Assembly: GCA_014654415.1 (NCBI GenBank)
Contig: JACWDC010000004.1
Location: forward strand, 37,375-101,374
Length of the DNA: 64,000 nt
DNA from: Pelagibacterales bacterium SAG-MED05
Lineage (GTDB): Bacteria; Pseudomonadota; Alphaproteobacteria; Pelagibacterales; Pelagibacteraceae
Direction: 5' to 3'
This document shows positions 1 to 64,000 of this stretch, in pieces (position 1 is the stretch's first letter; each line of letters starts with the position of its first letter). The notes below the pieces were generated by a model, which was not told the origin of the DNA, ran no database searches, and saw nothing but the letters and a program-made list of their open reading frames with translations. Position numbers and translations under genes: made by a program.

Positions 1-209
1 CCATTAAGGAAAATTTCCACAGCACCATACTCGCCTCTATAAAAGTTTCCAAGAATATGATTCCAAACGATTTCATTATCTAGCCTATCAATGTAAAAAA
101 GAGTGAAGCTGCCAAAAATCAAATAAGAAGTAAAATATCCAATAAATAAAAAAAAGAAAAAAAAATGATATTTAAAAAATTTATTTAAATTCTTGGTATT
201 TTGAAACAT
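1..209 (-). CDS. N-terminal part of a membrane protein, cut by the window edge
   Basis: An open frame runs leftward from an ATG at 207-209 to the window edge without a stop (69 codons visible), so it is a 5' fragment. The visible product begins MFQNTKNLNKFFKYH and continues with a Phe-rich hydrophobic stretch, FFFFFLFIGYFTSYLIFG, typical of a first transmembrane helix with a positively charged cytosolic start. The rest resembles the first extracytoplasmic loop of a large polytopic protein. It is divergent from the phosphonate operon, so a role in cell-surface glycan assembly is possible, but that is only inference from position. I do not recognise the family. Confidence 0.5.
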   Translation of the reverse strand, partial: MFQNTKNLNKFFKYHFFFFFLFIGYFTSYLIFGSFTLFYIDRLDNEIVWNHILGNFYRGEYGAVEIFLN

Positions 210-224
210 TTTGGTCAAATTTTC

Positions 225-268
225 TCTTATTATAGCTAATGGATTATCTTATTTTAGCTAATGGATAA
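225..268. repeat. Tandem pair of a 22-bp repeat upstream of the phosphonate operon
   Basis: Two adjacent 22-bp units (225-246 and 247-268) match at 20 of 22 positions and share the core TAGCTAATGGAT. They lie in the divergent spacer between the truncated membrane protein and the PEP mutase gene. Two units spaced two helical turns apart could be a regulator site or simply a slippage duplication in A/T-rich DNA. No dyad symmetry is evident inside the unit. Confidence 0.6.
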
Positions 269-422
269 AGGAGAAAACAGTGTGCATGAAAGTTCATGTT
301 TTTTTAAAAGAGAATGGAATGAATTGATGGCTTCTTTAGAGTTAAATAATTCGAAAGTTTAATTTTTTCTTTACCTCCAATTGATAGGATGTTACTAATG
401 TTCAAATATTGAACATAATATA

Positions 423-1724
423 ATGAAAAAAAAGAAAAAAAAAATTGTATACGTAGGTTTATCAGCAGATATTCTTCATGAAGGCCATATAAATATTCTT
501 AAAACCGCAAACAGTTTAGGAGATGTTATTGTTGGACTTTTAACAGATAAAGCAATTGCATCTTATAAAAACATACCAACATTGAATTACAAACAAAGAG
601 AGATAATTTTAAAAAATATTAAACTTGTTAAAAAAGTAATACCTCAAAACACATTAGATTATCGTCCAAATTTATTAAATATTATACCCGACTATGTCGT
701 GCACGGAGATGACTGGAAAACTGGTGTTCAGAAAACTACTAGGAAACAAGTTATTAATGCTTTAAAAAAATGGGGAGGAAAATTAGTAGAGCCAAAATAT
801 ACAAAAAATATTTCATCTAGTTCAATAAAGTCTAAGTTATCTAGACGATTAACGCCTACTTCTAGAGTTTCAATGCTCAAGAGAATGCTAGACAATAAAA
901 ATTTAGTAAGAGTATTAGAATCTCATAGTCCGTTATCGGGGTTAATTGCTGAAACTACAAAAATTGAAAAAGGAAAAAATACTCAGCAATTTGATGCAAT
1001 GTGGTCGTCTAGTTTGACGGACTCCAGTGTTAAAGGAAAACCTGACAATCAAGCTTTAGATTTTTCTTCTAGATTTAGTGACTTAGGAAATTTACTTGAT
1101 GTAACCTCAAAACCTTTAATATTTGATGCTGATAATGGAGGAAGGCTAGAACATTTACCATTTACCATTCGAACTCTAGAAAGACTTGGAGTCTCAGCAA
1201 TAATGGTAGAAGATAAAGTTGGTTTAAAGAAAAATTCTTTATTTAAAGATCAATCAGGCGCTAAGCAAGATACCATCAGAGAATTTTGTAAAAAGATTGA
1301 ATTAATAAAAAAAATCAGAAATTCGAAAGATTTTCTTATAGGAGCTAGAATAGAAAGTTTTATATTGGGCAAGGGTTTAAAAGATGGGTTAAAACGTGCA
1401 AAAGCTTATTCCCAAGCAGGAGCAGATTTAATCTTAATTCACAGTAAGGAAAAAAATCCAAAAGAAATATTTACTTTTTCTAAAATTTTTAGAAAGACAA
1501 AGTGGAATAAACCTCTTGTGTCTGTTCCTTCAACATATTCAAAAACTACAGAAAAAAAGTTAATTCAAAATGGTTTTAAAATAGTTATTTACGCTAATCA
1601 CATGTTAAGAGCATCATACCCAGCAATGCAAAATGCAGCTAAAAGTATATTAAAAAATCAAAGATCTTTTGAATTAGAAAACAAAATTAGTTCTGTAAGT
1701 GAAGTAATTAATTTAATTAAATAA
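423..1724 (+). CDS. pepM: Cytidylyltransferase-phosphoenolpyruvate mutase fusion (phosphonate biosynthesis)
   Basis: PEP mutase rearranges phosphoenolpyruvate to phosphonopyruvate, the step that makes the C-P bond. Residues about 8-140 are a nucleotidyltransferase domain with the HxGH motif (HEGH, residues 19-22) and an ISSSSIKS motif near 130. Residues about 160-420 are the PEP mutase barrel, with the diagnostic EDKVGLKKNS (263-272; family pattern EDKxxxxxNS that separates mutases from isocitrate lyase-like enzymes) and DADNGG near 236. The cytidylyltransferase domain probably activates a phosphonate or its derivative for transfer to a surface polymer (inference). The N-terminus is a Lys run encoded by poly-A. 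It is the first gene of an operon, and its stop overlaps the next start by one base. Confidence 0.93.
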   Translation: MKKKKKKIVYVGLSADILHEGHINILKTANSLGDVIVGLLTDKAIASYKNIPTLNYKQREIILKNIKLVKKVIPQNTLDYRPNLLNIIPDYVVHGDDWKTGVQKTTRKQVINALKKWGGKLVEPKYTKNISSSSIKSKLSRRLTPTSRVSMLKRMLDNKNLVRVLESHSPLSGLIAETTKIEKGKNTQQFDAMWSSSLTDSSVKGKPDNQALDFSSRFSDLGNLLDVTSKPLIFDADNGGRLEHLPFTIRTLERLGVSAIMVEDKVGLKKNSLFKDQSGAKQDTIREFCKKIELIKKIRNSKDFLIGARIESFILGKGLKDGLKRAKAYSQAGADLILIHSKEKNPKEIFTFSKIFRKTKWNKPLVSVPSTYSKTTEKKLIQNGFKIVIYANHMLRASYPAMQNAAKSILKNQRSFELENKISSVSEVINLIK

Positions 1725-2827
1725 TGATATTAGTAGAAAATCTAATTAAAACTTTAAAAAAAAATAAAATAAACTTTTTCACAGGGGTGCCAGATAGCAT
1801 ATTAAAGAACTTTTCTAGTCATGTTGAGAACTTCCCTAAAGAAAAACATGTTATTGCTACTAGCGAAGGTTCGGCAACTGCACTTGGAATTGGGTACTAT
1901 TTATCTACCAAAAAAATACCTTGTATTTATTTACAAAACTCAGGACTAAGTAATGCAATAAATCCTTTAATCTCCATCGCGAGTAAAGAAGTGTATTCAA
2001 TGCCATTATTTCTAATGATAGGCTGGAGAGGTGCACCTCGTAAAGAAGATGAGCCGCAACATATGGCTAAAGGGAAAATTACGCCAAAACTTTTGAAACT
2101 TTTAAAAATTGAATATTGTATTTTAAGAGAGCGCAAAGACTTAAATAAACTTGAAAAAATTATAAATATAGCAAATAAAAATAAAAGCATAGTTGCCTGT
2201 TTAATAGAAAAAGGAACACTGCAAATTAAAAACAAAAAAAGAAAAAGTTTAAATAATAAATTTATTTTTCGAGCAGAATTTATTAAAGAATTTCTGAATG
2301 AAGTGCCTAAGAAAAGTAAAATAATTTCAACAACGGGCTACACATCAAGAGAATTGATGGAAATTAGAAAAAACAATAAACTAGACAATGGAAAAGATTT
2401 TTATATGGTTGGAGGCATGGGCCACTCATCAAGTGTTGCACTAGGTTATGCTATACAATCTAAAAAAGAGGTGTTTTGTTTAGATGGCGACGGATCTATG
2501 TTAATGCATCTAGGTGCATTAAGAACCATTGGATATTTAAGCAACAAAAATTTTAAACACATAATATTGAATAATAATTCACACGAATCAGTTGGAGGAC
2601 AATTGACTACAGCAGGTGGAGTAGATATTAAAAAATTAAGTTCTAGCGTTGGATATAAAAATTATTTCATAATAAAAGATAAAAAAAATATCAAATCAAA
2701 AATTAAAAGTTTTATTAAAGCAAAAGGTCCATCTTTATTAGAAGTAAAAATTAATAACGGTTCTTTGAAAAACTTATCTAGACCAAAAAATTTGAAAAAA
2801 ATTAAAGATCAATTCATGATAAATTAA
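1724..2827 (+). CDS. aepY: Phosphonopyruvate decarboxylase
   Basis: This thiamine diphosphate enzyme decarboxylates phosphonopyruvate to phosphonoacetaldehyde, the irreversible step that pulls the unfavourable PEP mutase equilibrium forward. The protein has 367 residues, the single-polypeptide size usual for Ppd. The N-terminal pyrimidine-binding half carries the catalytic Glu in ATSEGSATALGIG (about 45-57). The C-terminal half carries the ThDP/Mg motif GDGSMLMHLGALRTIG (255-270) ending in NN at 283-284. The sequence NNNSHESVGGQ is characteristic of phosphonopyruvate/sulfopyruvate decarboxylases. Sulfopyruvate decarboxylase is the main alternative, but the PEP mutase next to it settles the substrate. 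The gene overlaps both neighbours by one base. Confidence 0.93.
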   Translation: MILVENLIKTLKKNKINFFTGVPDSILKNFSSHVENFPKEKHVIATSEGSATALGIGYYLSTKKIPCIYLQNSGLSNAINPLISIASKEVYSMPLFLMIGWRGAPRKEDEPQHMAKGKITPKLLKLLKIEYCILRERKDLNKLEKIINIANKNKSIVACLIEKGTLQIKNKKRKSLNNKFIFRAEFIKEFLNEVPKKSKIISTTGYTSRELMEIRKNNKLDNGKDFYMVGGMGHSSSVALGYAIQSKKEVFCLDGDGSMLMHLGALRTIGYLSNKNFKHIILNNNSHESVGGQLTTAGGVDIKKLSSSVGYKNYFIIKDKKNIKSKIKSFIKAKGPSLLEVKINNGSLKNLSRPKNLKKIKDQFMIN

Positions 2828-3936
2828 TGACTAATTTTACTTTTAATTCCTCTGAAGATCTTAAAATTTTTTTAAAAGATAATAAATTTAATAAAATATT
2901 AATTATATCAGGTGAAAAATCTTACAAGCTGTCAGGAGCTGATAAAATAATTAATGAATTATTGGTAAATAAAAACATTAAATATTTTTTTAAGAAATTT
3001 GCCTACCCTGATTTATTGGAATTAAAAAAGATTATTAAAGAAATAAATTTATTTGTACCAGATTTAATTATCGCCATAGGAGGAGGCTCAGTTCTTGATT
3101 ATGCAAAGATTGCAAATGTATTAGCCTATAGTGAAAATTTAGAGCAAGAAATATCAACTTCATCTTATAAAATTAGAGATAAATTTACTAAGCTTGTTGC
3201 AATTCCAACAACAGCAGGTTCCGGTGCTGAAGTTACTTCTAATGCAGTAATATATATTAATAAAATAAAATATTCAGTAGAGGGAGAAAAACTAAAACCA
3301 GATTTTTTCTTTTTAATACCTGAATTAGTTATAGCGGCATCATATAAAATCAAAGCTTCAGCAGGATTTGATGCTATAGCACAAGCTATGGAATCTTTAA
3401 TTTCAAAAAAATCAAATAATGAAAGTGTAAATTTTGCAGAAAAATCTCTTAAAATATCTTTGAAATATTATTTAGATTTTTTAAACAATCCTAATAAAGA
3501 CAATACTTCGGCTATGTGTTTGGCTGCCAATTTATCAGGAAAAGCAATTAGCATTTCAAAAACAACAGCTCCTCATGCTGTTTCATATCCTTTTACATCA
3601 ATTTATAATATCAGTCATGGCCATGCAGTTTCACTTACATTAAATAAATTTCTACAGTTTAATTTTGAGAATATTAAAAATTCAAATTGTAATTTTAGTT
3701 TAAAAGACAGATATCAAATAATGTTTGATGTTTCAAAGACTGATAGCATAGAAAGTTTTGACAAGTATCTATTTAATTTAAAAAAAAAAGCAAAGCTTGA
3801 AAATGATTTTATAAAATTAGGAATAGATTTAAAAAAAGATTATTCTAAGATTATTTCAGGAGTAAATATTTTGAGACTATCAAATAATCCTGTAGAATTA
3901 AAAAAAGAAGATTTAAAAGAGATTATTCTTAAATGA
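2827..3936 (+). CDS. Iron-type alcohol dehydrogenase, probable phosphonoacetaldehyde reductase (2-hydroxyethylphosphonate dehydrogenase)
   Basis: A group III metal-dependent alcohol dehydrogenase of 369 residues. It has the nucleotide motif GGGSVLDYAK (about 87-96) and PTTAGSGAEVTSNA (about 126-139). In the metal site, the usual DAxxHA reads DAIAQAME, so the first His is Gln, while the other positions appear as TTAPHAVSYPFTS and ISHGHAVS. From memory, this Gln variant and the TTAPHA/HGHA pattern are typical of the hydroxyethylphosphonate dehydrogenase branch (PhpC-like). The expected reaction is NAD(P)H reduction of phosphonoacetaldehyde to 2-hydroxyethylphosphonate. No aminoethylphosphonate transaminase is present in the cluster, which supports a hydroxyethylphosphonate product. 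It overlaps the kinase gene by four bases (ATGA). Confidence 0.85.
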   Translation: MTNFTFNSSEDLKIFLKDNKFNKILIISGEKSYKLSGADKIINELLVNKNIKYFFKKFAYPDLLELKKIIKEINLFVPDLIIAIGGGSVLDYAKIANVLAYSENLEQEISTSSYKIRDKFTKLVAIPTTAGSGAEVTSNAVIYINKIKYSVEGEKLKPDFFFLIPELVIAASYKIKASAGFDAIAQAMESLISKKSNNESVNFAEKSLKISLKYYLDFLNNPNKDNTSAMCLAANLSGKAISISKTTAPHAVSYPFTSIYNISHGHAVSLTLNKFLQFNFENIKNSNCNFSLKDRYQIMFDVSKTDSIESFDKYLFNLKKKAKLENDFIKLGIDLKKDYSKIISGVNILRLSNNPVELKKEDLKEIILK

Positions 3937-4457
3937 AAAAGAAAAATAAAAAAAAAGGAATTTTGTTTTGGATTACTGGTCTATCTGGAGCAGGAAAAAC
4001 TTCAGTAGCTAATGAAATTAAAAAAGAAATTACAAAACAATTTGGACCTACTTTAGTTTTTAATGGAGATGATCTAAGAAAAATATTTAATCTAAATAAA
4101 TATGATCAGAAATCTAGATTAGAAACTGGAAAAAACTATTGTAAATTTGCAAAGTTCATTACCGATCAAAATATAAATTTAATTTTTACTGTTGTAGGTA
4201 TGTTTGATCAGATTCGAAGTTGGAATAAAAAAAATATTAGCAATTATGTAGAAATATATTTAAAAGCAAGTGTTTCAAAAATTAAGGAAAAAAGAAAAAA
4301 AAAATTATATTTTAAAAAAAATAATTCTATTGTAGGCATACAAATTAAACCTCAATTTCCAAAAAAACCAAATTTTACTATTAAAAATGATTTTACTAAG
4401 AGTATTAAAGAAATATCTGGCTTCCTATTAAAAAAAATTATTAAAGCGAAAGTTTAA
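3933..4457 (+). CDS. CysC-like small P-loop kinase in the phosphonate operon
   Basis: This 174-residue P-loop kinase resembles adenylylsulfate kinase. The Walker A motif is GLSGAGKTS near residue 16-24, followed by FNGDDLRKIF where APS kinases have DGDxxR. The later APS kinase signature (FISPYR type) is replaced by VVGMFDQIRSW. The APS kinase C-terminal Phe/Lys substrate region is not recognisable. Neighbours are three phosphonate genes with translational coupling, and no sulfate-activation gene is nearby. SAR11 bacteria are known for lacking assimilatory sulfate reduction, so the substrate is probably not APS. Phosphorylation of hydroxyethylphosphonate or of a surface sugar is a reasonable inference. 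The last 17 bases overlap the convergent mrp gene. Confidence 0.75.
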   Translation: MKKKNKKKGILFWITGLSGAGKTSVANEIKKEITKQFGPTLVFNGDDLRKIFNLNKYDQKSRLETGKNYCKFAKFITDQNINLIFTVVGMFDQIRSWNKKNISNYVEIYLKASVSKIKEKRKKKLYFKKNNSIVGIQIKPQFPKKPNFTIKNDFTKSIKEISGFLLKKIIKAKV

Positions 4458-5265
4458 TTTTCTCAGCAATATCTTTAAATATTTTTGATACTTCGTGAGC
4501 TGGATTAGAGTGAGTTAATGGATCTCCTTTATCACTTGATTCTCTTAAATCTTGGTGAATAGGGATTTTACCAAGAAAATTCTTTTTAAATTCTTTTGCA
4601 GTTTTTTCAACTCCACCTTCTCCAAAAATTTTATACTCTTTACCATCATCACCTTTAAAGAAACTCATGTTGTCAATTAATCCTAAAATTTTTATTCCTG
4701 TTTTATCAAACATTTGTATTCCTCTCTTTACATCTAATAAAGCTAAGTCCTGAGGTGTAGAAACTATAATTGCTCCATCAACTTTAACTTCTTGGGCAAA
4801 AGTAAGTTGGGTATCCCCTGTACCTGGCGGCATATCAATTATAATAACATCTCTATCTTTCCATAAAACTTTTTGTGTCATAGTTTTTAGCGCACTGATA
4901 ACCATAGGTCCCCTCCATATCATTGGAGTTTGTTCTTCTACTAAAAAGCCCATAGACATACATTGAACATCATATTTTTCTAATGGAATTAAAACTTTAC
5001 CATCTTCGCTTTTTGGTTTTTCATTTAATTTCATTAATTTAGGGAGAGATGGTCCGTAAACATCTGCGTCTAATATTCCAACTTTCATTCCAAGATTTTG
5101 TAGTGCAAAAGCTAAATTAACAGCCACGGTAGATTTACCAACCCCACCTTTCGCGCTTGAAACTAGGACTGTAAATTTAGTTCCATTTATAGGATGCTTA
5201 ATAAATTGCTTTGGAGCAAGCTTTTCTTTTAATGCTCGGTCAATTTCCTCTTTTTTTTCGGTCAT
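4441..5265 (-). CDS. mrp: Mrp/ApbC/NBP35-family P-loop ATPase (Fe-S cluster carrier type)
   Basis: A 274-residue member of the Mrp family, ATPases that hold and deliver iron-sulfur clusters in the cytosol. It has the deviant Walker A KGGVGKST (39-46), ILDADVYGPSLPKLM (64-78) and DMPPGTGDTQL (144-154). The N-terminal DUF59 domain found in many Mrp proteins is absent. The family normally carries a CxxC after the NMS(Y/F)F motif, which bridges the cluster across the dimer. Here NMSFF (199-203) is followed by KGDDGKEYKIFGEGG with no cysteine. The fold is clear, but the classical cluster-binding site is missing. It ends inside the phosphonate kinase gene and is divergent from hflK. Confidence 0.9.
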   Translation of the reverse strand: MTEKKEEIDRALKEKLAPKQFIKHPINGTKFTVLVSSAKGGVGKSTVAVNLAFALQNLGMKVGILDADVYGPSLPKLMKLNEKPKSEDGKVLIPLEKYDVQCMSMGFLVEEQTPMIWRGPMVISALKTMTQKVLWKDRDVIIIDMPPGTGDTQLTFAQEVKVDGAIIVSTPQDLALLDVKRGIQMFDKTGIKILGLIDNMSFFKGDDGKEYKIFGEGGVEKTAKEFKKNFLGKIPIHQDLRESSDKGDPLTHSNPAHEVSKIFKDIAEKIKLSL

Positions 5266-5284
5266 AATATCGCTGTTACTTAAC

Positions 5285-5312
5285 TTGTTTTTGCGTAAAA
5301 AGTCACTATATA
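5285..5312 (+). promoter_or_regulatory. Candidate sigma-70 type promoter of hflKC
   Basis: TTGTTT (5285-5290) and TATATA (5307-5312) are separated by 16 bases. The predicted start of transcription falls at or next to the hflK ATG at 5320, and no Shine-Dalgarno sequence is visible before it, so the transcript may be leaderless. In A/T-rich DNA such boxes also arise by chance. Confidence 0.4.
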
Positions 5313-5319
5313 AAGTGTC

Positions 5320-6429
5320 ATGAGTTTTAAAGACAAAATCTTAAACAATCAGTCCCCGTGGGGAACACCTCCTGGTGGAGGAGGACCTAACGGAAATGGA
5401 TCAGGTACCAGAAGAGAACCTCCGAGCTTAGACGATATTATAAAAAATTTTCAAAAAACTATTAATAAATTTTCTGGAGGAAAATCTGGTGGATCTAGAC
5501 CTTTTGTTTTAGGTTTTATAATTTTAGTTTTACTTTATGTTGCAAGTGGTCTTTACAGAGTTTTACCAGATGAACAGGGTGTAGTTTTAAGATTTGGAAA
5601 ATATGTTCATACAACTCAACCGGGTTTACATTACCATTTACCAATGCCTTTTGAACGTGTTTTAACTCCTAAGGTTACAAAAGTTAATAGAGTTGATGTT
5701 GGTTTTAGACCAGCAAGCGATAGCGGAAGATCAACTGGTGGTGTAGGAAACGTTCCTGAGGAGAGTTTAATGTTAACAGGAGATGAAAATATTGTTGATA
5801 TTAATTATTCAGTTTTTTGGGTAATAAAAGACGCGCAAAAGTTTTTATTTAACATTCAAAGCCCAGTAGAAACAGTAAAAGCTACTTCAGAAACCGCAAT
5901 GAGAGAAGTAATTGCTAAAAATAATATTCAAACTATTTTGACAGAAGGAAGAGCAAGTATCGAAGTCGAAGTTCAAGAAATTACTCAACAAATTTTAGAT
6001 GAATACGGATCAGGAATCCAAATCACTCAAGTACAAACTCAACAAGCTGATCCTCCTGCACAAGTTATAGATGCTTTTAGGGATGTGCAAGCAGCTAGGG
6101 CAGACAGAGAAAGATCAAAGAATGAAGCTGAAGCTTATGCTAACGACGTAATACCGAGAGCAAGGGGTGAAGCAGAACAAGTATTACAACAAGCTGAAGC
6201 ATATAAAAAAGAAGTGGTTGCAAAAGCTGAGGGTGAAGCAAGTAGATTTTTAGCAATTTATAATGAATACAAAAATGCGAAACAAGTAACGCAAGAGAGA
6301 ATGTATTTAGAAACAATGGAAAAAGTTTTAGCTGATATTGATAAAGTAATTATAGATAAAAATTCAGGTTCAGGAGTAGTACCTTACTTACCTTTACCGG
6401 AGTTAAAAAAATCAGGAGCTCAAAACTAA
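5320..6429 (+). CDS. hflK: FtsH protease modulator HflK
   Basis: A SPFH/band-7 membrane protein of 369 residues that forms with HflC the large cage around the FtsH protease in the inner membrane. The order is a Gly/Pro-rich cytosolic leader (PWGTPPGGGGPNGNG), one transmembrane helix at about 62-80 (FVLGFIILVLLYVASGLYRV), the SPFH domain beginning DEQGVVLRFGKY, and a long Ala/Glu/Arg-rich coiled coil (RAEAxAN/EAEAYAN region). The start ATG is supported by the conserved N-terminal WGTPPGGGG motif. It overlaps hflC by one base, as usual for this pair. Confidence 0.96.
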   Translation: MSFKDKILNNQSPWGTPPGGGGPNGNGSGTRREPPSLDDIIKNFQKTINKFSGGKSGGSRPFVLGFIILVLLYVASGLYRVLPDEQGVVLRFGKYVHTTQPGLHYHLPMPFERVLTPKVTKVNRVDVGFRPASDSGRSTGGVGNVPEESLMLTGDENIVDINYSVFWVIKDAQKFLFNIQSPVETVKATSETAMREVIAKNNIQTILTEGRASIEVEVQEITQQILDEYGSGIQITQVQTQQADPPAQVIDAFRDVQAARADRERSKNEAEAYANDVIPRARGEAEQVLQQAEAYKKEVVAKAEGEASRFLAIYNEYKNAKQVTQERMYLETMEKVLADIDKVIIDKNSGSGVVPYLPLPELKKSGAQN

Positions 6430-7298
6430 TGAGATTTATCGTTCCTATAATTATTATAATTGGTGTTGTCATATTTCAATCTGTATTTATTGTTCAAGAG
6501 ATCAGCCAAGCCATAGTACTTCAATTTGGAGATCCTAAAAAGATTATAACTAAAGCAGGTTTAAATTTTAAATTACCTTTTATTCAAAACGTAGTTTATT
6601 TAGATAAAAGAATTTTAAATTTAGATAGCGCTCCAGAGGAAGTGATAGCTGCAGACCAAAAAAGATTGATTGTGGATGCGATAGCAAGATTTAAAATTGT
6701 AGATCCTTTAAAATTTTATATCTCAGTTGGTAATGAAAGAGTAGCAAGATCTAGACTTTCAACAATTATAAATTCAAGAATAAGAGGTGTATTGGGAACG
6801 CAGGAGTTAGCAACCTTATTGTCAACTGATAGAGCAAAACAAATGTCTATTATTCAAAACGATGTAAATACCGAAGCAGAAAATTTTGGTATTAAGATTG
6901 TTGATGTAAGAATAAAAAGAGCTGATTTACCTCCAGCTAATAGTGAAGCTATCTATTCAAGAATGCAAACTGAAAGACAAAGAGAAGCCAAGGAATTTAG
7001 AGCACAAGGAGCTGAGATTGCACAAAAAATACGATCTACTGCAGACAAAGATGTGACCGTAATTTTAGCCAACGCAAACAAAAAATCAGAAATCATGAAG
7101 GGTGAGGGAGACGGAAAAAGAAATAACATTTTTGCTAGTGCTTTTGGAAGAGACCCTCAATTTTTTGCTTTCTATCGAGCAATGCAGGCTTATGAAAAAG
7201 CCTTAATAGGCGGAGAAACCTCTTTAGTTTTATCTCCGGACAGTGAATTCTTTAAATTTTTTGGAAAATCCACTGGAACAGACATCAAAAAAAGATAA
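6429..7298 (+). CDS. hflC: FtsH protease modulator HflC
   Basis: The 289-residue partner of HflK. It has an N-terminal transmembrane helix (residues about 3-22), then VQEISQAIVLQFGDPKK marking the start of the SPFH domain. The central region contains LDSAPEEVIAADQKRLIVDA and the conserved SRLSTIINSRIRGVLG, and the C-terminal part is the coiled coil with MQTERQREAKEFRAQG. All are typical HflC segments. It is translationally coupled to hflK. The small DUF2065 gene and degP follow in the same direction, forming a membrane and envelope protein-quality operon. Confidence 0.96.
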   Translation: MRFIVPIIIIIGVVIFQSVFIVQEISQAIVLQFGDPKKIITKAGLNFKLPFIQNVVYLDKRILNLDSAPEEVIAADQKRLIVDAIARFKIVDPLKFYISVGNERVARSRLSTIINSRIRGVLGTQELATLLSTDRAKQMSIIQNDVNTEAENFGIKIVDVRIKRADLPPANSEAIYSRMQTERQREAKEFRAQGAEIAQKIRSTADKDVTVILANANKKSEIMKGEGDGKRNNIFASAFGRDPQFFAFYRAMQAYEKALIGGETSLVLSPDSEFFKFFGKSTGTDIKKR

Positions 7299-7310
7299 CT
7301 TAATTCTATA

Positions 7311-7496
7311 GTGAAAGATCTTATTATTGCTATAGGATTACTCTTTTTTATAGAGGGTTTGTTTATTGCCATTTTCCCAACAAGAATCAAAAGTATGCTT
7401 GAATTAATCAAGAATACACCCGAAAATAAACTAAGAACTTTTGGAGTGATATTTTTAGTTATAGGTTTTTCAATAATTTGGTATATAAAAAATTAA
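7311..7496 (+). CDS. Small two-helix membrane protein, DUF2065 (YjeT-like)
   Basis: A 61-residue protein starting with GTG at 7311. It has two hydrophobic segments (LIIAIGLLFFIEGLFIAIFP and FGVIFLVIGFSIIWYI) flanking a short charged loop with the conserved pattern FPTRIKSMLELIKNTPENKLRTFG. This matches the DUF2065 family, which in many proteobacteria sits directly after hflKC (YjeT in E. coli). Its molecular role is unknown. The conserved position suggests a link to the HflKC-FtsH complex. It abuts degP with no spacer. Confidence 0.8.
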   Translation: MKDLIIAIGLLFFIEGLFIAIFPTRIKSMLELIKNTPENKLRTFGVIFLVIGFSIIWYIKN

Positions 7497-8903
7497 ATGC
7501 ATTTTTTCCAAAAAATATTATTAATTTTAGTTTTTTTTAAATTTGGTTACTTATCAAATGCTGGAGCTGTTCCAGAGTCATTTGCAGATTTAGCTGAAGA
7601 ATTAATGCCCTCAGTAGTTAATATTTCTACAACTCAAACTGTAAAAACATCATCAAATCCATTTCCTTTTCAGTTCCCTCCAGGCTCACCATTTGAAGAA
7701 ATGTTTAAAGACTATCAGAGACCAACGGAGAGAAAAGCATCCTCTTTAGGCTCTGGTTTTATAATTAAAGAAAACGGAATGGTTATTACAAACAATCATG
7801 TAATTGCAGGTGCAGATGATATTTTAGTTAAAGTAAATTCTAAAGAGTATAAAGCAAAAGTTATAGGAGCAGACCCCTACATGGATATAGCAGTTTTAAA
7901 AATGGAAACAAAAGATAAATTTAAAACTGTAGCATTTGGGAATTCTGACAAAGCTAGAGTAGGTGATTGGGTGGTAGCTATTGGAAATCCATTTGGATTA
8001 GGAGGAACTGTTACATCAGGAATAATATCTGCAAGAAATAGAGATATTGGAATGACGCGTTATGATGATTTTATTCAAACCGATGCTTCTATTAACCAGG
8101 GTAATTCAGGAGGTCCATTATTTAATTTAAAAGGAGAAGTGGTTGGAATTAATACAGCTATTATCGCACCTGGACAGTCAGGGTCAATCGGCATTGGTTT
8201 TGCCATTCCATCTAACGCAGCCTCAAAAGTAATAGATCAATTAGTAAACTATGGTGAAACAAGAAGAGGATGGTTGGGAGTAAGAATTCAAGAAGTAACA
8301 AAAGAAATTGCAGAAGCTGTTGATCTTAAAAAACCAGAGGGTGCTCTAGTAGCAAGTGTTGGTGAAAAAAGCCCAGCAGATAAAGCTGGAATTAAAGCTG
8401 GAGATATTATTGTAGAGTTTGATGGAAAAAGAATAGACAAGATGAGAACATTACCAAGGGTTGTAGCAAATACAAAAGTAGGAAAGAATGTAAAAGTTCA
8501 AATTTGGAGAAATAAAAAACTTATTACAAAAGACTTAAAACTAGGAAGGCTTGAGTCTTCAGAAGAATTTAAAGAAAAAAAATCTCAACAAAAAAGGACT
8601 GAAGAATTAGAAATTGAGAAATTAAAAATAACAGTTAGAGATTTAAATAAAGAAGATATATCTTCAAGAAATTTAAAAATTACCAAAGGGGTAGTAATAA
8701 CAGAAATTTCAAATGCGAGTCCTTTAAATGGAAAATTGAATATTAATGATATCATAATAGAAGTTAAGAGAACTCCAATTACAAAATCTTCAGATTTAAA
8801 AAATGTAATAGAAAAAATTATAAAACAAGGTGATAAGAATTTACTCTTATCTATAATAGATAATAATAATCGAAGAAGATATATTGGCATAAAATTAAAA
8901 TAA
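7497..8903 (+). CDS. degP: Periplasmic serine protease of the DegP/HtrA (Do) family
   Basis: A 468-residue HtrA-type protease and chaperone acting on misfolded envelope proteins. A signal peptide covers about residues 1-24 (LLILVFFKFGYLSNAGA). The trypsin-like domain shows the triad His101 (TNNHVIAG), Asp130 (MDIAVLKM) and Ser204 (GNSGGPLF). Two PDZ domains follow, at about 265-360 (RRGWLGVRIQEV start) and about 375-468. The length and two PDZ domains fit the DegP/DegQ/MucD group. The start ATG immediately follows the previous stop, and its location downstream of hflKC is common in alphaproteobacteria. Confidence 0.95.
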   Translation: MHFFQKILLILVFFKFGYLSNAGAVPESFADLAEELMPSVVNISTTQTVKTSSNPFPFQFPPGSPFEEMFKDYQRPTERKASSLGSGFIIKENGMVITNNHVIAGADDILVKVNSKEYKAKVIGADPYMDIAVLKMETKDKFKTVAFGNSDKARVGDWVVAIGNPFGLGGTVTSGIISARNRDIGMTRYDDFIQTDASINQGNSGGPLFNLKGEVVGINTAIIAPGQSGSIGIGFAIPSNAASKVIDQLVNYGETRRGWLGVRIQEVTKEIAEAVDLKKPEGALVASVGEKSPADKAGIKAGDIIVEFDGKRIDKMRTLPRVVANTKVGKNVKVQIWRNKKLITKDLKLGRLESSEEFKEKKSQQKRTEELEIEKLKITVRDLNKEDISSRNLKITKGVVITEISNASPLNGKLNINDIIIEVKRTPITKSSDLKNVIEKIIKQGDKNLLLSIIDNNNRRRYIGIKLK

Positions 8904-8904
8904 T

Positions 8905-9822
8905 TTGTCTAAAAAAATAATTCTCTTAGCTGGTCCAACTGCATCAGGTAAATCAAAATTAGCAATACAATTAGCTATAAAATTAAATGGTGAAATTATT
9001 AATGCAGATAGCATGCAAGTATATAAAGAGTTTTCAATTTTATCATCTAGACCTAATAATAAAGAAACCAAAAAAACTGCACATTACTTATACGGAGTTA
9101 TTTCTGTAAGAAAACATTTTTCAGCTGGAGACTGGTTAAAGCTAGTTAAAAATAAAATTAATCAATGTCACAAAAACAAAAAAACCCCAATAATAGTTGG
9201 TGGTACAGGCTTATATTTTAACACTATCACTAAAGGCATAAGTAAAATACCCAATATAGATATAAAAACCAGAAATAAGGTTAGAAGTCTTTTCAAAAAT
9301 TTAGGTTATAAAAATTTTTATGAGAAGCTTTTGGATATTGATCCAAAGGTTAAAAATAGAATTTTACCTACTGATTCTCAAAGAATTCAAAGAGCTTACG
9401 AGGTTATTTTAAAAACAAAAAAATCATTATTTGATTGGACTATGAATACTAAATCAGATTTCATTAATTATGAAATTAAAAAAATTTTTATTGATATTCC
9501 TAGAGAAGAACTATTAAAAAAGATTTCTGAAAGAACAGAATTAATGTTTAAAAACAAATGCATGGAAGAAGTAAAAAAATTTAATTCACTTAAACTGAAC
9601 AAATCTTTTTCTGCCAATAAATTAATTGGTGTTCAAGAAATAAATGATCATTTAAAAGGATCAATCTCACTTGAGGAATGTAAGGAGCTTATAAATATTA
9701 AAACAAGACAATATGCTAAAAGACAGAATACTTGGTCTCGAGGCCATATGAAGAACTGGAACAAGCTTTATTCTAAAGACTTTTCTATACTTTTAAAAAA
9801 AACTTTAAAAGTTGTCAGCTAA
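8905..9822 (+). CDS. miaA: tRNA dimethylallyltransferase MiaA
   Basis: MiaA transfers the dimethylallyl group to N6 of A37 in tRNAs that read UNN codons. The protein has 305 residues with the P-loop GPTASGKSKLA near the N-terminus, the catalytic-site segment NADSMQVYKEF and the IVGGTGLYF motif, all diagnostic. Near the C-terminus the tRNA-binding stretch TRQYAKRQNTW is intact. The only in-frame start that keeps the P-loop is TTG at 8905, one base after the degP stop. A weak start fits a housekeeping gene at the end of an operon. Confidence 0.95.
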   Translation: MSKKIILLAGPTASGKSKLAIQLAIKLNGEIINADSMQVYKEFSILSSRPNNKETKKTAHYLYGVISVRKHFSAGDWLKLVKNKINQCHKNKKTPIIVGGTGLYFNTITKGISKIPNIDIKTRNKVRSLFKNLGYKNFYEKLLDIDPKVKNRILPTDSQRIQRAYEVILKTKKSLFDWTMNTKSDFINYEIKKIFIDIPREELLKKISERTELMFKNKCMEEVKKFNSLKLNKSFSANKLIGVQEINDHLKGSISLEECKELINIKTRQYAKRQNTWSRGHMKNWNKLYSKDFSILLKKTLKVVS

Positions 9823-9825
9823 AAC

Positions 9826-9853
9826 TTGACGGAAATCATTTCTAGGCTAGATT
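9826..9853 (+). promoter_or_regulatory. Candidate promoter of the ilv operon, probably leaderless
   Basis: TTGACG (9826-9831) and TAGATT (9848-9853) are separated by 16 bases and lie just 6 bases before the ATG at 9860. Initiation 6-7 bases after the -10 box would start on or next to the start codon. No Shine-Dalgarno sequence is present. No leader peptide or attenuator fits in the 37-base gap. Confidence 0.5.
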
Positions 9854-9859
9854 GTATGA

Positions 9860-11626
9860 ATGCCTAAATTATTAAGTGGAGCAGAAATTGTTTTTAAAGC
9901 GTTAGAGGATCAAAAAGTAGAATATATTTTTGGTTATCCTGGAGGTGCAGTTCTTCCGATTTATGATGAGTTAAAAAATCATAAATCTATTAAACATATT
10001 TTAGCAAGACATGAACAAGGAGCTGGTCACGCAGCAGAAGGGTATGCTAGATCAAGCGGCAAACCAGGAGTGTTACTTGTAACTTCAGGTCCAGGCGCTA
10101 CCAATGCTGTAACTGCTTTGACAGATGCATACATGGACTCAGTTCCATTAGTTTGTATTTCAGGACAGGTTCCAACTCACTTAATTGGAACAGATGCATT
10201 TCAAGAATGTGACACAACAGGTATTACTCGACCATGCACAAAACATAATTGGTTAGTAAAAGATGTTAACGATCTTTCTAGAGTTCTACATTTAGCTTTT
10301 GAAGTAGCTACCAAAGGAAGACCTGGCCCAGTCTTAGTTGATATCCCAAAAGATATACAATTTAAAAAAGGTAAATATAAATTTGCGAAAAATATCTTGA
10401 AGAAAAAACTTAATGGGAAAGTTACACATAAGCTGTCTAATAAAGAATTAGATGAGTTTATAAACTTGATGAAGAAATCGTCTAAACCAATATTTTATAC
10501 GGGCGGAGGAGTTATAAACTCTGGCCCTGAAGCAAGTAAATATTTAAGAGAGCTAGTCTCTTTAACAGGCTTTCCTATAACTTCTACTTTACAAGGTCTA
10601 GGTGCATATCCTGGAGATGATCCACAATTTTTAGGAATGCTGGGAATGCACGGTACTTTTGAAGCCAACAATGCAATGCATGATTGTGATTTAATGATTA
10701 ATATTGGAGCAAGGTTTGATGATAGAATTACAGGAAAGGTTGATGAGTTTTCACCTAAATCAAAAAAGATACACGTTGATATAGATCCTTCTTCTATAGG
10801 AAAAAATATTAAAGTTGATTTAGCTTTAGTAAGCGATGTTTCTAATCTTTTGAAAAATTTAATAAAAAGATTTAAAGAAAAAAATAAAAATTTTTTAAAC
10901 TCAAATAAACAAAAAACATCTAAGTGGTGGGAACAAATTGATAAATGGAGAGAAAAAAAATCTCTTAATTTTATTAATAGTAATAAAATAATTAAACCCC
11001 AGCATGCAGTCCAAAGACTTTATGAATTAACTAAAGAGAGAGATACTTTTATTACTACTGAAGTTGGTCAGCATCAAATGTGGGCAGCTCAACACTATAA
11101 ATTTAATAAACCTAATCGATGGATGACTTCTGGTGGATTGGGTACTATGGGTTACGGTCTTCCCGCTGCTATCGGTGTTCAAATAGCAAATCCAGGCAAA
11201 TTAGTAGTTGATATTGCTGGAGAAGCATCAGTATTGATGACCATGCAAGAAATGTCTACTGCAGTTCAGTATAAGCTTCCTATAAAAATATTTATCTTGA
11301 ACAATGAATATATGGGTATGGTAAGACAGTGGCAGGAACTTTTGCATGAAAAAAATTATTCAGAAAGTTACACAGCAGCCCTCCCTGATTTTGTAAAGCT
11401 GGCAGAATCTTATGGATGTGTAGGGATTAGAGCAAAAATGCCTGACGAATTAGACCAAAAAATTAAAGAAATGATAGATGTTGAAAAACCAGTAATATTT
11501 GATTGCGTAGTAGATAAATCTGAAAACTGTTTTCCAATGATACCTTCAGGTAAACCACATAATCAAATGATTTTAGGTCCTGAAGAAGAAAAAGAAATTT
11601 CAGATGAAGGAAAGATCTTAGTCTAA
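9860..11626 (+). CDS. ilvI: Acetolactate synthase, large catalytic subunit
   Basis: The large subunit (588 residues) of the ThDP and FAD enzyme that condenses pyruvate with pyruvate or 2-oxobutyrate at the first common step of Val, Leu and Ile synthesis. The catalytic Glu lies in ARHEQGAGHAAEGYAR (about 48-63). The FAD domain lies in the middle (PDDPQ/GMLGMHGT region). The ThDP domain contains GGLGTMGYGLPAAIG and DIAGEASVLMTMQEM, then NNEYMGMVRQWQE. The usual GDG of the ThDP motif is AGEAS, a variation common in this family. It overlaps the small-subunit gene by one base. Confidence 0.95.
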   Translation: MPKLLSGAEIVFKALEDQKVEYIFGYPGGAVLPIYDELKNHKSIKHILARHEQGAGHAAEGYARSSGKPGVLLVTSGPGATNAVTALTDAYMDSVPLVCISGQVPTHLIGTDAFQECDTTGITRPCTKHNWLVKDVNDLSRVLHLAFEVATKGRPGPVLVDIPKDIQFKKGKYKFAKNILKKKLNGKVTHKLSNKELDEFINLMKKSSKPIFYTGGGVINSGPEASKYLRELVSLTGFPITSTLQGLGAYPGDDPQFLGMLGMHGTFEANNAMHDCDLMINIGARFDDRITGKVDEFSPKSKKIHVDIDPSSIGKNIKVDLALVSDVSNLLKNLIKRFKEKNKNFLNSNKQKTSKWWEQIDKWREKKSLNFINSNKIIKPQHAVQRLYELTKERDTFITTEVGQHQMWAAQHYKFNKPNRWMTSGGLGTMGYGLPAAIGVQIANPGKLVVDIAGEASVLMTMQEMSTAVQYKLPIKIFILNNEYMGMVRQWQELLHEKNYSESYTAALPDFVKLAESYGCVGIRAKMPDELDQKIKEMIDVEKPVIFDCVVDKSENCFPMIPSGKPHNQMILGPEEEKEISDEGKILV

Positions 11627-12174
11627 TGTCAAAATCAAAGTCTGCATACAGTATTCCAGGAAAAATTGGAAAATTAGAACGCCACATAATAGTTATTTGG
11701 GTGGACAACGAAGCAGGAGTACTTGCAAGAGTAGTAGGTTTATTTTCTGGGAGGGGCTACAATATTGAGTCTTTAGCAGTAGCCGAGGTAGATAAAAAGA
11801 AACACATATCAAGAATTACAATTGTAACCGAGGGAACACCACAAGTGATAGAGCAGATTAATTTACAATTAAAAAAACTTGTGCCTGTTCATAAGGTAGC
11901 AGATTTCAAGCGAGGAGAAAAAGATATTTTATTTAGAGAACTTGCCTTATTTAAAATGCTTGCAAATTCAGCAAAACAAGAAAAAATAAAAAAAATTTGC
12001 AAAAAATTCAATCCAGTTGTTTTAGATAAAACAAAAAAATCTTTTGTAATCCAAGTAACAGCCTTAAGAGCTGATATTGATAAATTAGCCCTTGATTTAA
12101 AAAGATTAGGACTTATAAGCACTTCTAGAACAGGCTCAGTAGCAATGACGAAAGGTGCTAAAATATTTAATTAA
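11626..12174 (+). CDS. ilvH: Acetolactate synthase, small regulatory subunit
   Basis: A 182-residue regulatory subunit that activates the large subunit and confers valine feedback inhibition. The N-terminal ACT domain reads VDNEAGVLARVVGLFSGRGYNIESLAVAEV, the standard IlvH/IlvN signature, and a second ALS_ss_C domain extends from about residue 95 to the end. The N-terminal leader SKSKSAYSIPGKIGKLERH is longer than in E. coli IlvH. Translational coupling to the large subunit keeps stoichiometry. The ilvC gene follows after 12 bases. Confidence 0.95.
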   Translation: MSKSKSAYSIPGKIGKLERHIIVIWVDNEAGVLARVVGLFSGRGYNIESLAVAEVDKKKHISRITIVTEGTPQVIEQINLQLKKLVPVHKVADFKRGEKDILFRELALFKMLANSAKQEKIKKICKKFNPVVLDKTKKSFVIQVTALRADIDKLALDLKRLGLISTSRTGSVAMTKGAKIFN

Positions 12175-13206
<1,032 letters not shown>

Positions 13207-13248
13207 CCCAATCTGATCAAAAAAATAAACTGATTTTAGTATAAGTAT

Positions 13249-13276
13249 TTGCATATTCTCGTTTTACTTGTAATAT
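13249..13276 (+). promoter_or_regulatory. Candidate promoter of leuA
   Basis: TTGCAT (13249-13254) and TAATAT (13271-13276) are separated by 16 bases in the 83-base ilvC-leuA gap. The predicted transcription start is only about 7 bases before the leuA ATG at 13290. No leader peptide rich in Leu codons is visible, so classical attenuation is unlikely. Confidence 0.35.
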
Positions 13277-13289
13277 ACGAACTCGGTAT

Positions 13290-15897
<2,608 letters not shown>

Positions 15898-15914
15898 TTT
15901 ATCTAAAGAGATAA

Positions 15915-16766
15915 ATGTCTTCAAGTAGAGATGATTTTGGTATAGCGTTTCGTTCGGCCCTCTTACAAAGAGGGGCTGCACAAAAATTTTCATTAGTTTT
16001 TTTAATATTCATAGCGAGTATTATCTTCTTTTTAGATGTTTATGGTTTTGGTTTTATGAAACCTATAAGATCTATTATTAACGATGGAATTTATAGAGTT
16101 TCATTAGTAGCTTCATCTCCATCTAGATTTATTCCCCAAACCACAGGAAGTGTCACAAATTTATTTAATATAAAAAGTGAAAATGAAAAATTAAAAAAAG
16201 CGCTAGAGGTTTATAGGCAAAAAGAGCTTAGCGTTGAATATTTAACTAATCAAAATAAGAATTTAAGAAAAATTTTAGAGTCAGACGAAACTTTATTTCA
16301 ATTTCAATCAAATACTATTATTTCAAAAGTTTTAATTGACAAAAGTAGCCCGTATTTAAAATCTATAATTATCAACAGAGGATCTAGCTCAGGTATTTTA
16401 AAAGGTATGCCAGTTTTAGACAAAGAATATTTAGTTGGTAGAGTTGTAGAAACAAACTATTTATCTTCAAGAGTTTTGCTTTTAAATGATTTAAACAGCA
16501 GAATACCTGTAACTTTTGGCGAGGATGGAGTCCAAGCAATTTTAAAAGGTAGTGGAGGATCTAGACCAGTATTAGAATATTTACCAGAAGGCTATGTCGT
16601 TGAAGAAGGAATAGAAGTATTTACTTCTGGAAAAGATAGAATATTCCTTCCGGGATCTCCAATTGGAACAACAATTGAAAATGGAAAAGTAAAACTCTTT
16701 TCTGAATCAAGTCAACTATCATTTGTTAAAGTTGATCTTTCAAAACAACGTAAAGAGGCTTTTTAA
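15915..16766 (+). CDS. mreC: Cell-shape protein MreC
   Basis: A 283-residue bitopic membrane protein that links MreB with PBP2 and activates wall synthesis in the periplasm. It has a short cytosolic N-terminus, one transmembrane helix at about 25-47 (SLVFLIFIASIIFFLDVYGFG), a coiled coil at about 76-110 (SENEKLKKALEVYRQKE) and a C-terminal beta-rich MreC domain with IINRGSSSGILKGMPVLDKEYLVGRVVE. The domain order and length are typical. The next gene starts with no spacer. Confidence 0.95.
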   Translation: MSSSRDDFGIAFRSALLQRGAAQKFSLVFLIFIASIIFFLDVYGFGFMKPIRSIINDGIYRVSLVASSPSRFIPQTTGSVTNLFNIKSENEKLKKALEVYRQKELSVEYLTNQNKNLRKILESDETLFQFQSNTIISKVLIDKSSPYLKSIIINRGSSSGILKGMPVLDKEYLVGRVVETNYLSSRVLLLNDLNSRIPVTFGEDGVQAILKGSGGSRPVLEYLPEGYVVEEGIEVFTSGKDRIFLPGSPIGTTIENGKVKLFSESSQLSFVKVDLSKQRKEAF

Positions 16767-17279
16767 ATGTTTAGTTTTAAAATAATGAGGAAATTAATAA
16801 ATCTTGGTCCACTTATTCTTTTATATTATTTATCTATAAGTGAGATAGACAGTCATTTTGAAAATTATTTTGAAATTTTATCTTTTAATATTCAATTAAT
16901 CATAATTTATTTTTGGGTTTCAAAAAGACCAGAAGCCCTTGGAGGTGGCCACATCTTTTTTGCTGGCTTGATAAACGATGTTATTATGGGATTTCCCTTA
17001 GGTCTAAGCTCTTTATCTTATTTAACAGTATCGCTTGTGGCTAACTATGTGAAAAATATGACAGTTAACACAAGAATCACAACTGATTGGTTTACTTTTT
17101 TTATAGCAATTTTTTTTTCAAATTTAATATTTTTTATTCTATTATCTAATTTCTCAGAGATAGAAATAAACCTTACAGAGATATCGTATAATACTTTTTT
17201 TACTTTAATTTTCTTTCCGTTTTTTTGGTTTTTGTTTACTTTCTATAACTCAATTATAACAACTGATAAACATGCTTAG
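16767..17279 (+). CDS. mreD: Rod-shape membrane protein MreD
   Basis: A 170-residue integral membrane protein with about five hydrophobic helices. Sequence conservation in MreD is low. The segment FAGLINDVIMGFPLGLSSLSYL (near residue 70-90) matches the family hallmark D-hydrophobic-x-G-x-P-x-G. Position between mreC and the PBP2 gene and the size are as expected. MreD is needed with MreC for elongasome function, although its exact role is unsettled. It overlaps the PBP2 gene by eight bases. Confidence 0.88.
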   Translation: MFSFKIMRKLINLGPLILLYYLSISEIDSHFENYFEILSFNIQLIIIYFWVSKRPEALGGGHIFFAGLINDVIMGFPLGLSSLSYLTVSLVANYVKNMTVNTRITTDWFTFFIAIFFSNLIFFILLSNFSEIEINLTEISYNTFFTLIFFPFFWFLFTFYNSIITTDKHA

Positions 17280-19206
17280 TACTGGCTCTGGTAACACAAT
17301 TATAAAGTCTAAATTAATAAGCAGAAGAATGTTTTTATTATCTGTTGGTAAAGCTGCAGTTCTAATTGGAATTCTAGGTCGTTTGATATCACTTCAAATT
17401 AATGAAAGCAGTAAATACAAGACTTTATCTGATAAAAATAGATTTAGAGAATGGAAATTAGCTCCTGAAAGAGGAATAATAAAAGATTATTTTAATGAGG
17501 AAATAGCCTCTAATAAGCAAGTTTATCAAATACATTTAATACCTGAAAATGCTCGAAGTATTGAAGAAATATTTTTTAGATTAAAAACAATATTAAATAT
17601 AAGTGATAAAAAAATATTTTCTTTAAGAAAAAAAATTGCAAAACAAAAACCTTGGGAACCCATTATTGTTTCTGACAACTTGAACTGGTCTGAGTTTTCA
17701 AGAATAAATTTATTTTTGCATGAATTACAAGGAGTAGAGCCTATTGTATCAGTTGCAAGAATGTATAAAGATAACTCTTCTGCTCATGCTTTAGGCTATG
17801 TTTCGCAAGTAAGTGCTAAAGATTTAAAAAATAAAAAATATCTAAAAACAATGTCTGTTCCTGGTATGGCGGTAGGGAAGACAGGATTGGAGCGTAGATT
17901 AGATGAAGAAATAATAGGTGAAGTTGGTTTTCAAAGATATGAAGTTAATGCCTTTGGAAAAAGAATTAAACAAATTAAAGTTGATCCGGGTAAAGCAGGA
18001 AAAAGTTTTAAAACTACATTAGATTTAGAAGTTCAAAGACATGTAACTGAAATACTTGGAGATAAAGCCGCATCGGTATGCGTTATGGATATTTATAATG
18101 GCGACATTGTATCTTTAGTTTCTTCACCTTCTTATGATCCAAATGCATTTGTTCATGGAGTAGATCGAGACTATTGGAATAGTTTAATTCAAAACGACAG
18201 AAAACCTTTAACTAATAAAGCTGTATCAGGTTTATATCCACCAGGATCAACTATTAAAACACTTGTAGCATTAAGCGCTTTGGAAAATAAAATAATTAGA
18301 CCTTTAGATACTGTTAGGTGCAAAGGTAAAATTGAATTATTTGGTGAAAAATTTCATTGCTGGAAAAAGAAAGGCCATGGCGTAATGAACATGAGAACAG
18401 GAATTAAGAGATCATGTGATGTGTATTTTTATGAAGTTGCAAGAAGATTAGGTGTGGATCGACTATCTGTGACAGCAAAAAAATTTGGTCTTGGAAAAAA
18501 AGTATTACAAAATTTTTCTGAAGAACGCTCAGGAGTAGTACCCAACACTTCTTGGAAGAAAAAATATATTGGTCAAAACTGGTATTTAGGAGAAACATTG
18601 CACTCGGGAATTGGACAGGGTTATTTTCAAAGCACACCAATTCAATTATGTTTAATGACAGCTCAAATTGCTAATGGAGGTTTTGAGATTAAACCTAGAA
18701 TATTATTTGATAAAACAAAAAATAATTTAAAAGAGTATTTAAAATTTAAAAATGAAAATCCTGGCCGACCACTACCCGCAGACTTAGTAGTATCTAATTT
18801 TGATTTAAAACCATTATTTAAGAATCAAGAAAATATAAAGATTATTAAAGATGCGATGTATGCATCTTCAAATGAACCAGGAGGAACTTCTTATAGATCA
18901 AGATTAGAAGACAAAAGATTTACTTTTGCAGGCAAGACTGGCTCATCGCAGATTAGAAAATTTACAGAAGAACAACGGGAAGCAGAAGTTAAACAAGAGC
19001 AATTGAAATATAAGAATCGAGACCACGCTTTATTTATTGCTTATGCCCCAGTAAACGATCCTAAGTATGCAATCAGTGTTGTAGTAGAACATGGAGGAAC
19101 TGGGAGTTCAGCAGCAGCTCCAATAGCAAAAAAAGTAATTAAAAAAGTTTTAGAACGTCATAGCTTGAGACAATCTATAAATAATTTATCAGGAGATTCT
19201 ATTTAA
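17272..19206 (+). CDS. mrdA: Penicillin-binding protein 2 (elongasome transpeptidase)
   Basis: A class B penicillin-binding protein of 644 residues that cross-links peptidoglycan during elongation, with RodA as its glycosyltransferase partner. It has an N-terminal transmembrane helix (about 20-44), a dimerisation/pedestal domain (LAPERGIIKDYF segment) and a transpeptidase domain with the active-site SxxK in YPPGSTIK, SCD in RSCDVYFYEVARRLG and KTG in FAGKTGSSQ. These are the standard PBP2 motifs. It is coupled to rodA by a one-base overlap. Confidence 0.95.
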   Translation: MLSTGSGNTIIKSKLISRRMFLLSVGKAAVLIGILGRLISLQINESSKYKTLSDKNRFREWKLAPERGIIKDYFNEEIASNKQVYQIHLIPENARSIEEIFFRLKTILNISDKKIFSLRKKIAKQKPWEPIIVSDNLNWSEFSRINLFLHELQGVEPIVSVARMYKDNSSAHALGYVSQVSAKDLKNKKYLKTMSVPGMAVGKTGLERRLDEEIIGEVGFQRYEVNAFGKRIKQIKVDPGKAGKSFKTTLDLEVQRHVTEILGDKAASVCVMDIYNGDIVSLVSSPSYDPNAFVHGVDRDYWNSLIQNDRKPLTNKAVSGLYPPGSTIKTLVALSALENKIIRPLDTVRCKGKIELFGEKFHCWKKKGHGVMNMRTGIKRSCDVYFYEVARRLGVDRLSVTAKKFGLGKKVLQNFSEERSGVVPNTSWKKKYIGQNWYLGETLHSGIGQGYFQSTPIQLCLMTAQIANGGFEIKPRILFDKTKNNLKEYLKFKNENPGRPLPADLVVSNFDLKPLFKNQENIKIIKDAMYASSNEPGGTSYRSRLEDKRFTFAGKTGSSQIRKFTEEQREAEVKQEQLKYKNRDHALFIAYAPVNDPKYAISVVVEHGGTGSSAAAPIAKKVIKKVLERHSLRQSINNLSGDSI

Positions 19207-20330
19207 TGTTTCAACCACGATCCATACAATCATCTTTGAGTTTTAAAGACAAACTTTTTTCTATTGATTATGTTTTAGTTGTCTCTATTTTAATTTTAGG
19301 GATTGTGAGCATGTTCGCAATGTACTCCACAGATGGTGGAGAATTTAAATATCATACAGAAAGTCATATCCTCAGGTTTTTTGTTTTTTTTTTCATGTTT
19401 TTTATTTTATCTTTTATTCAAATAAGATTTTGGCATACTACTAGCTATTTAATTTATATTGCTTTTCTCATTCTTCTTATAGGAGTTAAATATTTTGGAC
19501 TAACATCGTCGGGATCCCAGCGCTGGTTAAATTTTTATTTTATGAATCTTCAACCTTCAGAATTAATGAAGATAGGTGTAATTTTATTTTTAGCTAAATA
19601 TTATCATCGTATTCCAATAGAAAGCGTTAATAGGTTAAAATTTCTGTTTACTCCAATTTTTGTCTTAATTTTTCCAGTTCTTTTAGTAGTAATGCAACCC
19701 GATCTTGGAACTGCTATTTTAATTGCTTCAGGCGGTTTAGTAGTAGCTTGGCTCGCAGGAGTAAGAGTGAAATTTTTTGTTTATTCTATGTTAATTTTTA
19801 CTGCACTATTACCGATTGCTATTTCTTTACTAAAACCATATCAAAAAGCAAGGATATTAACTTTTTTAAATCCTGAAAAAGATCCTCTAGGAGCTGGTTA
19901 TCAAATTATACAGTCTAAAATTGCTATAGGCTCAGGAGGCCTTTTTGGCAAAGGTTTTTTGAACGGATCACAGAGTTATCTTGATTATTTACCCGAAAAA
20001 CATACTGATTTTATATTCACTTTATTTTCCGAAGAGTTTGGTTTTTTTGGATCTATATTTATCTTGTTACTATATGGATTAATCATTTCAAGAATAGTTA
20101 AAATAGGAAACATGACAAGGAGTAATTTTGGAAAACTTTATTGTTATAGTTTTGCGACTGCATTTTTTATTTATGTAGTAGTAAATATGGGCATGGTATT
20201 AGGTTTATTGCCAATTGTTGGCTCTCCTTTACCTATTATGTCTTACGGCGGCTCTTCTATGATGGCAATTATGCTTGGTTTAGGTATCGCGATGTCTTGT
20301 AAAGTATATAAAGACATGCCAGTTAATTAA
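19206..20330 (+). CDS. rodA: Peptidoglycan glycosyltransferase RodA
   Basis: A 374-residue SEDS-family polymerase of lipid II, acting with PBP2 in the inner membrane. About ten hydrophobic helices are present. Diagnostic segments are SGSQRWLNFYFMNLQPSELMKIG, VVMQPDLGTAILIASGG (with the essential Asp of the family), ASKIAIGSGGLFGKG-type QSKIAIGSGGLFGKGFLNGSQ and LPEKHTDFIFTLFSEEFGF. All conserved SEDS residues that I can identify are present. It is the last gene of the mre/mrd operon. The bactofilin gene follows after 70 bases. Confidence 0.95.
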   Translation: MFQPRSIQSSLSFKDKLFSIDYVLVVSILILGIVSMFAMYSTDGGEFKYHTESHILRFFVFFFMFFILSFIQIRFWHTTSYLIYIAFLILLIGVKYFGLTSSGSQRWLNFYFMNLQPSELMKIGVILFLAKYYHRIPIESVNRLKFLFTPIFVLIFPVLLVVMQPDLGTAILIASGGLVVAWLAGVRVKFFVYSMLIFTALLPIAISLLKPYQKARILTFLNPEKDPLGAGYQIIQSKIAIGSGGLFGKGFLNGSQSYLDYLPEKHTDFIFTLFSEEFGFFGSIFILLLYGLIISRIVKIGNMTRSNFGKLYCYSFATAFFIYVVVNMGMVLGLLPIVGSPLPIMSYGGSSMMAIMLGLGIAMSCKVYKDMPVN

Positions 20331-20400
20331 AAAAAACCTATAATGAGCAGAAATTTTTTTTAAAAAAGACTTGTTAATATTACTGATAGGTGATTAAATT

Positions 20401-20874
20401 ATGAATAATTATATGTTCGGAGACAAGAAAAATAAAATCAAAGATACTGAAAGATCGCTTATAAGTGAAACAGTAAGCATTGAAGGAACAATTAATAGTT
20501 CTGGAGCAATTGATGTTGCGGGTTTAGTTAAAGGACCGGTAATCTCAAAAGAAATTGTTATTAGAGAAACAGGCTCAATTACAGGGTCAATCGAAGGAGA
20601 TTCAGTTGAGATCCACGGTCATATGGATGGCAAAATATCAGCTGACGATGTAATGGTTGGCAGCACGGGCACTGTTAAAGGTGATATAGAATTTGGAAAT
20701 AATTTAAGAACGGAAAATGGCGCTGATATAGATGGATACATTAAAAAAACTCATGGATCAAAATCTAAACTTAAGCCTGATTTCTTATTCAGCAAATCAA
20801 AAGAAGAAAAAAAAGCTAAGGAAAATGGAAGTCCTGAGACAGTTTTAAACAAAGATTCAGAATTTTTAGCCTAA
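20401..20874 (+). CDS. Bactofilin family polymer-forming cytoskeletal protein
   Basis: A 157-residue bactofilin. Bactofilins form stable nucleotide-free filaments that position envelope enzymes. The central right-handed beta-helix covers about residues 25-115, with regular short turns rich in Gly (IEGTINSSGAIDVAGLVKGPV, GHMDGKISADDVMVG, TGTVKGDIEFG). It is flanked by a charged N-terminus and a Lys-rich disordered C-terminal tail. Placement directly after the elongasome genes fits a role in wall patterning or the curved SAR11 cell shape; this is inference. Confidence 0.9.
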   Translation: MNNYMFGDKKNKIKDTERSLISETVSIEGTINSSGAIDVAGLVKGPVISKEIVIRETGSITGSIEGDSVEIHGHMDGKISADDVMVGSTGTVKGDIEFGNNLRTENGADIDGYIKKTHGSKSKLKPDFLFSKSKEEKKAKENGSPETVLNKDSEFLA

Positions 20875-20919
20875 TCTACCGCACTATAAAATCCTCAAAG
20901 TTTGCATTATAATTTTTCT

Positions 20920-22179
20920 ATGGAAAAATATACGTGTAAATCTGTAGGTGTTATAGGAGCTGGAATTCAGGGTGTTTGTGTAGGTCTTCAATTAATTAAA
21001 AAAGGAATCCCAGTTACTATTTTTGATAGACAAGATCCTTTGTCTACAGAATTCAAACCTGCTTCTTATGGGAACGCAGGACACTTTTCTCCTTATGCAG
21101 TTTTACAGTTTAATCGTACCGATGTTTTGTATGATGTTCCTAAAATGCTTCTTAGTTCATATGGGCCTCTGGCTTTAAAGTGGAATTATGTTCCAAGGTT
21201 GATTCCCTGGATAGTAAATTATTTAAAAAACTTTAATAAAAAATCAATGTTGCATACAGCAAAGTATATGCATCAAATTTTAAGTCTATCAAATGATGCA
21301 TATGAAGAAATATTTAAGGAGATAGATACTACAAATTTAATTGACAAAAAAGGTATCATTTATGTTTGGACGAATAAAAATTTAAAAAGTAGAAAGCTAG
21401 AAATTAAAGTAAGAAATGATCTAGGTATAGAACAAAAACTTTTAACTAAAAAAGAAATTTTAGATTTAGAACCTAATTTAAATCCAGCATTTGATGCAGG
21501 CGTGATTTATGAAAAAGCTATGCATGCTAGAGATCCTCATGGGATTTTAAAAGCTATATTTAAACTTTTTTTAAGTAAAGGAGGAAAATTTATTCAAGAA
21601 AATATTACCAACCTTAAACAAGTCAATGATAACCAAACAAATATTAAATCAGATAAAAAAGAATATATTTTTGAAAAAACTGTAATTGCTTCAGGAGCTT
21701 TTTCAAAAAATTTAACTGATCAGTTAGAAGAAAATATCCCTCTAGATACTGAGCGAGGGTATCATGTTCATTTTAAAGATATGAATCATTTAATTTCTAG
21801 ACCAGTAATCTTCCTAGATAGAGGCTTTGGAATGACACCAATGAATCAAGGATTAAGAGTTGTCGGCACAGTAGAGCTAGGTGGCCTCAAAAATCCTCCT
21901 TCCAAAAAAAGAATTGATTATCTTTTAAGATGTGCAAAAGAACTTTTACCTCAACTTCAAACACATGAGGATGAGTGGTTAGGTTTTAGGCCAACTTTGC
22001 CAGATTTTTTACCCATCCTTGGCCCCTCATTGAAAAATAAAAATATTATCTACGCATTTGGCCATCATCATTTAGGCTGGACTCTAGGTGCTATAACAGG
22101 CAAAATTATTTCTGGAATAGTTGCGGAGGAGAAAACAAATTTGGATTTATCTCCCTACAGCTCTAAAAGATTTAATTAG
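20920..22179 (+). CDS. FAD-dependent D-amino acid dehydrogenase-like oxidoreductase (DadA family)
   Basis: A DAO-superfamily flavoenzyme. The FAD dinucleotide motif GVIGAGIQGVCVGLQLIKKG follows the start, then PASYGNAGHFSPYA, a DadA-like segment, and near the C-terminus WLGFRPTLPDFLPILGPS and FGHHHLGWTLGAITGKII, which close the FAD site. The ORF track begins at TTG 20902, but ATG 20920 (MEKYTCKS) better fits the Rossmann start. Substrate cannot be read from sequence: D-amino acids or D-hydroxyproline-like compounds are possible. It lies ahead of a DMT permease and a 2-hydroxyacid dehydrogenase in one transcription unit. Confidence 0.85.
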   Translation: MEKYTCKSVGVIGAGIQGVCVGLQLIKKGIPVTIFDRQDPLSTEFKPASYGNAGHFSPYAVLQFNRTDVLYDVPKMLLSSYGPLALKWNYVPRLIPWIVNYLKNFNKKSMLHTAKYMHQILSLSNDAYEEIFKEIDTTNLIDKKGIIYVWTNKNLKSRKLEIKVRNDLGIEQKLLTKKEILDLEPNLNPAFDAGVIYEKAMHARDPHGILKAIFKLFLSKGGKFIQENITNLKQVNDNQTNIKSDKKEYIFEKTVIASGAFSKNLTDQLEENIPLDTERGYHVHFKDMNHLISRPVIFLDRGFGMTPMNQGLRVVGTVELGGLKNPPSKKRIDYLLRCAKELLPQLQTHEDEWLGFRPTLPDFLPILGPSLKNKNIIYAFGHHHLGWTLGAITGKIISGIVAEEKTNLDLSPYSSKRFN

Positions 22180-22186
22180 GAGTTTT

Positions 22187-23080
22187 TTGTCAAAAAATTA
22201 TTTAGCTTATTTATTTCTAGTGCTAGCGGCATTATTTTGGTCAGGCAATTTTATTGTCGGAAAGTTTGCTACGTTATTTGAAATTCCACCTTTAACCTTA
22301 AATGTTTTAAGATGGATTTCGGTGTGGATTATATTAATTCCTTTCACTTATAAAGAAATTTATAACAACTTACCTTATATAAAAAAGAATTGGATCGTTA
22401 TCAGCTTCATGGGAGTAATTACAATAAGCACATTCAACTCTGTCGTTTATTATGCACTTAACTATACACAAGTAATAAATGCAGTTTTAATGCTCGCAGC
22501 TATTCCTGCAGCAACAATTGTTCTTTCATCTTTAATGAAAATTGAAAAAACAAATATTTTTCAAATATTGGGATTGCTGTTATCAATTATAGGAATTGGA
22601 TCAATAATTTCTAACGGTGATATTCAAAAAATTATTTCTTTAAGTTTTAATAAAGGCGATTTGTGGATGCTAGTTTGTGTAATTACTTGGTCTCTTTATA
22701 CAACTTTACTTAAAAAACATAAATTTAAGTTTTCACAATTTACTTTAATACAGCTAATGGTTACTGCTGGACTACTTTTTTTAATACCACAATTTTTTTA
22801 TGAAAAATCTATTGGTTTAGAATTAAATTACAATAAAGCATTTTTTTTAATTCTTTTTTATGTAGTTATGTTTCCTGCGTTAGCCGCTTATTACTGCTGG
22901 CAAAAAGGTGTTCAGATAATTGGCCCAAATAGATCTACCATGTTTGTTCAATTGATGCCTTTATTCAGTGCTATAATGGCAATAATTATCTTTAATGAAA
23001 AATTTGAGTCATACCATTTTTTTGGAGCAACTTTTATATTAACTGGCATTTATTTATCTAATAGGAAAATACGTGCTTAA
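22187..23080 (+). CDS. EamA/DMT-family permease
   Basis: A ten-helix drug/metabolite transporter of 297 residues made of two EamA repeats, the first starting AYLFLVLAALFWSGNFIVGK and the second around GDLWMLVCVITWSLYTTLLK. I choose TTG at 22187 because AGGAG lies five bases upstream at 22178-22182; the ORF track start at 22121 would add an unsupported extension into the previous gene. DMT members often export amino acids or metabolites. The gene ends 8 bases inside the next one. Confidence 0.85.
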   Translation: MSKNYLAYLFLVLAALFWSGNFIVGKFATLFEIPPLTLNVLRWISVWIILIPFTYKEIYNNLPYIKKNWIVISFMGVITISTFNSVVYYALNYTQVINAVLMLAAIPAATIVLSSLMKIEKTNIFQILGLLLSIIGIGSIISNGDIQKIISLSFNKGDLWMLVCVITWSLYTTLLKKHKFKFSQFTLIQLMVTAGLLFLIPQFFYEKSIGLELNYNKAFFLILFYVVMFPALAAYYCWQKGVQIIGPNRSTMFVQLMPLFSAIMAIIIFNEKFESYHFFGATFILTGIYLSNRKIRA

Positions 23081-24023
23081 AGTTGGAGTTTTAGATGATT
23101 ATCAAGATGTATTTAATCAAATTATTGATATTGAAAAATTTAAAGAAAAATATGAATTTAAAATTTTCAATGAACCTTTTTCAACTGAAAATGAAGCAGT
23201 AGTAGCTTTAGAAGAGTTTGAAGCTCTTTTTATAATGCGAGAAAGAACTCCAATTACAAAATCTTTAATAACCTCTCTTCCAAAGTTAAAATATATTATG
23301 ACATCTGGCATGCGAAATAATGCTATTGACCTAGAAACTGCCAAAAAAAATAAGATTATAGTCTGCGGAACAGAAATTAATCCTAATCCAGCTGCAGAAA
23401 TTACATGGGCTTTAATATTAGGTTTATTAAGAAATATAAAACAAGAAGTTGATAATATGTTTCAAGGTTATTGGCAAACAACAATGGGCTTAGAATTAAA
23501 GGGTAAACTATTAGGCATTATTGGACTTGGGAAGATAGGAACCCAAGTTGCAAAAGTTGCAAAAGCTTTTGGAATGGAAGTTTGTGCTTGGAGTGAAAAT
23601 TTAGATTTAACACACGCAAATAAAATAGGGGTTCTTCCAATGACTAAAGAAGATTTATTAAAAAATTCTGATATTGTTTCACTTCATGTTGTGTTTGGAG
23701 ATAGATATAAAAATTTAATTACAAAAAAAGAGTTAGAGATGATGAAAAAATCATCTTTTTTAATCAATACCTCTAGAGGCTCAATCGTTAATGAAGGAGA
23801 TTTAATTCAGGCATTAAAAGACGAAACAATTACCGGGGCTGGTTTAGATGTTTATGATAAGGAACCATTGCCTCAAGATCACAAATTAAGATTTCTACCT
23901 AATGCTTTGTTATTACCTCATATAGGGTATGTTACAGCAGAGAACTATTCAAAATTTTATTCGCAAATGATCGAAAACCTTGAGGGATGCTTAGAAAATA
24001 AGCCCTTAAGATTAATCTCATAA
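23073..24023 (+). CDS. D-isomer-specific 2-hydroxyacid dehydrogenase
   Basis: A 316-residue NAD-dependent dehydrogenase of the phosphoglycerate/glyoxylate reductase superfamily. The NAD motif is GLGKIGTQVAK near residue 152. The catalytic Arg lies in NTSRGSIVNEGDLIQAL, Glu in DVYDKEPLP and the His in LPHIGYVTAE, so the triad is intact. The length lacks the ACT domain of SerA, so serine synthesis is unlikely. It starts with GTG at 23073 behind TAGGAAAAT and overlaps the permease gene. Together with the DadA-like enzyme it may interconvert a 2-oxo acid and a D-hydroxy acid (inference). Confidence 0.87.
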   Translation: MLKVGVLDDYQDVFNQIIDIEKFKEKYEFKIFNEPFSTENEAVVALEEFEALFIMRERTPITKSLITSLPKLKYIMTSGMRNNAIDLETAKKNKIIVCGTEINPNPAAEITWALILGLLRNIKQEVDNMFQGYWQTTMGLELKGKLLGIIGLGKIGTQVAKVAKAFGMEVCAWSENLDLTHANKIGVLPMTKEDLLKNSDIVSLHVVFGDRYKNLITKKELEMMKKSSFLINTSRGSIVNEGDLIQALKDETITGAGLDVYDKEPLPQDHKLRFLPNALLLPHIGYVTAENYSKFYSQMIENLEGCLENKPLRLIS

Positions 24024-24129
24024 TCTCTATCATTTAGCACCTTCAATTCTAGGTTGTATTTGATAAACTCATTTTGAGGCTCTGATTCGTTTTAAAAAAA
24101 ACAAATCTATGCTTAATGATTGTAGGAGT

Positions 24130-24471
24130 ATGAAAAAAGTATCTGGTCTTTTGACCGCATTATTATTATTTAGTGGTTGCGCCGAGACTATGGCGTTGCT
24201 TGGACCCGCCTCTACATCTTTAGGAGGAGGAAACGTACTTCGATCCACTATTTCATCAACTGTATCTTATGGGGTAAAAAAACAAACTGGCATGTCCCCG
24301 ACACAACATGCGTTGTCTTATGCTGGAAAAGTAAATCCTAAGAAGAAAAAAGAATCATGCGTATCATTTCTTGAAAAAACCAACTCAGAAATATGTGCAA
24401 TTTTGAAAAGACGACTTATTTTAACAAAATCTAAAATAAAATTCTTAGACTCTGATATCAAACCTGAATAA
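24130..24471 (+). CDS. Small lipoprotein, copy 1 of a tandem paralogous pair
   Basis: I start this at ATG 24130, not the ORF-track start 24109, because MKKVSGLLTALLLFSGC is a clean lipoprotein signal peptide ending in a lipobox (LFSGC). TAGGAG lies just upstream. The mature 97-residue protein has CAETMALLGP, a Gly/Ser linker, then VSYGVKKQTGMSPTQHAL and two further Cys in ESCVSF and SEICAIL, shared with the next gene. I do not recognise the family. The conserved Cys pair could form a disulfide in the periplasm. Confidence 0.75.
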   Translation: MKKVSGLLTALLLFSGCAETMALLGPASTSLGGGNVLRSTISSTVSYGVKKQTGMSPTQHALSYAGKVNPKKKKESCVSFLEKTNSEICAILKRRLILTKSKIKFLDSDIKPE

Positions 24472-24588
24472 GAAAACTTAAATTTCATCTACCATAAGTT
24501 GTGTTAATAAAAATTTAAATAATCAAAATTAGCTTTTTTTTACAAAAGAAGCAGATATATAAAATCAATTAACACATACCAGTAAATT

Positions 24589-25032
24589 ATGAAGAAAGTA
24601 TTTTTTTTATTATCAAGTCTATTTTTGTTAAATGGATGTGCCGAAACAGTAGCATTATTGGGCCCAGTTGGGGGAGCATCTAATGGAAAAATGCTTCAGT
24701 CTTCTTTAAATTCAGTAATAAGTTATGGAGTTAAAAAACAAACAGGAAAATCTCCTTTAGAACACGCTCTTGCATATGCAGAAGAAAAAAATCCTGAGAA
24801 AAAGCAAGAGACTTGTATTTCTTTTATCAAAAAAACAAGATCTGAATTTTGTACGATTTTAAATAAACAAATATCATTAACAAATATTGCAGTAAAAGAG
24901 AAAACATTAGCTATTGTGAAAAAATATCCTAAAAATATTAAAACTAAAAATATAACTGTTTTGAAAAAAATTGTTAAATCTTCAAAAATAGAAGAACTAG
25001 CTAAAAATTCAGATATTTTTAAAAGAAGGTAA
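24589..25032 (+). CDS. Small lipoprotein, copy 2 of a tandem paralogous pair
   Basis: This 147-residue paralogue of the preceding gene has the signal peptide MKKVFFLLSSLFLLNGC with a lipobox, then CAETVALLGPVGG, VISYGVKKQTGKSPLEHAL, ETCISF and SEFCTIL. Relative to copy 1 it has a Lys-rich C-terminal extension of about 35 residues (VKKYPKNIKTKNITVLKK), which could contact peptidoglycan, membrane or nucleic acid. Its 117-base upstream gap suggests its own promoter. Function unknown; the pair probably arose by local duplication. Confidence 0.75.
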   Translation: MKKVFFLLSSLFLLNGCAETVALLGPVGGASNGKMLQSSLNSVISYGVKKQTGKSPLEHALAYAEEKNPEKKQETCISFIKKTRSEFCTILNKQISLTNIAVKEKTLAIVKKYPKNIKTKNITVLKKIVKSSKIEELAKNSDIFKRR

Positions 25033-25038
25033 CTTTAA

Positions 25039-25060
25039 GCCCTACCTTTTGTGATGGGGC
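25039..25060. other. Imperfect hairpin next to the metY 3'-end copy
   Basis: GCCCTA (25039-25044) and TGGGGC (25055-25060) form an imperfect stem with one G-T pair. It lies in the same relation to the metY 3'-end fragment (about 8 bases past its stop) as the perfect hairpin 25472-25492 does to metY itself. This suggests it is part of the duplicated unit. It may also end transcription between the convergent lipoprotein and rhodanese genes. Confidence 0.4.
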
Positions 25061-25067
25061 AAAAAAT

Positions 25068-25103
25068 TTAAGCTGCTAAAGCTTGTTTAATGTCTGCAAT
25101 AAT
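25068..25103 (-). pseudogene. Duplicated 3' end of metY (last 11 codons plus stop)
   Basis: Read on the minus strand this stretch encodes IIADIKQALAA and a stop, identical in protein to the C-terminus of metY, which ends at 25499. At DNA level the two copies differ at only a few, mostly synonymous positions. No further metY sequence precedes it: the rhodanese stop codon begins at the fragment boundary (25103-25105). The rhodanese gene is therefore bracketed by two direct copies of the metY 3' end, which points to a duplication or insertion event at that point. Confidence 0.8.
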
Positions 25104-25462
25104 TAAGTAGTAGGAAGTCCTGAATTTTCCCAACCAGTAAAACCATCTGAAACATTTACACAATTGTAACCTTCTTCATTTAATAACTCGGCTGCGCTTT
25201 GTGATCTAATACCTATTCCACACATAGTTAAAACTTCATATTCTTGATTGATATTTAAGTCTTTAAATTCCTTAAAAAAATTTTCATTAACAATTCCTCC
25301 TCCAAATTCTAAGGATAGAAAATGAGCTTTTAATCCAATTTTTTCACCATCAGGTTTACCTACTTGATCCCATTCTTCTTTGGTTCTCACGTCAAGCAAA
25401 ATACTTTTTGGATTATTTTTTATATAATCTTTTATTTCATGGCTTGGTATCTGTTTAATCAT
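25103..25462 (-). CDS. Single-domain rhodanese-like sulfurtransferase
   Basis: A 119-residue rhodanese domain. It begins IPSHEIKDYIKNNPKSILLDVRTKEEW, the CH2A motif region, and has the active-site loop CGIGIRS (Cys about residue 92, pattern CxxGxR), followed by NVSDGFTGWENSGLP, the usual end of the domain. It likely carries sulfane sulfur in the cytosol. It is downstream of metY on the same strand, with a hairpin between, and lies between two copies of the metY 3' end. The sulfur-themed pairing with metY suggests function in sulfur handling, but the substrate is unknown. Confidence 0.9.
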   Translation of the reverse strand: MIKQIPSHEIKDYIKNNPKSILLDVRTKEEWDQVGKPDGEKIGLKAHFLSLEFGGGIVNENFFKEFKDLNINQEYEVLTMCGIGIRSQSAAELLNEEGYNCVNVSDGFTGWENSGLPTT

Positions 25463-25471
25463 ATTTATTTT

Positions 25472-25492
25472 AACCCCACCTCAAGTGGGGTT
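25472..25492 (-). terminator. Hairpin between metY and the rhodanese gene
   Basis: AACCCCAC (25472-25479) and GTGGGGTT (25485-25492) form a perfect 8-bp stem with a 5-base loop, 7 bases after the metY stop codon. On the minus strand the stem is followed by AAAATAAAT and not a U run, so it may be a weak terminator or an mRNA-stabilising structure that lowers rhodanese expression. Confidence 0.55.
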
Positions 25493-25498
25493 AAATAT

Positions 25499-26791
25499 TT
25501 AAGCTGCTAAAGCCTGTTTAATATCAGCAATGATATCGTCTGGATGTTCAATGCCTATTGAAAGCCTAACATAACCCGGTGTTACACCAGCTGCCAACAA
25601 CTCTTCATCACTTAATTGACTATGTGTCGTTGTTGCTGGATGAATCGCTAAACTTCTAGCATCTCCAATGTTAGCAACATGATAAAGCATCTTTAAATTG
25701 TCAATGAATTTAGAACCAGCTTCTCTAGTACCAACATCCATTCCAACTAATGAACCGTATCCACCCTTCATGTATTTCTTAGCTCTTTCTTTAATCTCAC
25801 CTTGGTGATTAGTAGGGTAGATTATATTTTTAACTTTCTTTTGTGTTTCTAAGAAAGAGACTACTTTTTCTGCATTGCTGCAGTGTTGTTTCATTCTAAG
25901 AGCAACAGTTTCCAAACCTTGAATAATTTGAAAAGCATTGAATGGACTTAATGGAGCACCTAAGTCTCTAAGTAAAACCACTCTTGCTCTAATTGCAAAA
26001 GGAATGTTAGCTCCTGTTAATTGAGGAACTGCATCCGCCCAAATAGCACCACCATAACTTTGATCTGGCTCATTCATTAATGGTTGTCTTTTTCTGTCTT
26101 TTGTCCAGTCAAAGTTACCACCATCTACAATGATCCCACCTATGGAAGTTCCATGACCTCCGATATATTTTGTCAAAGAATGCATTACTACTGCAGCACC
26201 ATGAGCCAAAGGTTTACATATTACAGGTGAAGCAGTGTTATCTATAAATAAAGGTATTCCTTTTTTTCTACCAATATCTGCAACTTCTTTAATTGGAAAA
26301 ACACGAAGATAAGGATTTGGACAAGATTCACCATAGTAAGCTCTAGTTTTATCATCAGTTAATTTTTCAAAGTTTTTTGGATCTGCAGGGTCTGCAAACC
26401 TAACTTCAACACCTTGTAATCTTAATTGATTTTTAAATAGATTTACCGTACCTCCGTAAAGATCTGTAGAAGCAACAATGTTGTCACCAGCTTTAGCTAC
26501 GTTTAGAATACAATAAGCTGATGCCGCTTGACCAGAACCAACTGCCACCGCAGCTAAGCCGCCTTCTAATGCAGCAACTCTTTTCTCAAGAACATCACAT
26601 GTTGGATTCATAATTCTTGTATAAATGTTACCAAATTCTTTCAAACCAAATAAATTTGCCGCTGTTTCAGCATTTTTAAATTGATAAGAAGAGGTTTGAT
26701 AAATTGGAACAGCTACCGCTGTTGTTGCTGGGTCGCTTCTATACTCACCACCATGCAAACCAATAGTTTCTGGATGTTTAAAATTAGCCAT
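25499..26791 (-). CDS. metY: O-acetylhomoserine aminocarboxypropyltransferase (sulfhydrylase)
   Basis: MetY is a PLP enzyme that makes homocysteine (or methionine from methanethiol) from O-acetylhomoserine and a reduced sulfur donor. The 430-residue Cys/Met-metabolism PLP fold shows GSGQAASAYCILNVAKAGDN near residue 83, FIDNTASPVICKPLAHGA and the PLP-lysine segment VMHSLTKYIGGHG (Lys about 208). The long insert typical of MetY rather than CGS/MetB is present (PYLRVFPIKEVADIG). The start ATG at 26791 has a strong GGAGG eight bases upstream. Expression is under a SAM-II aptamer, a terminator and a SAM-V aptamer. Confidence 0.96.
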   Translation of the reverse strand: MANFKHPETIGLHGGEYRSDPATTAVAVPIYQTSSYQFKNAETAANLFGLKEFGNIYTRIMNPTCDVLEKRVAALEGGLAAVAVGSGQAASAYCILNVAKAGDNIVASTDLYGGTVNLFKNQLRLQGVEVRFADPADPKNFEKLTDDKTRAYYGESCPNPYLRVFPIKEVADIGRKKGIPLFIDNTASPVICKPLAHGAAVVMHSLTKYIGGHGTSIGGIIVDGGNFDWTKDRKRQPLMNEPDQSYGGAIWADAVPQLTGANIPFAIRARVVLLRDLGAPLSPFNAFQIIQGLETVALRMKQHCSNAEKVVSFLETQKKVKNIIYPTNHQGEIKERAKKYMKGGYGSLVGMDVGTREAGSKFIDNLKMLYHVANIGDARSLAIHPATTTHSQLSDEELLAAGVTPGYVRLSIGIEHPDDIIADIKQALAA

Positions 26792-26799
26792 TTTTTTTC

Positions 26800-26870
26800 C
26801 TCCTTTTTAGTACTTCGACGATATGTCGGGCGTACAATATAGTTCAAATACCCGGTTTTGATTTGAGAAT
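26800..26870 (-). promoter_or_regulatory. SAM-V type riboswitch in the metY 5' UTR
   Basis: On the minus strand TCAAAT pairs with ATTTGA around a loop containing CCGGGT. CGGG of that loop can pair with CCCG in GTACGCCCGACA further down, giving the H-type pseudoknot expected of SAM-V. The element runs into AGTACTAAAAAGGAGG, placing the metY Shine-Dalgarno sequence directly at its 3' edge. This architecture and the GUACGCCCGACA segment match, from memory, the SAM-V class described from SAR11. SAM binding is expected to block translation initiation. Confidence 0.75.
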
Positions 26871-26875
26871 GTTTC

Positions 26876-26904
26876 AAAAAAAAACCACCGGCTAAAGCGG
26901 TGGT
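26876..26904 (-). terminator. Riboswitch-controlled intrinsic terminator of metY
   Basis: On the minus strand ACCACCG and CGGTGGT form a perfect 7-bp stem with loop CTTTAGC (26884-26904), followed by a U run of at least eight. The internal sequence CGCTTTAGC is the exact complement of GCTAAAGCG at the 3' end of the SAM-II element, which provides an antiterminator when that strand is not held by SAM. Confidence 0.85.
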
Positions 26905-26914
26905 CATTAGACTT

Positions 26915-26970
26915 AGTCGCTTTAGCTGGACTTTTTGAGCGCTCAGCAATTTGAATTAAATCAGCGCTAA
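26915..26970 (-). promoter_or_regulatory. SAM-II riboswitch in the metY 5' UTR
   Basis: The minus strand reads AGCGCTGATTTAA, then ATTGCTGAGCGCT, then AGCTAAAGCG. This closely follows the SAM-II core: a GCGC stem, the GAUUUAA loop strand, UUGC before the 3' stem half, and a downstream AGCUAAA that enters the pseudoknot. The AGCTAAAGCG segment also complements the terminator loop that follows, so SAM binding should favour termination and low SAM should favour read-through into metY. Confidence 0.85.
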
Positions 26971-26974
26971 AAAC

Positions 26975-27003
26975 ACTTAACTACCTTTCTTATTTGCTGT
27001 CAA
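26975..27003 (-). promoter_or_regulatory. Candidate metY promoter
   Basis: On the minus strand a perfect TTGACA (26998-27003) is followed after 17 bases by TTAAGT (26975-26980). The predicted transcription start is close to 26968, the first base of the SAM-II aptamer, which is what a riboswitch-led transcript would need. The -10 box is weak. Confidence 0.45.
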
Positions 27004-27107
27004 GTTGTATATAAATACTCCAATTTCAAGCTTTATAGCCTTACATACTGATACCTTTTTGCCTTGGAATCCTTTTGTTATTCTCGACTTTTTTGCTAGT
27101 TTGAGCT

Positions 27108-28358
27108 GTGAAAAAAAAATATTCAATTTTTACTCTTATAAAAAACTCTTTTTCCAATAATGAAAATTGGAAGAAGATGTGGAAAAGTCCGAGGCCTAAG
27201 AAAACCTACGATGTAATTGTAGTAGGTGGTGGAGGGCATGGATTAGGTACTGCTTATTATTTAGCAAAGGAACATGGAATAAAAAATATTGCAGTCATAG
27301 AAAAAGGCTGGTTAGGAGGTGGAAATACTGGGCGGAATACTACAATTATAAGATCCAATTATCTCTGGAATGAAAGCGCTAATCTTTATGATCATTCAAT
27401 AAAGTTATGGGAAAATCTATCTCAAGAATTAAATTATAACATGATGTTTAGCCAAAGAGGTGTGATGAATTTAGCTCACAACGAGCATGACATTAAAGAG
27501 ATGAAAAGAAGAGTAAGTGCTAACAGACTTAACGGACTGGACACTCAGTGGTTAGAAACAAAAGAAATCAAAAAATTAGTTCCTATAATGAATACAGATA
27601 ATTTAAGGTACCCGGTTTTAGGTGCTGCTTTTCAACCAAGAGGTGGAGTGGCAAGGCACGATGCTATTGCCTGGGGTTTTGCGATGAGAGCAGACGAAAT
27701 GGGAGTTGATATTATTCAAAACTGTGAAGCTCAAAGTATTAAAACAAGGAGTGGTAAAGTCGAAGGAGTTAAAACTTCTAAAGGTTTTATAAGAGCAAAA
27801 AAAGTAGCAGTTGTAGCCTCAGGTCATACTAGTGTATTAGCAAAAACAGCTGGTGTAAGGTTGCCATTACAAAGCAGACCTTTGCAAGCTTTAGTTTCTG
27901 AACCTATTAAACCTATTATCAATACAGTTGTAATGTCTAACGCTGTGCACGCTTATGTAAGCCAATCAGACAAAGGTGAACTAGTTATTGGCGCTGGAAC
28001 GGATGGATACAATTCATTTACGCAAAGAGGAGGGTATGATGTTATCGAAGAAACAGTACGTGCCATTGTTGAGCTTTACCCAATATTTGGAAAGATGAAA
28101 ATGTTACGTCAATGGGGAGGGATAGTAGATATTTGTCCTGACGCTAGTCCAATAATAAGCAAATGTGAAATTAAAGGATTATATTTTAATTGTGGTTGGG
28201 GGACAGGTGGGTTTAAAGCTACACCAGGTAGTGCAAATGTTTTTGCACACACAGTTGCTAATGATGAGCCGCATAAAATAAATGCTCCTTTTAATTTAGA
28301 AAGATTTTCTGATGGTAGACTTATAGACGAACACGGAGCAGCTGCAGTAGCACATTAG
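27108..28358 (+). CDS. soxB: Sarcosine oxidase, beta subunit
   Basis: The catalytic subunit of heterotetrameric sarcosine oxidase, which demethylates sarcosine to glycine with tetrahydrofolate as one-carbon acceptor. The FAD motif is [20 protein letters not shown] (37-56), followed by [14 protein letters not shown]. His184 in [12 protein letters not shown] matches the covalent FMN attachment His of this subunit family. [17 protein letters not shown] closes the flavin site. At 416 residues it is the normal length. It starts with GTG at 27108; no strong ribosome-binding site is seen. It is first in the soxBDAG operon. Confidence 0.95.
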
Positions 28359-28360
28359 AT

Positions 28361-28711
28361 ATGATTTTAATAAATTGCCCATATTGCGGTGAAAGAGATC
28401 AATCAGAGTTTTCTAATGGAGGTGAAGCTCATGTAGCTAGACCAGAAAACTCTGATAGTCTTAACGATAAAGACTGGGGTCAATATGTTTTTTATCGGGA
28501 TAATCCTAAAGGAATTTTTTATGAACGTTGGGTTCACTCTCACGGGTGTAGAAAATGGTTTAATGCAGTTAGAAACACAGCTACAGATGAAATATTAAAA
28601 ATTTATAAGGTAGATGAAAAAACACCTAAAATAGATAGTTTTACCAATACTTTAAAGACTCCTTCAGGAGAACCAAAAGTTGGATCTGGAAATTTCACAG
28701 TAAAGAAATAA
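28361..28711 (+). CDS. soxD: Sarcosine oxidase, delta subunit
   Basis: A small (116-residue) structural subunit that binds zinc in the heterotetramer. It begins MILINCPYCGERDQSEF with the CPYCG knuckle, and has the conserved YFYRDNPKG-like VFYRDNPKGIFYERWVHSHGCRKWFNAVRNT block that supplies further Zn ligands. It starts two bases after soxB and ends three bases before soxA, consistent with co-translation. Confidence 0.95.
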   Translation: MILINCPYCGERDQSEFSNGGEAHVARPENSDSLNDKDWGQYVFYRDNPKGIFYERWVHSHGCRKWFNAVRNTATDEILKIYKVDEKTPKIDSFTNTLKTPSGEPKVGSGNFTVKK

Positions 28712-28714
28712 TTT

Positions 28715-31705
28715 ATGAGCGCTCTAGATAATAAAAAAAGTTCCTATATTAAAAAAAATAAAAAAGTATCATTTACTTTTGATGGAAAAAAATATTATGG
28801 CTACAAAGGAGATACGATTGCTTCAGCTTTATTGAGAAATAATGTTAGGTTGATTGCTAGAAGTTTTAAATATCATAGGCCGAGAGGTATATACACTTGC
28901 GGAATAGAAGAACCTAATGCGATTGTTCAAATATTAAATGAACATAACGAACCCAATGCTAGAGCAACTGTAAAACAAATTTATGAAGGCATGAAAGTAG
29001 ACAGCCAAAATCGTTGGCCATCGCTTAATCTAGACATTGGTTCAATTAATAATTTGTTATCACCGATGTTTTCTGCAGGTTTTTATTACAAAACATTTAT
29101 GGGTCCAAAGGGTTTCTGGAAAAAAATTTATGAACCAATAATTAGAAGAACGGCTGGGCTTGGAAAGCCACCTAAAGAATTTAGATCTAAAAGCATTCAT
29201 CAAAATCATAATGTAGATATTGTTATTGTTGGAGCAGGTTTAAGCGGTTTAATAGCTGCGAGAAAATTAATTGATACAGAATATGATGTTTTACTTTTAG
29301 AACAAGATAGCTTTCTAGGAGGAGTGTTAAAAAACTCAAACAAAGTAGAACAGATCAATAATCAAGAAGTAAATAAATGGATAAAGGAAACAGAAAGACT
29401 TATTAAAATCTCAACAAATATTAAAATATTAAAAAACTCTCTAGTAACTTCATACAATTTTACAAATCATCTAATCGCTTTAGAAGATAAATTTGCAGGA
29501 AAAGCAATTGATACAAGCAAGTCCGAGTTAACTCTACACAAAATCAGAACAACACACACCATCTTGGCTAATGGACACATCGAGAGATTTATTTCATTTA
29601 GAAACAACGATTTACCAGGAGTAATGTTAGCCTCGTCTTTTGAAAAATATATTCATCGATATGGAGTTATCCCTGAAACCAACCCTGTAATTTTTACAAA
29701 TAACTCAACAACAGTTACTCTTCTAAAATCTTTAGTTGACCTTGGCCATAAGCCAGTCGCTTATGTGGATGCTAGAGATAAAAATAAGATAGGAAAAAAA
29801 CTTTTAACTTACTTAAAGAAAAACAATATTCCTTTTTATTTTAACGCAGAAATAGAAGGCTGTGATGGAAATAAGAAAGTTGAAACTATATCTATCAGAA
29901 AAAATAAGAACAAAATTATTAAAGTGAAATCTTCAATGCTTTGTGTATCTGGAGGAATCAATCCTGATATACATTTATTTACTCAATCTAAAGGACTAGT
30001 TAAGTGGGACGATAAACTTATTACTTTCAAACCAGATGTGCCTTTTCAGAACACTATCACTATAGGATCTGTAAGTGGAAATTATAATTATGAGAAAACA
30101 CATGATGAAATTAATAATAAGCTGTCTTTTTTAAAACCAAAAAATATTGAAATGAAGATAAAAATTAATGACACCAACAATTTCAATATAAAAGAGCTTT
30201 GGGAAACGAGACACGAGAAAAAATCTAATTGGTCTAAATCTTTTATAGATTTACATAATGATGTAACCACAAAAGATCTTAAACAAGCAGTAGTAGAAGG
30301 ATTTGACCGTATTGAGCATCTAAAACGTTTCACTACAAACAGCATGGGTACTGACCAAGGAAAAATTAGTAGTATTAATTCGTTAGGCATAGTTTCAAAA
30401 ATCTTAAAAAAGGAAATTTCTGAAGTAGGAACAACAACTTATAGACCACCTTATGCTCCGCTTAGCTTTTCAGCTATTGCAGGAAGGAATACTTATGAAT
30501 TTTACGATCCTCAAAGAAAAACACCTATTCATAATTGGCACATAAATAACAAAGCAATATTCGAAGATGTAGGTCAGTGGAAAAGACCTTGGTACTTTAA
30601 AGAACATGACTCAGAAACCATGCATCAGGCTGTACAAAGAGAGTCAAAACAAACAAGACAAACAGCTGGAATTTTAGATGGTAGCACTCTTGGAAAAATA
30701 GAAATTAAAGGTAAGGATGCATTGGAATTTATGAATCTTATGTACACAAATCCGTTCACTAAAATGAAACCAATGACTTCAAGGTATGCTCTTATGTTAG
30801 GTGAAGATGGAATGATAAAAGATGACGGTATCGTATGTAAATTTAATGATAAACATTTTATAGCAACAACTACATCTGGAGGAGCTCCTAAAGTTTTAGC
30901 TGATATGGAAGAATATCTTCAAACAGAGTGGCCCCATCTTCAAGTGTATGTGAATTCAATTACCGAACAGTTTACCACATTTAATATTAGCGGTCCTAAA
31001 TCAAGAGATATAATGAGCAAAGTGTTTACTGAAGTTGATTTTAGCAACGAAAACTTTCCCTTTATGACTTTTAAAGTTTTTAACTACAAGGGTACAGAAG
31101 CTAGAATTATGCGAGCTAGTTTTACAGGAGAACTTGGTTATGAGATTTATATCACTCCTAATCATGGCTTAGAATTATGGAAAAGAATATTTCATCATGG
31201 AAATGTTTTTGATCTTGTTCCTTATGGAACAGAGACTATGCATTTGTTGAGAGCTGAAAAAGGTTATGTTGTAATTGGTCAAGAGACAGACGGAACCGTA
31301 ACACCTATTGATCTTAATTTTAATTGGATGATAGGTAAAAAGAAAAAAGATTTTATCGGCAAAAGATCTTTGACTAGAAGCGACACAGCAAGAGAAGATC
31401 GAAAACAATTAGTTGGGATTGTCCCATTAGATAAATCTGAATTTATTGAAGAAGGACAACATGTTGTAGAACGTGAAAGATTACCAAATCCAATAAAAAC
31501 ACCTGTAGAATATCTTGGTCATGTTTCATCTAGTTACCACAGCCCTAACCTTAACCATTGTATTGCAATGGCTATGATAAAAGGTGGCAATAAATTGATG
31601 GGTAAAAAATTATTTATTTCTTCATCTTACGGAACTAAAAATATCGCAGTAGAGGTTGTTAGTCCTGTTTTTATTGATCCCGAAAACAAGAGGTTGACGT
31701 CATGA
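28715..31705 (+). CDS. soxA: Sarcosine oxidase, alpha subunit
   Basis: A 996-residue subunit. The N-terminal domain (about 15-100) resembles a 2Fe-2S ferredoxin fold (KKYYGYKGDTIASALLRNNV, HRPRGIYTCG). A Rossmann flavoprotein domain follows with VDIVIVGAGLSGLIAARKL near residue 169. The C-terminal third is a GcvT-like folate-binding domain (FTTFNISGPKSRDIM, FTGELGYEIYI, PYGTETMHLLRAEKGY) that captures the methyl-derived C1 unit as methylene-tetrahydrofolate. Length and domain order are as in known SoxA. It overlaps soxG by four bases. Confidence 0.95.
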   Translation: MSALDNKKSSYIKKNKKVSFTFDGKKYYGYKGDTIASALLRNNVRLIARSFKYHRPRGIYTCGIEEPNAIVQILNEHNEPNARATVKQIYEGMKVDSQNRWPSLNLDIGSINNLLSPMFSAGFYYKTFMGPKGFWKKIYEPIIRRTAGLGKPPKEFRSKSIHQNHNVDIVIVGAGLSGLIAARKLIDTEYDVLLLEQDSFLGGVLKNSNKVEQINNQEVNKWIKETERLIKISTNIKILKNSLVTSYNFTNHLIALEDKFAGKAIDTSKSELTLHKIRTTHTILANGHIERFISFRNNDLPGVMLASSFEKYIHRYGVIPETNPVIFTNNSTTVTLLKSLVDLGHKPVAYVDARDKNKIGKKLLTYLKKNNIPFYFNAEIEGCDGNKKVETISIRKNKNKIIKVKSSMLCVSGGINPDIHLFTQSKGLVKWDDKLITFKPDVPFQNTITIGSVSGNYNYEKTHDEINNKLSFLKPKNIEMKIKINDTNNFNIKELWETRHEKKSNWSKSFIDLHNDVTTKDLKQAVVEGFDRIEHLKRFTTNSMGTDQGKISSINSLGIVSKILKKEISEVGTTTYRPPYAPLSFSAIAGRNTYEFYDPQRKTPIHNWHINNKAIFEDVGQWKRPWYFKEHDSETMHQAVQRESKQTRQTAGILDGSTLGKIEIKGKDALEFMNLMYTNPFTKMKPMTSRYALMLGEDGMIKDDGIVCKFNDKHFIATTTSGGAPKVLADMEEYLQTEWPHLQVYVNSITEQFTTFNISGPKSRDIMSKVFTEVDFSNENFPFMTFKVFNYKGTEARIMRASFTGELGYEIYITPNHGLELWKRIFHHGNVFDLVPYGTETMHLLRAEKGYVVIGQETDGTVTPIDLNFNWMIGKKKKDFIGKRSLTRSDTAREDRKQLVGIVPLDKSEFIEEGQHVVERERLPNPIKTPVEYLGHVSSSYHSPNLNHCIAMAMIKGGNKLMGKKLFISSSYGTKNIAVEVVSPVFIDPENKRLTS

Positions 31706-32223
31706 CAAAATTATTATCATCACGAGACATAGATATTTCTCAAAGAAATTTTCAACAGATCATCATTAGAGGTGATGGAAAAGATCGATTTAATCAAATA
31801 ATAAATAAAGAAATATCCATAATTCCTCCTTCTAAAAATCTTGAGGTGACAAAAGACGATAGATTCATGTTTGCAAAAAATTCATTTGATCAGTGGAGTT
31901 TAATTTATTTAGTAGAAAGAGACTACAAAGAGATTTTAAAATTTATTTCTAATATCAATTCAAATGATGAAATTCTTGCTTCTGATTATTCTTATGGTCA
32001 AGTTTATTTTGAAATTTCTGGTAAAAATAGAAATGAATTTTTAAATAAATTAACACATTTTGATTTACGTTTAAAAAAATTTCCAGTCTTTTCAATGGCT
32101 CAAACTTTAATAGCTAAAATAGATTGCTCGATCTACCATTTGAAAGACAGGTATATTGTAACTTGCAATAGATCTTTCGAAGATTATTTTAAAGAACGTC
32201 TTAAAGATACAGCTAATATTTAA
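31702..32223 (+). CDS. soxG: Sarcosine oxidase, gamma subunit
   Basis: The 173-residue gamma subunit is a small GcvT-like domain that packs in the tetramer. It is weakly conserved, as this subunit usually is. Recognisable segments are RDIDISQRNFQQIIIRG near the N-terminus and YGQVYFEISGKNRNEFLNKL in the middle, plus the C-terminal RYIVTCNRSFEDYF, equivalent to the SoxG end RSFADYL. Position after soxA with a four-base overlap supports the call more than sequence alone. Confidence 0.85.
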   Translation: MTKLLSSRDIDISQRNFQQIIIRGDGKDRFNQIINKEISIIPPSKNLEVTKDDRFMFAKNSFDQWSLIYLVERDYKEILKFISNINSNDEILASDYSYGQVYFEISGKNRNEFLNKLTHFDLRLKKFPVFSMAQTLIAKIDCSIYHLKDRYIVTCNRSFEDYFKERLKDTANI

Positions 32224-32224
32224 A

Positions 32225-32854
32225 ATGGAAAATTTAGTACTGGGTTTCTTGACTGGTGGAAGCCTAATATTAGCAATAGGCCCTCAAAATCTTTTTGTAA
32301 TTGAGCAAGGATTAAGAAGAAACTTTGTATTTACCATCACAACAATTTGTGCTGCTTCAGATATATTGCTAATTTTTTTTGGCATATTCATTTATCATAT
32401 TTTTGATTCTATACCTTTAAAAGTAGAAATAATTTTAAACTTTATACTAATTGTATTTTTAATTAATTATATCAAAGGCAAGATTGGTAATTTAAAAGAA
32501 AAATATAAAATAAAAAAAATAGAAAGATCTCAAAACTTTAAAGATATAATCTTAAAAACCTTGGGATTTACCTACCTGAATCCCCACGTTTATTCTGATA
32601 CTGTTTTTATTTTAGGAAATTTATCAAAAAATTTTGTCTTACAAGAAAAATTTTATTTTGCTTTTGGAGCATCATTTGCCTCCATTATATTTTTTTATTC
32701 TTTAGGTTTTATGTCTAGCGCATTTGCTAATTTTATTAAAAAGAGAAATACTTGGAAATATATAAATAGCTTTATTATATTTTTTATGTCAATTTTAGTA
32801 GTCTATATTACTTATGACACCTTTATACATATCTTGATTGCAATACGCGCTTAG
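32225..32854 (+). CDS. LysE/ArgO-family amino acid exporter
   Basis: A 209-residue, six-helix exporter. The N-terminus contains GFLTGGSLILAIGPQNLFVIEQGLRR, the LysE/ArgO hallmark (GPQNxFVxxQG). The second conserved region LGFTYLNPHVYSDTVFILG follows in the middle. These features place it in the ArgO/LysE branch and not the RhtB branch. It starts one base after soxG and may export glycine-derived or basic amino acids. The 3' end overlaps the convergent DMT permease gene by 32 bases. Confidence 0.88.
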   Translation: MENLVLGFLTGGSLILAIGPQNLFVIEQGLRRNFVFTITTICAASDILLIFFGIFIYHIFDSIPLKVEIILNFILIVFLINYIKGKIGNLKEKYKIKKIERSQNFKDIILKTLGFTYLNPHVYSDTVFILGNLSKNFVLQEKFYFAFGASFASIIFFYSLGFMSSAFANFIKKRNTWKYINSFIIFFMSILVVYITYDTFIHILIAIRA

Positions 32855-33716
32855 TATTAAAACCATAGAAGATTATTGCAAAAATGATTATAGCTCCACC
32901 AATTAAAGTATTAACGTTAGGAACTTCATTGATTCCAAACCACGGCAACCAAACCCAGAAAATTCCACCCAAAACTTCTGTAAGTGAAAGTAGAGTTAAA
33001 TCTGTAGCAGGTAGATATCTTGATTTCATAGAAAATAAAATAAGTCCCGTACAAACTAAAAATCCATGTAATGCTGAAAGTGAAGAATTTTTTAAAGAAA
33101 TAAATATATTACTATCATTGAATAATAAAACCATAATAGCAACAGCTGAGCAGAAAATTCCTGCAATAGCTACAGTGGTAAATTTTGGAGTATTCTTTCT
33201 CCATCTAAGAGAAACAGTAAATCCAGCAAAACCTAATGACGAAAGCAATCCATTAATTAAACCAAATAGTGTTCCTTCTCCTTTACTATCGAGTGACATA
33301 AATATTATTCCAGCTGCCGCAATTGATATAGCTATTAATGTCGTTTTTGAAATTTTTTCTTTTAAAAAAATATATGCTAAAATTGCAGCAACAAATGGCT
33401 GAGTAGCTAACATCATCATTGTAACAGCTGCGGTTGTTGTTGTTATCGAAAGTATAAAAGAAATGTTTGCAACACCAAGACTTACTCCCCCAATTAATCC
33501 TGATAAACCTATCTTGTTGTAATTAAGTATAAACTTTTGACCTTCAGCTAAAAATAAATAAATATTTAAAACTAAAAAAATCACAGAACCTCTAAAGAAA
33601 AGATACTGCCAAGGAATTAATTCTGCATTATCTATGTGTCTTACAACTAAGGGCCCAAAAGACCAAAAGATCCCTGCAATTAGAACAATTACTATAGCTG
33701 AACTATTTTTTATCAT
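32823..33716 (-). CDS. EamA/DMT-family permease
   Basis: A ten-helix DMT transporter with two EamA repeats (IVIVLIAGIFWSFGPLVVRH and GTLFGLINGLLSSLGFAGF). The ORF track starts at 33755, but I prefer ATG 33716 (MIKNSSAIVIVLIAG) because the extra 13 residues run far into the upstream MFS gene and add a hydrophobic leader not needed by the fold. The substrate is unknown. It is the last gene of the DMGDH-ETF transcription direction and overlaps the preceding MFS gene. Confidence 0.82.
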   Translation of the reverse strand: MIKNSSAIVIVLIAGIFWSFGPLVVRHIDNAELIPWQYLFFRGSVIFLVLNIYLFLAEGQKFILNYNKIGLSGLIGGVSLGVANISFILSITTTTAAVTMMMLATQPFVAAILAYIFLKEKISKTTLIAISIAAAGIIFMSLDSKGEGTLFGLINGLLSSLGFAGFTVSLRWRKNTPKFTTVAIAGIFCSAVAIMVLLFNDSNIFISLKNSSLSALHGFLVCTGLILFSMKSRYLPATDLTLLSLTEVLGGIFWVWLPWFGINEVPNVNTLIGGAIIIFAIIFYGFNTKRVLQSRYV

Positions 33717-35025
33717 TAGCTGTATTAGATAAATCAACCCCTGTTTCAGGATCAAGTTCGATACCTAATGGAGTAATGTCCTTTGGTAGCGGTGTAAAAG
33801 TAGATTCAGGATTATCTTCATATTTTCTTTTACTTATTCTAAATAATCCAAACACAGTAATTATTATAAAGAACATAAGTAGGTGAACAAAGAAACCATT
33901 TGGACCTAAAACATTCATTAGTATAGAACAAATAATTGGACCTGCCATAGCACCTAATCCAAATATAATATTTAAACCAGCACCAGCTGCAACAAATTTT
34001 TCCTTAGGAATATAATCATTTACTAGCGCAAGATTAAGTGCAAACAAAGGTAGAGTCATTCCTGAAAGAAGAATGATAAATATAAAGAGCTTTGTTTTAT
34101 CCATGCCAGTGCCTATTGAAAAATAATTAAATCTTATCATTTCCTCTGCAATTAAATTGTTAAAAGATAATCCTGAAGCTGAAATTGAAAGAATTGCAAA
34201 TATGGATGCTAAAATACAGCATCCGATAATAACTAATCTTCTGTCATGTTTGTCTGATAGAGATCCTATAGGCCATTGAAAAAGAGCGCCTGAAAGCGTT
34301 ACCGCAAATAACAATATAGAAATATCAAAGACAGATAAATTCATTGTTACAGCATAAACAGATAACATCGTAAACATTGCTGAAAAAATAAAACCAGAGC
34401 AGAATGTAGAAAAACTGCCGAAAGGAGAAATCTTATAAAGTTCTTTAATTTTAATAGAACTAGTTTTTTTAAATGTAGGAGGCTTACGTTTTGTAAGTAA
34501 TATTGGAATTAACGCTATAGAAAATAATAAAGAAATTAATATAAAGGGTTCATAATTTTGAGGACCACTTATATTTAATAATAGATTTCCTAACGCAAAT
34601 GCAAAAAAAGTAATAAACATATAAAGCGATAAAACTTTCCCCCTTGTTTTATTTGTGGCTCTATCGTTTAACCAACTTTCAACAATAATAAGTATTCCTA
34701 TCATGCTAAAACCCGTTAAAAATCTTGCTAAAGTCCAAATTACAGGATCTACAAATACAACATGCACTAATGAACTAAGCGATGCCATAGAAGCAAAAGC
34801 AGCAAACACTCTTATGTGACCTACTTTACTTACAAGATTCGGAATTATATTTGCTCCAATAAAATAACCAACAAAATAACCAGACATCATTGTTCCAGTT
34901 GCGATAAAATTAAAATTTTCTAAAACAGCTCTGATTCCTAAAAGGTTTCCTTGAAACCCGTGTGAAATCATTATTACTGCAAAGCCTGTAAAAAGAGCCC
35001 AGGAATTTCTTATGATCTTTCCCAT
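33703..35025 (-). CDS. Major facilitator superfamily transporter
   Basis: A 440-residue, twelve-helix MFS protein resembling the YcaD/tetracycline-resistance-like group. The inter-helix 2-3 region is GANIIPNLVSKVGHIRVFAAFA, and the equivalent in the second half is WPIGSLSDKHDRRLVIIGC, matching the MFS motif GxxxDxxxRR. RFLTGFSMIGILIIVESWLND is a conserved segment in the YcaD-like family. A hydrophilic tail with FTPLPKD extends past the last helix. Substrate unknown. It follows the ETF-QO gene after 45 bases. Confidence 0.86.
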   Translation of the reverse strand: MGKIIRNSWALFTGFAVIMISHGFQGNLLGIRAVLENFNFIATGTMMSGYFVGYFIGANIIPNLVSKVGHIRVFAAFASMASLSSLVHVVFVDPVIWTLARFLTGFSMIGILIIVESWLNDRATNKTRGKVLSLYMFITFFAFALGNLLLNISGPQNYEPFILISLLFSIALIPILLTKRKPPTFKKTSSIKIKELYKISPFGSFSTFCSGFIFSAMFTMLSVYAVTMNLSVFDISILLFAVTLSGALFQWPIGSLSDKHDRRLVIIGCCILASIFAILSISASGLSFNNLIAEEMIRFNYFSIGTGMDKTKLFIFIILLSGMTLPLFALNLALVNDYIPKEKFVAAGAGLNIIFGLGAMAGPIICSILMNVLGPNGFFVHLLMFFIIITVFGLFRISKRKYEDNPESTFTPLPKDITPLGIELDPETGVDLSNTANDKK

Positions 35026-35070
35026 GACTCAAGCCATTATGCTTTCTTTAGGACAAAAGCAATAGTCTTT

Positions 35071-36678
35071 TTACATGTTGCCGTACTTAGGACCGCCACC
35101 ACCTTCGGGTGCTACCCAGGTAATATTTTGAGAGGGTTCTTTAATATCACACGTCTTACAATGGATGCAGTTTTGAGAATTAATAACGAACTTTTCCTGC
35201 TGAATTTCATAAACCCCAACAGGACAATACCTTACAGCTGGTTCGTCGTATTTTTTTAAAGTGTAGTTAATTGGTAGATTAGGGTCTTTTAACCTTAAAT
35301 GGACAGGCTGGTTTTCAGTATGATTAGTTCCCGTTAAATAAACAGAGCTAGTTTTGTCGAATGTTAGCTTTCCATCAGGTTTTGGATATTCAATTTTAGG
35401 CATCTGATTAGCGGGTTTTAAAGACTCATGATCAGCATGTTTATGTTTTAATGTAAAAGGTAGCTTTCCTCTAAATAAAATTTGATCAATACCAGTAAAG
35501 ATTATTCCTAGTATTAAGCCCCAGCTAAAACTAGGTTTAACATTTCGTGCAGTATACAATTCTTTATAAGCCCAACTATCTTTGAATTTTTTTTCATAAA
35601 TCGAGAGATCAGCTTTATTTTTAATGTTTTCAATTATAGATTCTGCTGCAATTATTCCACTTTTCATCGCAGTATGTGAACCTTTTATTTTAGGCATATT
35701 TAAAGTTCCCGCATCACATCCAATTAATAGTGCTCCTGGCATAAACATTTTAGGTAAACTCTGTATTCCTCCTTCAATTAAGGCTCTTGCACCAAAAGCA
35801 ATACGTTTACCGCCTTCTAACATTTTTCTTATAGCCTTATGTGTTTTAAATCTTTGAAATTCATCAAAGGGAGAAAGGTAAGGATTTTGATAATCAAGAC
35901 CAATAACATATCCAAAATAAATTTGTCTATTTTCTGCATGATAGATAAAGCTTCCACCGTAAGTTTTGTTATCTAAAGGCCATCCTGCTGTATGCATAAC
36001 TAAACCTTCTTGATGTTGTTCTTCACTTACTTCCCATATTTCTTTAAAGCCAATACCATATTGTTGAGGATTTTTTCCTTCATCTAGATTGAATTTTTTA
36101 ATTAATTGTTTACCTAAATGACCTCTACAACCTTCAGAAAACACAGTTATCTTTGCATGTAATTCCATTCCTTCCTGATAAGTATCTTTTTTATTTCCCT
36201 CTTTATCTAAACCCATGTCTAAAGTAGCTACACCTTTAATTGATCCATCATCATTATAAAGAACTTCGCTAGCAGGAAACCCAGGGAATATTTCAACTCC
36301 TAATTTTTCTGCTTGATCAGCTAACCAACGACAAAGATTAGCAAGACTAATGATATAATTTTTATGATTTTTTTGTACTGACGGTAAAAGCCATGTAGGC
36401 CAACTTAATGAAGAATTTTTTCCTAAAAATAGGAATTTTTCTTTTGAAACTTTTGTTTTTACTGGAGCCCCTTCATTCTTCCAATTAGGTATTAATTCAT
36501 CAAGTGCTTTCGTTTCAAACACATTACCGCTTAAAATATGAGCTCCAACTTCAGCACCTTTTTCAAGAATACAAACATTTAAATTAGGATCGAGCTGTTT
36601 GAGTTTTATTGCTGTAGTTAAACCTGCTGGTCCTGCACCAACAATTACCACATCATATTCCATTGCTTCTCTAGCCAT
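35071..36678 (-). CDS. Electron transfer flavoprotein-ubiquinone oxidoreductase
   Basis: ETF-QO, a 535-residue monotopic membrane enzyme, takes electrons from reduced ETF to ubiquinone through FAD and a 4Fe-4S cluster. The FAD motif is VVIVGAGPAGLTTAIKLKQL near residue 9. GCDAGTLNMPKIKGSHTAMKSG is a family-specific stretch. The C-terminal cluster ligands appear as RYCPVGVY and NCIHCKTCDIKEPSQNI. Being encoded after the DMGDH-like enzyme and EtfBA shows where the demethylation electrons go. Confidence 0.96.
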   Translation of the reverse strand: MAREAMEYDVVIVGAGPAGLTTAIKLKQLDPNLNVCILEKGAEVGAHILSGNVFETKALDELIPNWKNEGAPVKTKVSKEKFLFLGKNSSLSWPTWLLPSVQKNHKNYIISLANLCRWLADQAEKLGVEIFPGFPASEVLYNDDGSIKGVATLDMGLDKEGNKKDTYQEGMELHAKITVFSEGCRGHLGKQLIKKFNLDEGKNPQQYGIGFKEIWEVSEEQHQEGLVMHTAGWPLDNKTYGGSFIYHAENRQIYFGYVIGLDYQNPYLSPFDEFQRFKTHKAIRKMLEGGKRIAFGARALIEGGIQSLPKMFMPGALLIGCDAGTLNMPKIKGSHTAMKSGIIAAESIIENIKNKADLSIYEKKFKDSWAYKELYTARNVKPSFSWGLILGIIFTGIDQILFRGKLPFTLKHKHADHESLKPANQMPKIEYPKPDGKLTFDKTSSVYLTGTNHTENQPVHLRLKDPNLPINYTLKKYDEPAVRYCPVGVYEIQQEKFVINSQNCIHCKTCDIKEPSQNITWVAPEGGGGPKYGNM

Positions 36679-36699
36679 GGAAAGACTATATCAAACTAA

Positions 36700-37653
36700 T
36701 TATTTTTGGATAGTATTCAGTTTGTTTAGCTCAGCTAAAAATTCTGGAAGGGCTGTAAATAAATCTGCTTCTAAACCATAATCCGCAACACTAAAGATCG
36801 GTGCTTCACCATCTTTATTAATTGCGACAATTATTTTACTTTCTTTCATCCCTGCTAAGTGCTGGATTGCTCCAGAAATTCCAACGGCGATGTATAAATC
36901 AGGAACTACAACTTTTCCAGTTTGGCCAACTTGATGGTCATTACTTATGTAACCAGCATCAACAGCTGCCCTTGATGCCCCAACTGCTGCATTAAGTTTA
37001 TCAGCTATATCATTTATCAGTTTGAAATTTTCTCCACTCTCTAATCCTCTTCCACCTGACACAACTATTCTTGCAGTTCCAAGCTCTGGTCTTTCTGATT
37101 TAGTTTCTTCCCTTTTAATAAATTTGGAAGCACTAGGAATATCTACTGCTTCAACTTTTTCAATTAGAGCTGAACCACCTGATTTTTCTGCAGCATCGAA
37201 AGAAGTCGGTCTTATTGTAACGCATCTTTTTTGGTCGTTACTTTTTACCGTTGCAAAAGCATTACCTGCATAAATAGGTCTTACAAAAGTGTCTGGTCCA
37301 TTTACTTTAATTATATCGCTTACTTGAGACACATCTAAAGCAGCTGCTACTCTTGGCATAAAGTTTTTTCCAAAAGTATTAGCAGAAGCTACGATATGGT
37401 CATATTTTTCTGAAACTTTTATTACTAAAGGAGCAAGATTTTCTGGAAGATAATTTTGGTAATTTGGAGAGTCACATACTAAAACCTTTTTAACTAGAGG
37501 AATATTTGCAGTTTCTTTTGAAACATTTTCACAACTAGTTCCTGCTACTAGGACATGTACGTCAGAGTCTATTTTAGATGCTGCAGTAATTGCATTAAAT
37601 GTAAAAGGTTTTAATTTCGAATTATCATGCTCTGCTATTAACAAAACTGACAT
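36700..37653 (-). CDS. etfA: Electron transfer flavoprotein, alpha subunit
   Basis: The 317-residue FAD-binding subunit of ETF. The C-terminal FAD domain has [19 protein letters not shown] (about 194-212), [23 protein letters not shown] (about 233-255) and [17 protein letters not shown], which are diagnostic. The N-terminal domain pairs with EtfB. The gene begins on the last base of etfB and is followed by the ETF-QO gene after 21 bases. Confidence 0.97.
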
Positions 37654-38402
37654 TATATTACCTTCGCTTCATTTTTAAGTTTACTTACTAATTCTGCTAC
37701 ATTTGCAACTTTAATACCTGCTTTTCTTTTTGGTGGCTCTTCTACTTTTAACTGCTCAATTCTATTTTTTAGATCAACACCCATATCTTTAGCATTTAAC
37801 AGCTCCATAGGTTTTTTCTTTGCTTTCATAATGTTTGGAAGTGACGCGAACCTAGGTTCATTTAATCTTAAATCACAAGTTACGATTGCTGGTAAATTAA
37901 TCTCAAGAGTTTCTAAACCTTCATCAATTTCTCTTATAACTTCTAGTGATTTTTCTTTAATACTTAATTTTGAAGAAAAGGTAGCTTGAGGCCAGTTAAG
38001 CATTGCTGCAAGCATTTGACCAGTTTGATTACAGTCATCATCAATGGCTTGTTTGCCTAAGAAAACCATATCAGGTTTTTCTTTCTCTACTATTTTCTTT
38101 AAAATTTTTGCAATACCTAAAGGCTCAATATAACTATCTGCCTTAACGTGAATTCCTTTATCTGCTCCCACTGCTAAAGCTTTTCTAATACTCTCTTGGG
38201 CTTTATCTTCTCCAATTGAAATGGCAACTACCTCTTTAACCTTACCAGACTCTTTAAGTTTAACAGACTCTTCTACTGCATTATCATCTGGGGGATTGGT
38301 TGACATTTTAACGTTATCAGTATGAACGCCAGAACCATCTTCTTTTACTCTGATTTGAACGTTATAATCAATGACTCTTTTTACAGCTACTAGTATTTTC
38401 AT
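37653..38402 (-). CDS. etfB: Electron transfer flavoprotein, beta subunit
   Basis: The 249-residue AMP-binding subunit of ETF. It starts MKILVAVKRVIDYNVQIRVK, and the motifs NPPDDNAVEESVKLKE, VFLGKQAIDDDCNQTGQ and LPAIVTCDLRLNEPRFASLP are standard for bacterial and mitochondrial EtfB. It starts directly after the DMGDH-like gene with no spacer, so the dehydrogenase and its electron acceptor are produced together. Confidence 0.97.
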   Translation of the reverse strand: MKILVAVKRVIDYNVQIRVKEDGSGVHTDNVKMSTNPPDDNAVEESVKLKESGKVKEVVAISIGEDKAQESIRKALAVGADKGIHVKADSYIEPLGIAKILKKIVEKEKPDMVFLGKQAIDDDCNQTGQMLAAMLNWPQATFSSKLSIKEKSLEVIREIDEGLETLEINLPAIVTCDLRLNEPRFASLPNIMKAKKKPMELLNAKDMGVDLKNRIEQLKVEEPPKRKAGIKVANVAELVSKLKNEAKVI

Positions 38403-40835
38403 TTAAGCTCTCAGCAATTTATTTTCAGAATCATAAGGAGATTCTTCTACTATAGAAGCTTCATGCATTTTACCAAGAATATCTATTTTTAACTTTTGAC
38501 CAACTTTAGCTAGTTCTGGTTTAACCATACCTAAAGCAATTGATTTATTTAATCTAAAACCAAAGTCACCACTTGTCGCTCTACCAACAACAGAGCCGTT
38601 GTCATATATAGGATTATTTCCCAAGACATCAGCATCAGTAACTCCATGAATTTCCATTGTAACTAATTTATTTGAAAAGCCTTTCGCTCTCCATTTATCT
38701 AATGCCGCACGTCCTATAAAATCTCCTTTATTTGGGTGAACAAATCTATCCAGACCTGACTCGTAAGGTGAATATTCAATTGATAATTCAGTTCCTACCA
38801 ATTTATAAGATTTTTCTACTCTCAAACTATTCATGGCTCTAATACCATAGGGTTTTAATCCAAATTCTTTTCCAGCTTCCATTAATTGATCAAAAATATG
38901 ATTTTGATATTCAATTGGGTGATGCAGCTCCCAGCCTAATTCACCTACAAAGTTTACTCTCATCGCGCTACATGGCGCTAAACCTATATTAATATTTTGA
39001 GCACTTAACCATTTAAATCTATCATTAGAAAAATCTGATCTAGAAACTTTTTGCATTAGTTGTCTTGCTTTAGGTCCTGAGACAACTAAAACTCCCATAC
39101 TATTAGTTAAATTTTCGTATTGAACAGTTCCATCTTTTGGCATCCATTTATGGATCCAATCATGATCAAGTCTCTGAAAGGCACCTGCTGAAACTAAGTA
39201 AAAACTATTTTCAGCCTCTCTCATAATAGTAAATTCTGAATGAACTCCACCTTTAGTGTTTAAAGCGTGGCAAAGATTAATTCTTCCAATTTTTTTAGGA
39301 AGTTTATTTGCAACAAGTTTATCTAAAAATTCTTCAGCTCCTGGGCCTTTAATTCTACATTTTCCAAATGCTGTCATATCTAATAGTCCAACATTTTCTT
39401 TTACATTTTTACATTCGTTCTCAACATTTTTAAACCAATTAGATCTTCTAAATGACCAGTCATCTTCCTGTTTCTCTCCTTCTTTTGCAAAAAAGTTTGC
39501 TCTTTCCCAACCAAATTTTGCTCCAAAAACAGCTCCTAATTTTTTTAAACGATCATAACAAGGCGCTTGTCTTAAAGGTCGACCTGCTTCTCTTTCTTCA
39601 TCAGGATAATGAATTGTAAATACATTTGCGTATGCTTCTTCATTCTTAGCTTTCAAATAAGATTTAGTTGCGTATGAGCCATATCTTCTTGGTTCAACTC
39701 CAAGCATATCAATTGTTGGCTCGCCATCAATAATCCATTCAGCTAGTTGCCAGCCTGCACCTCCGGCAGCTGTAATTCCAAAACTATGTCCTTCATTAAT
39801 CCAAAAATTTTTTAATCCCCACGCTGGACCAACTATTGGATTTCCATCAGGTGAGTAAGCGATAGCGCCGTTATAAACTTTTTTTACTCCCACCTCTCCA
39901 AATGCAGGTACTCTTTTTATAGCCCCTTCAATGTGTGGAGCTAATCGATCTAAGTCTTCTTGAAATAATTCATACTCACTATCTTTTGAGGGACCATCAA
40001 CATAACAGCATGGTGCCCCTTTTTCATAAGGACCTAGCAGTAATCCTCCGGCTTCTTCCCTCATGTACCAAGAGTTATCACTATCTCTGAGCACTCCCAT
40101 TTCAGGCTTTCCTTCTTTTCTTCTCTTTTGAATCTCTGGATGAGGTTCAGTAACGATATATTGATGTTCAACAGGAATTACAGGAATATCTAAACCAACC
40201 ATACGTCCTGTTTGCCTAGCGAAATTTCCACTACAAGAAACTACATGTTCACATTCAATATCTCCTTTATCAGTGTTAACTACCCAACCATTTTTTGTTT
40301 GTTTAATTGATGTAACTGTTGTGTTTCTATAAATTTCAGCTCCATAGTTTCTTGCTCCTGTGGCTAACGCTTGAGTTAAATCTGCAGGCTGAATGTATCC
40401 ATCTTCAGGATGTTGTATTGCTCCGATTAGGCCCTCTATATTAATTAAAGGCCAAATTTCTTTTACTTGCTCAGGTTTCAAAAATTTTACGTCAACACCT
40501 ATAGTTTTAGCTACCCCAGCGTATTGATGATACTCATCCATTCTGTCTTGAGATTGAGCCAAACGAATATTTGATACAACGCTAAATCCTACATTCTTAC
40601 CAGTTTCTTTTTCTAAAGATTTATAAAGTTGAACTGCATATCTATGAAGTTGCCCAACAGAGTAACTCATATTAAATAAAGGCAATAAACCTGCAGCATG
40701 CCAAGTAGAGCCAGAAGTTAACTCTTTTCTTTCTACCAACACAACGTCAGACCAACCTTTTTTAGCTAAGTGATAAAGTACGCTTACACCAACTACTCCA
40801 CCTCCAACTACAACTACTTTTGATTTTGATTTCAT
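38403..40835 (-). CDS. Dimethylglycine/sarcosine dehydrogenase-like flavoprotein with folate-binding domain
   Basis: An 810-residue flavoenzyme of the DMGDH/SARDH family that oxidatively demethylates a methylated glycine, passing electrons to ETF and the C1 unit to tetrahydrofolate. The FAD motif is VVVVGGGVVGVSVLYHLAKKG. His46 in TSGSTWHAAG corresponds to the covalent FAD site of mammalian DMGDH. The C-terminal half is GcvT-like (LLDMTAFGKCRIKGPGAEEF, VSGPKARQLM, GELGWELHHP, GIRAMNSLRVEKSY). The exact substrate, dimethylglycine or sarcosine, cannot be decided by eye; because soxBDAG handles sarcosine, dimethylglycine is more likely. A TTGACG lies upstream but has no well-spaced -10 box. Confidence 0.92.
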   Translation of the reverse strand: MKSKSKVVVVGGGVVGVSVLYHLAKKGWSDVVLVERKELTSGSTWHAAGLLPLFNMSYSVGQLHRYAVQLYKSLEKETGKNVGFSVVSNIRLAQSQDRMDEYHQYAGVAKTIGVDVKFLKPEQVKEIWPLINIEGLIGAIQHPEDGYIQPADLTQALATGARNYGAEIYRNTTVTSIKQTKNGWVVNTDKGDIECEHVVSCSGNFARQTGRMVGLDIPVIPVEHQYIVTEPHPEIQKRRKEGKPEMGVLRDSDNSWYMREEAGGLLLGPYEKGAPCCYVDGPSKDSEYELFQEDLDRLAPHIEGAIKRVPAFGEVGVKKVYNGAIAYSPDGNPIVGPAWGLKNFWINEGHSFGITAAGGAGWQLAEWIIDGEPTIDMLGVEPRRYGSYATKSYLKAKNEEAYANVFTIHYPDEEREAGRPLRQAPCYDRLKKLGAVFGAKFGWERANFFAKEGEKQEDDWSFRRSNWFKNVENECKNVKENVGLLDMTAFGKCRIKGPGAEEFLDKLVANKLPKKIGRINLCHALNTKGGVHSEFTIMREAENSFYLVSAGAFQRLDHDWIHKWMPKDGTVQYENLTNSMGVLVVSGPKARQLMQKVSRSDFSNDRFKWLSAQNINIGLAPCSAMRVNFVGELGWELHHPIEYQNHIFDQLMEAGKEFGLKPYGIRAMNSLRVEKSYKLVGTELSIEYSPYESGLDRFVHPNKGDFIGRAALDKWRAKGFSNKLVTMEIHGVTDADVLGNNPIYDNGSVVGRATSGDFGFRLNKSIALGMVKPELAKVGQKLKIDILGKMHEASIVEESPYDSENKLLRA

Positions 40836-40912
40836 AGATAATTATTATATTTAATAGAAGACGATGATACGTCAAGATAATCTAACTTGTAAATAGTGGA
40901 AAAGCTGTGTTT

Positions 40913-41305
40913 TTATTCGAATGTTTTCAATTCTAGAACATTTCCATTTGGATCTTCAATAAAAAATGTATTTTGCTGAAATTTTGTACCTTTGAACCTT
41001 GTATAAGGTTTATCAATATATTTTATATTTTTATTTTTTAAGTTGGACTTAATCTGATTAAAAACTCCTTTTTCTAGGTGCACTCCAAAATGAGGAACTG
41101 GAACATTTCCCATATCTACCTCGTGTCGTTCTCTTGGTAGTTTCATTTTAGTTTGATGTAAGGTTAATTCATTTCCCCAAAAATCGATATCTACCCATTT
41201 TCCTTCCTCTCTATTTCCAGTCTTACATTCAAGAATTTCAGTATAAAACTTTTCTGTTTTTTCCAAATTTCCTGCAGGAAGTGCTAAATGAAATGAGTTA
41301 CTCAT
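40913..41305 (-). CDS. VOC-superfamily (glyoxalase/dioxygenase-like) protein
   Basis: A small metalloenzyme-fold protein of two beta-alpha-beta-beta-beta units. It begins MSNSFHLALPAGNLEKTEKFYTEILEC, the classical VOC first strand with a potential metal His, and ends QQNTFFIEDPNGNVLELKTF with the typical C-terminal Glu ligand. I prefer ATG 41305 over 41326 because the family starts just before the first strand. Substrate unknown. No operon partner is obvious on its strand. Confidence 0.82.
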   Translation of the reverse strand: MSNSFHLALPAGNLEKTEKFYTEILECKTGNREEGKWVDIDFWGNELTLHQTKMKLPRERHEVDMGNVPVPHFGVHLEKGVFNQIKSNLKNKNIKYIDKPYTRFKGTKFQQNTFFIEDPNGNVLELKTFE

Positions 41306-41443
41306 AATTGTATTGAAATAAATCAATTTTAAAATGTTTCAAGTGGTCAATTTAGCCAAAGTGCGAATAATTATCATTAATGCAAGTTATTTAAAGGACA
41401 AATAAATCATTGAAAATTTAAAGCATCTAACTATATATATAAT

Positions 41444-41563
41444 ATGGGATGCAATAATCCAAAATGTAAATGTACTAGCTGCGTAAGTGATAAGTGTCCT
41501 TGCGACGGTTCGAAAGACTGCCTATGTACGCCTGAAGACATAACTTGTTGCTGTAACAAGTAA
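41444..41563 (+). CDS. 39-residue Cys-rich metallothionein-like protein (missed by the ORF track)
   Basis: ATG 41444 opens a 39-codon frame ending at TAA 41561-41563. The product contains 11 cysteines (28% of residues) in a metal-thiolate pattern: [11 protein letters not shown], then KCPC, DCLC and a terminal CCC. It contains no aromatic residues and no His, and has Lys, Asp and Asn between the Cys, which is the profile of metallothioneins. It lies in the 263-base gap between the VOC gene and cysE, 26 bases before cysE and in the same direction, so it may be co-transcribed with cysteine synthesis. A role in Zn/Cu/Cd binding or cysteine storage is inference. The ATG has no strong ribosome-binding site. 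Confidence 0.7.
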
Positions 41564-41589
41564 TCAGTCATTTTAAATCGAATTTAATT

Positions 41590-42165
41590 ATGAACGAATA
41601 TTTAAACTCTATTATTAAAAGAGATCCAGCAGCAAAATCTAAAATCAGCCTGATACTAACTTATCCAGGTGTTAAGGCCGTTTTTTTTCACAAAGTAGCA
41701 AATTTCTTTCACTTAGCCGGATTTCATTTGTTGGCTAGAGTGATATCTCAAATAACAAGATTTTTTACTGGTATTGAAATTCATCCCGGAGCAAAGATTG
41801 GAAAGAATCTTTTTATTGATCATGGAATGGGCGTTGTAATAGGAGAAACATCAGAGATAGGAAATAATGTAACCATATATCATGCTGTTACACTTGGAGG
41901 GATTTCACCAAGTATCGATAGTGAAAGACAGAGACATGAAAAAAGACATCCAACTATAGGAAATGATGTTGTGATAGGATCTGGAGCTCAAATCATAGGA
42001 CCTGTTAAAGTAGGTAATGGTTCTCTTATTGCTGCTAATGCGGTTGTTGTAAAAGACGTTCCAGATAATGTTACGATGGTGGGAGTTCCAGCTAAAATTA
42101 TTAAATCAAGCAATCAAGGAGAGTTTAGACCCTATGGTGTTGATGAAAAAGTAAAAGATGAGTAA
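41590..42165 (+). CDS. cysE: Serine O-acetyltransferase
   Basis: CysE acetylates L-serine with acetyl-CoA to give O-acetylserine, the carbon skeleton for cysteine. The protein has 191 residues, the short type with a reduced N-terminal helical domain. The left-handed beta-helix of hexapeptide repeats contains [45 protein letters not shown] and [12 protein letters not shown], with the catalytic His in IDHGMG and YHAVTLG. No O-acetylserine sulfhydrylase is adjacent. It overlaps the msrB gene by eight bases. Confidence 0.94.
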
Positions 42166-42535
42166 TAAAGATTGGGATCCAAACTTAACTCCTGAACAAA
42201 ATTATGTTTTAAAACAAGAAGGAACAGAGTCTCCAGGCTCAAGTCCTTTAAATGATGAAATAAGAGAAGGTTCTTACCACTGCGTTGGTTGTGGAACTAA
42301 ACTTTTTGACTCTAGTTCAAAATATGAAAGCGGCTCAGGTTGGCCATCTTTTTTTAAATCTATACCAGATGTATTTGAAGAAAAAACTGATATGCATATT
42401 GGTTATCAAAGAACTGAATATCATTGTAGAAAATGTGGAGGACACCACGGGCATATTTTTGATGATGGGCCTAAACCTACAGGAAAACGTTATTGCAACA
42501 ATGGCGTGTGCTTAATTTTTAAACCCAACAGTTGA
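42158..42535 (+). CDS. msrB: Cytoplasmic peptide-methionine (R)-S-oxide reductase MsrB
   Basis: This enzyme reduces methionine-R-sulfoxide in proteins. The 125-residue protein has both zinc knuckles (CVGC and CRKC), the substrate pocket segment [11 protein letters not shown] and the catalytic Cys in [13 protein letters not shown]. There is no signal peptide, so it acts in the cytosol. It is translated from a start inside the end of cysE. A second, exported MsrB is encoded at 45209-45664. Confidence 0.95.
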
Positions 42536-42654
42536 AAAGTTATTCACTCACTCAATAAGTGTTTTGAATACAACTAGCTAAAAGATTAGAATTTATTTTG
42601 CATGTCAACTAGACCAAGGCAGCATAAATTTGTTAAACTTTCTTTTCACCCACC

Positions 42655-43215
42655 ATGACAAGAATAATTGTTCCCCTCTCATTTTTTATAATCTTTCTTT
42701 TTTTATTTTCTAACGTTCATGCTGCACAGGCAAATTGGAAACCAGCAAAAAATGGAGATAAAATTATCTTAATTAGACACTCAAAAGCCCCTGGATTTGG
42801 AGACCCACCAGGCTTTCAAATCAAAGACTGTAAGACGCAAAGAAACCTTAGCAAGGAGGGAGTAGATCAATCAAAAAAAATAGGAAGATTGTTTAAAAAA
42901 AATAAAATTAAAATTGATCAAGTATTAAGCAGTCAGTGGTGTAGATGTAAAGATACTGCTAAGTATGCATTTAAAAATTATAAAGAGTTTTCAGCTTTAA
43001 ATTCTACTTTTCAGTCACCTTATGACAAAAATGCTAAGAAACAAATTAAAGAATTGAAAGAGTATATTCAAAAATGGAATGGGAATGGCAGTAATTTAGT
43101 ATTAGTAACTCATTACGTAATAATAACAGCAATAACAGATGTAATACCTAGATCTGGCGAAATTGTTATCATAGATAAAAATTTTAATACACTTTCAACT
43201 ATTTTAACTAATTAG
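42655..43215 (+). CDS. Secreted histidine-phosphatase superfamily protein
   Basis: A 186-residue protein with a signal peptide (IIVPLSFFIIFLFLFSNVHAA, cleavage after about 24). The phosphatase core begins KIILIRHSKAPGFGDPP, where RHS replaces the usual RHG. NLSKEGVDQSKKIGRLFK and VLSSQWCRCKDTA follow, and the second His is in LVLVTHYVIITAI. The catalytic His and Arg are present, so activity is plausible, though the branch is unusual. It would act in the periplasm, perhaps releasing phosphate from an organic ester; the substrate is unknown. Confidence 0.8.
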   Translation: MTRIIVPLSFFIIFLFLFSNVHAAQANWKPAKNGDKIILIRHSKAPGFGDPPGFQIKDCKTQRNLSKEGVDQSKKIGRLFKKNKIKIDQVLSSQWCRCKDTAKYAFKNYKEFSALNSTFQSPYDKNAKKQIKELKEYIQKWNGNGSNLVLVTHYVIITAITDVIPRSGEIVIIDKNFNTLSTILTN

Positions 43216-43556
43216 AAAAAAATATAATAGACAAAAATTGCAATGATCAAATACTCTATAGCTGTTTTTAAAATTATTAAGTTTCTTTTATCATTAAATT
43301 TTGAATTGATATAAAGACTCAATCTTACAAAGGCTAAATGAACTAAGATAATACTTACTACAATTCCTAGCAATGCTTGATAAAAAGAGAAGTTTTTTAA
43401 ACCATACCAACAGGCTGCAATAAATGTTAACCATGAAATATTTGATACAAATAGAGTAATTAAAATTCCAGAGCCCTTTTTAAAAATACTTTGAGACTTA
43501 ATAAATGTGTAAGACCACAAAAGGGTAAATAAAAAACCTAAGTATTTAATCATCAT
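43212..43556 (-). CDS. Small integral membrane protein of unknown function
   Basis: A 114-residue protein with about four hydrophobic helices (YLGFLFTLLWSYTFI, ILITLFVSNISWLTFIAACWYG, ALLGIVVSIILVHLAFVRLSLYI, TAIEYLIIAIFVYYIFF). No catalytic motif is apparent and I do not recognise the family. It is convergent with the phosphatase gene, with a four-base 3' overlap, and divergent from ccdA. The start may be the second Met. Confidence 0.6.
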   Translation of the reverse strand: MMIKYLGFLFTLLWSYTFIKSQSIFKKGSGILITLFVSNISWLTFIAACWYGLKNFSFYQALLGIVVSIILVHLAFVRLSLYINSKFNDKRNLIILKTAIEYLIIAIFVYYIFF

Positions 43557-43606
43557 GTGTTAATATTGTAATTGCGAGAGATAGCAAAGGCAAATATAAA
43601 GAGATT

Positions 43607-44320
43607 ATGATTATTAAGCTAACATTTGCTTTTGGCGCTGGATTTATAAGTTTCCTAACCCCTTGTGTATTACCAATAATACCTGGCTATATATCTTATA
43701 TAACTGGAAAAAATTTAAATGAAATTGAACAAAATAAGAAAGCTGTATTAATTAAAACTATTCTTTTTTCTTTAGGTTTCTCTCTAGTTTTTATAGCTTT
43801 AGGTGTTAGCGCTTCCGCAGTTGGAAATATTTTATTATTTTTTTCCAATGAATTAAGGATTGCAGCTGGAATAATAATAATATTATTTTCTTTACAAATG
43901 TTAGGGTTATTTAATTTTCAATTTTTAAATCAAGAAAAAAGAATTGAAACTAAAGATTATAAGGACAATTATATATTTCCTTTTGTTGTAGGAGCAGCTT
44001 TTGCATTTGGTTGGACACCTTGTATTGGACCAATTTTAGGTTCTATTTTAGCTCTATCGGCTACTGAAGCTTCGATAAGTAAAGGTATTCTTTTATTGTC
44101 ATCTTATTCATTAGGATTAGCAATTCCTTTTATTTTGTCTGGTTATTTTATGAGTAGATTTTTAACTTCAAAGAAAAAATTTAGTAAATATTATAATAGA
44201 GTTACTAAAACTGGCGGCACCATTTTATTAGTTACGGGTATTTTGATCTTAACTAATCAAATTCAAGTGATTAGTTATTATATTTTGACAACGTTTCCAT
44301 TCCTAACTACTCTTGGTTAA
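43607..44320 (+). CDS. ccdA: CcdA/DsbD-type transmembrane thiol-disulfide transporter
   Basis: A 237-residue, six-helix protein that moves reducing equivalents from cytosolic thioredoxin to periplasmic acceptors. Both redox Cys sit in the characteristic Pro-Cys motifs: FLTPCVLPIIPGYISYITG at the N-terminus and GWTPCIGPILGSIL in the fourth helix. There are no periplasmic DsbD domains, which defines CcdA. Known acceptors include cytochrome c maturation thioredoxins. A nearby exported MsrB is another possible client (inference). Confidence 0.92.
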   Translation: MIIKLTFAFGAGFISFLTPCVLPIIPGYISYITGKNLNEIEQNKKAVLIKTILFSLGFSLVFIALGVSASAVGNILLFFSNELRIAAGIIIILFSLQMLGLFNFQFLNQEKRIETKDYKDNYIFPFVVGAAFAFGWTPCIGPILGSILALSATEASISKGILLLSSYSLGLAIPFILSGYFMSRFLTSKKKFSKYYNRVTKTGGTILLVTGILILTNQIQVISYYILTTFPFLTTLG

Positions 44321-45225
44321 TGAGCGATATAACTGTTCTTGGAATATTTGTTGCAGATATAAGTTTTTCAGGAAATAAAATTCCGAACACTGGAGAAACA
44401 ATACTTGGTGATAGTTATAATATTGGACCAGGTGGAAAAGGATGCAATCAAGCCATAGCAATTTCAAGGCTGGGTGGAAAAGTTACTTTTATCTCTAAGT
44501 TAGGAGATGATGAATATGGTAGGCTTGCGATAGATAAACTTAAAAAAGACAATATTGATACTTCAAATATAATTATTTCTAAAAAACATAAAACTGGTAT
44601 TGCAGGTATTCATGTTGATAGAAATACTGGAAAAAACGCAATTACCGTTGTTAGAGGCGCTCCATCAAGTTTAACTATAAAAGAAATTGATGCAAACGCA
44701 ATTAAGCAGTCAAAAATATTTTTAACACAATTAGAAATTCCAATAGAAGTCACTTTGCACAGCTTAAAAACTGCTAAAGAAAATGGCTTAATTAATATAT
44801 TAAATCCAGCTCCAGCTTGTAAACTGAGTAATGATTTTTTTAAAATGATTGATTACTTTACTCCTAACGAAACTGAAGCAGAGTTTTATACTGGAGTTAA
44901 AATCAATGATGAAAAAGATGCAAAAATTAGTGCGAAAAAACTTATAAGCATGGGAATTAAAAAAGTGATAATTACTTTAGGTGAAAAAGGATTATTTTAT
45001 TCAGACGGCAAAGAAGAAATTTACTTGAAAGCAAGTCTAGACAAAGCAGTTGATACCACGGGCGCTGGAGATGCGTTTAACGGAGGATTTTCATTTGCAT
45101 TACTAAAAGGAAAAAAAATAAAAGAATGTTTAGAAATAGCTAACAAAGTTGCTGGACTTTCGACTACAAAATTAGGAGCAGGTGACTCCATGCCAACTTT
45201 TAAAGATATTAGTTTGAAGGTTTAA
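44320..45225 (+). CDS. rbsK: Ribokinase-like PfkB-family sugar kinase
   Basis: A 301-residue PfkB-family kinase, nearest to ribokinase. The N-terminal signature is GGKGCNQAIAISRLGGKVTFISKLGDDEYG, with GGKG..NQA typical of RbsK. The C-terminal ATP and catalytic motif is DTTGAGDAFNGGFSFAL with the catalytic Asp. It probably phosphorylates ribose or a related sugar from nucleoside or purine turnover; no sugar transporter is adjacent. It overlaps ccdA by one base and the convergent msrB gene by 17 bases. Confidence 0.87.
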   Translation: MSDITVLGIFVADISFSGNKIPNTGETILGDSYNIGPGGKGCNQAIAISRLGGKVTFISKLGDDEYGRLAIDKLKKDNIDTSNIIISKKHKTGIAGIHVDRNTGKNAITVVRGAPSSLTIKEIDANAIKQSKIFLTQLEIPIEVTLHSLKTAKENGLINILNPAPACKLSNDFFKMIDYFTPNETEAEFYTGVKINDEKDAKISAKKLISMGIKKVIITLGEKGLFYSDGKEEIYLKASLDKAVDTTGAGDAFNGGFSFALLKGKKIKECLEIANKVAGLSTTKLGAGDSMPTFKDISLKV

Positions 45226-45664
45226 AAATTAAGCAAAGACCATTGTTGCAAAATCTTTTTCCATTTGCACTTGGTCCATCATTAAATACATGGCCGTGAT
45301 GCACTCCACATTTTGCACAATGGTATTCCGTTCTTACCATTCCAAATTTATGATCCACTTTTGTTTTAAAAGCTCCAGGCAATGCTTCCGAAAAAGAAGG
45401 CCATCCTGTTCCACTATCAAATTTAGATGTAGAAGCAAAAAGTTTAGCTCCGCAGTTAGCACAATGATAAAAGCCTTTTCTATTCTCTTTATTTAATTCA
45501 CTGGAAAAAGGTCTTTCAGTCCCCTCATTGAGCATAATATTTTTTTGTTCATCAGTTAAGTTTTCATTAAAAAGTTTTTTTGTTGCAGCAAAAATAAAGT
45601 TAAATGGAAATAATAAAGAAGAAACAAAAGATAAGCCTAAAACTTTTAAGAAACTTCTTCTCAT
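45209..45664 (-). CDS. Exported MsrB with a Tat-like signal sequence
   Basis: A 151-residue MsrB with an N-terminal extension. The first residues MRRSFLKVLGLSF match the twin-arginine pattern RRxFLK, followed by a hydrophobic stretch ending near FIFAA. The enzyme domain has zinc knuckles CANC and CAKC, GTGWPSFSEALPG and the catalytic Cys in GKRFCNNGLCLIF. It should reduce methionine-R-sulfoxide in the periplasm after folded export with its zinc. It overlaps the glutaredoxin gene by one base. Confidence 0.9.
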   Translation of the reverse strand: MRRSFLKVLGLSFVSSLLFPFNFIFAATKKLFNENLTDEQKNIMLNEGTERPFSSELNKENRKGFYHCANCGAKLFASTSKFDSGTGWPSFSEALPGAFKTKVDHKFGMVRTEYHCAKCGVHHGHVFNDGPSANGKRFCNNGLCLIFKPSN

Positions 45665-45921
45665 TATGATTTTAAAAGTTTATCTAATTCGCCAGTTCGA
45701 TTAGCTTCTTGCAATTTGTCATTTCCTCCAATGTAATGATCACCAATAAATATTTGAGGGATAGATCTTGCACCGTTTGTTCTTTGTAGCATTTCTTTTG
45801 CTTTAGCCGAGTCCTTCCATATATCAAATTCTTCTATCTCAATATTTTTAGTTTTTAATAAAGATTTTGCCGCTTCACAAAATGAGCAAGGATCTCCAGT
45901 GTACATTGTGACTTTTTTCAT
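45664..45921 (-). CDS. grxC: Glutaredoxin 3-type dithiol glutaredoxin
   Basis: An 85-residue glutaredoxin. The active site is PCSFC within MYTGDPCSFCEAAKSLL, and further family marks are the cis-Pro in ARSIPQIFIGDHYIGG. The usual CPYC of Grx3 is CSFC here. It is a cytosolic GSH-dependent disulfide reductase. It overlaps the upstream DUF2805 gene by four bases and the downstream exported-msrB gene by one, so the three form an operon. Confidence 0.93.
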   Translation of the reverse strand: MKKVTMYTGDPCSFCEAAKSLLKTKNIEIEEFDIWKDSAKAKEMLQRTNGARSIPQIFIGDHYIGGNDKLQEANRTGELDKLLKS

Positions 45922-46220
45922 AGTTTATGTATATCAGTAATCTTAATTTTTTCCCTGAGTTGTTTTCGCCCAAGTTTAAATTTTTTTCTATGTTTAATGC
46001 TAGTATTGTGAACTCTTTTTCTCCAAAGTTTAAAAGATGAAGTTTTTAAATTCTTCCTCATTATCTTAATAACGTCAGACTCATTATTTCCAGTTCTCTC
46101 TTTGATTTCTTCAAAAGTTATTCTATCAGCCCACGCTGCCCAAATTATCCAATCTTTGTTATATTTTTTTGGTTCAGGATTTTTAATTCTAGTTTCTGGA
46201 ATAAGACTTCTTTTTTTCAT
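45918..46220 (-). CDS. Small basic protein of the TIGR03643/DUF2805 family
   Basis: A 100-residue basic protein. The segment DWIIWAAWADRITFEEIKERTG followed by ESDVIKIMRKNLKTSSFKLWRKRV matches the TIGR03643/DUF2805 family, which looks like a helix-turn-helix fold (IKERTGNNESDVIKIMR) and is usually about 70-80 residues. A Lys/Arg-rich tail extends it here. Function unknown; nucleic acid binding is plausible. First gene of the operon with grxC and exported msrB. Confidence 0.82.
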   Translation of the reverse strand: MKKRSLIPETRIKNPEPKKYNKDWIIWAAWADRITFEEIKERTGNNESDVIKIMRKNLKTSSFKLWRKRVHNTSIKHRKKFKLGRKQLREKIKITDIHKL

Positions 46221-46243
46221 AAAAATATATATATAGTTTATTA

Positions 46244-46852
46244 ATGTTTCCTGAAAATTACTTTATTTATATTCAACTTATAATATTTTATTTTATCACA
46301 CCTGGGCCTCCTAGAGTTGTGATAGTTTCAAATACTATTAATTATGGTCTAAGAAAATCTGTTTGGACAGCTTTTGGTGATATTTCAGCCAATTTTGTTC
46401 AAGCTTCTTTAGTCACTTTTGTCATTGGCAGCTTGTTAATAGATAATCCTGGTGTTTACTTATATTTAAAGTGGGCTGGCATTTTGTATTTATTGTTCCT
46501 TGCTTATGAAACACTTGCTTTAAAAATTAAAAAAGCAGATATAAAAAATAAAGTTTTCAAAAGTAATTTATTAATGTTTAGAGATGGATTTTTGGTAGCA
46601 GGTCTAAGCCCTAAAGCATTAGTTTTTTTTGGTACTATTTTTCTTACTTTTATTAATTTTGAGAAAAATGTAATTTCTCAATTTTTAATTTTAATATCTA
46701 CCTGGATGATTTTAGATTTTTTTAGCCTAATGATATACGGACTTGCTGCGAGAAAAGTTGCTCTTTGGTTAAAGGGAAATCCAAGAACTTTAAATACAAT
46801 CTCAGCGTGTGTACTTATAATCATAGCCCTTTATGTGGGAATAAAAACATAA
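46244..46852 (+). CDS. LysE/RhtB-family exporter
   Basis: A 202-residue, six-helix protein of the LysE superfamily. The N-terminal motif FYFITPGPPRVVIVSNTINYGLRKSV corresponds to the RhtB signature (TPGPxxxxxxxxxxxxG) with an unusual PPR after GP. AGLSPKALVFFGTIFLTFI is the second conserved block (NPKxxLFF type, here SPKALVFF). It probably exports an amino acid or similar compound. It is divergent from the DUF2805 gene with a 23-base gap. Confidence 0.85.
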   Translation: MFPENYFIYIQLIIFYFITPGPPRVVIVSNTINYGLRKSVWTAFGDISANFVQASLVTFVIGSLLIDNPGVYLYLKWAGILYLLFLAYETLALKIKKADIKNKVFKSNLLMFRDGFLVAGLSPKALVFFGTIFLTFINFEKNVISQFLILISTWMILDFFSLMIYGLAARKVALWLKGNPRTLNTISACVLIIIALYVGIKT

Positions 46853-46870
46853 ATTTTATTTTTTAACCTG

Positions 46871-46899
46871 TTGTTAAAAAAGGCAAAAGTTGCTTTAAT
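46871..46899 (+). promoter_or_regulatory. Candidate promoter of the Liv-type operon
   Basis: TTGTTA (46871-46876) and TTTAAT (46894-46899) are 17 bases apart, followed by an A/T-rich leader, TTAATTAATTAACAAAGGGG, containing a strong AAAGGGG ribosome-binding site. A similar leader precedes the tctC gene at 57975-57995. Confidence 0.4.
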
Positions 46900-46933
46900 A
46901 AATTTAAATTAATTAATTAACAAAGGGGAACTA

Positions 46934-48175
46934 ATGAATAAAATAGCTAAACTATTTATTACATTTATTTCGGCTATTACTTTAACACTTGTAACCGTTT
47001 CAACTTCTTCAGCAAAAGTAGAAGGTGAATACATAGTGTTAGGTGCAGCTGTATCTCTTACAGGAAAATATTCTTCTAACGGAGTACACACTCAAAACGG
47101 TTATAACATGGCCGTTGAAAGAATTAACAGCAAGGGTGGAGTAAACGTTGGAGGAAAAAGCTATAAATTTGAAATCATTTATTACGATGATGAGTCAAAT
47201 CCTAAAAGAGCTGCACAACTAGCTGAAAGACTAATTAAACAAGACGGCGTTCATTATATGCTTGGACCATACAGTTCAGGTTTAACGAAAGCTATCGCAC
47301 CAGTAACCGAGAAATACAAAATTCCTATGGTTGAAGCAAATGGTGCATCAAGATCTTTATTTACAAAAGGATACAAATATTTGTTCGCGGTGTTATCACC
47401 AGCTAACCAATACCTTGAAGTAGCAATCGATCTTGCCGTTGAAAAAAATGGTGGAAAGCCAGTTAGAATAGCGCAAGCATTTGAACAAGATGCATTCTCA
47501 CAAGACGTGAGACTTGGTATCTTAGATGCCGCAAAAAGAACTGGATCAGAAATCATCATTGATGACAAATTGCCAAAAGAGTTAAATGATATGGCCGCTA
47601 CATTAGCTAAAGTTAAAGCGACTAAGCCAGATGTACTTGTTGTATCAGGCCACACTAAAGGCGCATTAACTGCTATCAGACAAATCTCTGAGATGAAAGT
47701 TGATGTTCCCATGTTAGCGATGACACATTGTGATGCTGCAAAACTTTCTAAACAACACGGAAAGAATTCAGAATACGCATTATGTGCTTCTCAGTGGCAT
47801 AAAAACTTAAGCTACAAAGATAAGTTTTTTGGTGGAGGGAAAAAGTATGACAAAGACTTTAAAAAAGAATTTGGATATGCTCCACCTTACCAATCAGCTG
47901 AATCATCTGCAGCTTTACTAGTATTTAAAGATGCGTTCGAAAGAGCAAATTCTTTTGATAGAGATAAAGTTAGAGATGCTTTAAAAACTACTGATATGCA
48001 AACTTTCTATGGAAATATTAAATTTGGTCCTGGCGGTCAAAACGTTGCTAAGCCAATGATCTTATTCCAAGTTAGATGTAAAGGAGATACGTGTGAGAAT
48101 AAAGTTGTTGCTCCAACTAAATGGGCATCAGACAAATTCTACCACCCGATCCCTAAGTGGTCTGAAAGAGGCTAA
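46934..48175 (+). CDS. Branched-chain amino acid type ABC transporter, periplasmic binding protein
   Basis: A 413-residue Leu/Ile/Val-binding-protein-like receptor. The signal peptide runs MNKIAKLFITFISAITLTL and on to SSA. The mature part starts EYIVLGAAVSLTGKYSSNG, with YYDDESNPKRAAQLAERLI and YMLGPYSSGLTKAIAPV typical of LivK-fold receptors. The true ligand may be an amino acid, urea or an amide, and cannot be read by eye. Codon use and the strong AAAGGGG ribosome-binding site fit high expression. A terminator hairpin directly after the gene would set its excess over the permeases. Confidence 0.92.
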   Translation: MNKIAKLFITFISAITLTLVTVSTSSAKVEGEYIVLGAAVSLTGKYSSNGVHTQNGYNMAVERINSKGGVNVGGKSYKFEIIYYDDESNPKRAAQLAERLIKQDGVHYMLGPYSSGLTKAIAPVTEKYKIPMVEANGASRSLFTKGYKYLFAVLSPANQYLEVAIDLAVEKNGGKPVRIAQAFEQDAFSQDVRLGILDAAKRTGSEIIIDDKLPKELNDMAATLAKVKATKPDVLVVSGHTKGALTAIRQISEMKVDVPMLAMTHCDAAKLSKQHGKNSEYALCASQWHKNLSYKDKFFGGGKKYDKDFKKEFGYAPPYQSAESSAALLVFKDAFERANSFDRDKVRDALKTTDMQTFYGNIKFGPGGQNVAKPMILFQVRCKGDTCENKVVAPTKWASDKFYHPIPKWSERG

Positions 48176-48194
48176 TATCTAAATAAATATTTTG

Positions 48195-48229
48195 AAATGC
48201 CCCCTAAACTATAGGGGGCATTTCTTTTT
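48195..48229 (+). terminator. Strong hairpin terminator between binding-protein and permease genes
   Basis: AAATGCCCCCT (48195-48205) and AGGGGGCATTT (48213-48223) form a perfect 11-bp stem, followed by CTTTTTA. It lies inside the operon, 17 bases before the livH start, so partial read-through would give more receptor than permease. Confidence 0.85.
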
Positions 48230-48245
48230 AAGATTAGTTTTTTTT

Positions 48246-49139
48246 ATGGATTTTCTAATATTCAAAGCCCCTATCTTAATGGTTCAAGCATCTTTGGACG
48301 GAATTCTTCTTGGAATTTTATTTGCTCTAATTGCCTACGGAATGGCCCTTCAGTGGGGAGTGATGAACATAATCAATATTGCTCAAGGTGATTTAGTAAT
48401 ACTTGGAGGTTACATTGCATACACCATGTATCTTGTTGGAATTCATCCAGCTTGGGGAGTTATAGTTTCTCCAATTATAATGTATTTTGTTGGCTGGGCA
48501 CTTTATAAGTTAGTAATTAATAAAGTTGTAGATCGAGATTTATTTATTTCAATTTTAGCAACATTTGGTATTGCAATTGTAATGCAACAGTTAATGAATT
48601 TTATTTTTGGAGCTGATGTAGTTGTGGCACAGTCTGAGTATGGAACAACGATGTTATTTGACAATTCAGTAACCCTACCAAATTCAAAAATATTCGCTGC
48701 TTTTATAAGTGTTTTATATGCAATCGGTTTAGTCATTTATATGAAAAAATCTAGGCTCGGACGAGCTATAAGAGCAACAGCGCAAAATGCTAGAGCTGCA
48801 AAAATTTTAGGTGTAGATACTGAAAAAGTTTATGCAGCGACTTTTGGCATTAACGCTGCTTTATGTGGAGTTGCTGGAGCTTTAATTTCAATTACTCTTA
48901 CCCTTCATCCTTACGTAGGACTCCCATATACAGTTAGATCCTTCATGATAGTTATTGTTGCAGGTTTAGGAAATTTACCAGCGGTAGCAGTTTCAGGTAT
49001 GGGACTAGGACTTTTTGAGGAATTTGCAGATTATATTTTAGGAACAGAATTTAGAATTGGAGCAGTATTTATGCTCCTAGTTTTCATATTAGTTTACAGA
49101 AGATTTAAACTTTCGAAGAAAAGGGAGTATTTAAAATAA
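48246..49139 (+). CDS. livH: Branched-chain amino acid type ABC transporter permease (LivH family)
   Basis: A 297-residue permease of the LivH family with about eight helices. ATG 48246 (MDFLIFKAPILMVQ) is chosen, because the ORF-track start at 48192 lies in front of and reads through the terminator hairpin. Family segments include ASLDGILLGILFALIAYGMALQWGVMNIINIAQGD and RATAQNARAAKILGVDTEKVY, the EAA-like loop contacting the ATPase. It forms the inner-membrane channel with LivM. Confidence 0.92.
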   Translation: MDFLIFKAPILMVQASLDGILLGILFALIAYGMALQWGVMNIINIAQGDLVILGGYIAYTMYLVGIHPAWGVIVSPIIMYFVGWALYKLVINKVVDRDLFISILATFGIAIVMQQLMNFIFGADVVVAQSEYGTTMLFDNSVTLPNSKIFAAFISVLYAIGLVIYMKKSRLGRAIRATAQNARAAKILGVDTEKVYAATFGINAALCGVAGALISITLTLHPYVGLPYTVRSFMIVIVAGLGNLPAVAVSGMGLGLFEEFADYILGTEFRIGAVFMLLVFILVYRRFKLSKKREYLK

Positions 49140-49391
49140 ATGCATAAAATAAAAAAACTATCTACAGTAGTTTATGCAATAAGTATTTTTATTGGGGGAT
49201 TTTTAGCTTATTTTGTAAGATCTTCTGATGGAACTGACGGTTTAGGTCGTCAACTTTATGACTCTCCAGGATTAATGAAAGCTGTATGGGGTGAGGAATA
49301 TTGGGCAGGATTCGCTTGGTTTGCTTTTGATATGATTTATTTTTGGGGCGGAATACTATTTTTTGTTTATGTAGTTTGGAGAGATAAATGA
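49140..49391 (+). CDS. Small two-helix membrane protein between livH and livM
   Basis: An 83-residue protein that starts the base after the livH stop and overlaps livM by four bases, so it is tightly co-translated with the transporter. It has two hydrophobic segments (VVYAISIFIGGFLAYFV and FAFDMIYFWGGILFFVYVVW) separated by an acidic/aromatic loop containing DGTDGLGRQLYDSPG and WGEEYWAGF. I do not recognise the family. A subunit or assembly factor of the importer is likely from context alone. Confidence 0.75.
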   Translation: MHKIKKLSTVVYAISIFIGGFLAYFVRSSDGTDGLGRQLYDSPGLMKAVWGEEYWAGFAWFAFDMIYFWGGILFFVYVVWRDK

Positions 49392-50452
49392 ATAAAGTAA
49401 AACAAAAAGATTTAATACTATATTCTGGATTAATTATTTTAGGTTTAGCAGCGCCTTTCTTATTCTCTGCTTTTAAAGTTCAGCTTACATATCTTTGCGT
49501 CTTGATCGTTCTAGCGATGACTTGGAACTTACAAGGTGGAGAAATGGGTTACAATAGTTTTGGAAATATTCTTTTCTATGGTCTTGGAATGTACCTAACG
49601 GCTTCAGTTCAAGTTGGAATGTTTTTTCCATTAGCAGAGTGGACAGAAAGCGGTGGCGAAAAAACATTCGTGCATACAACAGCACAATATTTTCAAGGAA
49701 TAGGCGTTGGATTATTAGTTGCAGCTATCGTACCAACAATTGTTGCTGGTGCCATAGGTTACGCTATTTTAGGTTTAAGAGGTCATTACTTTGCGATTTG
49801 TACTTTAGGTCTTGGAATTGCGGCAGGTGAAATCGCCGGAGGTATAGAAATTATTGGAGCAGGTCAAGGCTTTACTACACCACCTTTTCCAGCAGAAATA
49901 GTTGATCCTGAAGCAAGAGGACAATTTTTCTACTTTTTAAGTTTTTTAGTTTTAGTTTTAGCATTTGTTTTTGTTAAATATATTTACGGCTCTAGATTTA
50001 GATTAATTTTAAATGCGATAAGAGATAACGAGGACAAAGCAGAAGCAATGGGAATTCAAACAATGAAATATAAAATTGTTGGTTGGATGTGCTCTGCATT
50101 TTTCTGTGGTTTAGCCGGTGGAATTATGGGTGGACTAATTGGATACATAGACTCTACCGATGTTGCATTTGATGGAAGAGAGATGGGAGTATTCATGGTT
50201 TTAATGGCAATACTTGGCGGTAAAGGAACTTTGTGGGGACCAATTATTGGTGCAACTTTATTTCACTTCTTCAAAGAAGGTCTTTGGACTTTTATATTGG
50301 GTTGGCAATATGTTGCGCTTGGAGTTTTAATCGTTGTGATCGTAGTTTATTTCCCAGAAGGATTAATGGGTTGGTTAAGAGAAAAATACCCTGATAGATT
50401 TGGTGAAGTAATTGATGAAAAAGATCGTAAAGCACAGGTGGAATTAAAATGA
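49388..50452 (+). CDS. livM: Branched-chain amino acid type ABC transporter permease (LivM family)
   Basis: A 354-residue permease of the LivM family with about nine helices. VLAMTWNLQGGEMGYNSFGNILFYGLG is the N-terminal signature, and NAIRDNEDKAEAMGIQTMKYKIVGW is the cytosolic loop contacting the ATPases. It continues FCGLAGGIMGGLIGYIDS and GGKGTLWGPIIGA, typical of the family. A relatively long periplasmic loop (WTESGGEKTFVHTTAQYF) is present. It overlaps livG by four bases. Confidence 0.93.
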   Translation: MNKVKQKDLILYSGLIILGLAAPFLFSAFKVQLTYLCVLIVLAMTWNLQGGEMGYNSFGNILFYGLGMYLTASVQVGMFFPLAEWTESGGEKTFVHTTAQYFQGIGVGLLVAAIVPTIVAGAIGYAILGLRGHYFAICTLGLGIAAGEIAGGIEIIGAGQGFTTPPFPAEIVDPEARGQFFYFLSFLVLVLAFVFVKYIYGSRFRLILNAIRDNEDKAEAMGIQTMKYKIVGWMCSAFFCGLAGGIMGGLIGYIDSTDVAFDGREMGVFMVLMAILGGKGTLWGPIIGATLFHFFKEGLWTFILGWQYVALGVLIVVIVVYFPEGLMGWLREKYPDRFGEVIDEKDRKAQVELK

Positions 50453-51183
50453 GTATTTTAGAAGTTAAAAGTGTAAGCAAATCCTTTGGCGGTGTGCAAG
50501 CCAATGTAGATATTTCTGTTGCGGTAGAGCAAGGATCAATTGTTGGTTTAATTGGACCTAATGGCTCAGGTAAGACTACTTTATTTAATTCTATTGTAGG
50601 AACTCATCCAATAGATAAAGGATCTATTGTTTTCAATAATACAGAGGTATCAGAAATGCCTGTACCGGCAGTAGCTAAACTTGGTTTGTTAAGAACTTTT
50701 CAACAAACAAGAATTTATTCAAAACTTAATTGCGTAGAGAATATGCTCATAAGTCATAAGGCTAGTGACTCTGGATTTATTTTTGCAAAAATACCTTCTG
50801 AACTTACTGAGAAAGCAGAAAATCTTTTAAACTTTGTAGGCCTTTACCAAAAAAGAAATTTGAGAGCTGGAGACCTATCATTTGGACAACAAAAATTACT
50901 AGAATTAGCAATGGCTTTAATGAATGAACCTAAAATGCTTTTATTAGATGAGCCCACAGCTGGAATTAACCCTACCTTAATAAATGGAATTATAGATAGA
51001 TTGATCAAAATAAATAAAGATTATGGAATTACTTTACTAGTCATCGAACACAATATGAAAGTGATTATGAGTTTAGCACAAAAAATTTTCTGTTTAGCGC
51101 ACGGAAAAATGTTAGCAGAAGGTTCGCCTGATCAAATTAAAAATGATAAGCGAGTTGTTGATGCTTATCTAGGAGCTCAATAA
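50449..51183 (+). CDS. livG: Branched-chain amino acid type ABC transporter ATPase (LivG family)
   Basis: A 244-residue ATPase. Walker A is GPNGSGKTT, the ABC signature is LSFGQQK and Walker B is MLLLDEPTAG. The family-specific ends are FGGVQANVDISV at the start and KNDKRVVDAYLGAQ at the C-terminus. It forms the heterodimer with LivF that drives transport. It overlaps livF by one base. Confidence 0.93.
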   Translation: MSILEVKSVSKSFGGVQANVDISVAVEQGSIVGLIGPNGSGKTTLFNSIVGTHPIDKGSIVFNNTEVSEMPVPAVAKLGLLRTFQQTRIYSKLNCVENMLISHKASDSGFIFAKIPSELTEKAENLLNFVGLYQKRNLRAGDLSFGQQKLLELAMALMNEPKMLLLDEPTAGINPTLINGIIDRLIKINKDYGITLLVIEHNMKVIMSLAQKIFCLAHGKMLAEGSPDQIKNDKRVVDAYLGAQ

Positions 51184-51968
51184 TGTCAAATCAATATGAT
51201 GTTTTAGGTAAAGCACCTGGTTTAGAAGACCTTAATAAACTATCTTCGAATGATGTTCATCTAACTATCAGAGGCTTAAAAGCTGGATATGGAAAAATGG
51301 AAATCCTTCACAACTTTGATTTGACCGTGAGTAAAGCTCAATCATTATGCTTAATTGGACCAAACGGAGCAGGAAAATCAACAATACTCCATTCTATTTA
51401 TGGCTTTACAAATATTTTTGATGGAAAAATTGAATTAGAAGGTGATGAAATTACAAAATTAACTCCTGCACAAAAACTAAGTAAGGTTGGTATAGCTTAC
51501 ATCTTGCAAGACAATTCAGTGTTTCCTGACATGACAGTTGAGGAAAATCTTTTAATGGGCGGTTATATTAAAGATAAACAGGACGAAGCTTACGAAGAAG
51601 CTGAAAGAATTTTTCAAAAATATGAAAGATTAAGAAATAGAAGAAATCAACCTGCAAAAGTTTTATCGGGCGGAGAGAGAAGATTATTAGAGATCTCCAG
51701 AGCTTTAGTGATGAAACCTTCAGTATTATTAGTAGACGAACCGTCAATCGGTTTAGAACCTAAATACATAAATATGGTTTTTGAAATTTTAGAAGATCTT
51801 CAAAAAGCTGAAAAGAAAACTATTATACTTGTAGAGCAAAATGCTAAAAAAGGTTTAGAGTTTGCTGATATTGGATATGTTTTAGTTTCTGGTGAAACTG
51901 CGATTGCAGGAAAAGGTGATGATCTTTTAAAAAATCCAGACGTTGGAAGATTATTCCTTGGTGGATGA
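51183..51968 (+). CDS. livF: Branched-chain amino acid type ABC transporter ATPase (LivF family)
   Basis: A 261-residue ATPase. Walker A is GPNGAGKST, the signature is LSGGERRLLEI and Walker B is SVLLVDEPSIGLEP. An N-terminal extension of about 25 residues precedes the core. The C-terminus DVGRLFLGG matches LivF. Its stop overlaps the azlC start by four bases, so the exporter genes that follow are translationally coupled to the importer. Confidence 0.93.
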   Translation: MSNQYDVLGKAPGLEDLNKLSSNDVHLTIRGLKAGYGKMEILHNFDLTVSKAQSLCLIGPNGAGKSTILHSIYGFTNIFDGKIELEGDEITKLTPAQKLSKVGIAYILQDNSVFPDMTVEENLLMGGYIKDKQDEAYEEAERIFQKYERLRNRRNQPAKVLSGGERRLLEISRALVMKPSVLLVDEPSIGLEPKYINMVFEILEDLQKAEKKTIILVEQNAKKGLEFADIGYVLVSGETAIAGKGDDLLKNPDVGRLFLGG

Positions 51969-52669
51969 TAAATTCTAAAGTTTTTTTTCAAGGTTTAAAA
52001 TCTCTTAAAGGCTCTAAAAGTCCAGCTATCCCATTAGCAGCATGTTTTGTTGCTTTAGGCGCCTTATTAAAAGATGCTGGTTTTAATTTACAACAAAGTG
52101 CTGCATCAAGTTTATTTACTTACGCACTACCTGGTCAATTAGTAATGGCAGAGTCGTTATTAGTAGGAGCCTCATTAGTAAATATATTTATAGCAGTTTG
52201 GTTAGTTAACTTTCGCCTTTATCCTATGACAGTTTCTTTGTTTCCTTTGCTTGAACACAATAGCCAACCCAAATGGAAATATTATCTATCGTGTCATTTT
52301 TTAGCTGTCACATCTTGGTTGATTGCAAAAGATACTTATAAAAAAATAAATAAAAAACATAGAATAGATTTTTGGATAGGCATAGGTATAGGAACCTGGA
52401 CTACTGCAATATTAATGACAATGGCCGGTTATCTTTCAGCTGATTATCTAAACAAAGACATGCTAATTGGTTTAGCAATTGTTAACCCTGTTTATTTTTT
52501 TTGCATGATGATAGGAGCAATGAAAGATTTAAGCGTTTCAATCTCAGTTGTTGCAGGAACTATATTAGGCCCTTTAATATATTTAATCTCAGCAGAATGG
52601 GCTTTATTATTTGCAGGATTAATAAGTGGAACAGCCGCTTTTTTATTTGGAGAAAAGAATGGAAAGTAG
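51965..52669 (+). CDS. azlC: AzlC-family branched-chain amino acid exporter subunit
   Basis: A 234-residue AzlC family membrane protein, the larger half of the two-component AzlCD exporter of branched-chain amino acids. Family segments include IPLAACFVALGALLKDAGF, QQSAASSLFTYALPGQLVMAE and VNFRLYPMTVSLFPLLEH (RHxLyxxxxxP type, here FRLYPMTVSL). About seven helices are predicted. It is encoded directly after an importer for the same substrate class. Confidence 0.9.
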   Translation: MINSKVFFQGLKSLKGSKSPAIPLAACFVALGALLKDAGFNLQQSAASSLFTYALPGQLVMAESLLVGASLVNIFIAVWLVNFRLYPMTVSLFPLLEHNSQPKWKYYLSCHFLAVTSWLIAKDTYKKINKKHRIDFWIGIGIGTWTTAILMTMAGYLSADYLNKDMLIGLAIVNPVYFFCMMIGAMKDLSVSISVVAGTILGPLIYLISAEWALLFAGLISGTAAFLFGEKNGK

Positions 52670-52979
52670 TCAAATAATAATTTTAGCAATTATTGCAACA
52701 TCTTTAGCAACATTTATCTCTCGATTTATGGGAGCCCTAACTTCAAAAAAAGTAAGTGTTAATTCCAAAATATTTCAATGGTTTAACTGTGTAGCTTATT
52801 CAACTTTAGCAGCTTTACTAGGAAGGATGATTATATTTCCTGCAGGAGTGCTTGCTGAGTCATTTCTTTTTATTAGAATAGTGGTATTAGCAATTTGCAT
52901 TATAATCTTTATTTTAACAAAAAAAAATTTAGTTATACCAACAATTTTCTCTGCAGCCTTATTAAGTTTTTTAAATTGA
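52659..52979 (+). CDS. azlD: AzlD-family branched-chain amino acid exporter subunit
   Basis: The 106-residue small partner of AzlC, with about four helices. ATG 52659 (MESSQIIILAIIATSLATFISRF) is chosen over the ORF-track start 52626, since AzlD proteins begin with this first helix and a GGAGAAAAG ribosome-binding site precedes it. The gene overlaps azlC by 11 bases. It closes the seven-gene Liv-type and Azl operon. Confidence 0.88.
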   Translation: MESSQIIILAIIATSLATFISRFMGALTSKKVSVNSKIFQWFNCVAYSTLAALLGRMIIFPAGVLAESFLFIRIVVLAICIIIFILTKKNLVIPTIFSAALLSFLN

Positions 52980-53131
52980 CGAATCTTAAATTTTTTAAGT
53001 AATTTTTCACTTTTTTGGTCTTATTTTAAAGTTCATATTAGGCTTTTCTTCATATTGCTAAGCTTTTTTAACTCTTATTTTGTATTTTTATCTTTTAAAA
53101 TTGATAGGGTCTAATTAACTTTGGAGGGACT

Positions 53132-54583
53132 ATGAGTTCAAAAAAACTCTATAACAAAGATTTAGCACCTACACCTAGTAATAAGAAGAACTGGGGTTGG
53201 TTTGAAATCTTTAACGTATGGGCGAACGATGTTCAAAGTTTATTTGGATATACTTTAGCAGCATCATTATTTATCGCCTCAGGATTAAATGGTTGGGCCG
53301 TATTTCTAGCTTTAATATTAGCTGGAGTATTCATAATGTGGCTTGTCAACCTTTCAGGTAAACCAAGCGTAAAACATGGAATTCCTTATCCAGTATTTGC
53401 AAGAGTAAGTATGGGAGTATTCGGAGCAAACTTTCCAGCAATGGCCAGAGGCCTTGTTGCAATGTTTTGGTACGGAGCACAAACATACGCAGCATCAACA
53501 GCTGTAGCTCTTTTAATTACTGCGTTAACAGGAAATCCAGGCACAGAAATGTTTCTTGGCATGACAGGAGTTATGTGGGTTTCATTTATATTTGTATCAG
53601 CGTTTCAAGTTTATTTATTTTGGCAAGGTATTGATCTTGTAAGAAAATTCTTAAACTTTGCTGGGCCAGCAGTTTATGTAGTTATGATTATATTAATGAT
53701 AGCTATTTGGGCTGAAGTTGGTGGCAGTCTTCTTTCAGAAGTAGGAAATATATTCTCTAGCGGAACTCGTTCAGGAGGTTTTGAAGGTCTAGGATCTTTT
53801 GGAGCTTTCCTAGCAGTATTTTCTATTATGGTAGGATACTTTGCAGCAGTTGTAATTAACTTTGGAGATTTTGCTCGATTTGTAAAAAATGAAGAAGAGA
53901 TGAAAAAAGGAAATTTATACGGATTAGTTGGAAACGTAATTTTCTTTTCTTTCATAACACTTATGATTACAGGTGGAACAATAGCATTGTTCGGAGAATA
54001 TGTTGCACAACCAACTGATATGGTTGCAAAAGTAGATAATATATTTTTAACAATAGTAGCTGCATTTGCATTCTTTGCTGCAACTGTTGGGATAAATATG
54101 GTAGCTAACTTTATACCACCCGCTTACGATCTTGCTAACTTAATGCCAAGTAAAATCAATTTTAGAACAGGTGGATTAATTACCGCTGGTTTTGGTTTTG
54201 TAATTGGTGGAATGTGGGTAGCTGTAATTACTAAAATGGGAATATTTCCATTTGTAAACACATTAGGAGCAATACTTGCTCCAGTGTTTGGAATAATGAT
54301 TACTGACTATTACATCATCAAAAAACAAAATATTGATGTGAACGCATTATTTAATGAAGGCAAAGGTAAGTATTGGTACAATGATGGATTTAATCTAAAG
54401 GGTATGGTTGCTTGGGTACTATCAGGCTACATAGCTATTGGATCTGTTTGGCCAAATATATTACCAGGTGGTCTTGGAAACTTCTTCGCTAACTTAGGTG
54501 GCGGTGGAGGTTATGCATGGATAATAGGAGCTTCTTTAGGAGCAGTTGTTCATTTAGCAATATCATCTGCAGGTAAAAAATAA
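53132..54583 (+). CDS. NCS1-family nucleobase/allantoin permease
   Basis: A 483-residue, twelve-helix cation symporter of the NCS1 family. The N-terminus NKDLAPTPSNKKNWGWFEIFNVWANDVQSL is the family hallmark, and GKPSVKHGIPYPVFARVSMGVFGAN is the substrate-site loop of helix 3. FGDFARFVKN and IMITDYYIIKKQNIDV follow. Because the convergent neighbours degrade allantoin, allantoin or a purine/hydantoin is the likely cargo. A TTGGAGGGACT ribosome-binding site precedes the ATG. Confidence 0.92.
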   Translation: MSSKKLYNKDLAPTPSNKKNWGWFEIFNVWANDVQSLFGYTLAASLFIASGLNGWAVFLALILAGVFIMWLVNLSGKPSVKHGIPYPVFARVSMGVFGANFPAMARGLVAMFWYGAQTYAASTAVALLITALTGNPGTEMFLGMTGVMWVSFIFVSAFQVYLFWQGIDLVRKFLNFAGPAVYVVMIILMIAIWAEVGGSLLSEVGNIFSSGTRSGGFEGLGSFGAFLAVFSIMVGYFAAVVINFGDFARFVKNEEEMKKGNLYGLVGNVIFFSFITLMITGGTIALFGEYVAQPTDMVAKVDNIFLTIVAAFAFFAATVGINMVANFIPPAYDLANLMPSKINFRTGGLITAGFGFVIGGMWVAVITKMGIFPFVNTLGAILAPVFGIMITDYYIIKKQNIDVNALFNEGKGKYWYNDGFNLKGMVAWVLSGYIAIGSVWPNILPGGLGNFFANLGGGGGYAWIIGASLGAVVHLAISSAGKK

Positions 54584-54596
54584 TTTAATTTAAAGA

Positions 54597-54630
54597 GCTC
54601 GCCGTAGAAATACGGCGGGCTTTAATATTT
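54597..54630. terminator. Bidirectional terminator between NCS1 permease and ureidoglycolate lyase genes
   Basis: GCTCGCCGTA and TACGGCGGGC form a 10-bp stem (54597-54620) with a GAAA tetraloop, followed by TTTAATATTTT on the plus strand. On the minus strand it lies 2 bases past the lyase stop and is followed by TTTAAATTAAATT. It serves both convergent genes. Confidence 0.85.
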
Positions 54631-55116
54631 TAGCATTACTTGATTTTTCTCAAGTTTTTGAACTTTTAAATTATCTCCTGAACCTTTTCTATCTACTACT
54701 AAAAAATTCATATTCTCCGTTGAGATTAATGGAAAATGCCAAGTGCCAGCTTTATAATTAACCCCAAGTCCTGGCGGAATTATAAAAGCTTCAATTTTAG
54801 CTAAATCTGGTTTGTCTCCATTGGGTGCTACAAAAGATAAGAAAGTTGTTTCTTTCATTGGAATAAAAGCTTGGCTACCTAATGGATGCTGCTCCATCAT
54901 ATCAATTTTCATTGGAAATGTTCTTTTTAGTGCAGAGAATATACTTATCGTTGCCTCACCATTATCTTTTGAAGTATCTAAATTAGCTATACCATCAAAT
55001 CTTTTTGCATAGCCATCATTAATAGAAATAGGTTTAATATCATCTGTTGTGATCAGTTCTCCAAATTTGGAAAAATTCTCTTTAGTTATTTTTTTTGGTG
55101 TAATCGTAATTGTCAT
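54622..55116 (-). CDS. allA: Ureidoglycolate lyase
   Basis: A 164-residue cupin-fold enzyme that splits ureidoglycolate into glyoxylate and urea. Family segments are ISIFSALKRTFPMKIDMMEQHPLGSQAFIPM with the metal-region HPLGSQ, KIEAFIIPPGLGVNYKAGTWHFPL and NFLVVDRKGSGDN. Length matches AllA. It is the third gene of the puuE-alc-allA operon and starts on the last base of alc. The urea produced would need a urease, which is not in this window. Confidence 0.94.
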   Translation of the reverse strand: MTITITPKKITKENFSKFGELITTDDIKPISINDGYAKRFDGIANLDTSKDNGEATISIFSALKRTFPMKIDMMEQHPLGSQAFIPMKETTFLSFVAPNGDKPDLAKIEAFIIPPGLGVNYKAGTWHFPLISTENMNFLVVDRKGSGDNLKVQKLEKNQVMLKY

Positions 55117-56105
55117 TAATCTGTCTTTCCGAAAACTCTAATTCTAGAAATACCACCATCAGGAAATATATTTATTCTAAGATAATTAACTTTATTTTTT
55201 TTCATCAACTTATTTAAAAAATTATGTTTTTTATGAGCATGTAATTTTGATTTATTTAATAAAAGTTTCCAATTTTTTGATTTGTTTATGATCTTACTAG
55301 CAGATGATTTTCCACCAATGTATGCAGCTTGAATAGAGCATTGATCAGGATAATTTCCCTTAAAGTGATGAGTATCAATTTGTATTTTATTAATCTTAGC
55401 TGCAGCGGCACATTTAATTATTAGCCAATCAAAATTTTTACCTCTACTTCTTCTTGTCTCCCATCCATCACCCATATTTTTTCCTTGACCGGGCGCTAAA
55501 ACATTTTCTGCTCTACCAAAGTGCTCATTGTTACAAGCAACTGGCACAGAGCCATTTAATACAGAAGTTAAATTAATAGTCTCATTTCCAAATTTTTTAT
55601 TTTCCAACTCTCCAAATAATCTTAATCTTGCAACTCCACCATCTGGAAAAATATTTAATCTTACATGAGTAATAATTGAAGTCTTTTTAACATTAAAAAA
55701 ATGATGTCTATTTGGACCTGTAGATTTTTTACTTAAAATATTAGTCCACTTTTGATTTTTATCAGGCAAGTTTTTTTTAGAAGAACAAACATCTAATGAA
55801 ATTTTACTTGGTTGGTTTCCATTAAAGTGAGAAGTGTCAATATCAATTTTATGTATTCTTCCAGGTTTACCTAATCTTAAAATTAAGTAATCATGACCTG
55901 ATTTTCTTTTTCTTCTTGTTTCCCATCCGTCCATCCATTTGCCTTTTTTATCAAACAAACCCTCTCTAAATATCGGAGGTGATGGATCTATTATTCTTTT
56001 AGCCGCTGCAAAGAATTCATCAGTTTTATAAACTACTTTTGTACCAAGTCTTGGTTGAGCAAGATCTATTAGACCATTCAAAATGATATTTTTATTTTTT
56101 TTCAT
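55116..56105 (-). CDS. alc: Allantoicase
   Basis: Allantoicase hydrolyses allantoate to ureidoglycolate and urea. The 329-residue protein contains the two homologous jelly-roll repeats of the family. Repeat 1 has DGWETRRKRKSGHDYLILRLG and DIDTSHFNGNQPSKISLD, and repeat 2 has GDGWETRRSRGKNFDWLIIK and QIDTHHFKGNYPDQCSIQA. Each also ends with RLNIFPDGG or RINIFPDGG. It is coupled to allA by a one-base overlap and starts three bases after puuE. Confidence 0.96.
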   Translation of the reverse strand: MKKNKNIILNGLIDLAQPRLGTKVVYKTDEFFAAAKRIIDPSPPIFREGLFDKKGKWMDGWETRRKRKSGHDYLILRLGKPGRIHKIDIDTSHFNGNQPSKISLDVCSSKKNLPDKNQKWTNILSKKSTGPNRHHFFNVKKTSIITHVRLNIFPDGGVARLRLFGELENKKFGNETINLTSVLNGSVPVACNNEHFGRAENVLAPGQGKNMGDGWETRRSRGKNFDWLIIKCAAAAKINKIQIDTHHFKGNYPDQCSIQAAYIGGKSSASKIINKSKNWKLLLNKSKLHAHKKHNFLNKLMKKNKVNYLRINIFPDGGISRIRVFGKTD

Positions 56106-56108
56106 TAA

Positions 56109-57014
56109 TTAAATATTTGAGTAATTCTTTATCCAGTGTTTAGCAATATCTATTCTTTTACAAATCCAAACATCTTTATGTCCCAAAACATAATCTAGAA
56201 ATCTTTCTAAAGATTTTAATCTACCTGGTTTACCAACAATTCTACAATGCAAACCCACGGACATCATTTTTGCATTTATTTCACCTTCTTTATACAAAAC
56301 ATCAAAACTGTCTTTTAAATAATTATAAAATTGATCACCATTGTTGAATCCTTGATTAGTTGCAAACCTCATATCATTGTTATCTAGAGTGTAAGGTACG
56401 ATTAATTGTTTTTTGTTATTTCTTTTTTCAAAATAAGGGAGATCATCACTATAAGAATCACTATCATAAATAAAACCACCTTCATTCATTACCAAGTCCC
56501 TTGTGTTTGGACTACATCTACCTGTGTACCAACCTAATGGTCGTTCACCGAAGATCTTTTTAATAGTTTTAATTGCACGATCCATATGTTTTTTTTCCAC
56601 GGACTTGCTAATATTTTGATAATCAATCCATCTCCATCCATGACAAGCAATTTCGTAATCTGCATCTTTTATTGCTTTGCAAACTTCAGGATTTCTTTCT
56701 AGAGCCATAGCAACGGCAAAAATAGTTAATGGTATTTTCTTTTTTTGAAACAATTCATGTATTCTCCAAAAACCTCTTTTAGAACCATACTCATAAAGAG
56801 ACTCCATGCTTATATGTCGTCCTTTAATTGGTTGAGCTCCAATTATTTCTGATAGAAAAGTTTCTGAATGTTTATCGCCATGTAATATTGAATTTTCAGC
56901 TCCTTCCTCATAATTTAATACAATTTGAAGGGCTAGTTTTGCATTATTTGGCCAAACAACTTTGATTTTTTTTGCACCATAACCAATCATGTCTCTTGGA
57001 TATTTTTTAACCAT
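56109..57014 (-). CDS. puuE: PuuE-type allantoinase (polysaccharide-deacetylase fold)
   Basis: A 301-residue, metal-cofactor-independent allantoinase that opens the allantoin ring to allantoate. It has the NodB/polysaccharide deacetylase fold. LALQIVLNYEEGAENSILHGD marks the start, with Glu where chitin deacetylases have Asp. ISMESLYEYGSKRGFWRIHELF, EIACHGWRWIDY and GWYTGRCSPNTRDLV are PuuE-typical. It is first in the allantoin operon. The divergent CsiD-like gene starts only 22 bases away. Confidence 0.95.
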   Translation of the reverse strand: MVKKYPRDMIGYGAKKIKVVWPNNAKLALQIVLNYEEGAENSILHGDKHSETFLSEIIGAQPIKGRHISMESLYEYGSKRGFWRIHELFQKKKIPLTIFAVAMALERNPEVCKAIKDADYEIACHGWRWIDYQNISKSVEKKHMDRAIKTIKKIFGERPLGWYTGRCSPNTRDLVMNEGGFIYDSDSYSDDLPYFEKRNNKKQLIVPYTLDNNDMRFATNQGFNNGDQFYNYLKDSFDVLYKEGEINAKMMSVGLHCRIVGKPGRLKSLERFLDYVLGHKDVWICKRIDIAKHWIKNYSNI

Positions 57015-57035
57015 AACCTATTATACACGTAAATT

Positions 57036-57932
57036 ATGAGCTTTACTATTAATAGTCATGAGAAAACAAACAGAGTTCAAGTCCTTAATATTAAGAACGA
57101 AGATTTAGAAAGATTAGTTTTTCCATTCAAGAAACATACTATTACCTCTCTAGAGTACAAACCTTTCTCGAGATTTACTTTAGCAAAAAGTTTAGACGAA
57201 GTTTTTGAAAATAGATTAGGCAAGACATTAGTAAAAATATTAAATGACAGAGAAACAGGCACAGTTGTTATTAAGCCGGAAATTAGCAATAAAAAATTTG
57301 ATAAAGATTTTCTTGTAAAATTATCTACAGGATTTGCATATTTGGTAGGTAATCCAAATTTTGACTCCATGACAGATAAATATTATGCAAGATTTTATGT
57401 AAAACACCAAGATTCCAGTGACTCATATCTACGAAAAGCCTACACAAATTTAGATCTTCACACTGATGGCACTTATGTAAAAGAAAAGACTGATTGGTTA
57501 ATTATGACTAAAATGGAAGAACAGGGAGTTTCTGGAGGTGAAAGCGTTATTTTACATTTAGATGACTGGGAACATTTAGATGAACTAAGCAACAATCCTG
57601 CGGGACAACAAAATTTTACCTGGGGATCTCCAAAAAGCAAAAACATTGAATACAAAGTTGAACACCCTATATTTAAAAAAGATAAGAACGGTAAACCTAT
57701 TATTTCTTACATAGATCAATTTCCAGAACCAAAAAATATGGAACAAGGTTTGTTTTTACAAAGACTTTCTGATTGTCTCGAAGAAAGTAAAAATAAGATT
57801 GAATTTCCACTGCCGGTAGGTTCAACTATATTCTCTAATAATTATTTTTGGCTTCATGGAAGAAAGCCATTCAAAGAAAACAGCAATTTGAGCCGAGAAT
57901 TGCTAAGAATTAGAGGAACTTTTTTCAATTAA
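57036..57932 (+). CDS. CsiD/GlaH-type Fe(II)/2-oxoglutarate-dependent oxygenase
   Basis: A 298-residue non-heme iron oxygenase. The facial triad is His142 and Asp144 in DLHTDGTYVKE and His274 in FWLHGRKPF, with the 2-oxoglutarate Arg likely in SRELLRIRG near the C-terminus. KTDWLIMTKMEEQGVSGGES and LHLDDWEHL match the CsiD family, whose E. coli member hydroxylates glutarate to L-2-hydroxyglutarate. No LhgO or gabT/gabD-like partner is adjacent here. Instead it is divergent from allantoin genes and upstream of a TctCBA transporter, so the substrate could differ or be imported by it (inference). Confidence 0.82.
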   Translation: MSFTINSHEKTNRVQVLNIKNEDLERLVFPFKKHTITSLEYKPFSRFTLAKSLDEVFENRLGKTLVKILNDRETGTVVIKPEISNKKFDKDFLVKLSTGFAYLVGNPNFDSMTDKYYARFYVKHQDSSDSYLRKAYTNLDLHTDGTYVKEKTDWLIMTKMEEQGVSGGESVILHLDDWEHLDELSNNPAGQQNFTWGSPKSKNIEYKVEHPIFKKDKNGKPIISYIDQFPEPKNMEQGLFLQRLSDCLEESKNKIEFPLPVGSTIFSNNYFWLHGRKPFKENSNLSRELLRIRGTFFN

Positions 57933-57938
57933 GACTAG

Positions 57939-57967
57939 TTGACTCTGATCTGTCATTCATTTTTAAT
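57939..57967 (+). promoter_or_regulatory. Candidate promoter of the tctCBA operon
   Basis: TTGACT (57939-57944) and TTTAAT (57962-57967) are 17 bases apart, well placed for a start near 57974 in front of TTAATTAATTAACAGAGG and the tctC ATG at 58004. The same -10 box and leader motif occur before the Liv-type binding-protein gene. Confidence 0.5.
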
Positions 57968-58003
57968 AACCCTTTAATTAATTAATTAACAGAGGAAAAT
58001 AAT

Positions 58004-58984
58004 ATGTTTAATAATTTGAAAAAATTAATTAGCTTAGTTTTTGCTACTGTTCTTTTAACTTCAATCTCATCAACCAGTTTTGCAATCGATAAGTTACACT
58101 TCATTATCGGCGGTGGTGCTGGTGGTGGTTGGGATGGAACTGCTAGAGGAACTGGAGAAGCTTTAACAAAAGCTGGTTTTCTAAAAAGTGCTTCATTTGA
58201 AAATATGTCAGGTGGTGGTGGAGGAAAAGCTCTATCTTACATAATTAATTCGAAGCCAGAAGGAACTGTGTTAGTTCAATCAACTCCTTTAGTTTTAAGA
58301 TCAATCACAAGACACAAAGGTTACGTAGCTGGAGCTGGAGTTTTATCTTATAAAGATGTTAAACCGATTGCAGGTGTAATTGGTGACTACGGCGCAATAG
58401 CTGTAGCTAAAAACTCGCCTTACAAAACATTTAAAGATGTAGTGGATGCTTACAATGCAAATCCTAAGTCAATTAAAATGGCTGGTGGTTCTGTAAGAGG
58501 AAGTATGGATCATTTAATTGGAGCGCTTGCATTTAAAAAAGCGGGTGCTGATGCAAATAAAGTTGTTTACGTTCCTTACGATGCTGGTGGAAAAGCTTTA
58601 GCTGGACTTTTATCTGGTGAGACTCAAATTCTTTCAACTGGTTTGGGAGAAGTTATGGGAGCAAGAGACCAAGTAAGAATTATTGGTATTACTGCACCTA
58701 GCAGAGTCGGCGATGCCCCAGAAGTTCCTACACTTAAAGAACAAGGATTTGATGTTCAGTTTGTTAACTGGAGAGGATTCTTTGCCCCTAAAAGCATGAG
58801 TTCAGGTGATGTTAAGAAGATTGCTAAAATGTTAGGTGATGTTCAAAAAACACCAGAGTGGGAGACAGTAAGAAAAAGAAATGCTTGGGTTAATATTTAC
58901 AATCCAGGAAGAAAATTTGACAGTTTCTTAAAAAAACAAACAAAAGAAATGACAAATTTAATGAAAGAACTAGGAGTAATTTAG
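58004..58984 (+). CDS. tctC: Tripartite tricarboxylate transporter, periplasmic binding protein (TctC/Bug)
   Basis: A 326-residue Bug-type receptor. The signal peptide is MFNNLKKLISLVFATVLLTSISSTSFA. The mature part has LHFIIGGGAGGGWDGTARGTGEAL, with the Gly-rich loop of the family, then KMAGGSVRGSMDHLIGAL and VVYVPYDAGGKALAGLLSGE. Ligands of TctC proteins are mostly carboxylates; here tricarboxylate, glutarate or another dicarboxylate is possible. It heads the tctC-tctB-tctA operon with an AGAGGAAA ribosome-binding site. Confidence 0.92.
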   Translation: MFNNLKKLISLVFATVLLTSISSTSFAIDKLHFIIGGGAGGGWDGTARGTGEALTKAGFLKSASFENMSGGGGGKALSYIINSKPEGTVLVQSTPLVLRSITRHKGYVAGAGVLSYKDVKPIAGVIGDYGAIAVAKNSPYKTFKDVVDAYNANPKSIKMAGGSVRGSMDHLIGALAFKKAGADANKVVYVPYDAGGKALAGLLSGETQILSTGLGEVMGARDQVRIIGITAPSRVGDAPEVPTLKEQGFDVQFVNWRGFFAPKSMSSGDVKKIAKMLGDVQKTPEWETVRKRNAWVNIYNPGRKFDSFLKKQTKEMTNLMKELGVI

Positions 58985-59019
58985 TTTAACTAAATACTTT
59001 AAAACTTATAGGGAGAGCA

Positions 59020-59490
59020 GTGAAAATTAACTCAGTAAAAATTATCTCACTGCTCTTCTTTATTTTATCAGCCTTTTATTTATACACAGCATATCAAATA
59101 CAAGTTTTTTCCTTCGATGAAGATGCTCCTTTTAATGCCAAAACTTTTCCAATTTATTTAGGTTATACAGGAATGTTTTTTGCTGGATTGAAAATAGTTT
59201 TGCCAGATCGTAAGCCTATAAAAGTAGATCCTACAAATTTAGAATTTAAAAAAACTATCTTATTAGTAATAACTATAATAATCTATGGAGCAACTATACT
59301 TAAAGTTGGTTTCTTCTTATCTACATCTTTATTTTTAGTTTTTTCTTATTATTTTTTAGGAGAGAGAAGATGGAAATACATTATAATTTTTTCTTTTCCG
59401 TTCGTAGGAATATTTATGTATTTACTTCATGGAGTATTACAAGTTTATCTTAGAGACCCACTATTAAAATATATTGGAATTATGGGATGA
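59020..59490 (+). CDS. tctB: Tripartite tricarboxylate transporter, small membrane subunit (TctB)
   Basis: A 156-residue protein with about four helices, starting at GTG 59020 behind GGGAG. TctB is poorly conserved. The segments VFSFDEDAPFNAKTFPIYLGYTGM and KVGFFLSTSLFLVFSYYFLGERRW are family-like. Position between tctC and tctA and the four-base overlap with tctA settle the call. Confidence 0.86.
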   Translation: MKINSVKIISLLFFILSAFYLYTAYQIQVFSFDEDAPFNAKTFPIYLGYTGMFFAGLKIVLPDRKPIKVDPTNLEFKKTILLVITIIIYGATILKVGFFLSTSLFLVFSYYFLGERRWKYIIIFSFPFVGIFMYLLHGVLQVYLRDPLLKYIGIMG

Positions 59491-60989
59491 TAGAAGGAAT
59501 CTTAATTGGAATAAAAACTGCTTTATCTTTTCAAAACCTACTAATGGTAATGATTGGTTGCTTTGCAGGAACCATTATTGGAATGCTTCCAGGTCTAGGC
59601 CCAATGACGGCAATAGCATTAATGATACCCATCACCTATGGTTTTGACCCAGCTACAGGTTTAATTCTAATGGCAGGCGTTTATTATGGAGCAGTCTTTG
59701 GCGGATCAACTTCATCTATTTTAATTAATGCACCCGGTGTCCCTGGGACAGTCGCAACTTCATTTGATGGTTACCCTATGGCTCAACAAGGTAAAGCCGG
59801 TAAAGCTCTAGCCATAGCAGCTTATAGTTCTTTTGCAGGAGGAACCATTGCAGCAATATTTTTACTAATTGCTGCTCCAAGTTTATCTAAAGTAAGTTTA
59901 TCTTTTAGATCTCCAGATTATTTTGGTTTGATGATTTTAGGTTTAACAGCAGTTGCAGCATTTTCATCAAAAGGCAATTTTTTAAAAGCTATGATGATGT
60001 GTGTTTTTGGTTTGATGCTGGCATCTGTAGGTCAAGATACTTTATCAGATATTCCAAGATTTACTTTTAATACCATGAATTTATCAGATGGAATTAGCTT
60101 CGTTTTAGTAGTTATGGCTACATTTGCTATGAGCGAGGCTTTGACAATAATTCTTAAAGGAAACGATCCAGCAAAAGCAGCTAAACAAATTTCTTTAACA
60201 GAATTAGGTTCTATAAAACTTGATAAGAATGAGACTAAAAAAATGGTTAAAACAATTCCAAGATCATCTATTCTAGGTTTTATAGTGGGAGTTTTGCCTG
60301 GAGCTGGAGCTACTATTGCATCTTTTTTAGCTTATGGAATGGAAAGAAATTTTGTAGATGAAGAAGAAAAACAAAAATTTGGTAAAGGCAGTGTCCAAGG
60401 ACTATCAGCACCAGAGACCGCAAATAATGCAGCATGTTCAGGAGCTTTTGTTCCTTTATTAACTTTAGGAATACCAGGAAGCGGAACAACGGCAGTAATG
60501 TTGGGAGCTTTATTAGGATTTGGTATTCAACCTGGCCCAAGACTTTATGAAACTAATCCTGAAATTTTTTGGTCAGTTATAATGTCAATGTATATAGGAA
60601 TGGTAGTTTTGCTAATACTAAACCTTCCTTTAATTCCTTACATTGCAAGAATACTTGCTGTTCCAAGAACCTTTTTAATTCCAATGATTTTATTTTTTTC
60701 AGTTACTGGAATTTATTTAATGTCATTTAACAATTTTGATATTTTTTTAATGATTGGGATTGCTGTCGTAGCAACTATTCTACGGCTTTATGATTTTCCA
60801 ATGCCTCCGCTTATTCTTGCTTTTGTTCTTGGAGGATTAATGGAAGAGAATCTTCGAAGGTCTCTTTTAATTAGTGACGGATCATGGTCATTTTTGTGGA
60901 ATAGACCACTTACAGTTGTAATTATGCTTGTTATTATACTCATCATTTTATGGCAAATTTACTCAGGTTTTATAAAGAAAAAAGTGTGA
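59487..60989 (+). CDS. tctA: Tripartite tricarboxylate transporter, large permease (TctA)
   Basis: A 500-residue permease with about eleven helices. GTIIGMLPGLGPMTAIALMIPIT and GVYYGAVFGGSTSSILINAPGVPG are the hallmark N-terminal motif. The internal repeat shows GFIVGVLPGAGATIASFLAYGMER and EGxxAPETANNAA-type SAPETANNAACSGAFVPLLTLGIPGSGTTAVMLGAL. The protein is intact. It likely imports a carboxylate with the TctC receptor by a secondary mechanism. Confidence 0.95.
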   Translation: MIEGILIGIKTALSFQNLLMVMIGCFAGTIIGMLPGLGPMTAIALMIPITYGFDPATGLILMAGVYYGAVFGGSTSSILINAPGVPGTVATSFDGYPMAQQGKAGKALAIAAYSSFAGGTIAAIFLLIAAPSLSKVSLSFRSPDYFGLMILGLTAVAAFSSKGNFLKAMMMCVFGLMLASVGQDTLSDIPRFTFNTMNLSDGISFVLVVMATFAMSEALTIILKGNDPAKAAKQISLTELGSIKLDKNETKKMVKTIPRSSILGFIVGVLPGAGATIASFLAYGMERNFVDEEEKQKFGKGSVQGLSAPETANNAACSGAFVPLLTLGIPGSGTTAVMLGALLGFGIQPGPRLYETNPEIFWSVIMSMYIGMVVLLILNLPLIPYIARILAVPRTFLIPMILFFSVTGIYLMSFNNFDIFLMIGIAVVATILRLYDFPMPPLILAFVLGGLMEENLRRSLLISDGSWSFLWNRPLTVVIMLVIILIILWQIYSGFIKKKV

Positions 60990-61119
60990 CATTTTTTCAA
61001 CACCATAAAAAGAAAGATCTTACATTAGTTGATTAACCTTAATTTCCTTGGTTATTTCAAGGATAAAGTGTTAAGAATCCACCTTAAGTAGATATATATA
61101 TTTAATTTAAAGGAAAATT

Positions 61120-61758
61120 ATGAAAAAAATTATTGCAATACTAACACCTTTATTTTTACTTGTTTCAATTACAGCTAAAGCTGAGGTTGGAATGGGAATA
61201 TCAGGCGCACTGCACAGCTTTGATGCTTCTGGTACTGAAACTACAAGATCTAGTTTACAGAAAAATAGCGGCAGTCATACACACGATGTTATGGTTCCTG
61301 AACTTTTTGTTGAAGCGATTGGCGACAATGGATTTGCTCTAGGATTTAGTTTTATCCCATCTAGAGAAATGGGAAGTAAATCAAGAACTGACTCGAACGA
61401 CGATGGAGACAGCGGAACGTATACAGCAAAAGCAGAGTTATCAAATGTAGCTAAAGTTTACGCTGATATACCTCTAGGAAGTTACCCAGTTTATGTTCAT
61501 TTAGGCATTCAAAACGTAACATTGAAGACGCTTGAATCATTAAACTCTGGTACAACTTATCCAGATGAAGATTTAATGGGAATAACTTACGGAATAGGTC
61601 ACAAGGGTGATTTGCCTTTTGGTGACAGCTTATATTATAAACTAGAAGTATCGCATACTGAGTTTGACACTTATAGTCACTCTGTTTCTACAGGAAACAA
61701 ACTTGTAGCAGATTTTGACGATACAGCTGGTAGAATTTCTATAGGATATAAATTTTAA
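61120..61758 (+). CDS. Small outer-membrane beta-barrel protein
   Basis: A 212-residue protein with signal peptide MKKIIAILTPLFLLVSITAKA. The mature protein has alternating polar and hydrophobic strands (FALGFSFIPSREMG, AKVYADIPLGSYPVYVHLG, GITYGIGHKGDLPFG, YYKLEVSHTEFDTYS) and ends GRISIGYKF, the C-terminal Phe signal for BAM insertion. Probably an eight-stranded barrel. I do not recognise a specific family. AAAGGAAAATT precedes the ATG and a strong terminator follows, suggesting a well-expressed single gene. Confidence 0.8.
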   Translation: MKKIIAILTPLFLLVSITAKAEVGMGISGALHSFDASGTETTRSSLQKNSGSHTHDVMVPELFVEAIGDNGFALGFSFIPSREMGSKSRTDSNDDGDSGTYTAKAELSNVAKVYADIPLGSYPVYVHLGIQNVTLKTLESLNSGTTYPDEDLMGITYGIGHKGDLPFGDSLYYKLEVSHTEFDTYSHSVSTGNKLVADFDDTAGRISIGYKF

Positions 61759-61782
61759 TTAATTAAAAATTAAAAAAAAATT

Positions 61783-61814
61783 AAACCCGCAAATTTATTT
61801 GCGGGTTTTTTTTG
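61783..61814. terminator. Bidirectional intrinsic terminator
   Basis: AAACCCGCAAA (61783-61793) and TTTGCGGGTTT (61798-61808) form an 11-bp stem with a 4-base loop. It is followed by T8 on the plus strand, and by a long U run in the minus direction (complement of AAAAAAAAATT before it). It serves the barrel gene and the convergent doxX gene. Confidence 0.9.
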
Positions 61815-62201
61815 TCACAATCTTACGTATTTCTTTTTTCTATCAATCGACCACTCTCTCGGTCCATGAACAGCTATAAACAAGAAACCTCCAGCTAAAG
61901 CAAAGTTTTTAAAAAAGGCAATCGTTTGCATTTGATTAGCGAAATCTAAATGAAAAACCACAGCCGTAACTATAGAGAATATTGCTAATATTATTGCTGA
62001 TACTTGAGCTTGATAACCAATTATTATTAAAATAGGAAAAATAATTTCTAAAGCAATTGTTGGCCCTAATAAAAATCCAGGTACACCATACCCCTCCATC
62101 CATACAACAGTATTTCCGTAATTAAAAACCTTATTGTATCCTGACAGTAAAAAGATTGAAGAAATAAAGATTCTACCTATAAGGTCAAAAAAATTGGCCA
62201 T
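61815..62201 (-). CDS. DoxX-family membrane protein
   Basis: A 128-residue, four-helix protein of the DoxX family. GRIFISSIFLLSGYNKVFNY is the N-terminal hallmark (hydrophobic helix then SGxxKl), and FFKNFALAGGFLFIAVHGPREWSID is the conserved end. DoxX proteins are linked to quinone or thiosulfate redox and oxidative stress in various bacteria; the role here is unknown. It is 51 bases downstream of the AbrB-family gene on the same strand. Confidence 0.9.
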   Translation of the reverse strand: MANFFDLIGRIFISSIFLLSGYNKVFNYGNTVVWMEGYGVPGFLLGPTIALEIIFPILIIIGYQAQVSAIILAIFSIVTAVVFHLDFANQMQTIAFFKNFALAGGFLFIAVHGPREWSIDRKKKYVRL

Positions 62202-62252
62202 AAATTATTTAATCCTATAGTAAAACTAAAGTCAAAAACAAGATAGTTTAAA

Positions 62253-63332
62253 TTAGGTTTTTTTTTCTATGATTCTTAGCATTAATGGAACAATAAATAG
62301 TATCATTAATAACCTGATTATATGGTGAAAAGATACAAATTCTGGATCAAGATCAAAAAAGATTGCTATAACTGCTACTTCATAAATACCACCAGGGCAG
62401 AAAGAGAGAAGAAGAGTAAAGAAATTTTTATCAATAATTAAGCTTGCAGTAAAAGCAGCTAGCAAACCCAAGACAACTAGTAAAAATGTTGCAACAAAAC
62501 TGTGTACAGCATTACGAGCTATTTCACCAAAAGTTTTGTCAGCAAATCGACATCCGACCGAAGCTCCAAGAATAAGCAAACAGTAATCAATTATATTTGG
62601 TGGAAATTGATAAACAGCAATTTCTGAAATCTGTAAAAACCCACTAGCAAATAGAGTTCCAGACAATAAAGCTGCTGGAATTCTAAATTTATCAAAAACA
62701 ATAATTAAAATAATTGACGATACGATTAGCAGAATTAAGTGAAAAATATTTTGATCTTCGATTACTTCTTTAGTAATTTTGACGCTCTCAACATCATAAA
62801 AGCTATTAACGATAAATGGAAAAATGGTAATAATTATTATTAATCTAATTAAATGAGAAGTAGCTACCTGACTCAAATCAGACTTTTCGTCTTCAGCTAA
62901 AATCATTAAAGGACCCAAAGCTCCGGGTGCAGCAGAAAAAATTGAAGTTTTCTTATCATACTTAGAGAATATTTGGAGATATCTTGAAACAATTAATACA
63001 CTAAGAACAATGTAAACAAGCATTATCAGGGAGGTCCAAGCCCATTGATGTATTTGAGAAAATAAACTTTTATCAATGTAATTACCTATATAGAGACCCA
63101 ATAAAATTAATATTGAAGAAAGCACTAATTTAGGCATTTTTGTTTTTAAACCCATTAATGAAGCAACAGATGTAATCAGCATTGGACCTAAAAACCAAGC
63201 AAGTGGAATGTTAAAGAACTCAGCAACAATTGCGCTAGGAATAGATATTACAATTACTGAAGCAAATTCTTTAGAGAATATTAGTTTAAAATTTTCTTTA
63301 TTAAAGGGTATAGCTTGGTTATTCTGCATCAT
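62253..63332 (-). CDS. AbrB-family (AmoR-like) integral membrane protein
   Basis: A 359-residue membrane protein with about ten helices and two internal repeats, each with a sequence like IPLAWFLGPMLITSVASLMG or IPAALLSGTLFASGFLQIS. This matches the AbrB duplication family (often misnamed ammonia monooxygenase). SAAPGALGPLMILAEDEKSD and FCPGGIYEVAVIAIFFDLDPEFVSFHHIIRL are conserved family segments. It may be a transporter or permease; the substrate is unknown. Its ATG (63330-63332) is separated by only two bases from the divergent ProC-like gene. Confidence 0.85.
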   Translation of the reverse strand: MMQNNQAIPFNKENFKLIFSKEFASVIVISIPSAIVAEFFNIPLAWFLGPMLITSVASLMGLKTKMPKLVLSSILILLGLYIGNYIDKSLFSQIHQWAWTSLIMLVYIVLSVLIVSRYLQIFSKYDKKTSIFSAAPGALGPLMILAEDEKSDLSQVATSHLIRLIIIITIFPFIVNSFYDVESVKITKEVIEDQNIFHLILLIVSSIILIIVFDKFRIPAALLSGTLFASGFLQISEIAVYQFPPNIIDYCLLILGASVGCRFADKTFGEIARNAVHSFVATFLLVVLGLLAAFTASLIIDKNFFTLLLSFCPGGIYEVAVIAIFFDLDPEFVSFHHIIRLLMILFIVPLMLRIIEKKT

Positions 63333-63334
63333 TC

Positions 63335-64000
63335 ATGATTTTAGGTTTTTTAGGAACGGGACGCATTACATCTTCAGTTATTGAAGGTATTTTCAAGTCT
63401 AAATTAAGAATCAAAAAAATTTATATCTCCCCTCGCAACAAAACAATAGCAAAAAAATTGACCAAAAGATTTAAAAAAGTAACTATTTCAAGGAACAATC
63501 AACAATTAATTGATAAATCGAACTGGGTATTTTTGGCCGTTACTCCAAAGGTCGGAGATAAAATTTTGAAAAAACTTAATTTTAAAAAAAATCAAAAAAT
63601 TGTAAGCTTTATTTCTTCAATAAATTTAGCTCAGCTAAAAAAATTTATTGGTAAAAAAGCTAAAATTATAAGAGCTATTCCACTTCCTCCCATTTCAATT
63701 CGAAAAGGTCCTGTACCTATATGTCCTCCCGATAAACAAGTAAAAAGTTTTTTCAATCAATTAGGTACAACAGTTGAAATAAAAAATGAAAAATCATCTA
63801 TAAATTTCTGGGCAACTTCAGGTATGATGGCGCCTTTTTATGAACTATTAAAAGTATTGTCTGATTGGTTAGTTAAAAAAGGAATTAAAAGAAATGAAGC
63901 TCAAAAATACATTACCTCACTTTTTGTAGCGTTATCAGAGGATTCAAAAATTAATTCAAAAAAAGATTTGAAATATTTAGTCAAAGATTCTCAAACGCCA
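63335..64000 (+). CDS. Pyrroline-5-carboxylate reductase-like NAD(P)-binding protein, truncated by the window
   Basis: An open frame from ATG 63335 reaches the window end (222 codons), absent from the ORF track. The N-terminus MILGFLGTGRITSSVIEGI is a Rossmann start as in ProC (GFIGxGNM), followed by VFLAVTPKVGDKIL (ProC: VKPQ) and KIIRAIPLPPISIRKGPV in place of ProC RxMPNTPAxVxxG. The overall plan is ProC, which makes proline from pyrroline-5-carboxylate, but the NTPA substrate loop is changed to LPPI, so it may be a divergent paralogue. The C-terminal part is not visible. Confidence 0.75.
   Translation, partial: MILGFLGTGRITSSVIEGIFKSKLRIKKIYISPRNKTIAKKLTKRFKKVTISRNNQQLIDKSNWVFLAVTPKVGDKILKKLNFKKNQKIVSFISSINLAQLKKFIGKKAKIIRAIPLPPISIRKGPVPICPPDKQVKSFFNQLGTTVEIKNEKSSINFWATSGMMAPFYELLKVLSDWLVKKGIKRNEAQKYITSLFVALSEDSKINSKKDLKYLVKDSQTP

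What the first reader, a model, noticed from the sequence alone, without database searches (positions are those of the whole stretch)
423..4457. Compact phosphonate operon ending in a CysC-like kinase: possible new phosphonate tailoring route
Four tightly coupled genes encode a cytidylyltransferase-PEP mutase fusion, phosphonopyruvate decarboxylase, a reductase with hydroxyethylphosphonate dehydrogenase-type motifs, and a kinase. Seen: HEGH plus EDKxxxxxNS in the fusion, DAIAQ instead of DAxxH in the reductase, and a P-loop kinase lacking the APS-kinase substrate signatures. Known: the first three steps lead PEP to 2-hydroxyethylphosphonate. Inferred: the kinase phosphorylates that product or a derivative, and the fused cytidylyltransferase activates it for attachment to a surface polymer.
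Basis: partly seen in the sequence, partly recalled or inferred. Interest (0 to 1): 0.75.

Follow-up and report, generated by a model that had tools for sequence, protein, structure and literature searches.

The report
PAPS-like kinase in ocean phosphonate operon
A SAR11-like ocean bacterium carries a four-gene operon that makes a carbon-phosphorus compound, and its last gene is probably not a sulfate-pathway kinase but an enzyme that adds a phosphate 'handle' to the nucleotide-activated phosphonate so that a sulfotransferase-like enzyme can hang it on surface sugars, which would be a testable missing step in how the sea's phosphonates are made.

Summary
Window 423-4457 holds four genes overlapping by 1-4 bp: a cytidylyltransferase-PEP mutase fusion, phosphonopyruvate decarboxylase, an iron-type alcohol dehydrogenase, and a CysC-like P-loop kinase.

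The kinase nests in a tree inside kinases of glutamine-kinase clusters, the Campylobacter-type phosphoramidate pathway whose kinase (Cj1415) makes CDP-phosphoramidate 3'-phosphate. It does not group with CysNC APS kinases (AU p=0.010), and it lacks their motifs. No ATP sulfurylase, CysD/CysH or glutamine kinase was found in its 87%-complete genome.

Across 297 family genomes, kinase and PepM co-occur (13 genomes; nominal p=0.0003). Among PepM genomes, a sulfotransferase-like protein occurs in 7 of 13 with the kinase and 0 of 24 without. In three loci the two genes are immediate neighbours. Kinases of this family occur with HEP, AEP, HEPD and phosphoramidate pathways, so the shared substrate is the activated nucleotide.

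Best reading: the kinase 3'-phosphorylates CMP-phosphonate, giving a PAPS-like donor for a sulfotransferase-fold phosphonotransferase. No activity was measured, the donor is inferred, and some kinase-bearing relatives have neither PepM nor glutamine kinase.

The parts
423..1724 (+). Cytidylyltransferase-PEP mutase fusion (433 aa)
   Evidence: PF01467 residues 15-137; TIGR02320 360.5 bits over cut-off 319.55
477..488 (+). HEGH nucleotidyltransferase motif
   Evidence: third motif ISSSSIK also intact
810..830 (+). ISSSSIK motif of the cytidylyltransferase domain
   Evidence: degenerate in AEP loci and in three of four HEPD loci
1209..1238 (+). EDKVGLKKNS, PEP mutase signature EDKx5NS
1724..2827 (+). 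Phosphonopyruvate decarboxylase (367 aa)
   Evidence: TIGR03297 387.4 bits over cut-off 312.5
2827..3936 (+). Fe-ADH family phosphonoacetaldehyde reductase candidate (369 aa)
   Evidence: PF00465/PF25137; TIGR03405 123 bits, below cut-off
3370..3384 (+). DAIAQ: Gln at the usual second metal-ligand His
   Evidence: conserved across SAR11 relatives
3933..4457 (+). CysC-like P-loop kinase, proposed CMP-phosphonate 3'-kinase (174 aa)
   Evidence: PF01583; PRK05541 subfamily; AF2 pLDDT 89.8, best PDB folds APS kinases; tree
3978..4004 (+). P-loop GLSGAGKTS
4062..4082 (+). NGDDLRK: DGD motif with first Asp replaced; first Asp is kept in 79/79 glutamine-kinase-cluster kinases
4191..4235 (+). VVGMF and SWNKKN: APS-kinase ISP motif lost, W-N motif of phosphoramidate-cluster kinases present

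Best explanation
The operon turns PEP into 2-hydroxyethylphosphonate (PepM, Ppd, Fe-ADH). The PepM-fused cytidylyltransferase makes CMP-HEP. The kinase phosphorylates the 3'-hydroxyl of the CMP ribose, giving 3'-phospho-CMP-HEP, a chemical analogue of PAPS. A sulfotransferase-fold enzyme then transfers the phosphonyl group to a surface glycan; the candidate in this genome is at G000:C33:54224-55318, in an O-antigen-like cluster. Shown here: gene identities, conserved motifs, tree position, co-occurrence and gene order. Inferred: the substrate, the 3' position, the HEP headgroup, and the transferase role.
For: (1) Window kinase is in a starred clade (98/88) with kinases of glutamine-kinase clusters, inside a larger starred clade of them (96/90); grouping it with CysNC is rejected, AU p=0.010. 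(2) 71 of 80 glutamine-kinase loci from many phyla carry this kinase, 9 as fusions to the glutamine kinase; C. jejuni Cj1415-1418 make CDP-phosphoramidate 3'-phosphate (PMC11800397). (3) No ATP sulfurylase, CysD/CysH or glutamine kinase was found in the own genome. (4) 41 of 297 family genomes have a stand-alone kinase: 13 also have PepM, 14 others have glutamine kinase, none has both. (5) Among PepM genomes, a sulfotransferase-like protein is in 7/13 with kinase versus 0/24 without, nominal p=0.00017; adjacent in L088, L094 and L116. (6) The own-genome protein keeps R163-x7-S171, the 3'-phosphate-binding pattern of sulfotransferases, and its block ST, NTP transferase, epimerase, P-loop kinase, GT2 matches the genes after the kinase in L094. 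(7) A family member from a phosphoramidate cluster folds closest to PAPS sulfotransferases. (8) The same kinase lineage sits in HEP operons and in a PepM-Ppd-AEPT-CTase-kinase operon, L089.
Against: About 14 of the 41 kinase-bearing genomes have neither PepM nor glutamine kinase found, including G192 (one contig, 99% complete), so the kinase is not tied to phosphonates everywhere. In G362 a window-lineage kinase lies beside an ATP-sulfurylase-like gene and a sulfotransferase-like gene. In G294 a protein 57% identical to the own-genome sulfotransferase shares an island with CysD-CysNC, so there it may be an ordinary PAPS enzyme. Four of 13 genomes with that protein have no kinase or CysNC found. 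The first Asp of DGD, kept in all phosphoramidate-cluster and CysNC kinases, is lost in 19/20 of the window lineage. The sulfotransferase model is low confidence (pLDDT 64) and the own-genome protein misses Pfam thresholds. In the window's genome kinase and transferase are on different contigs. Cj1415 itself could not be placed in the tree. P-values ignore relatedness.
Confidence: 0.62

Rival explanations
1. True APS kinase: it makes PAPS and the partner is an ordinary sulfotransferase; the phosphonate genes are only neighbours.
For: APS-kinase fold; ATP-sulfurylase-like gene beside the kinase in G362 and in two HEPD loci; sulfotransferase with CysD-CysNC in G294.
Against: No PF01747 or PF01507 match in own genome; no ATP sulfurylase in 27 of 31 kinase genomes and no full-length CysD/CysH in any. 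The ATP-sulfurylase-like genes next to kinases have HTRNV/STRNI/TTRNI where the QxRNP motif is expected. APS motifs lost and tree position rejected. Own genome is 87% complete, so absence is not final.
Confidence: 0.1
2. One reading: the kinase phosphorylates the hydroxyl of HEP, and the fused cytidylyltransferase acts on that phosphate.
For: Operon with a HEP pathway in the window, L088, L094, L115 and L116.
Against: Same kinase lineage in an AEP operon (L089) and same family in phosphoramidate clusters, where the headgroup has no hydroxyl. The Fom1-type fused domain is known to use HEP directly.
Confidence: 0.1
3. General 3'-kinase of CDP/CMP-activated headgroups of several kinds; in the window its substrate happens to be CMP-HEP but it could also serve another CDP-linked group made elsewhere in the cell.
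For: About 14 kinase genomes without PepM or glutamine kinase; kinase next to a MobA-like NTP transferase in L152 and next to a methyltransferase-like family in L156, L159 and L161.
Against: In the window the kinase overlaps the HEP operon by 4 bp, with no other cytidylyltransferase in the operon.
Confidence: 0.15

Closest known systems
Cytidine diphosphoramidate kinase Cj1415 and the Cj1415-1418 phosphoramidate pathway of Campylobacter jejuni (PMC11800397)
   Same: APS-kinase-family kinase working after a cytidylyltransferase to make a 3'-phosphorylated cytidine donor for a capsule modification; the window kinase nests among kinases of such clusters.
   Different: Here the operon makes a C-P compound with PepM, and no glutamine kinase was found in the genome. 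First Asp of DGD is lost.
Fom1 of fosfomycin biosynthesis and PntC nucleotidyl activation (PMC6697681)
   Same: N-terminal cytidylyltransferase fused to PepM; CMP-HEP expected.
   Different: No kinase is mentioned in that paper's text; here a proposed 3'-kinase follows.
CysC / CysNC APS kinase with PAPS sulfotransferases
   Same: Same kinase fold and, if right, the same logic: nucleotide activation, 3'-phosphorylation, transfer by a sulfotransferase-fold enzyme.
   Different: Substrate motifs lost, no APS source found, tree position elsewhere.
SAR11 and Prochlorococcus phosphonate clusters (Acker et al. 2022, PMC8931226)
   Same: SAR11 PepM operons near surface-glycan genes.
   Different: A search of the main text found no mention of a kinase or of the word transferase on its own; supplements were not readable here.

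Membership tests
APS kinase (CysC) | P-loop and APS-kinase fold | tested here: met
   PF01583; AF2 model best matched by APS kinases, TM-score mostly 0.76-0.82
APS kinase (CysC) | DGDN, ENIRR and F-I-S-P-[FY] substrate motifs and FTG aromatic | tested here: not met
   window has NGDD, ETGKN, VVGMF and IVG; CysNC 12-14 of 14
APS kinase (CysC) | Scores as apsK equivalog | tested here: not met
   TIGR00455 70.4 versus cut-off 138.7
APS kinase (CysC) | APS source in the genome | tested here: not met
   no PF01747 or PF01507 match; genome 87% complete
APS kinase (CysC) | Converts APS to PAPS | not testable with these tools
   needs enzyme assay
Cytidine diphosphoramidate kinase (Cj1415 type) | Groups with kinases of glutamine-kinase clusters | tested here: met
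   starred clades 98/88 and 96/90; AU p=0.010 against CysNC grouping
Cytidine diphosphoramidate kinase (Cj1415 type) | W-N motif | tested here: met
   SWNKKN at 4218-4235; W 70/79 and N 75/79 in the clusters
Cytidine diphosphoramidate kinase (Cj1415 type) | Glutamine kinase in the genome | tested here: not met
   no match in own genome; same profile finds it in 15 other genomes
Cytidine diphosphoramidate kinase (Cj1415 type) | Direct similarity to Cj1415 | not tested
   no Campylobacter genome was among the 80 loci returned
PepM-cytidylyltransferase fusion (Fom1 type) | EDKx5NS and HxGH plus ISSSxIK | tested here: met
PepM-cytidylyltransferase fusion (Fom1 type) | CTP:HEP cytidylyltransferase activity | not testable with these tools
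   needs enzyme assay
Sulfotransferase (own-genome partner, G000:C33) | Pfam sulfotransferase score | tested here: not met
   no Pfam match at 0.001; relatives reach 27.1 bits (cut-off 27) and E 0.0026
Sulfotransferase (own-genome partner, G000:C33) | 3'-phosphate-binding R-x7-S | tested here: met
   RHPMASINS, R163-S171
Sulfotransferase (own-genome partner, G000:C33) | Sulfotransferase fold | tested here: inconclusive
   a relative from L187, pLDDT 64, all top PDB hits sulfotransferases, TM about 0.4-0.6

The most novel reading that the evidence does not exclude
Bacteria use a PAPS-like currency for phosphorus headgroups in general: a cytidylyl- (or, in the HEPD-type operons, possibly adenylyl-) activated phosphonate or phosphoramidate is 3'-phosphorylated by an APS-kinase-fold enzyme and transferred by sulfotransferase-fold enzymes to surface glycans. 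APS-kinase-fold enzymes would then have been recruited to PepM operons at least twice.
Probability: 0.4. Interest if true: 0.88.

Novelty: new variant of a known kind. Interest (0 to 1): 0.68.

Why it matters
SAR11 may make a large share of marine phosphonate (the estimate in PMC8931226 allows 75% of the sunlit-ocean budget), yet the step that attaches phosphonates to glycans is unknown. This reading names the donor (3'-phospho-CMP-phosphonate), the kinase and a transferase family, each testable in a simple enzyme assay. It also suggests that some genes annotated as APS kinase or sulfotransferase in genomes without sulfate activation handle phosphorus, not sulfur.

Tried and rejected
Kinase search in viral contigs: none. 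PDB sequence search with the own-genome sulfotransferase-like protein: none. Literature search for phosphonate + adenylylsulfate kinase + PEP mutase and for pepM + sulfotransferase: no papers in the open library. HEP-hydroxyl kinase rejected as main reading because the family also serves AEP and phosphoramidate loci. Single recruitment of all PepM-linked kinases not adopted: the HEPD-locus kinases (L102, L106, L109, L110) group with CysNC instead (95/83, long branch). I first took the HEPD-locus oxygenase for MpnS; PDB search shows it is closer to HEPD/PhpD. Cj1415 could not be fetched: the one genome-contig scan returned no Campylobacter. Two family-search calls failed on coordinates and were not all repeated, so the LicD-like and TagB-like labels rest on reading the sequence, not on a profile match.

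Full report
What is there. Bases 423-4457 hold four same-strand genes overlapping by 1, 1 and 4 bp. Profile searches identify a cytidylyltransferase-PEP mutase fusion, phosphonopyruvate decarboxylase, an iron-type alcohol dehydrogenase and a member of the APS-kinase family. The fusion keeps HEGH, ISSSSIK and EDKx5NS. The dehydrogenase has Gln in place of a metal-ligand His, and so do nearly all its SAR11 relatives. Left of the operon are a divergent membrane protein (DUF6044) and a family-2 glycosyltransferase; right of it is an opposite-strand Mrp-like ATPase gene (read from sequence).

The kinase is not a standard APS kinase. It passes the PRK05541 subfamily cut-off but misses apsK. Against 14 CysNC domains it lacks ISP, the N and RR of ENIRR, the FTG aromatic and the first Asp of DGD. 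The AF2 model (pLDDT 89.8) has the APS-kinase fold. No ATP sulfurylase (PF01747) or CysD/CysH (PF01507) was found in the genome. Of 31 kinase-bearing SAR11-family genomes, 27 lack PF01747 and none has a full-length CysD/CysH; the PF01507 matches are partial ones, nearly all in ORFs of about 520 aa, as expected of GMP synthetase.

Where its relatives sit. Of 297 family genomes, 36 have a PepM above the curated cut-off and 48 have a kinase match, 7 of these in CysNC fusions. The stand-alone kinase lies in 13 of 38 PepM loci, on either side of pepM. It also recurs with a 777-aa PEP-synthase-like protein, a class-I amidotransferase (best NCBIfam hit gamma-glutamyl-CDP-amidate hydrolase, 1e-33, below cut-off) and a MobA-like NTP transferase. 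That is the make-up of Cj1418-1417-1416-1415 of Campylobacter jejuni, which makes CDP-phosphoramidate 3'-phosphate (PMC11800397; which gene is which step is from my own knowledge). A scan with the 777-aa family fetched 80 loci from many phyla; 71 carry the kinase, 9 as a fusion with the glutamine-kinase-like protein. Of the 41 family genomes with a stand-alone kinase, 14 have the glutamine kinase, and none of those is among the 13 with PepM.

Tree. With 136 kinase domains the window kinase falls in a starred clade (98/88) with phosphoramidate-cluster kinases L035, L223 and L238, within a larger starred clade of such kinases (96/90). Holding the window lineage with CysNC is rejected (AU p=0.010). 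Four kinases from operons with a HEPD-like oxygenase group instead with CysNC (95/83, long branch), which suggests a second recruitment. In three of those four operons the fused cytidylyltransferase has lost its third motif, and in two an ATP-sulfurylase-like gene lies upstream with STRNI/TTRNI where QxRNP is expected. That hints at adenylyl in place of cytidylyl activation there.

The partner. A sulfotransferase-like family follows the kinase directly in L088 and L094 and is divergent to it in L116. Genome-wide, among PepM genomes it is in 7 of 13 with the kinase and 0 of 24 without (nominal p=0.00017; relatedness ignored). The window's genome has one at C33:54224-55318, with the R-x7-S pattern that binds the 3'-phosphate in sulfotransferases (role of the pattern from general knowledge). 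Its block of genes is colinear with the genes after the kinase in L094. A family member from a phosphoramidate cluster folds closest to PAPS-dependent sulfotransferases, at low confidence. In L100 and L108 the same chromosomal site holds PepM-Ppd-reductase without the kinase, and neither of those genomes (G290, G341) is among the 13 with the sulfotransferase-like protein.

Mechanism. Members of this kinase family serve HEP, AEP (L089: PepM-Ppd-transaminase-cytidylyltransferase-kinase), HEPD-product and phosphoramidate pathways. The shared element is the activated nucleotide, so phosphorylation of the CMP ribose 3'-OH is the most economical reading, as in Cj1415. The PAPS-like product would suit a sulfotransferase-fold phosphonotransferase. 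Shown: genes, motifs, tree, co-occurrence, gene order. Inferred: substrate, site, headgroup, transferase.

Limits. About 14 kinase genomes have neither PepM nor glutamine kinase found (several incomplete, G192 not), so other headgroups probably exist. G294 pairs a 57%-identical sulfotransferase with CysD-CysNC, and G362 pairs a window-lineage kinase with an ATP-sulfurylase-like gene. The conserved first Asp of DGD is lost in 19 of 20 window-lineage kinases, and the one that keeps it (L160) is in a glutamine-kinase cluster; this may mark the change of headgroup or a change of chemistry. Cj1415 was not in the tree.

Novelty. Cytidylyl activation of phosphonates (PMC6697681) and the phosphoramidate 3'-kinase are known separately. 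I found no paper in the open library joining them, though most subscription papers are not held. I file it as a new variant of a known kind.

Noticed in passing
L035, L160, L162-L167 (SAR11-family and class relatives): Glutamine-kinase / GATase / NTP-transferase / kinase clusters of the phosphoramidate type in SAR11-family genomes, found in 14 of 41 kinase-bearing ones; the open-paper search for SAR11 with phosphoramidate gave nothing relevant.
   Followed up: partly
L172, L182, L183, L190, L192, L194, L200, L204, L216: Kinase fused N-terminally to the glutamine-kinase-like protein (ORFs of about 980-1100 aa), mostly in Acidobacteriota.
   Followed up: no
L102:14887-17943, L109:2451-5461: ATP-sulfurylase-like protein with altered QxRNP motif, then a HEPD/PhpD-like oxygenase, then an APS-kinase-like kinase, beside a PepM whose fused cytidylyltransferase is degenerate: possible adenylyl-phosphonate route.
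   Followed up: partly
L004:11335-12291 (-), also L166, L249 and L256: Pyruvate-kinase-like proteins (318-454 aa) recur next to the sulfotransferase-like or kinase genes in surface-glycan islands; role unknown.
   Followed up: no
window 3370-3384: Iron-type alcohol dehydrogenase with Gln at a metal-ligand His position, conserved in the SAR11 family; metal use or mechanism may differ from PhpC/FomC-type enzymes.
   Followed up: partly
L083, L084, L085, L087, L090, L091, L111: A LicD-like family (label read from sequence, not profile-tested) occurs in 7 of 25 PepM loci without the kinase and 0 of 13 with it, as if two transfer routes replaced each other (p=0.07).
   Followed up: partly
L004:8202-8609 (-): Second APS_kinase Pfam match in the genome (29.5-30.7 bits) is a 135-aa P-loop protein of AAA_33 type in the O-antigen-like cluster, not a CysC.
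   Followed up: partly
G228:C1:97132-99347: Glutamine-kinase gene broken by several stop codons beside a kinase and a GATase.
   Followed up: no
L239: A glutamine-kinase/GATase pair on a contig labelled uncultured Prochlorococcus AH-321-P05; no kinase found on the stretch held.
   Followed up: no
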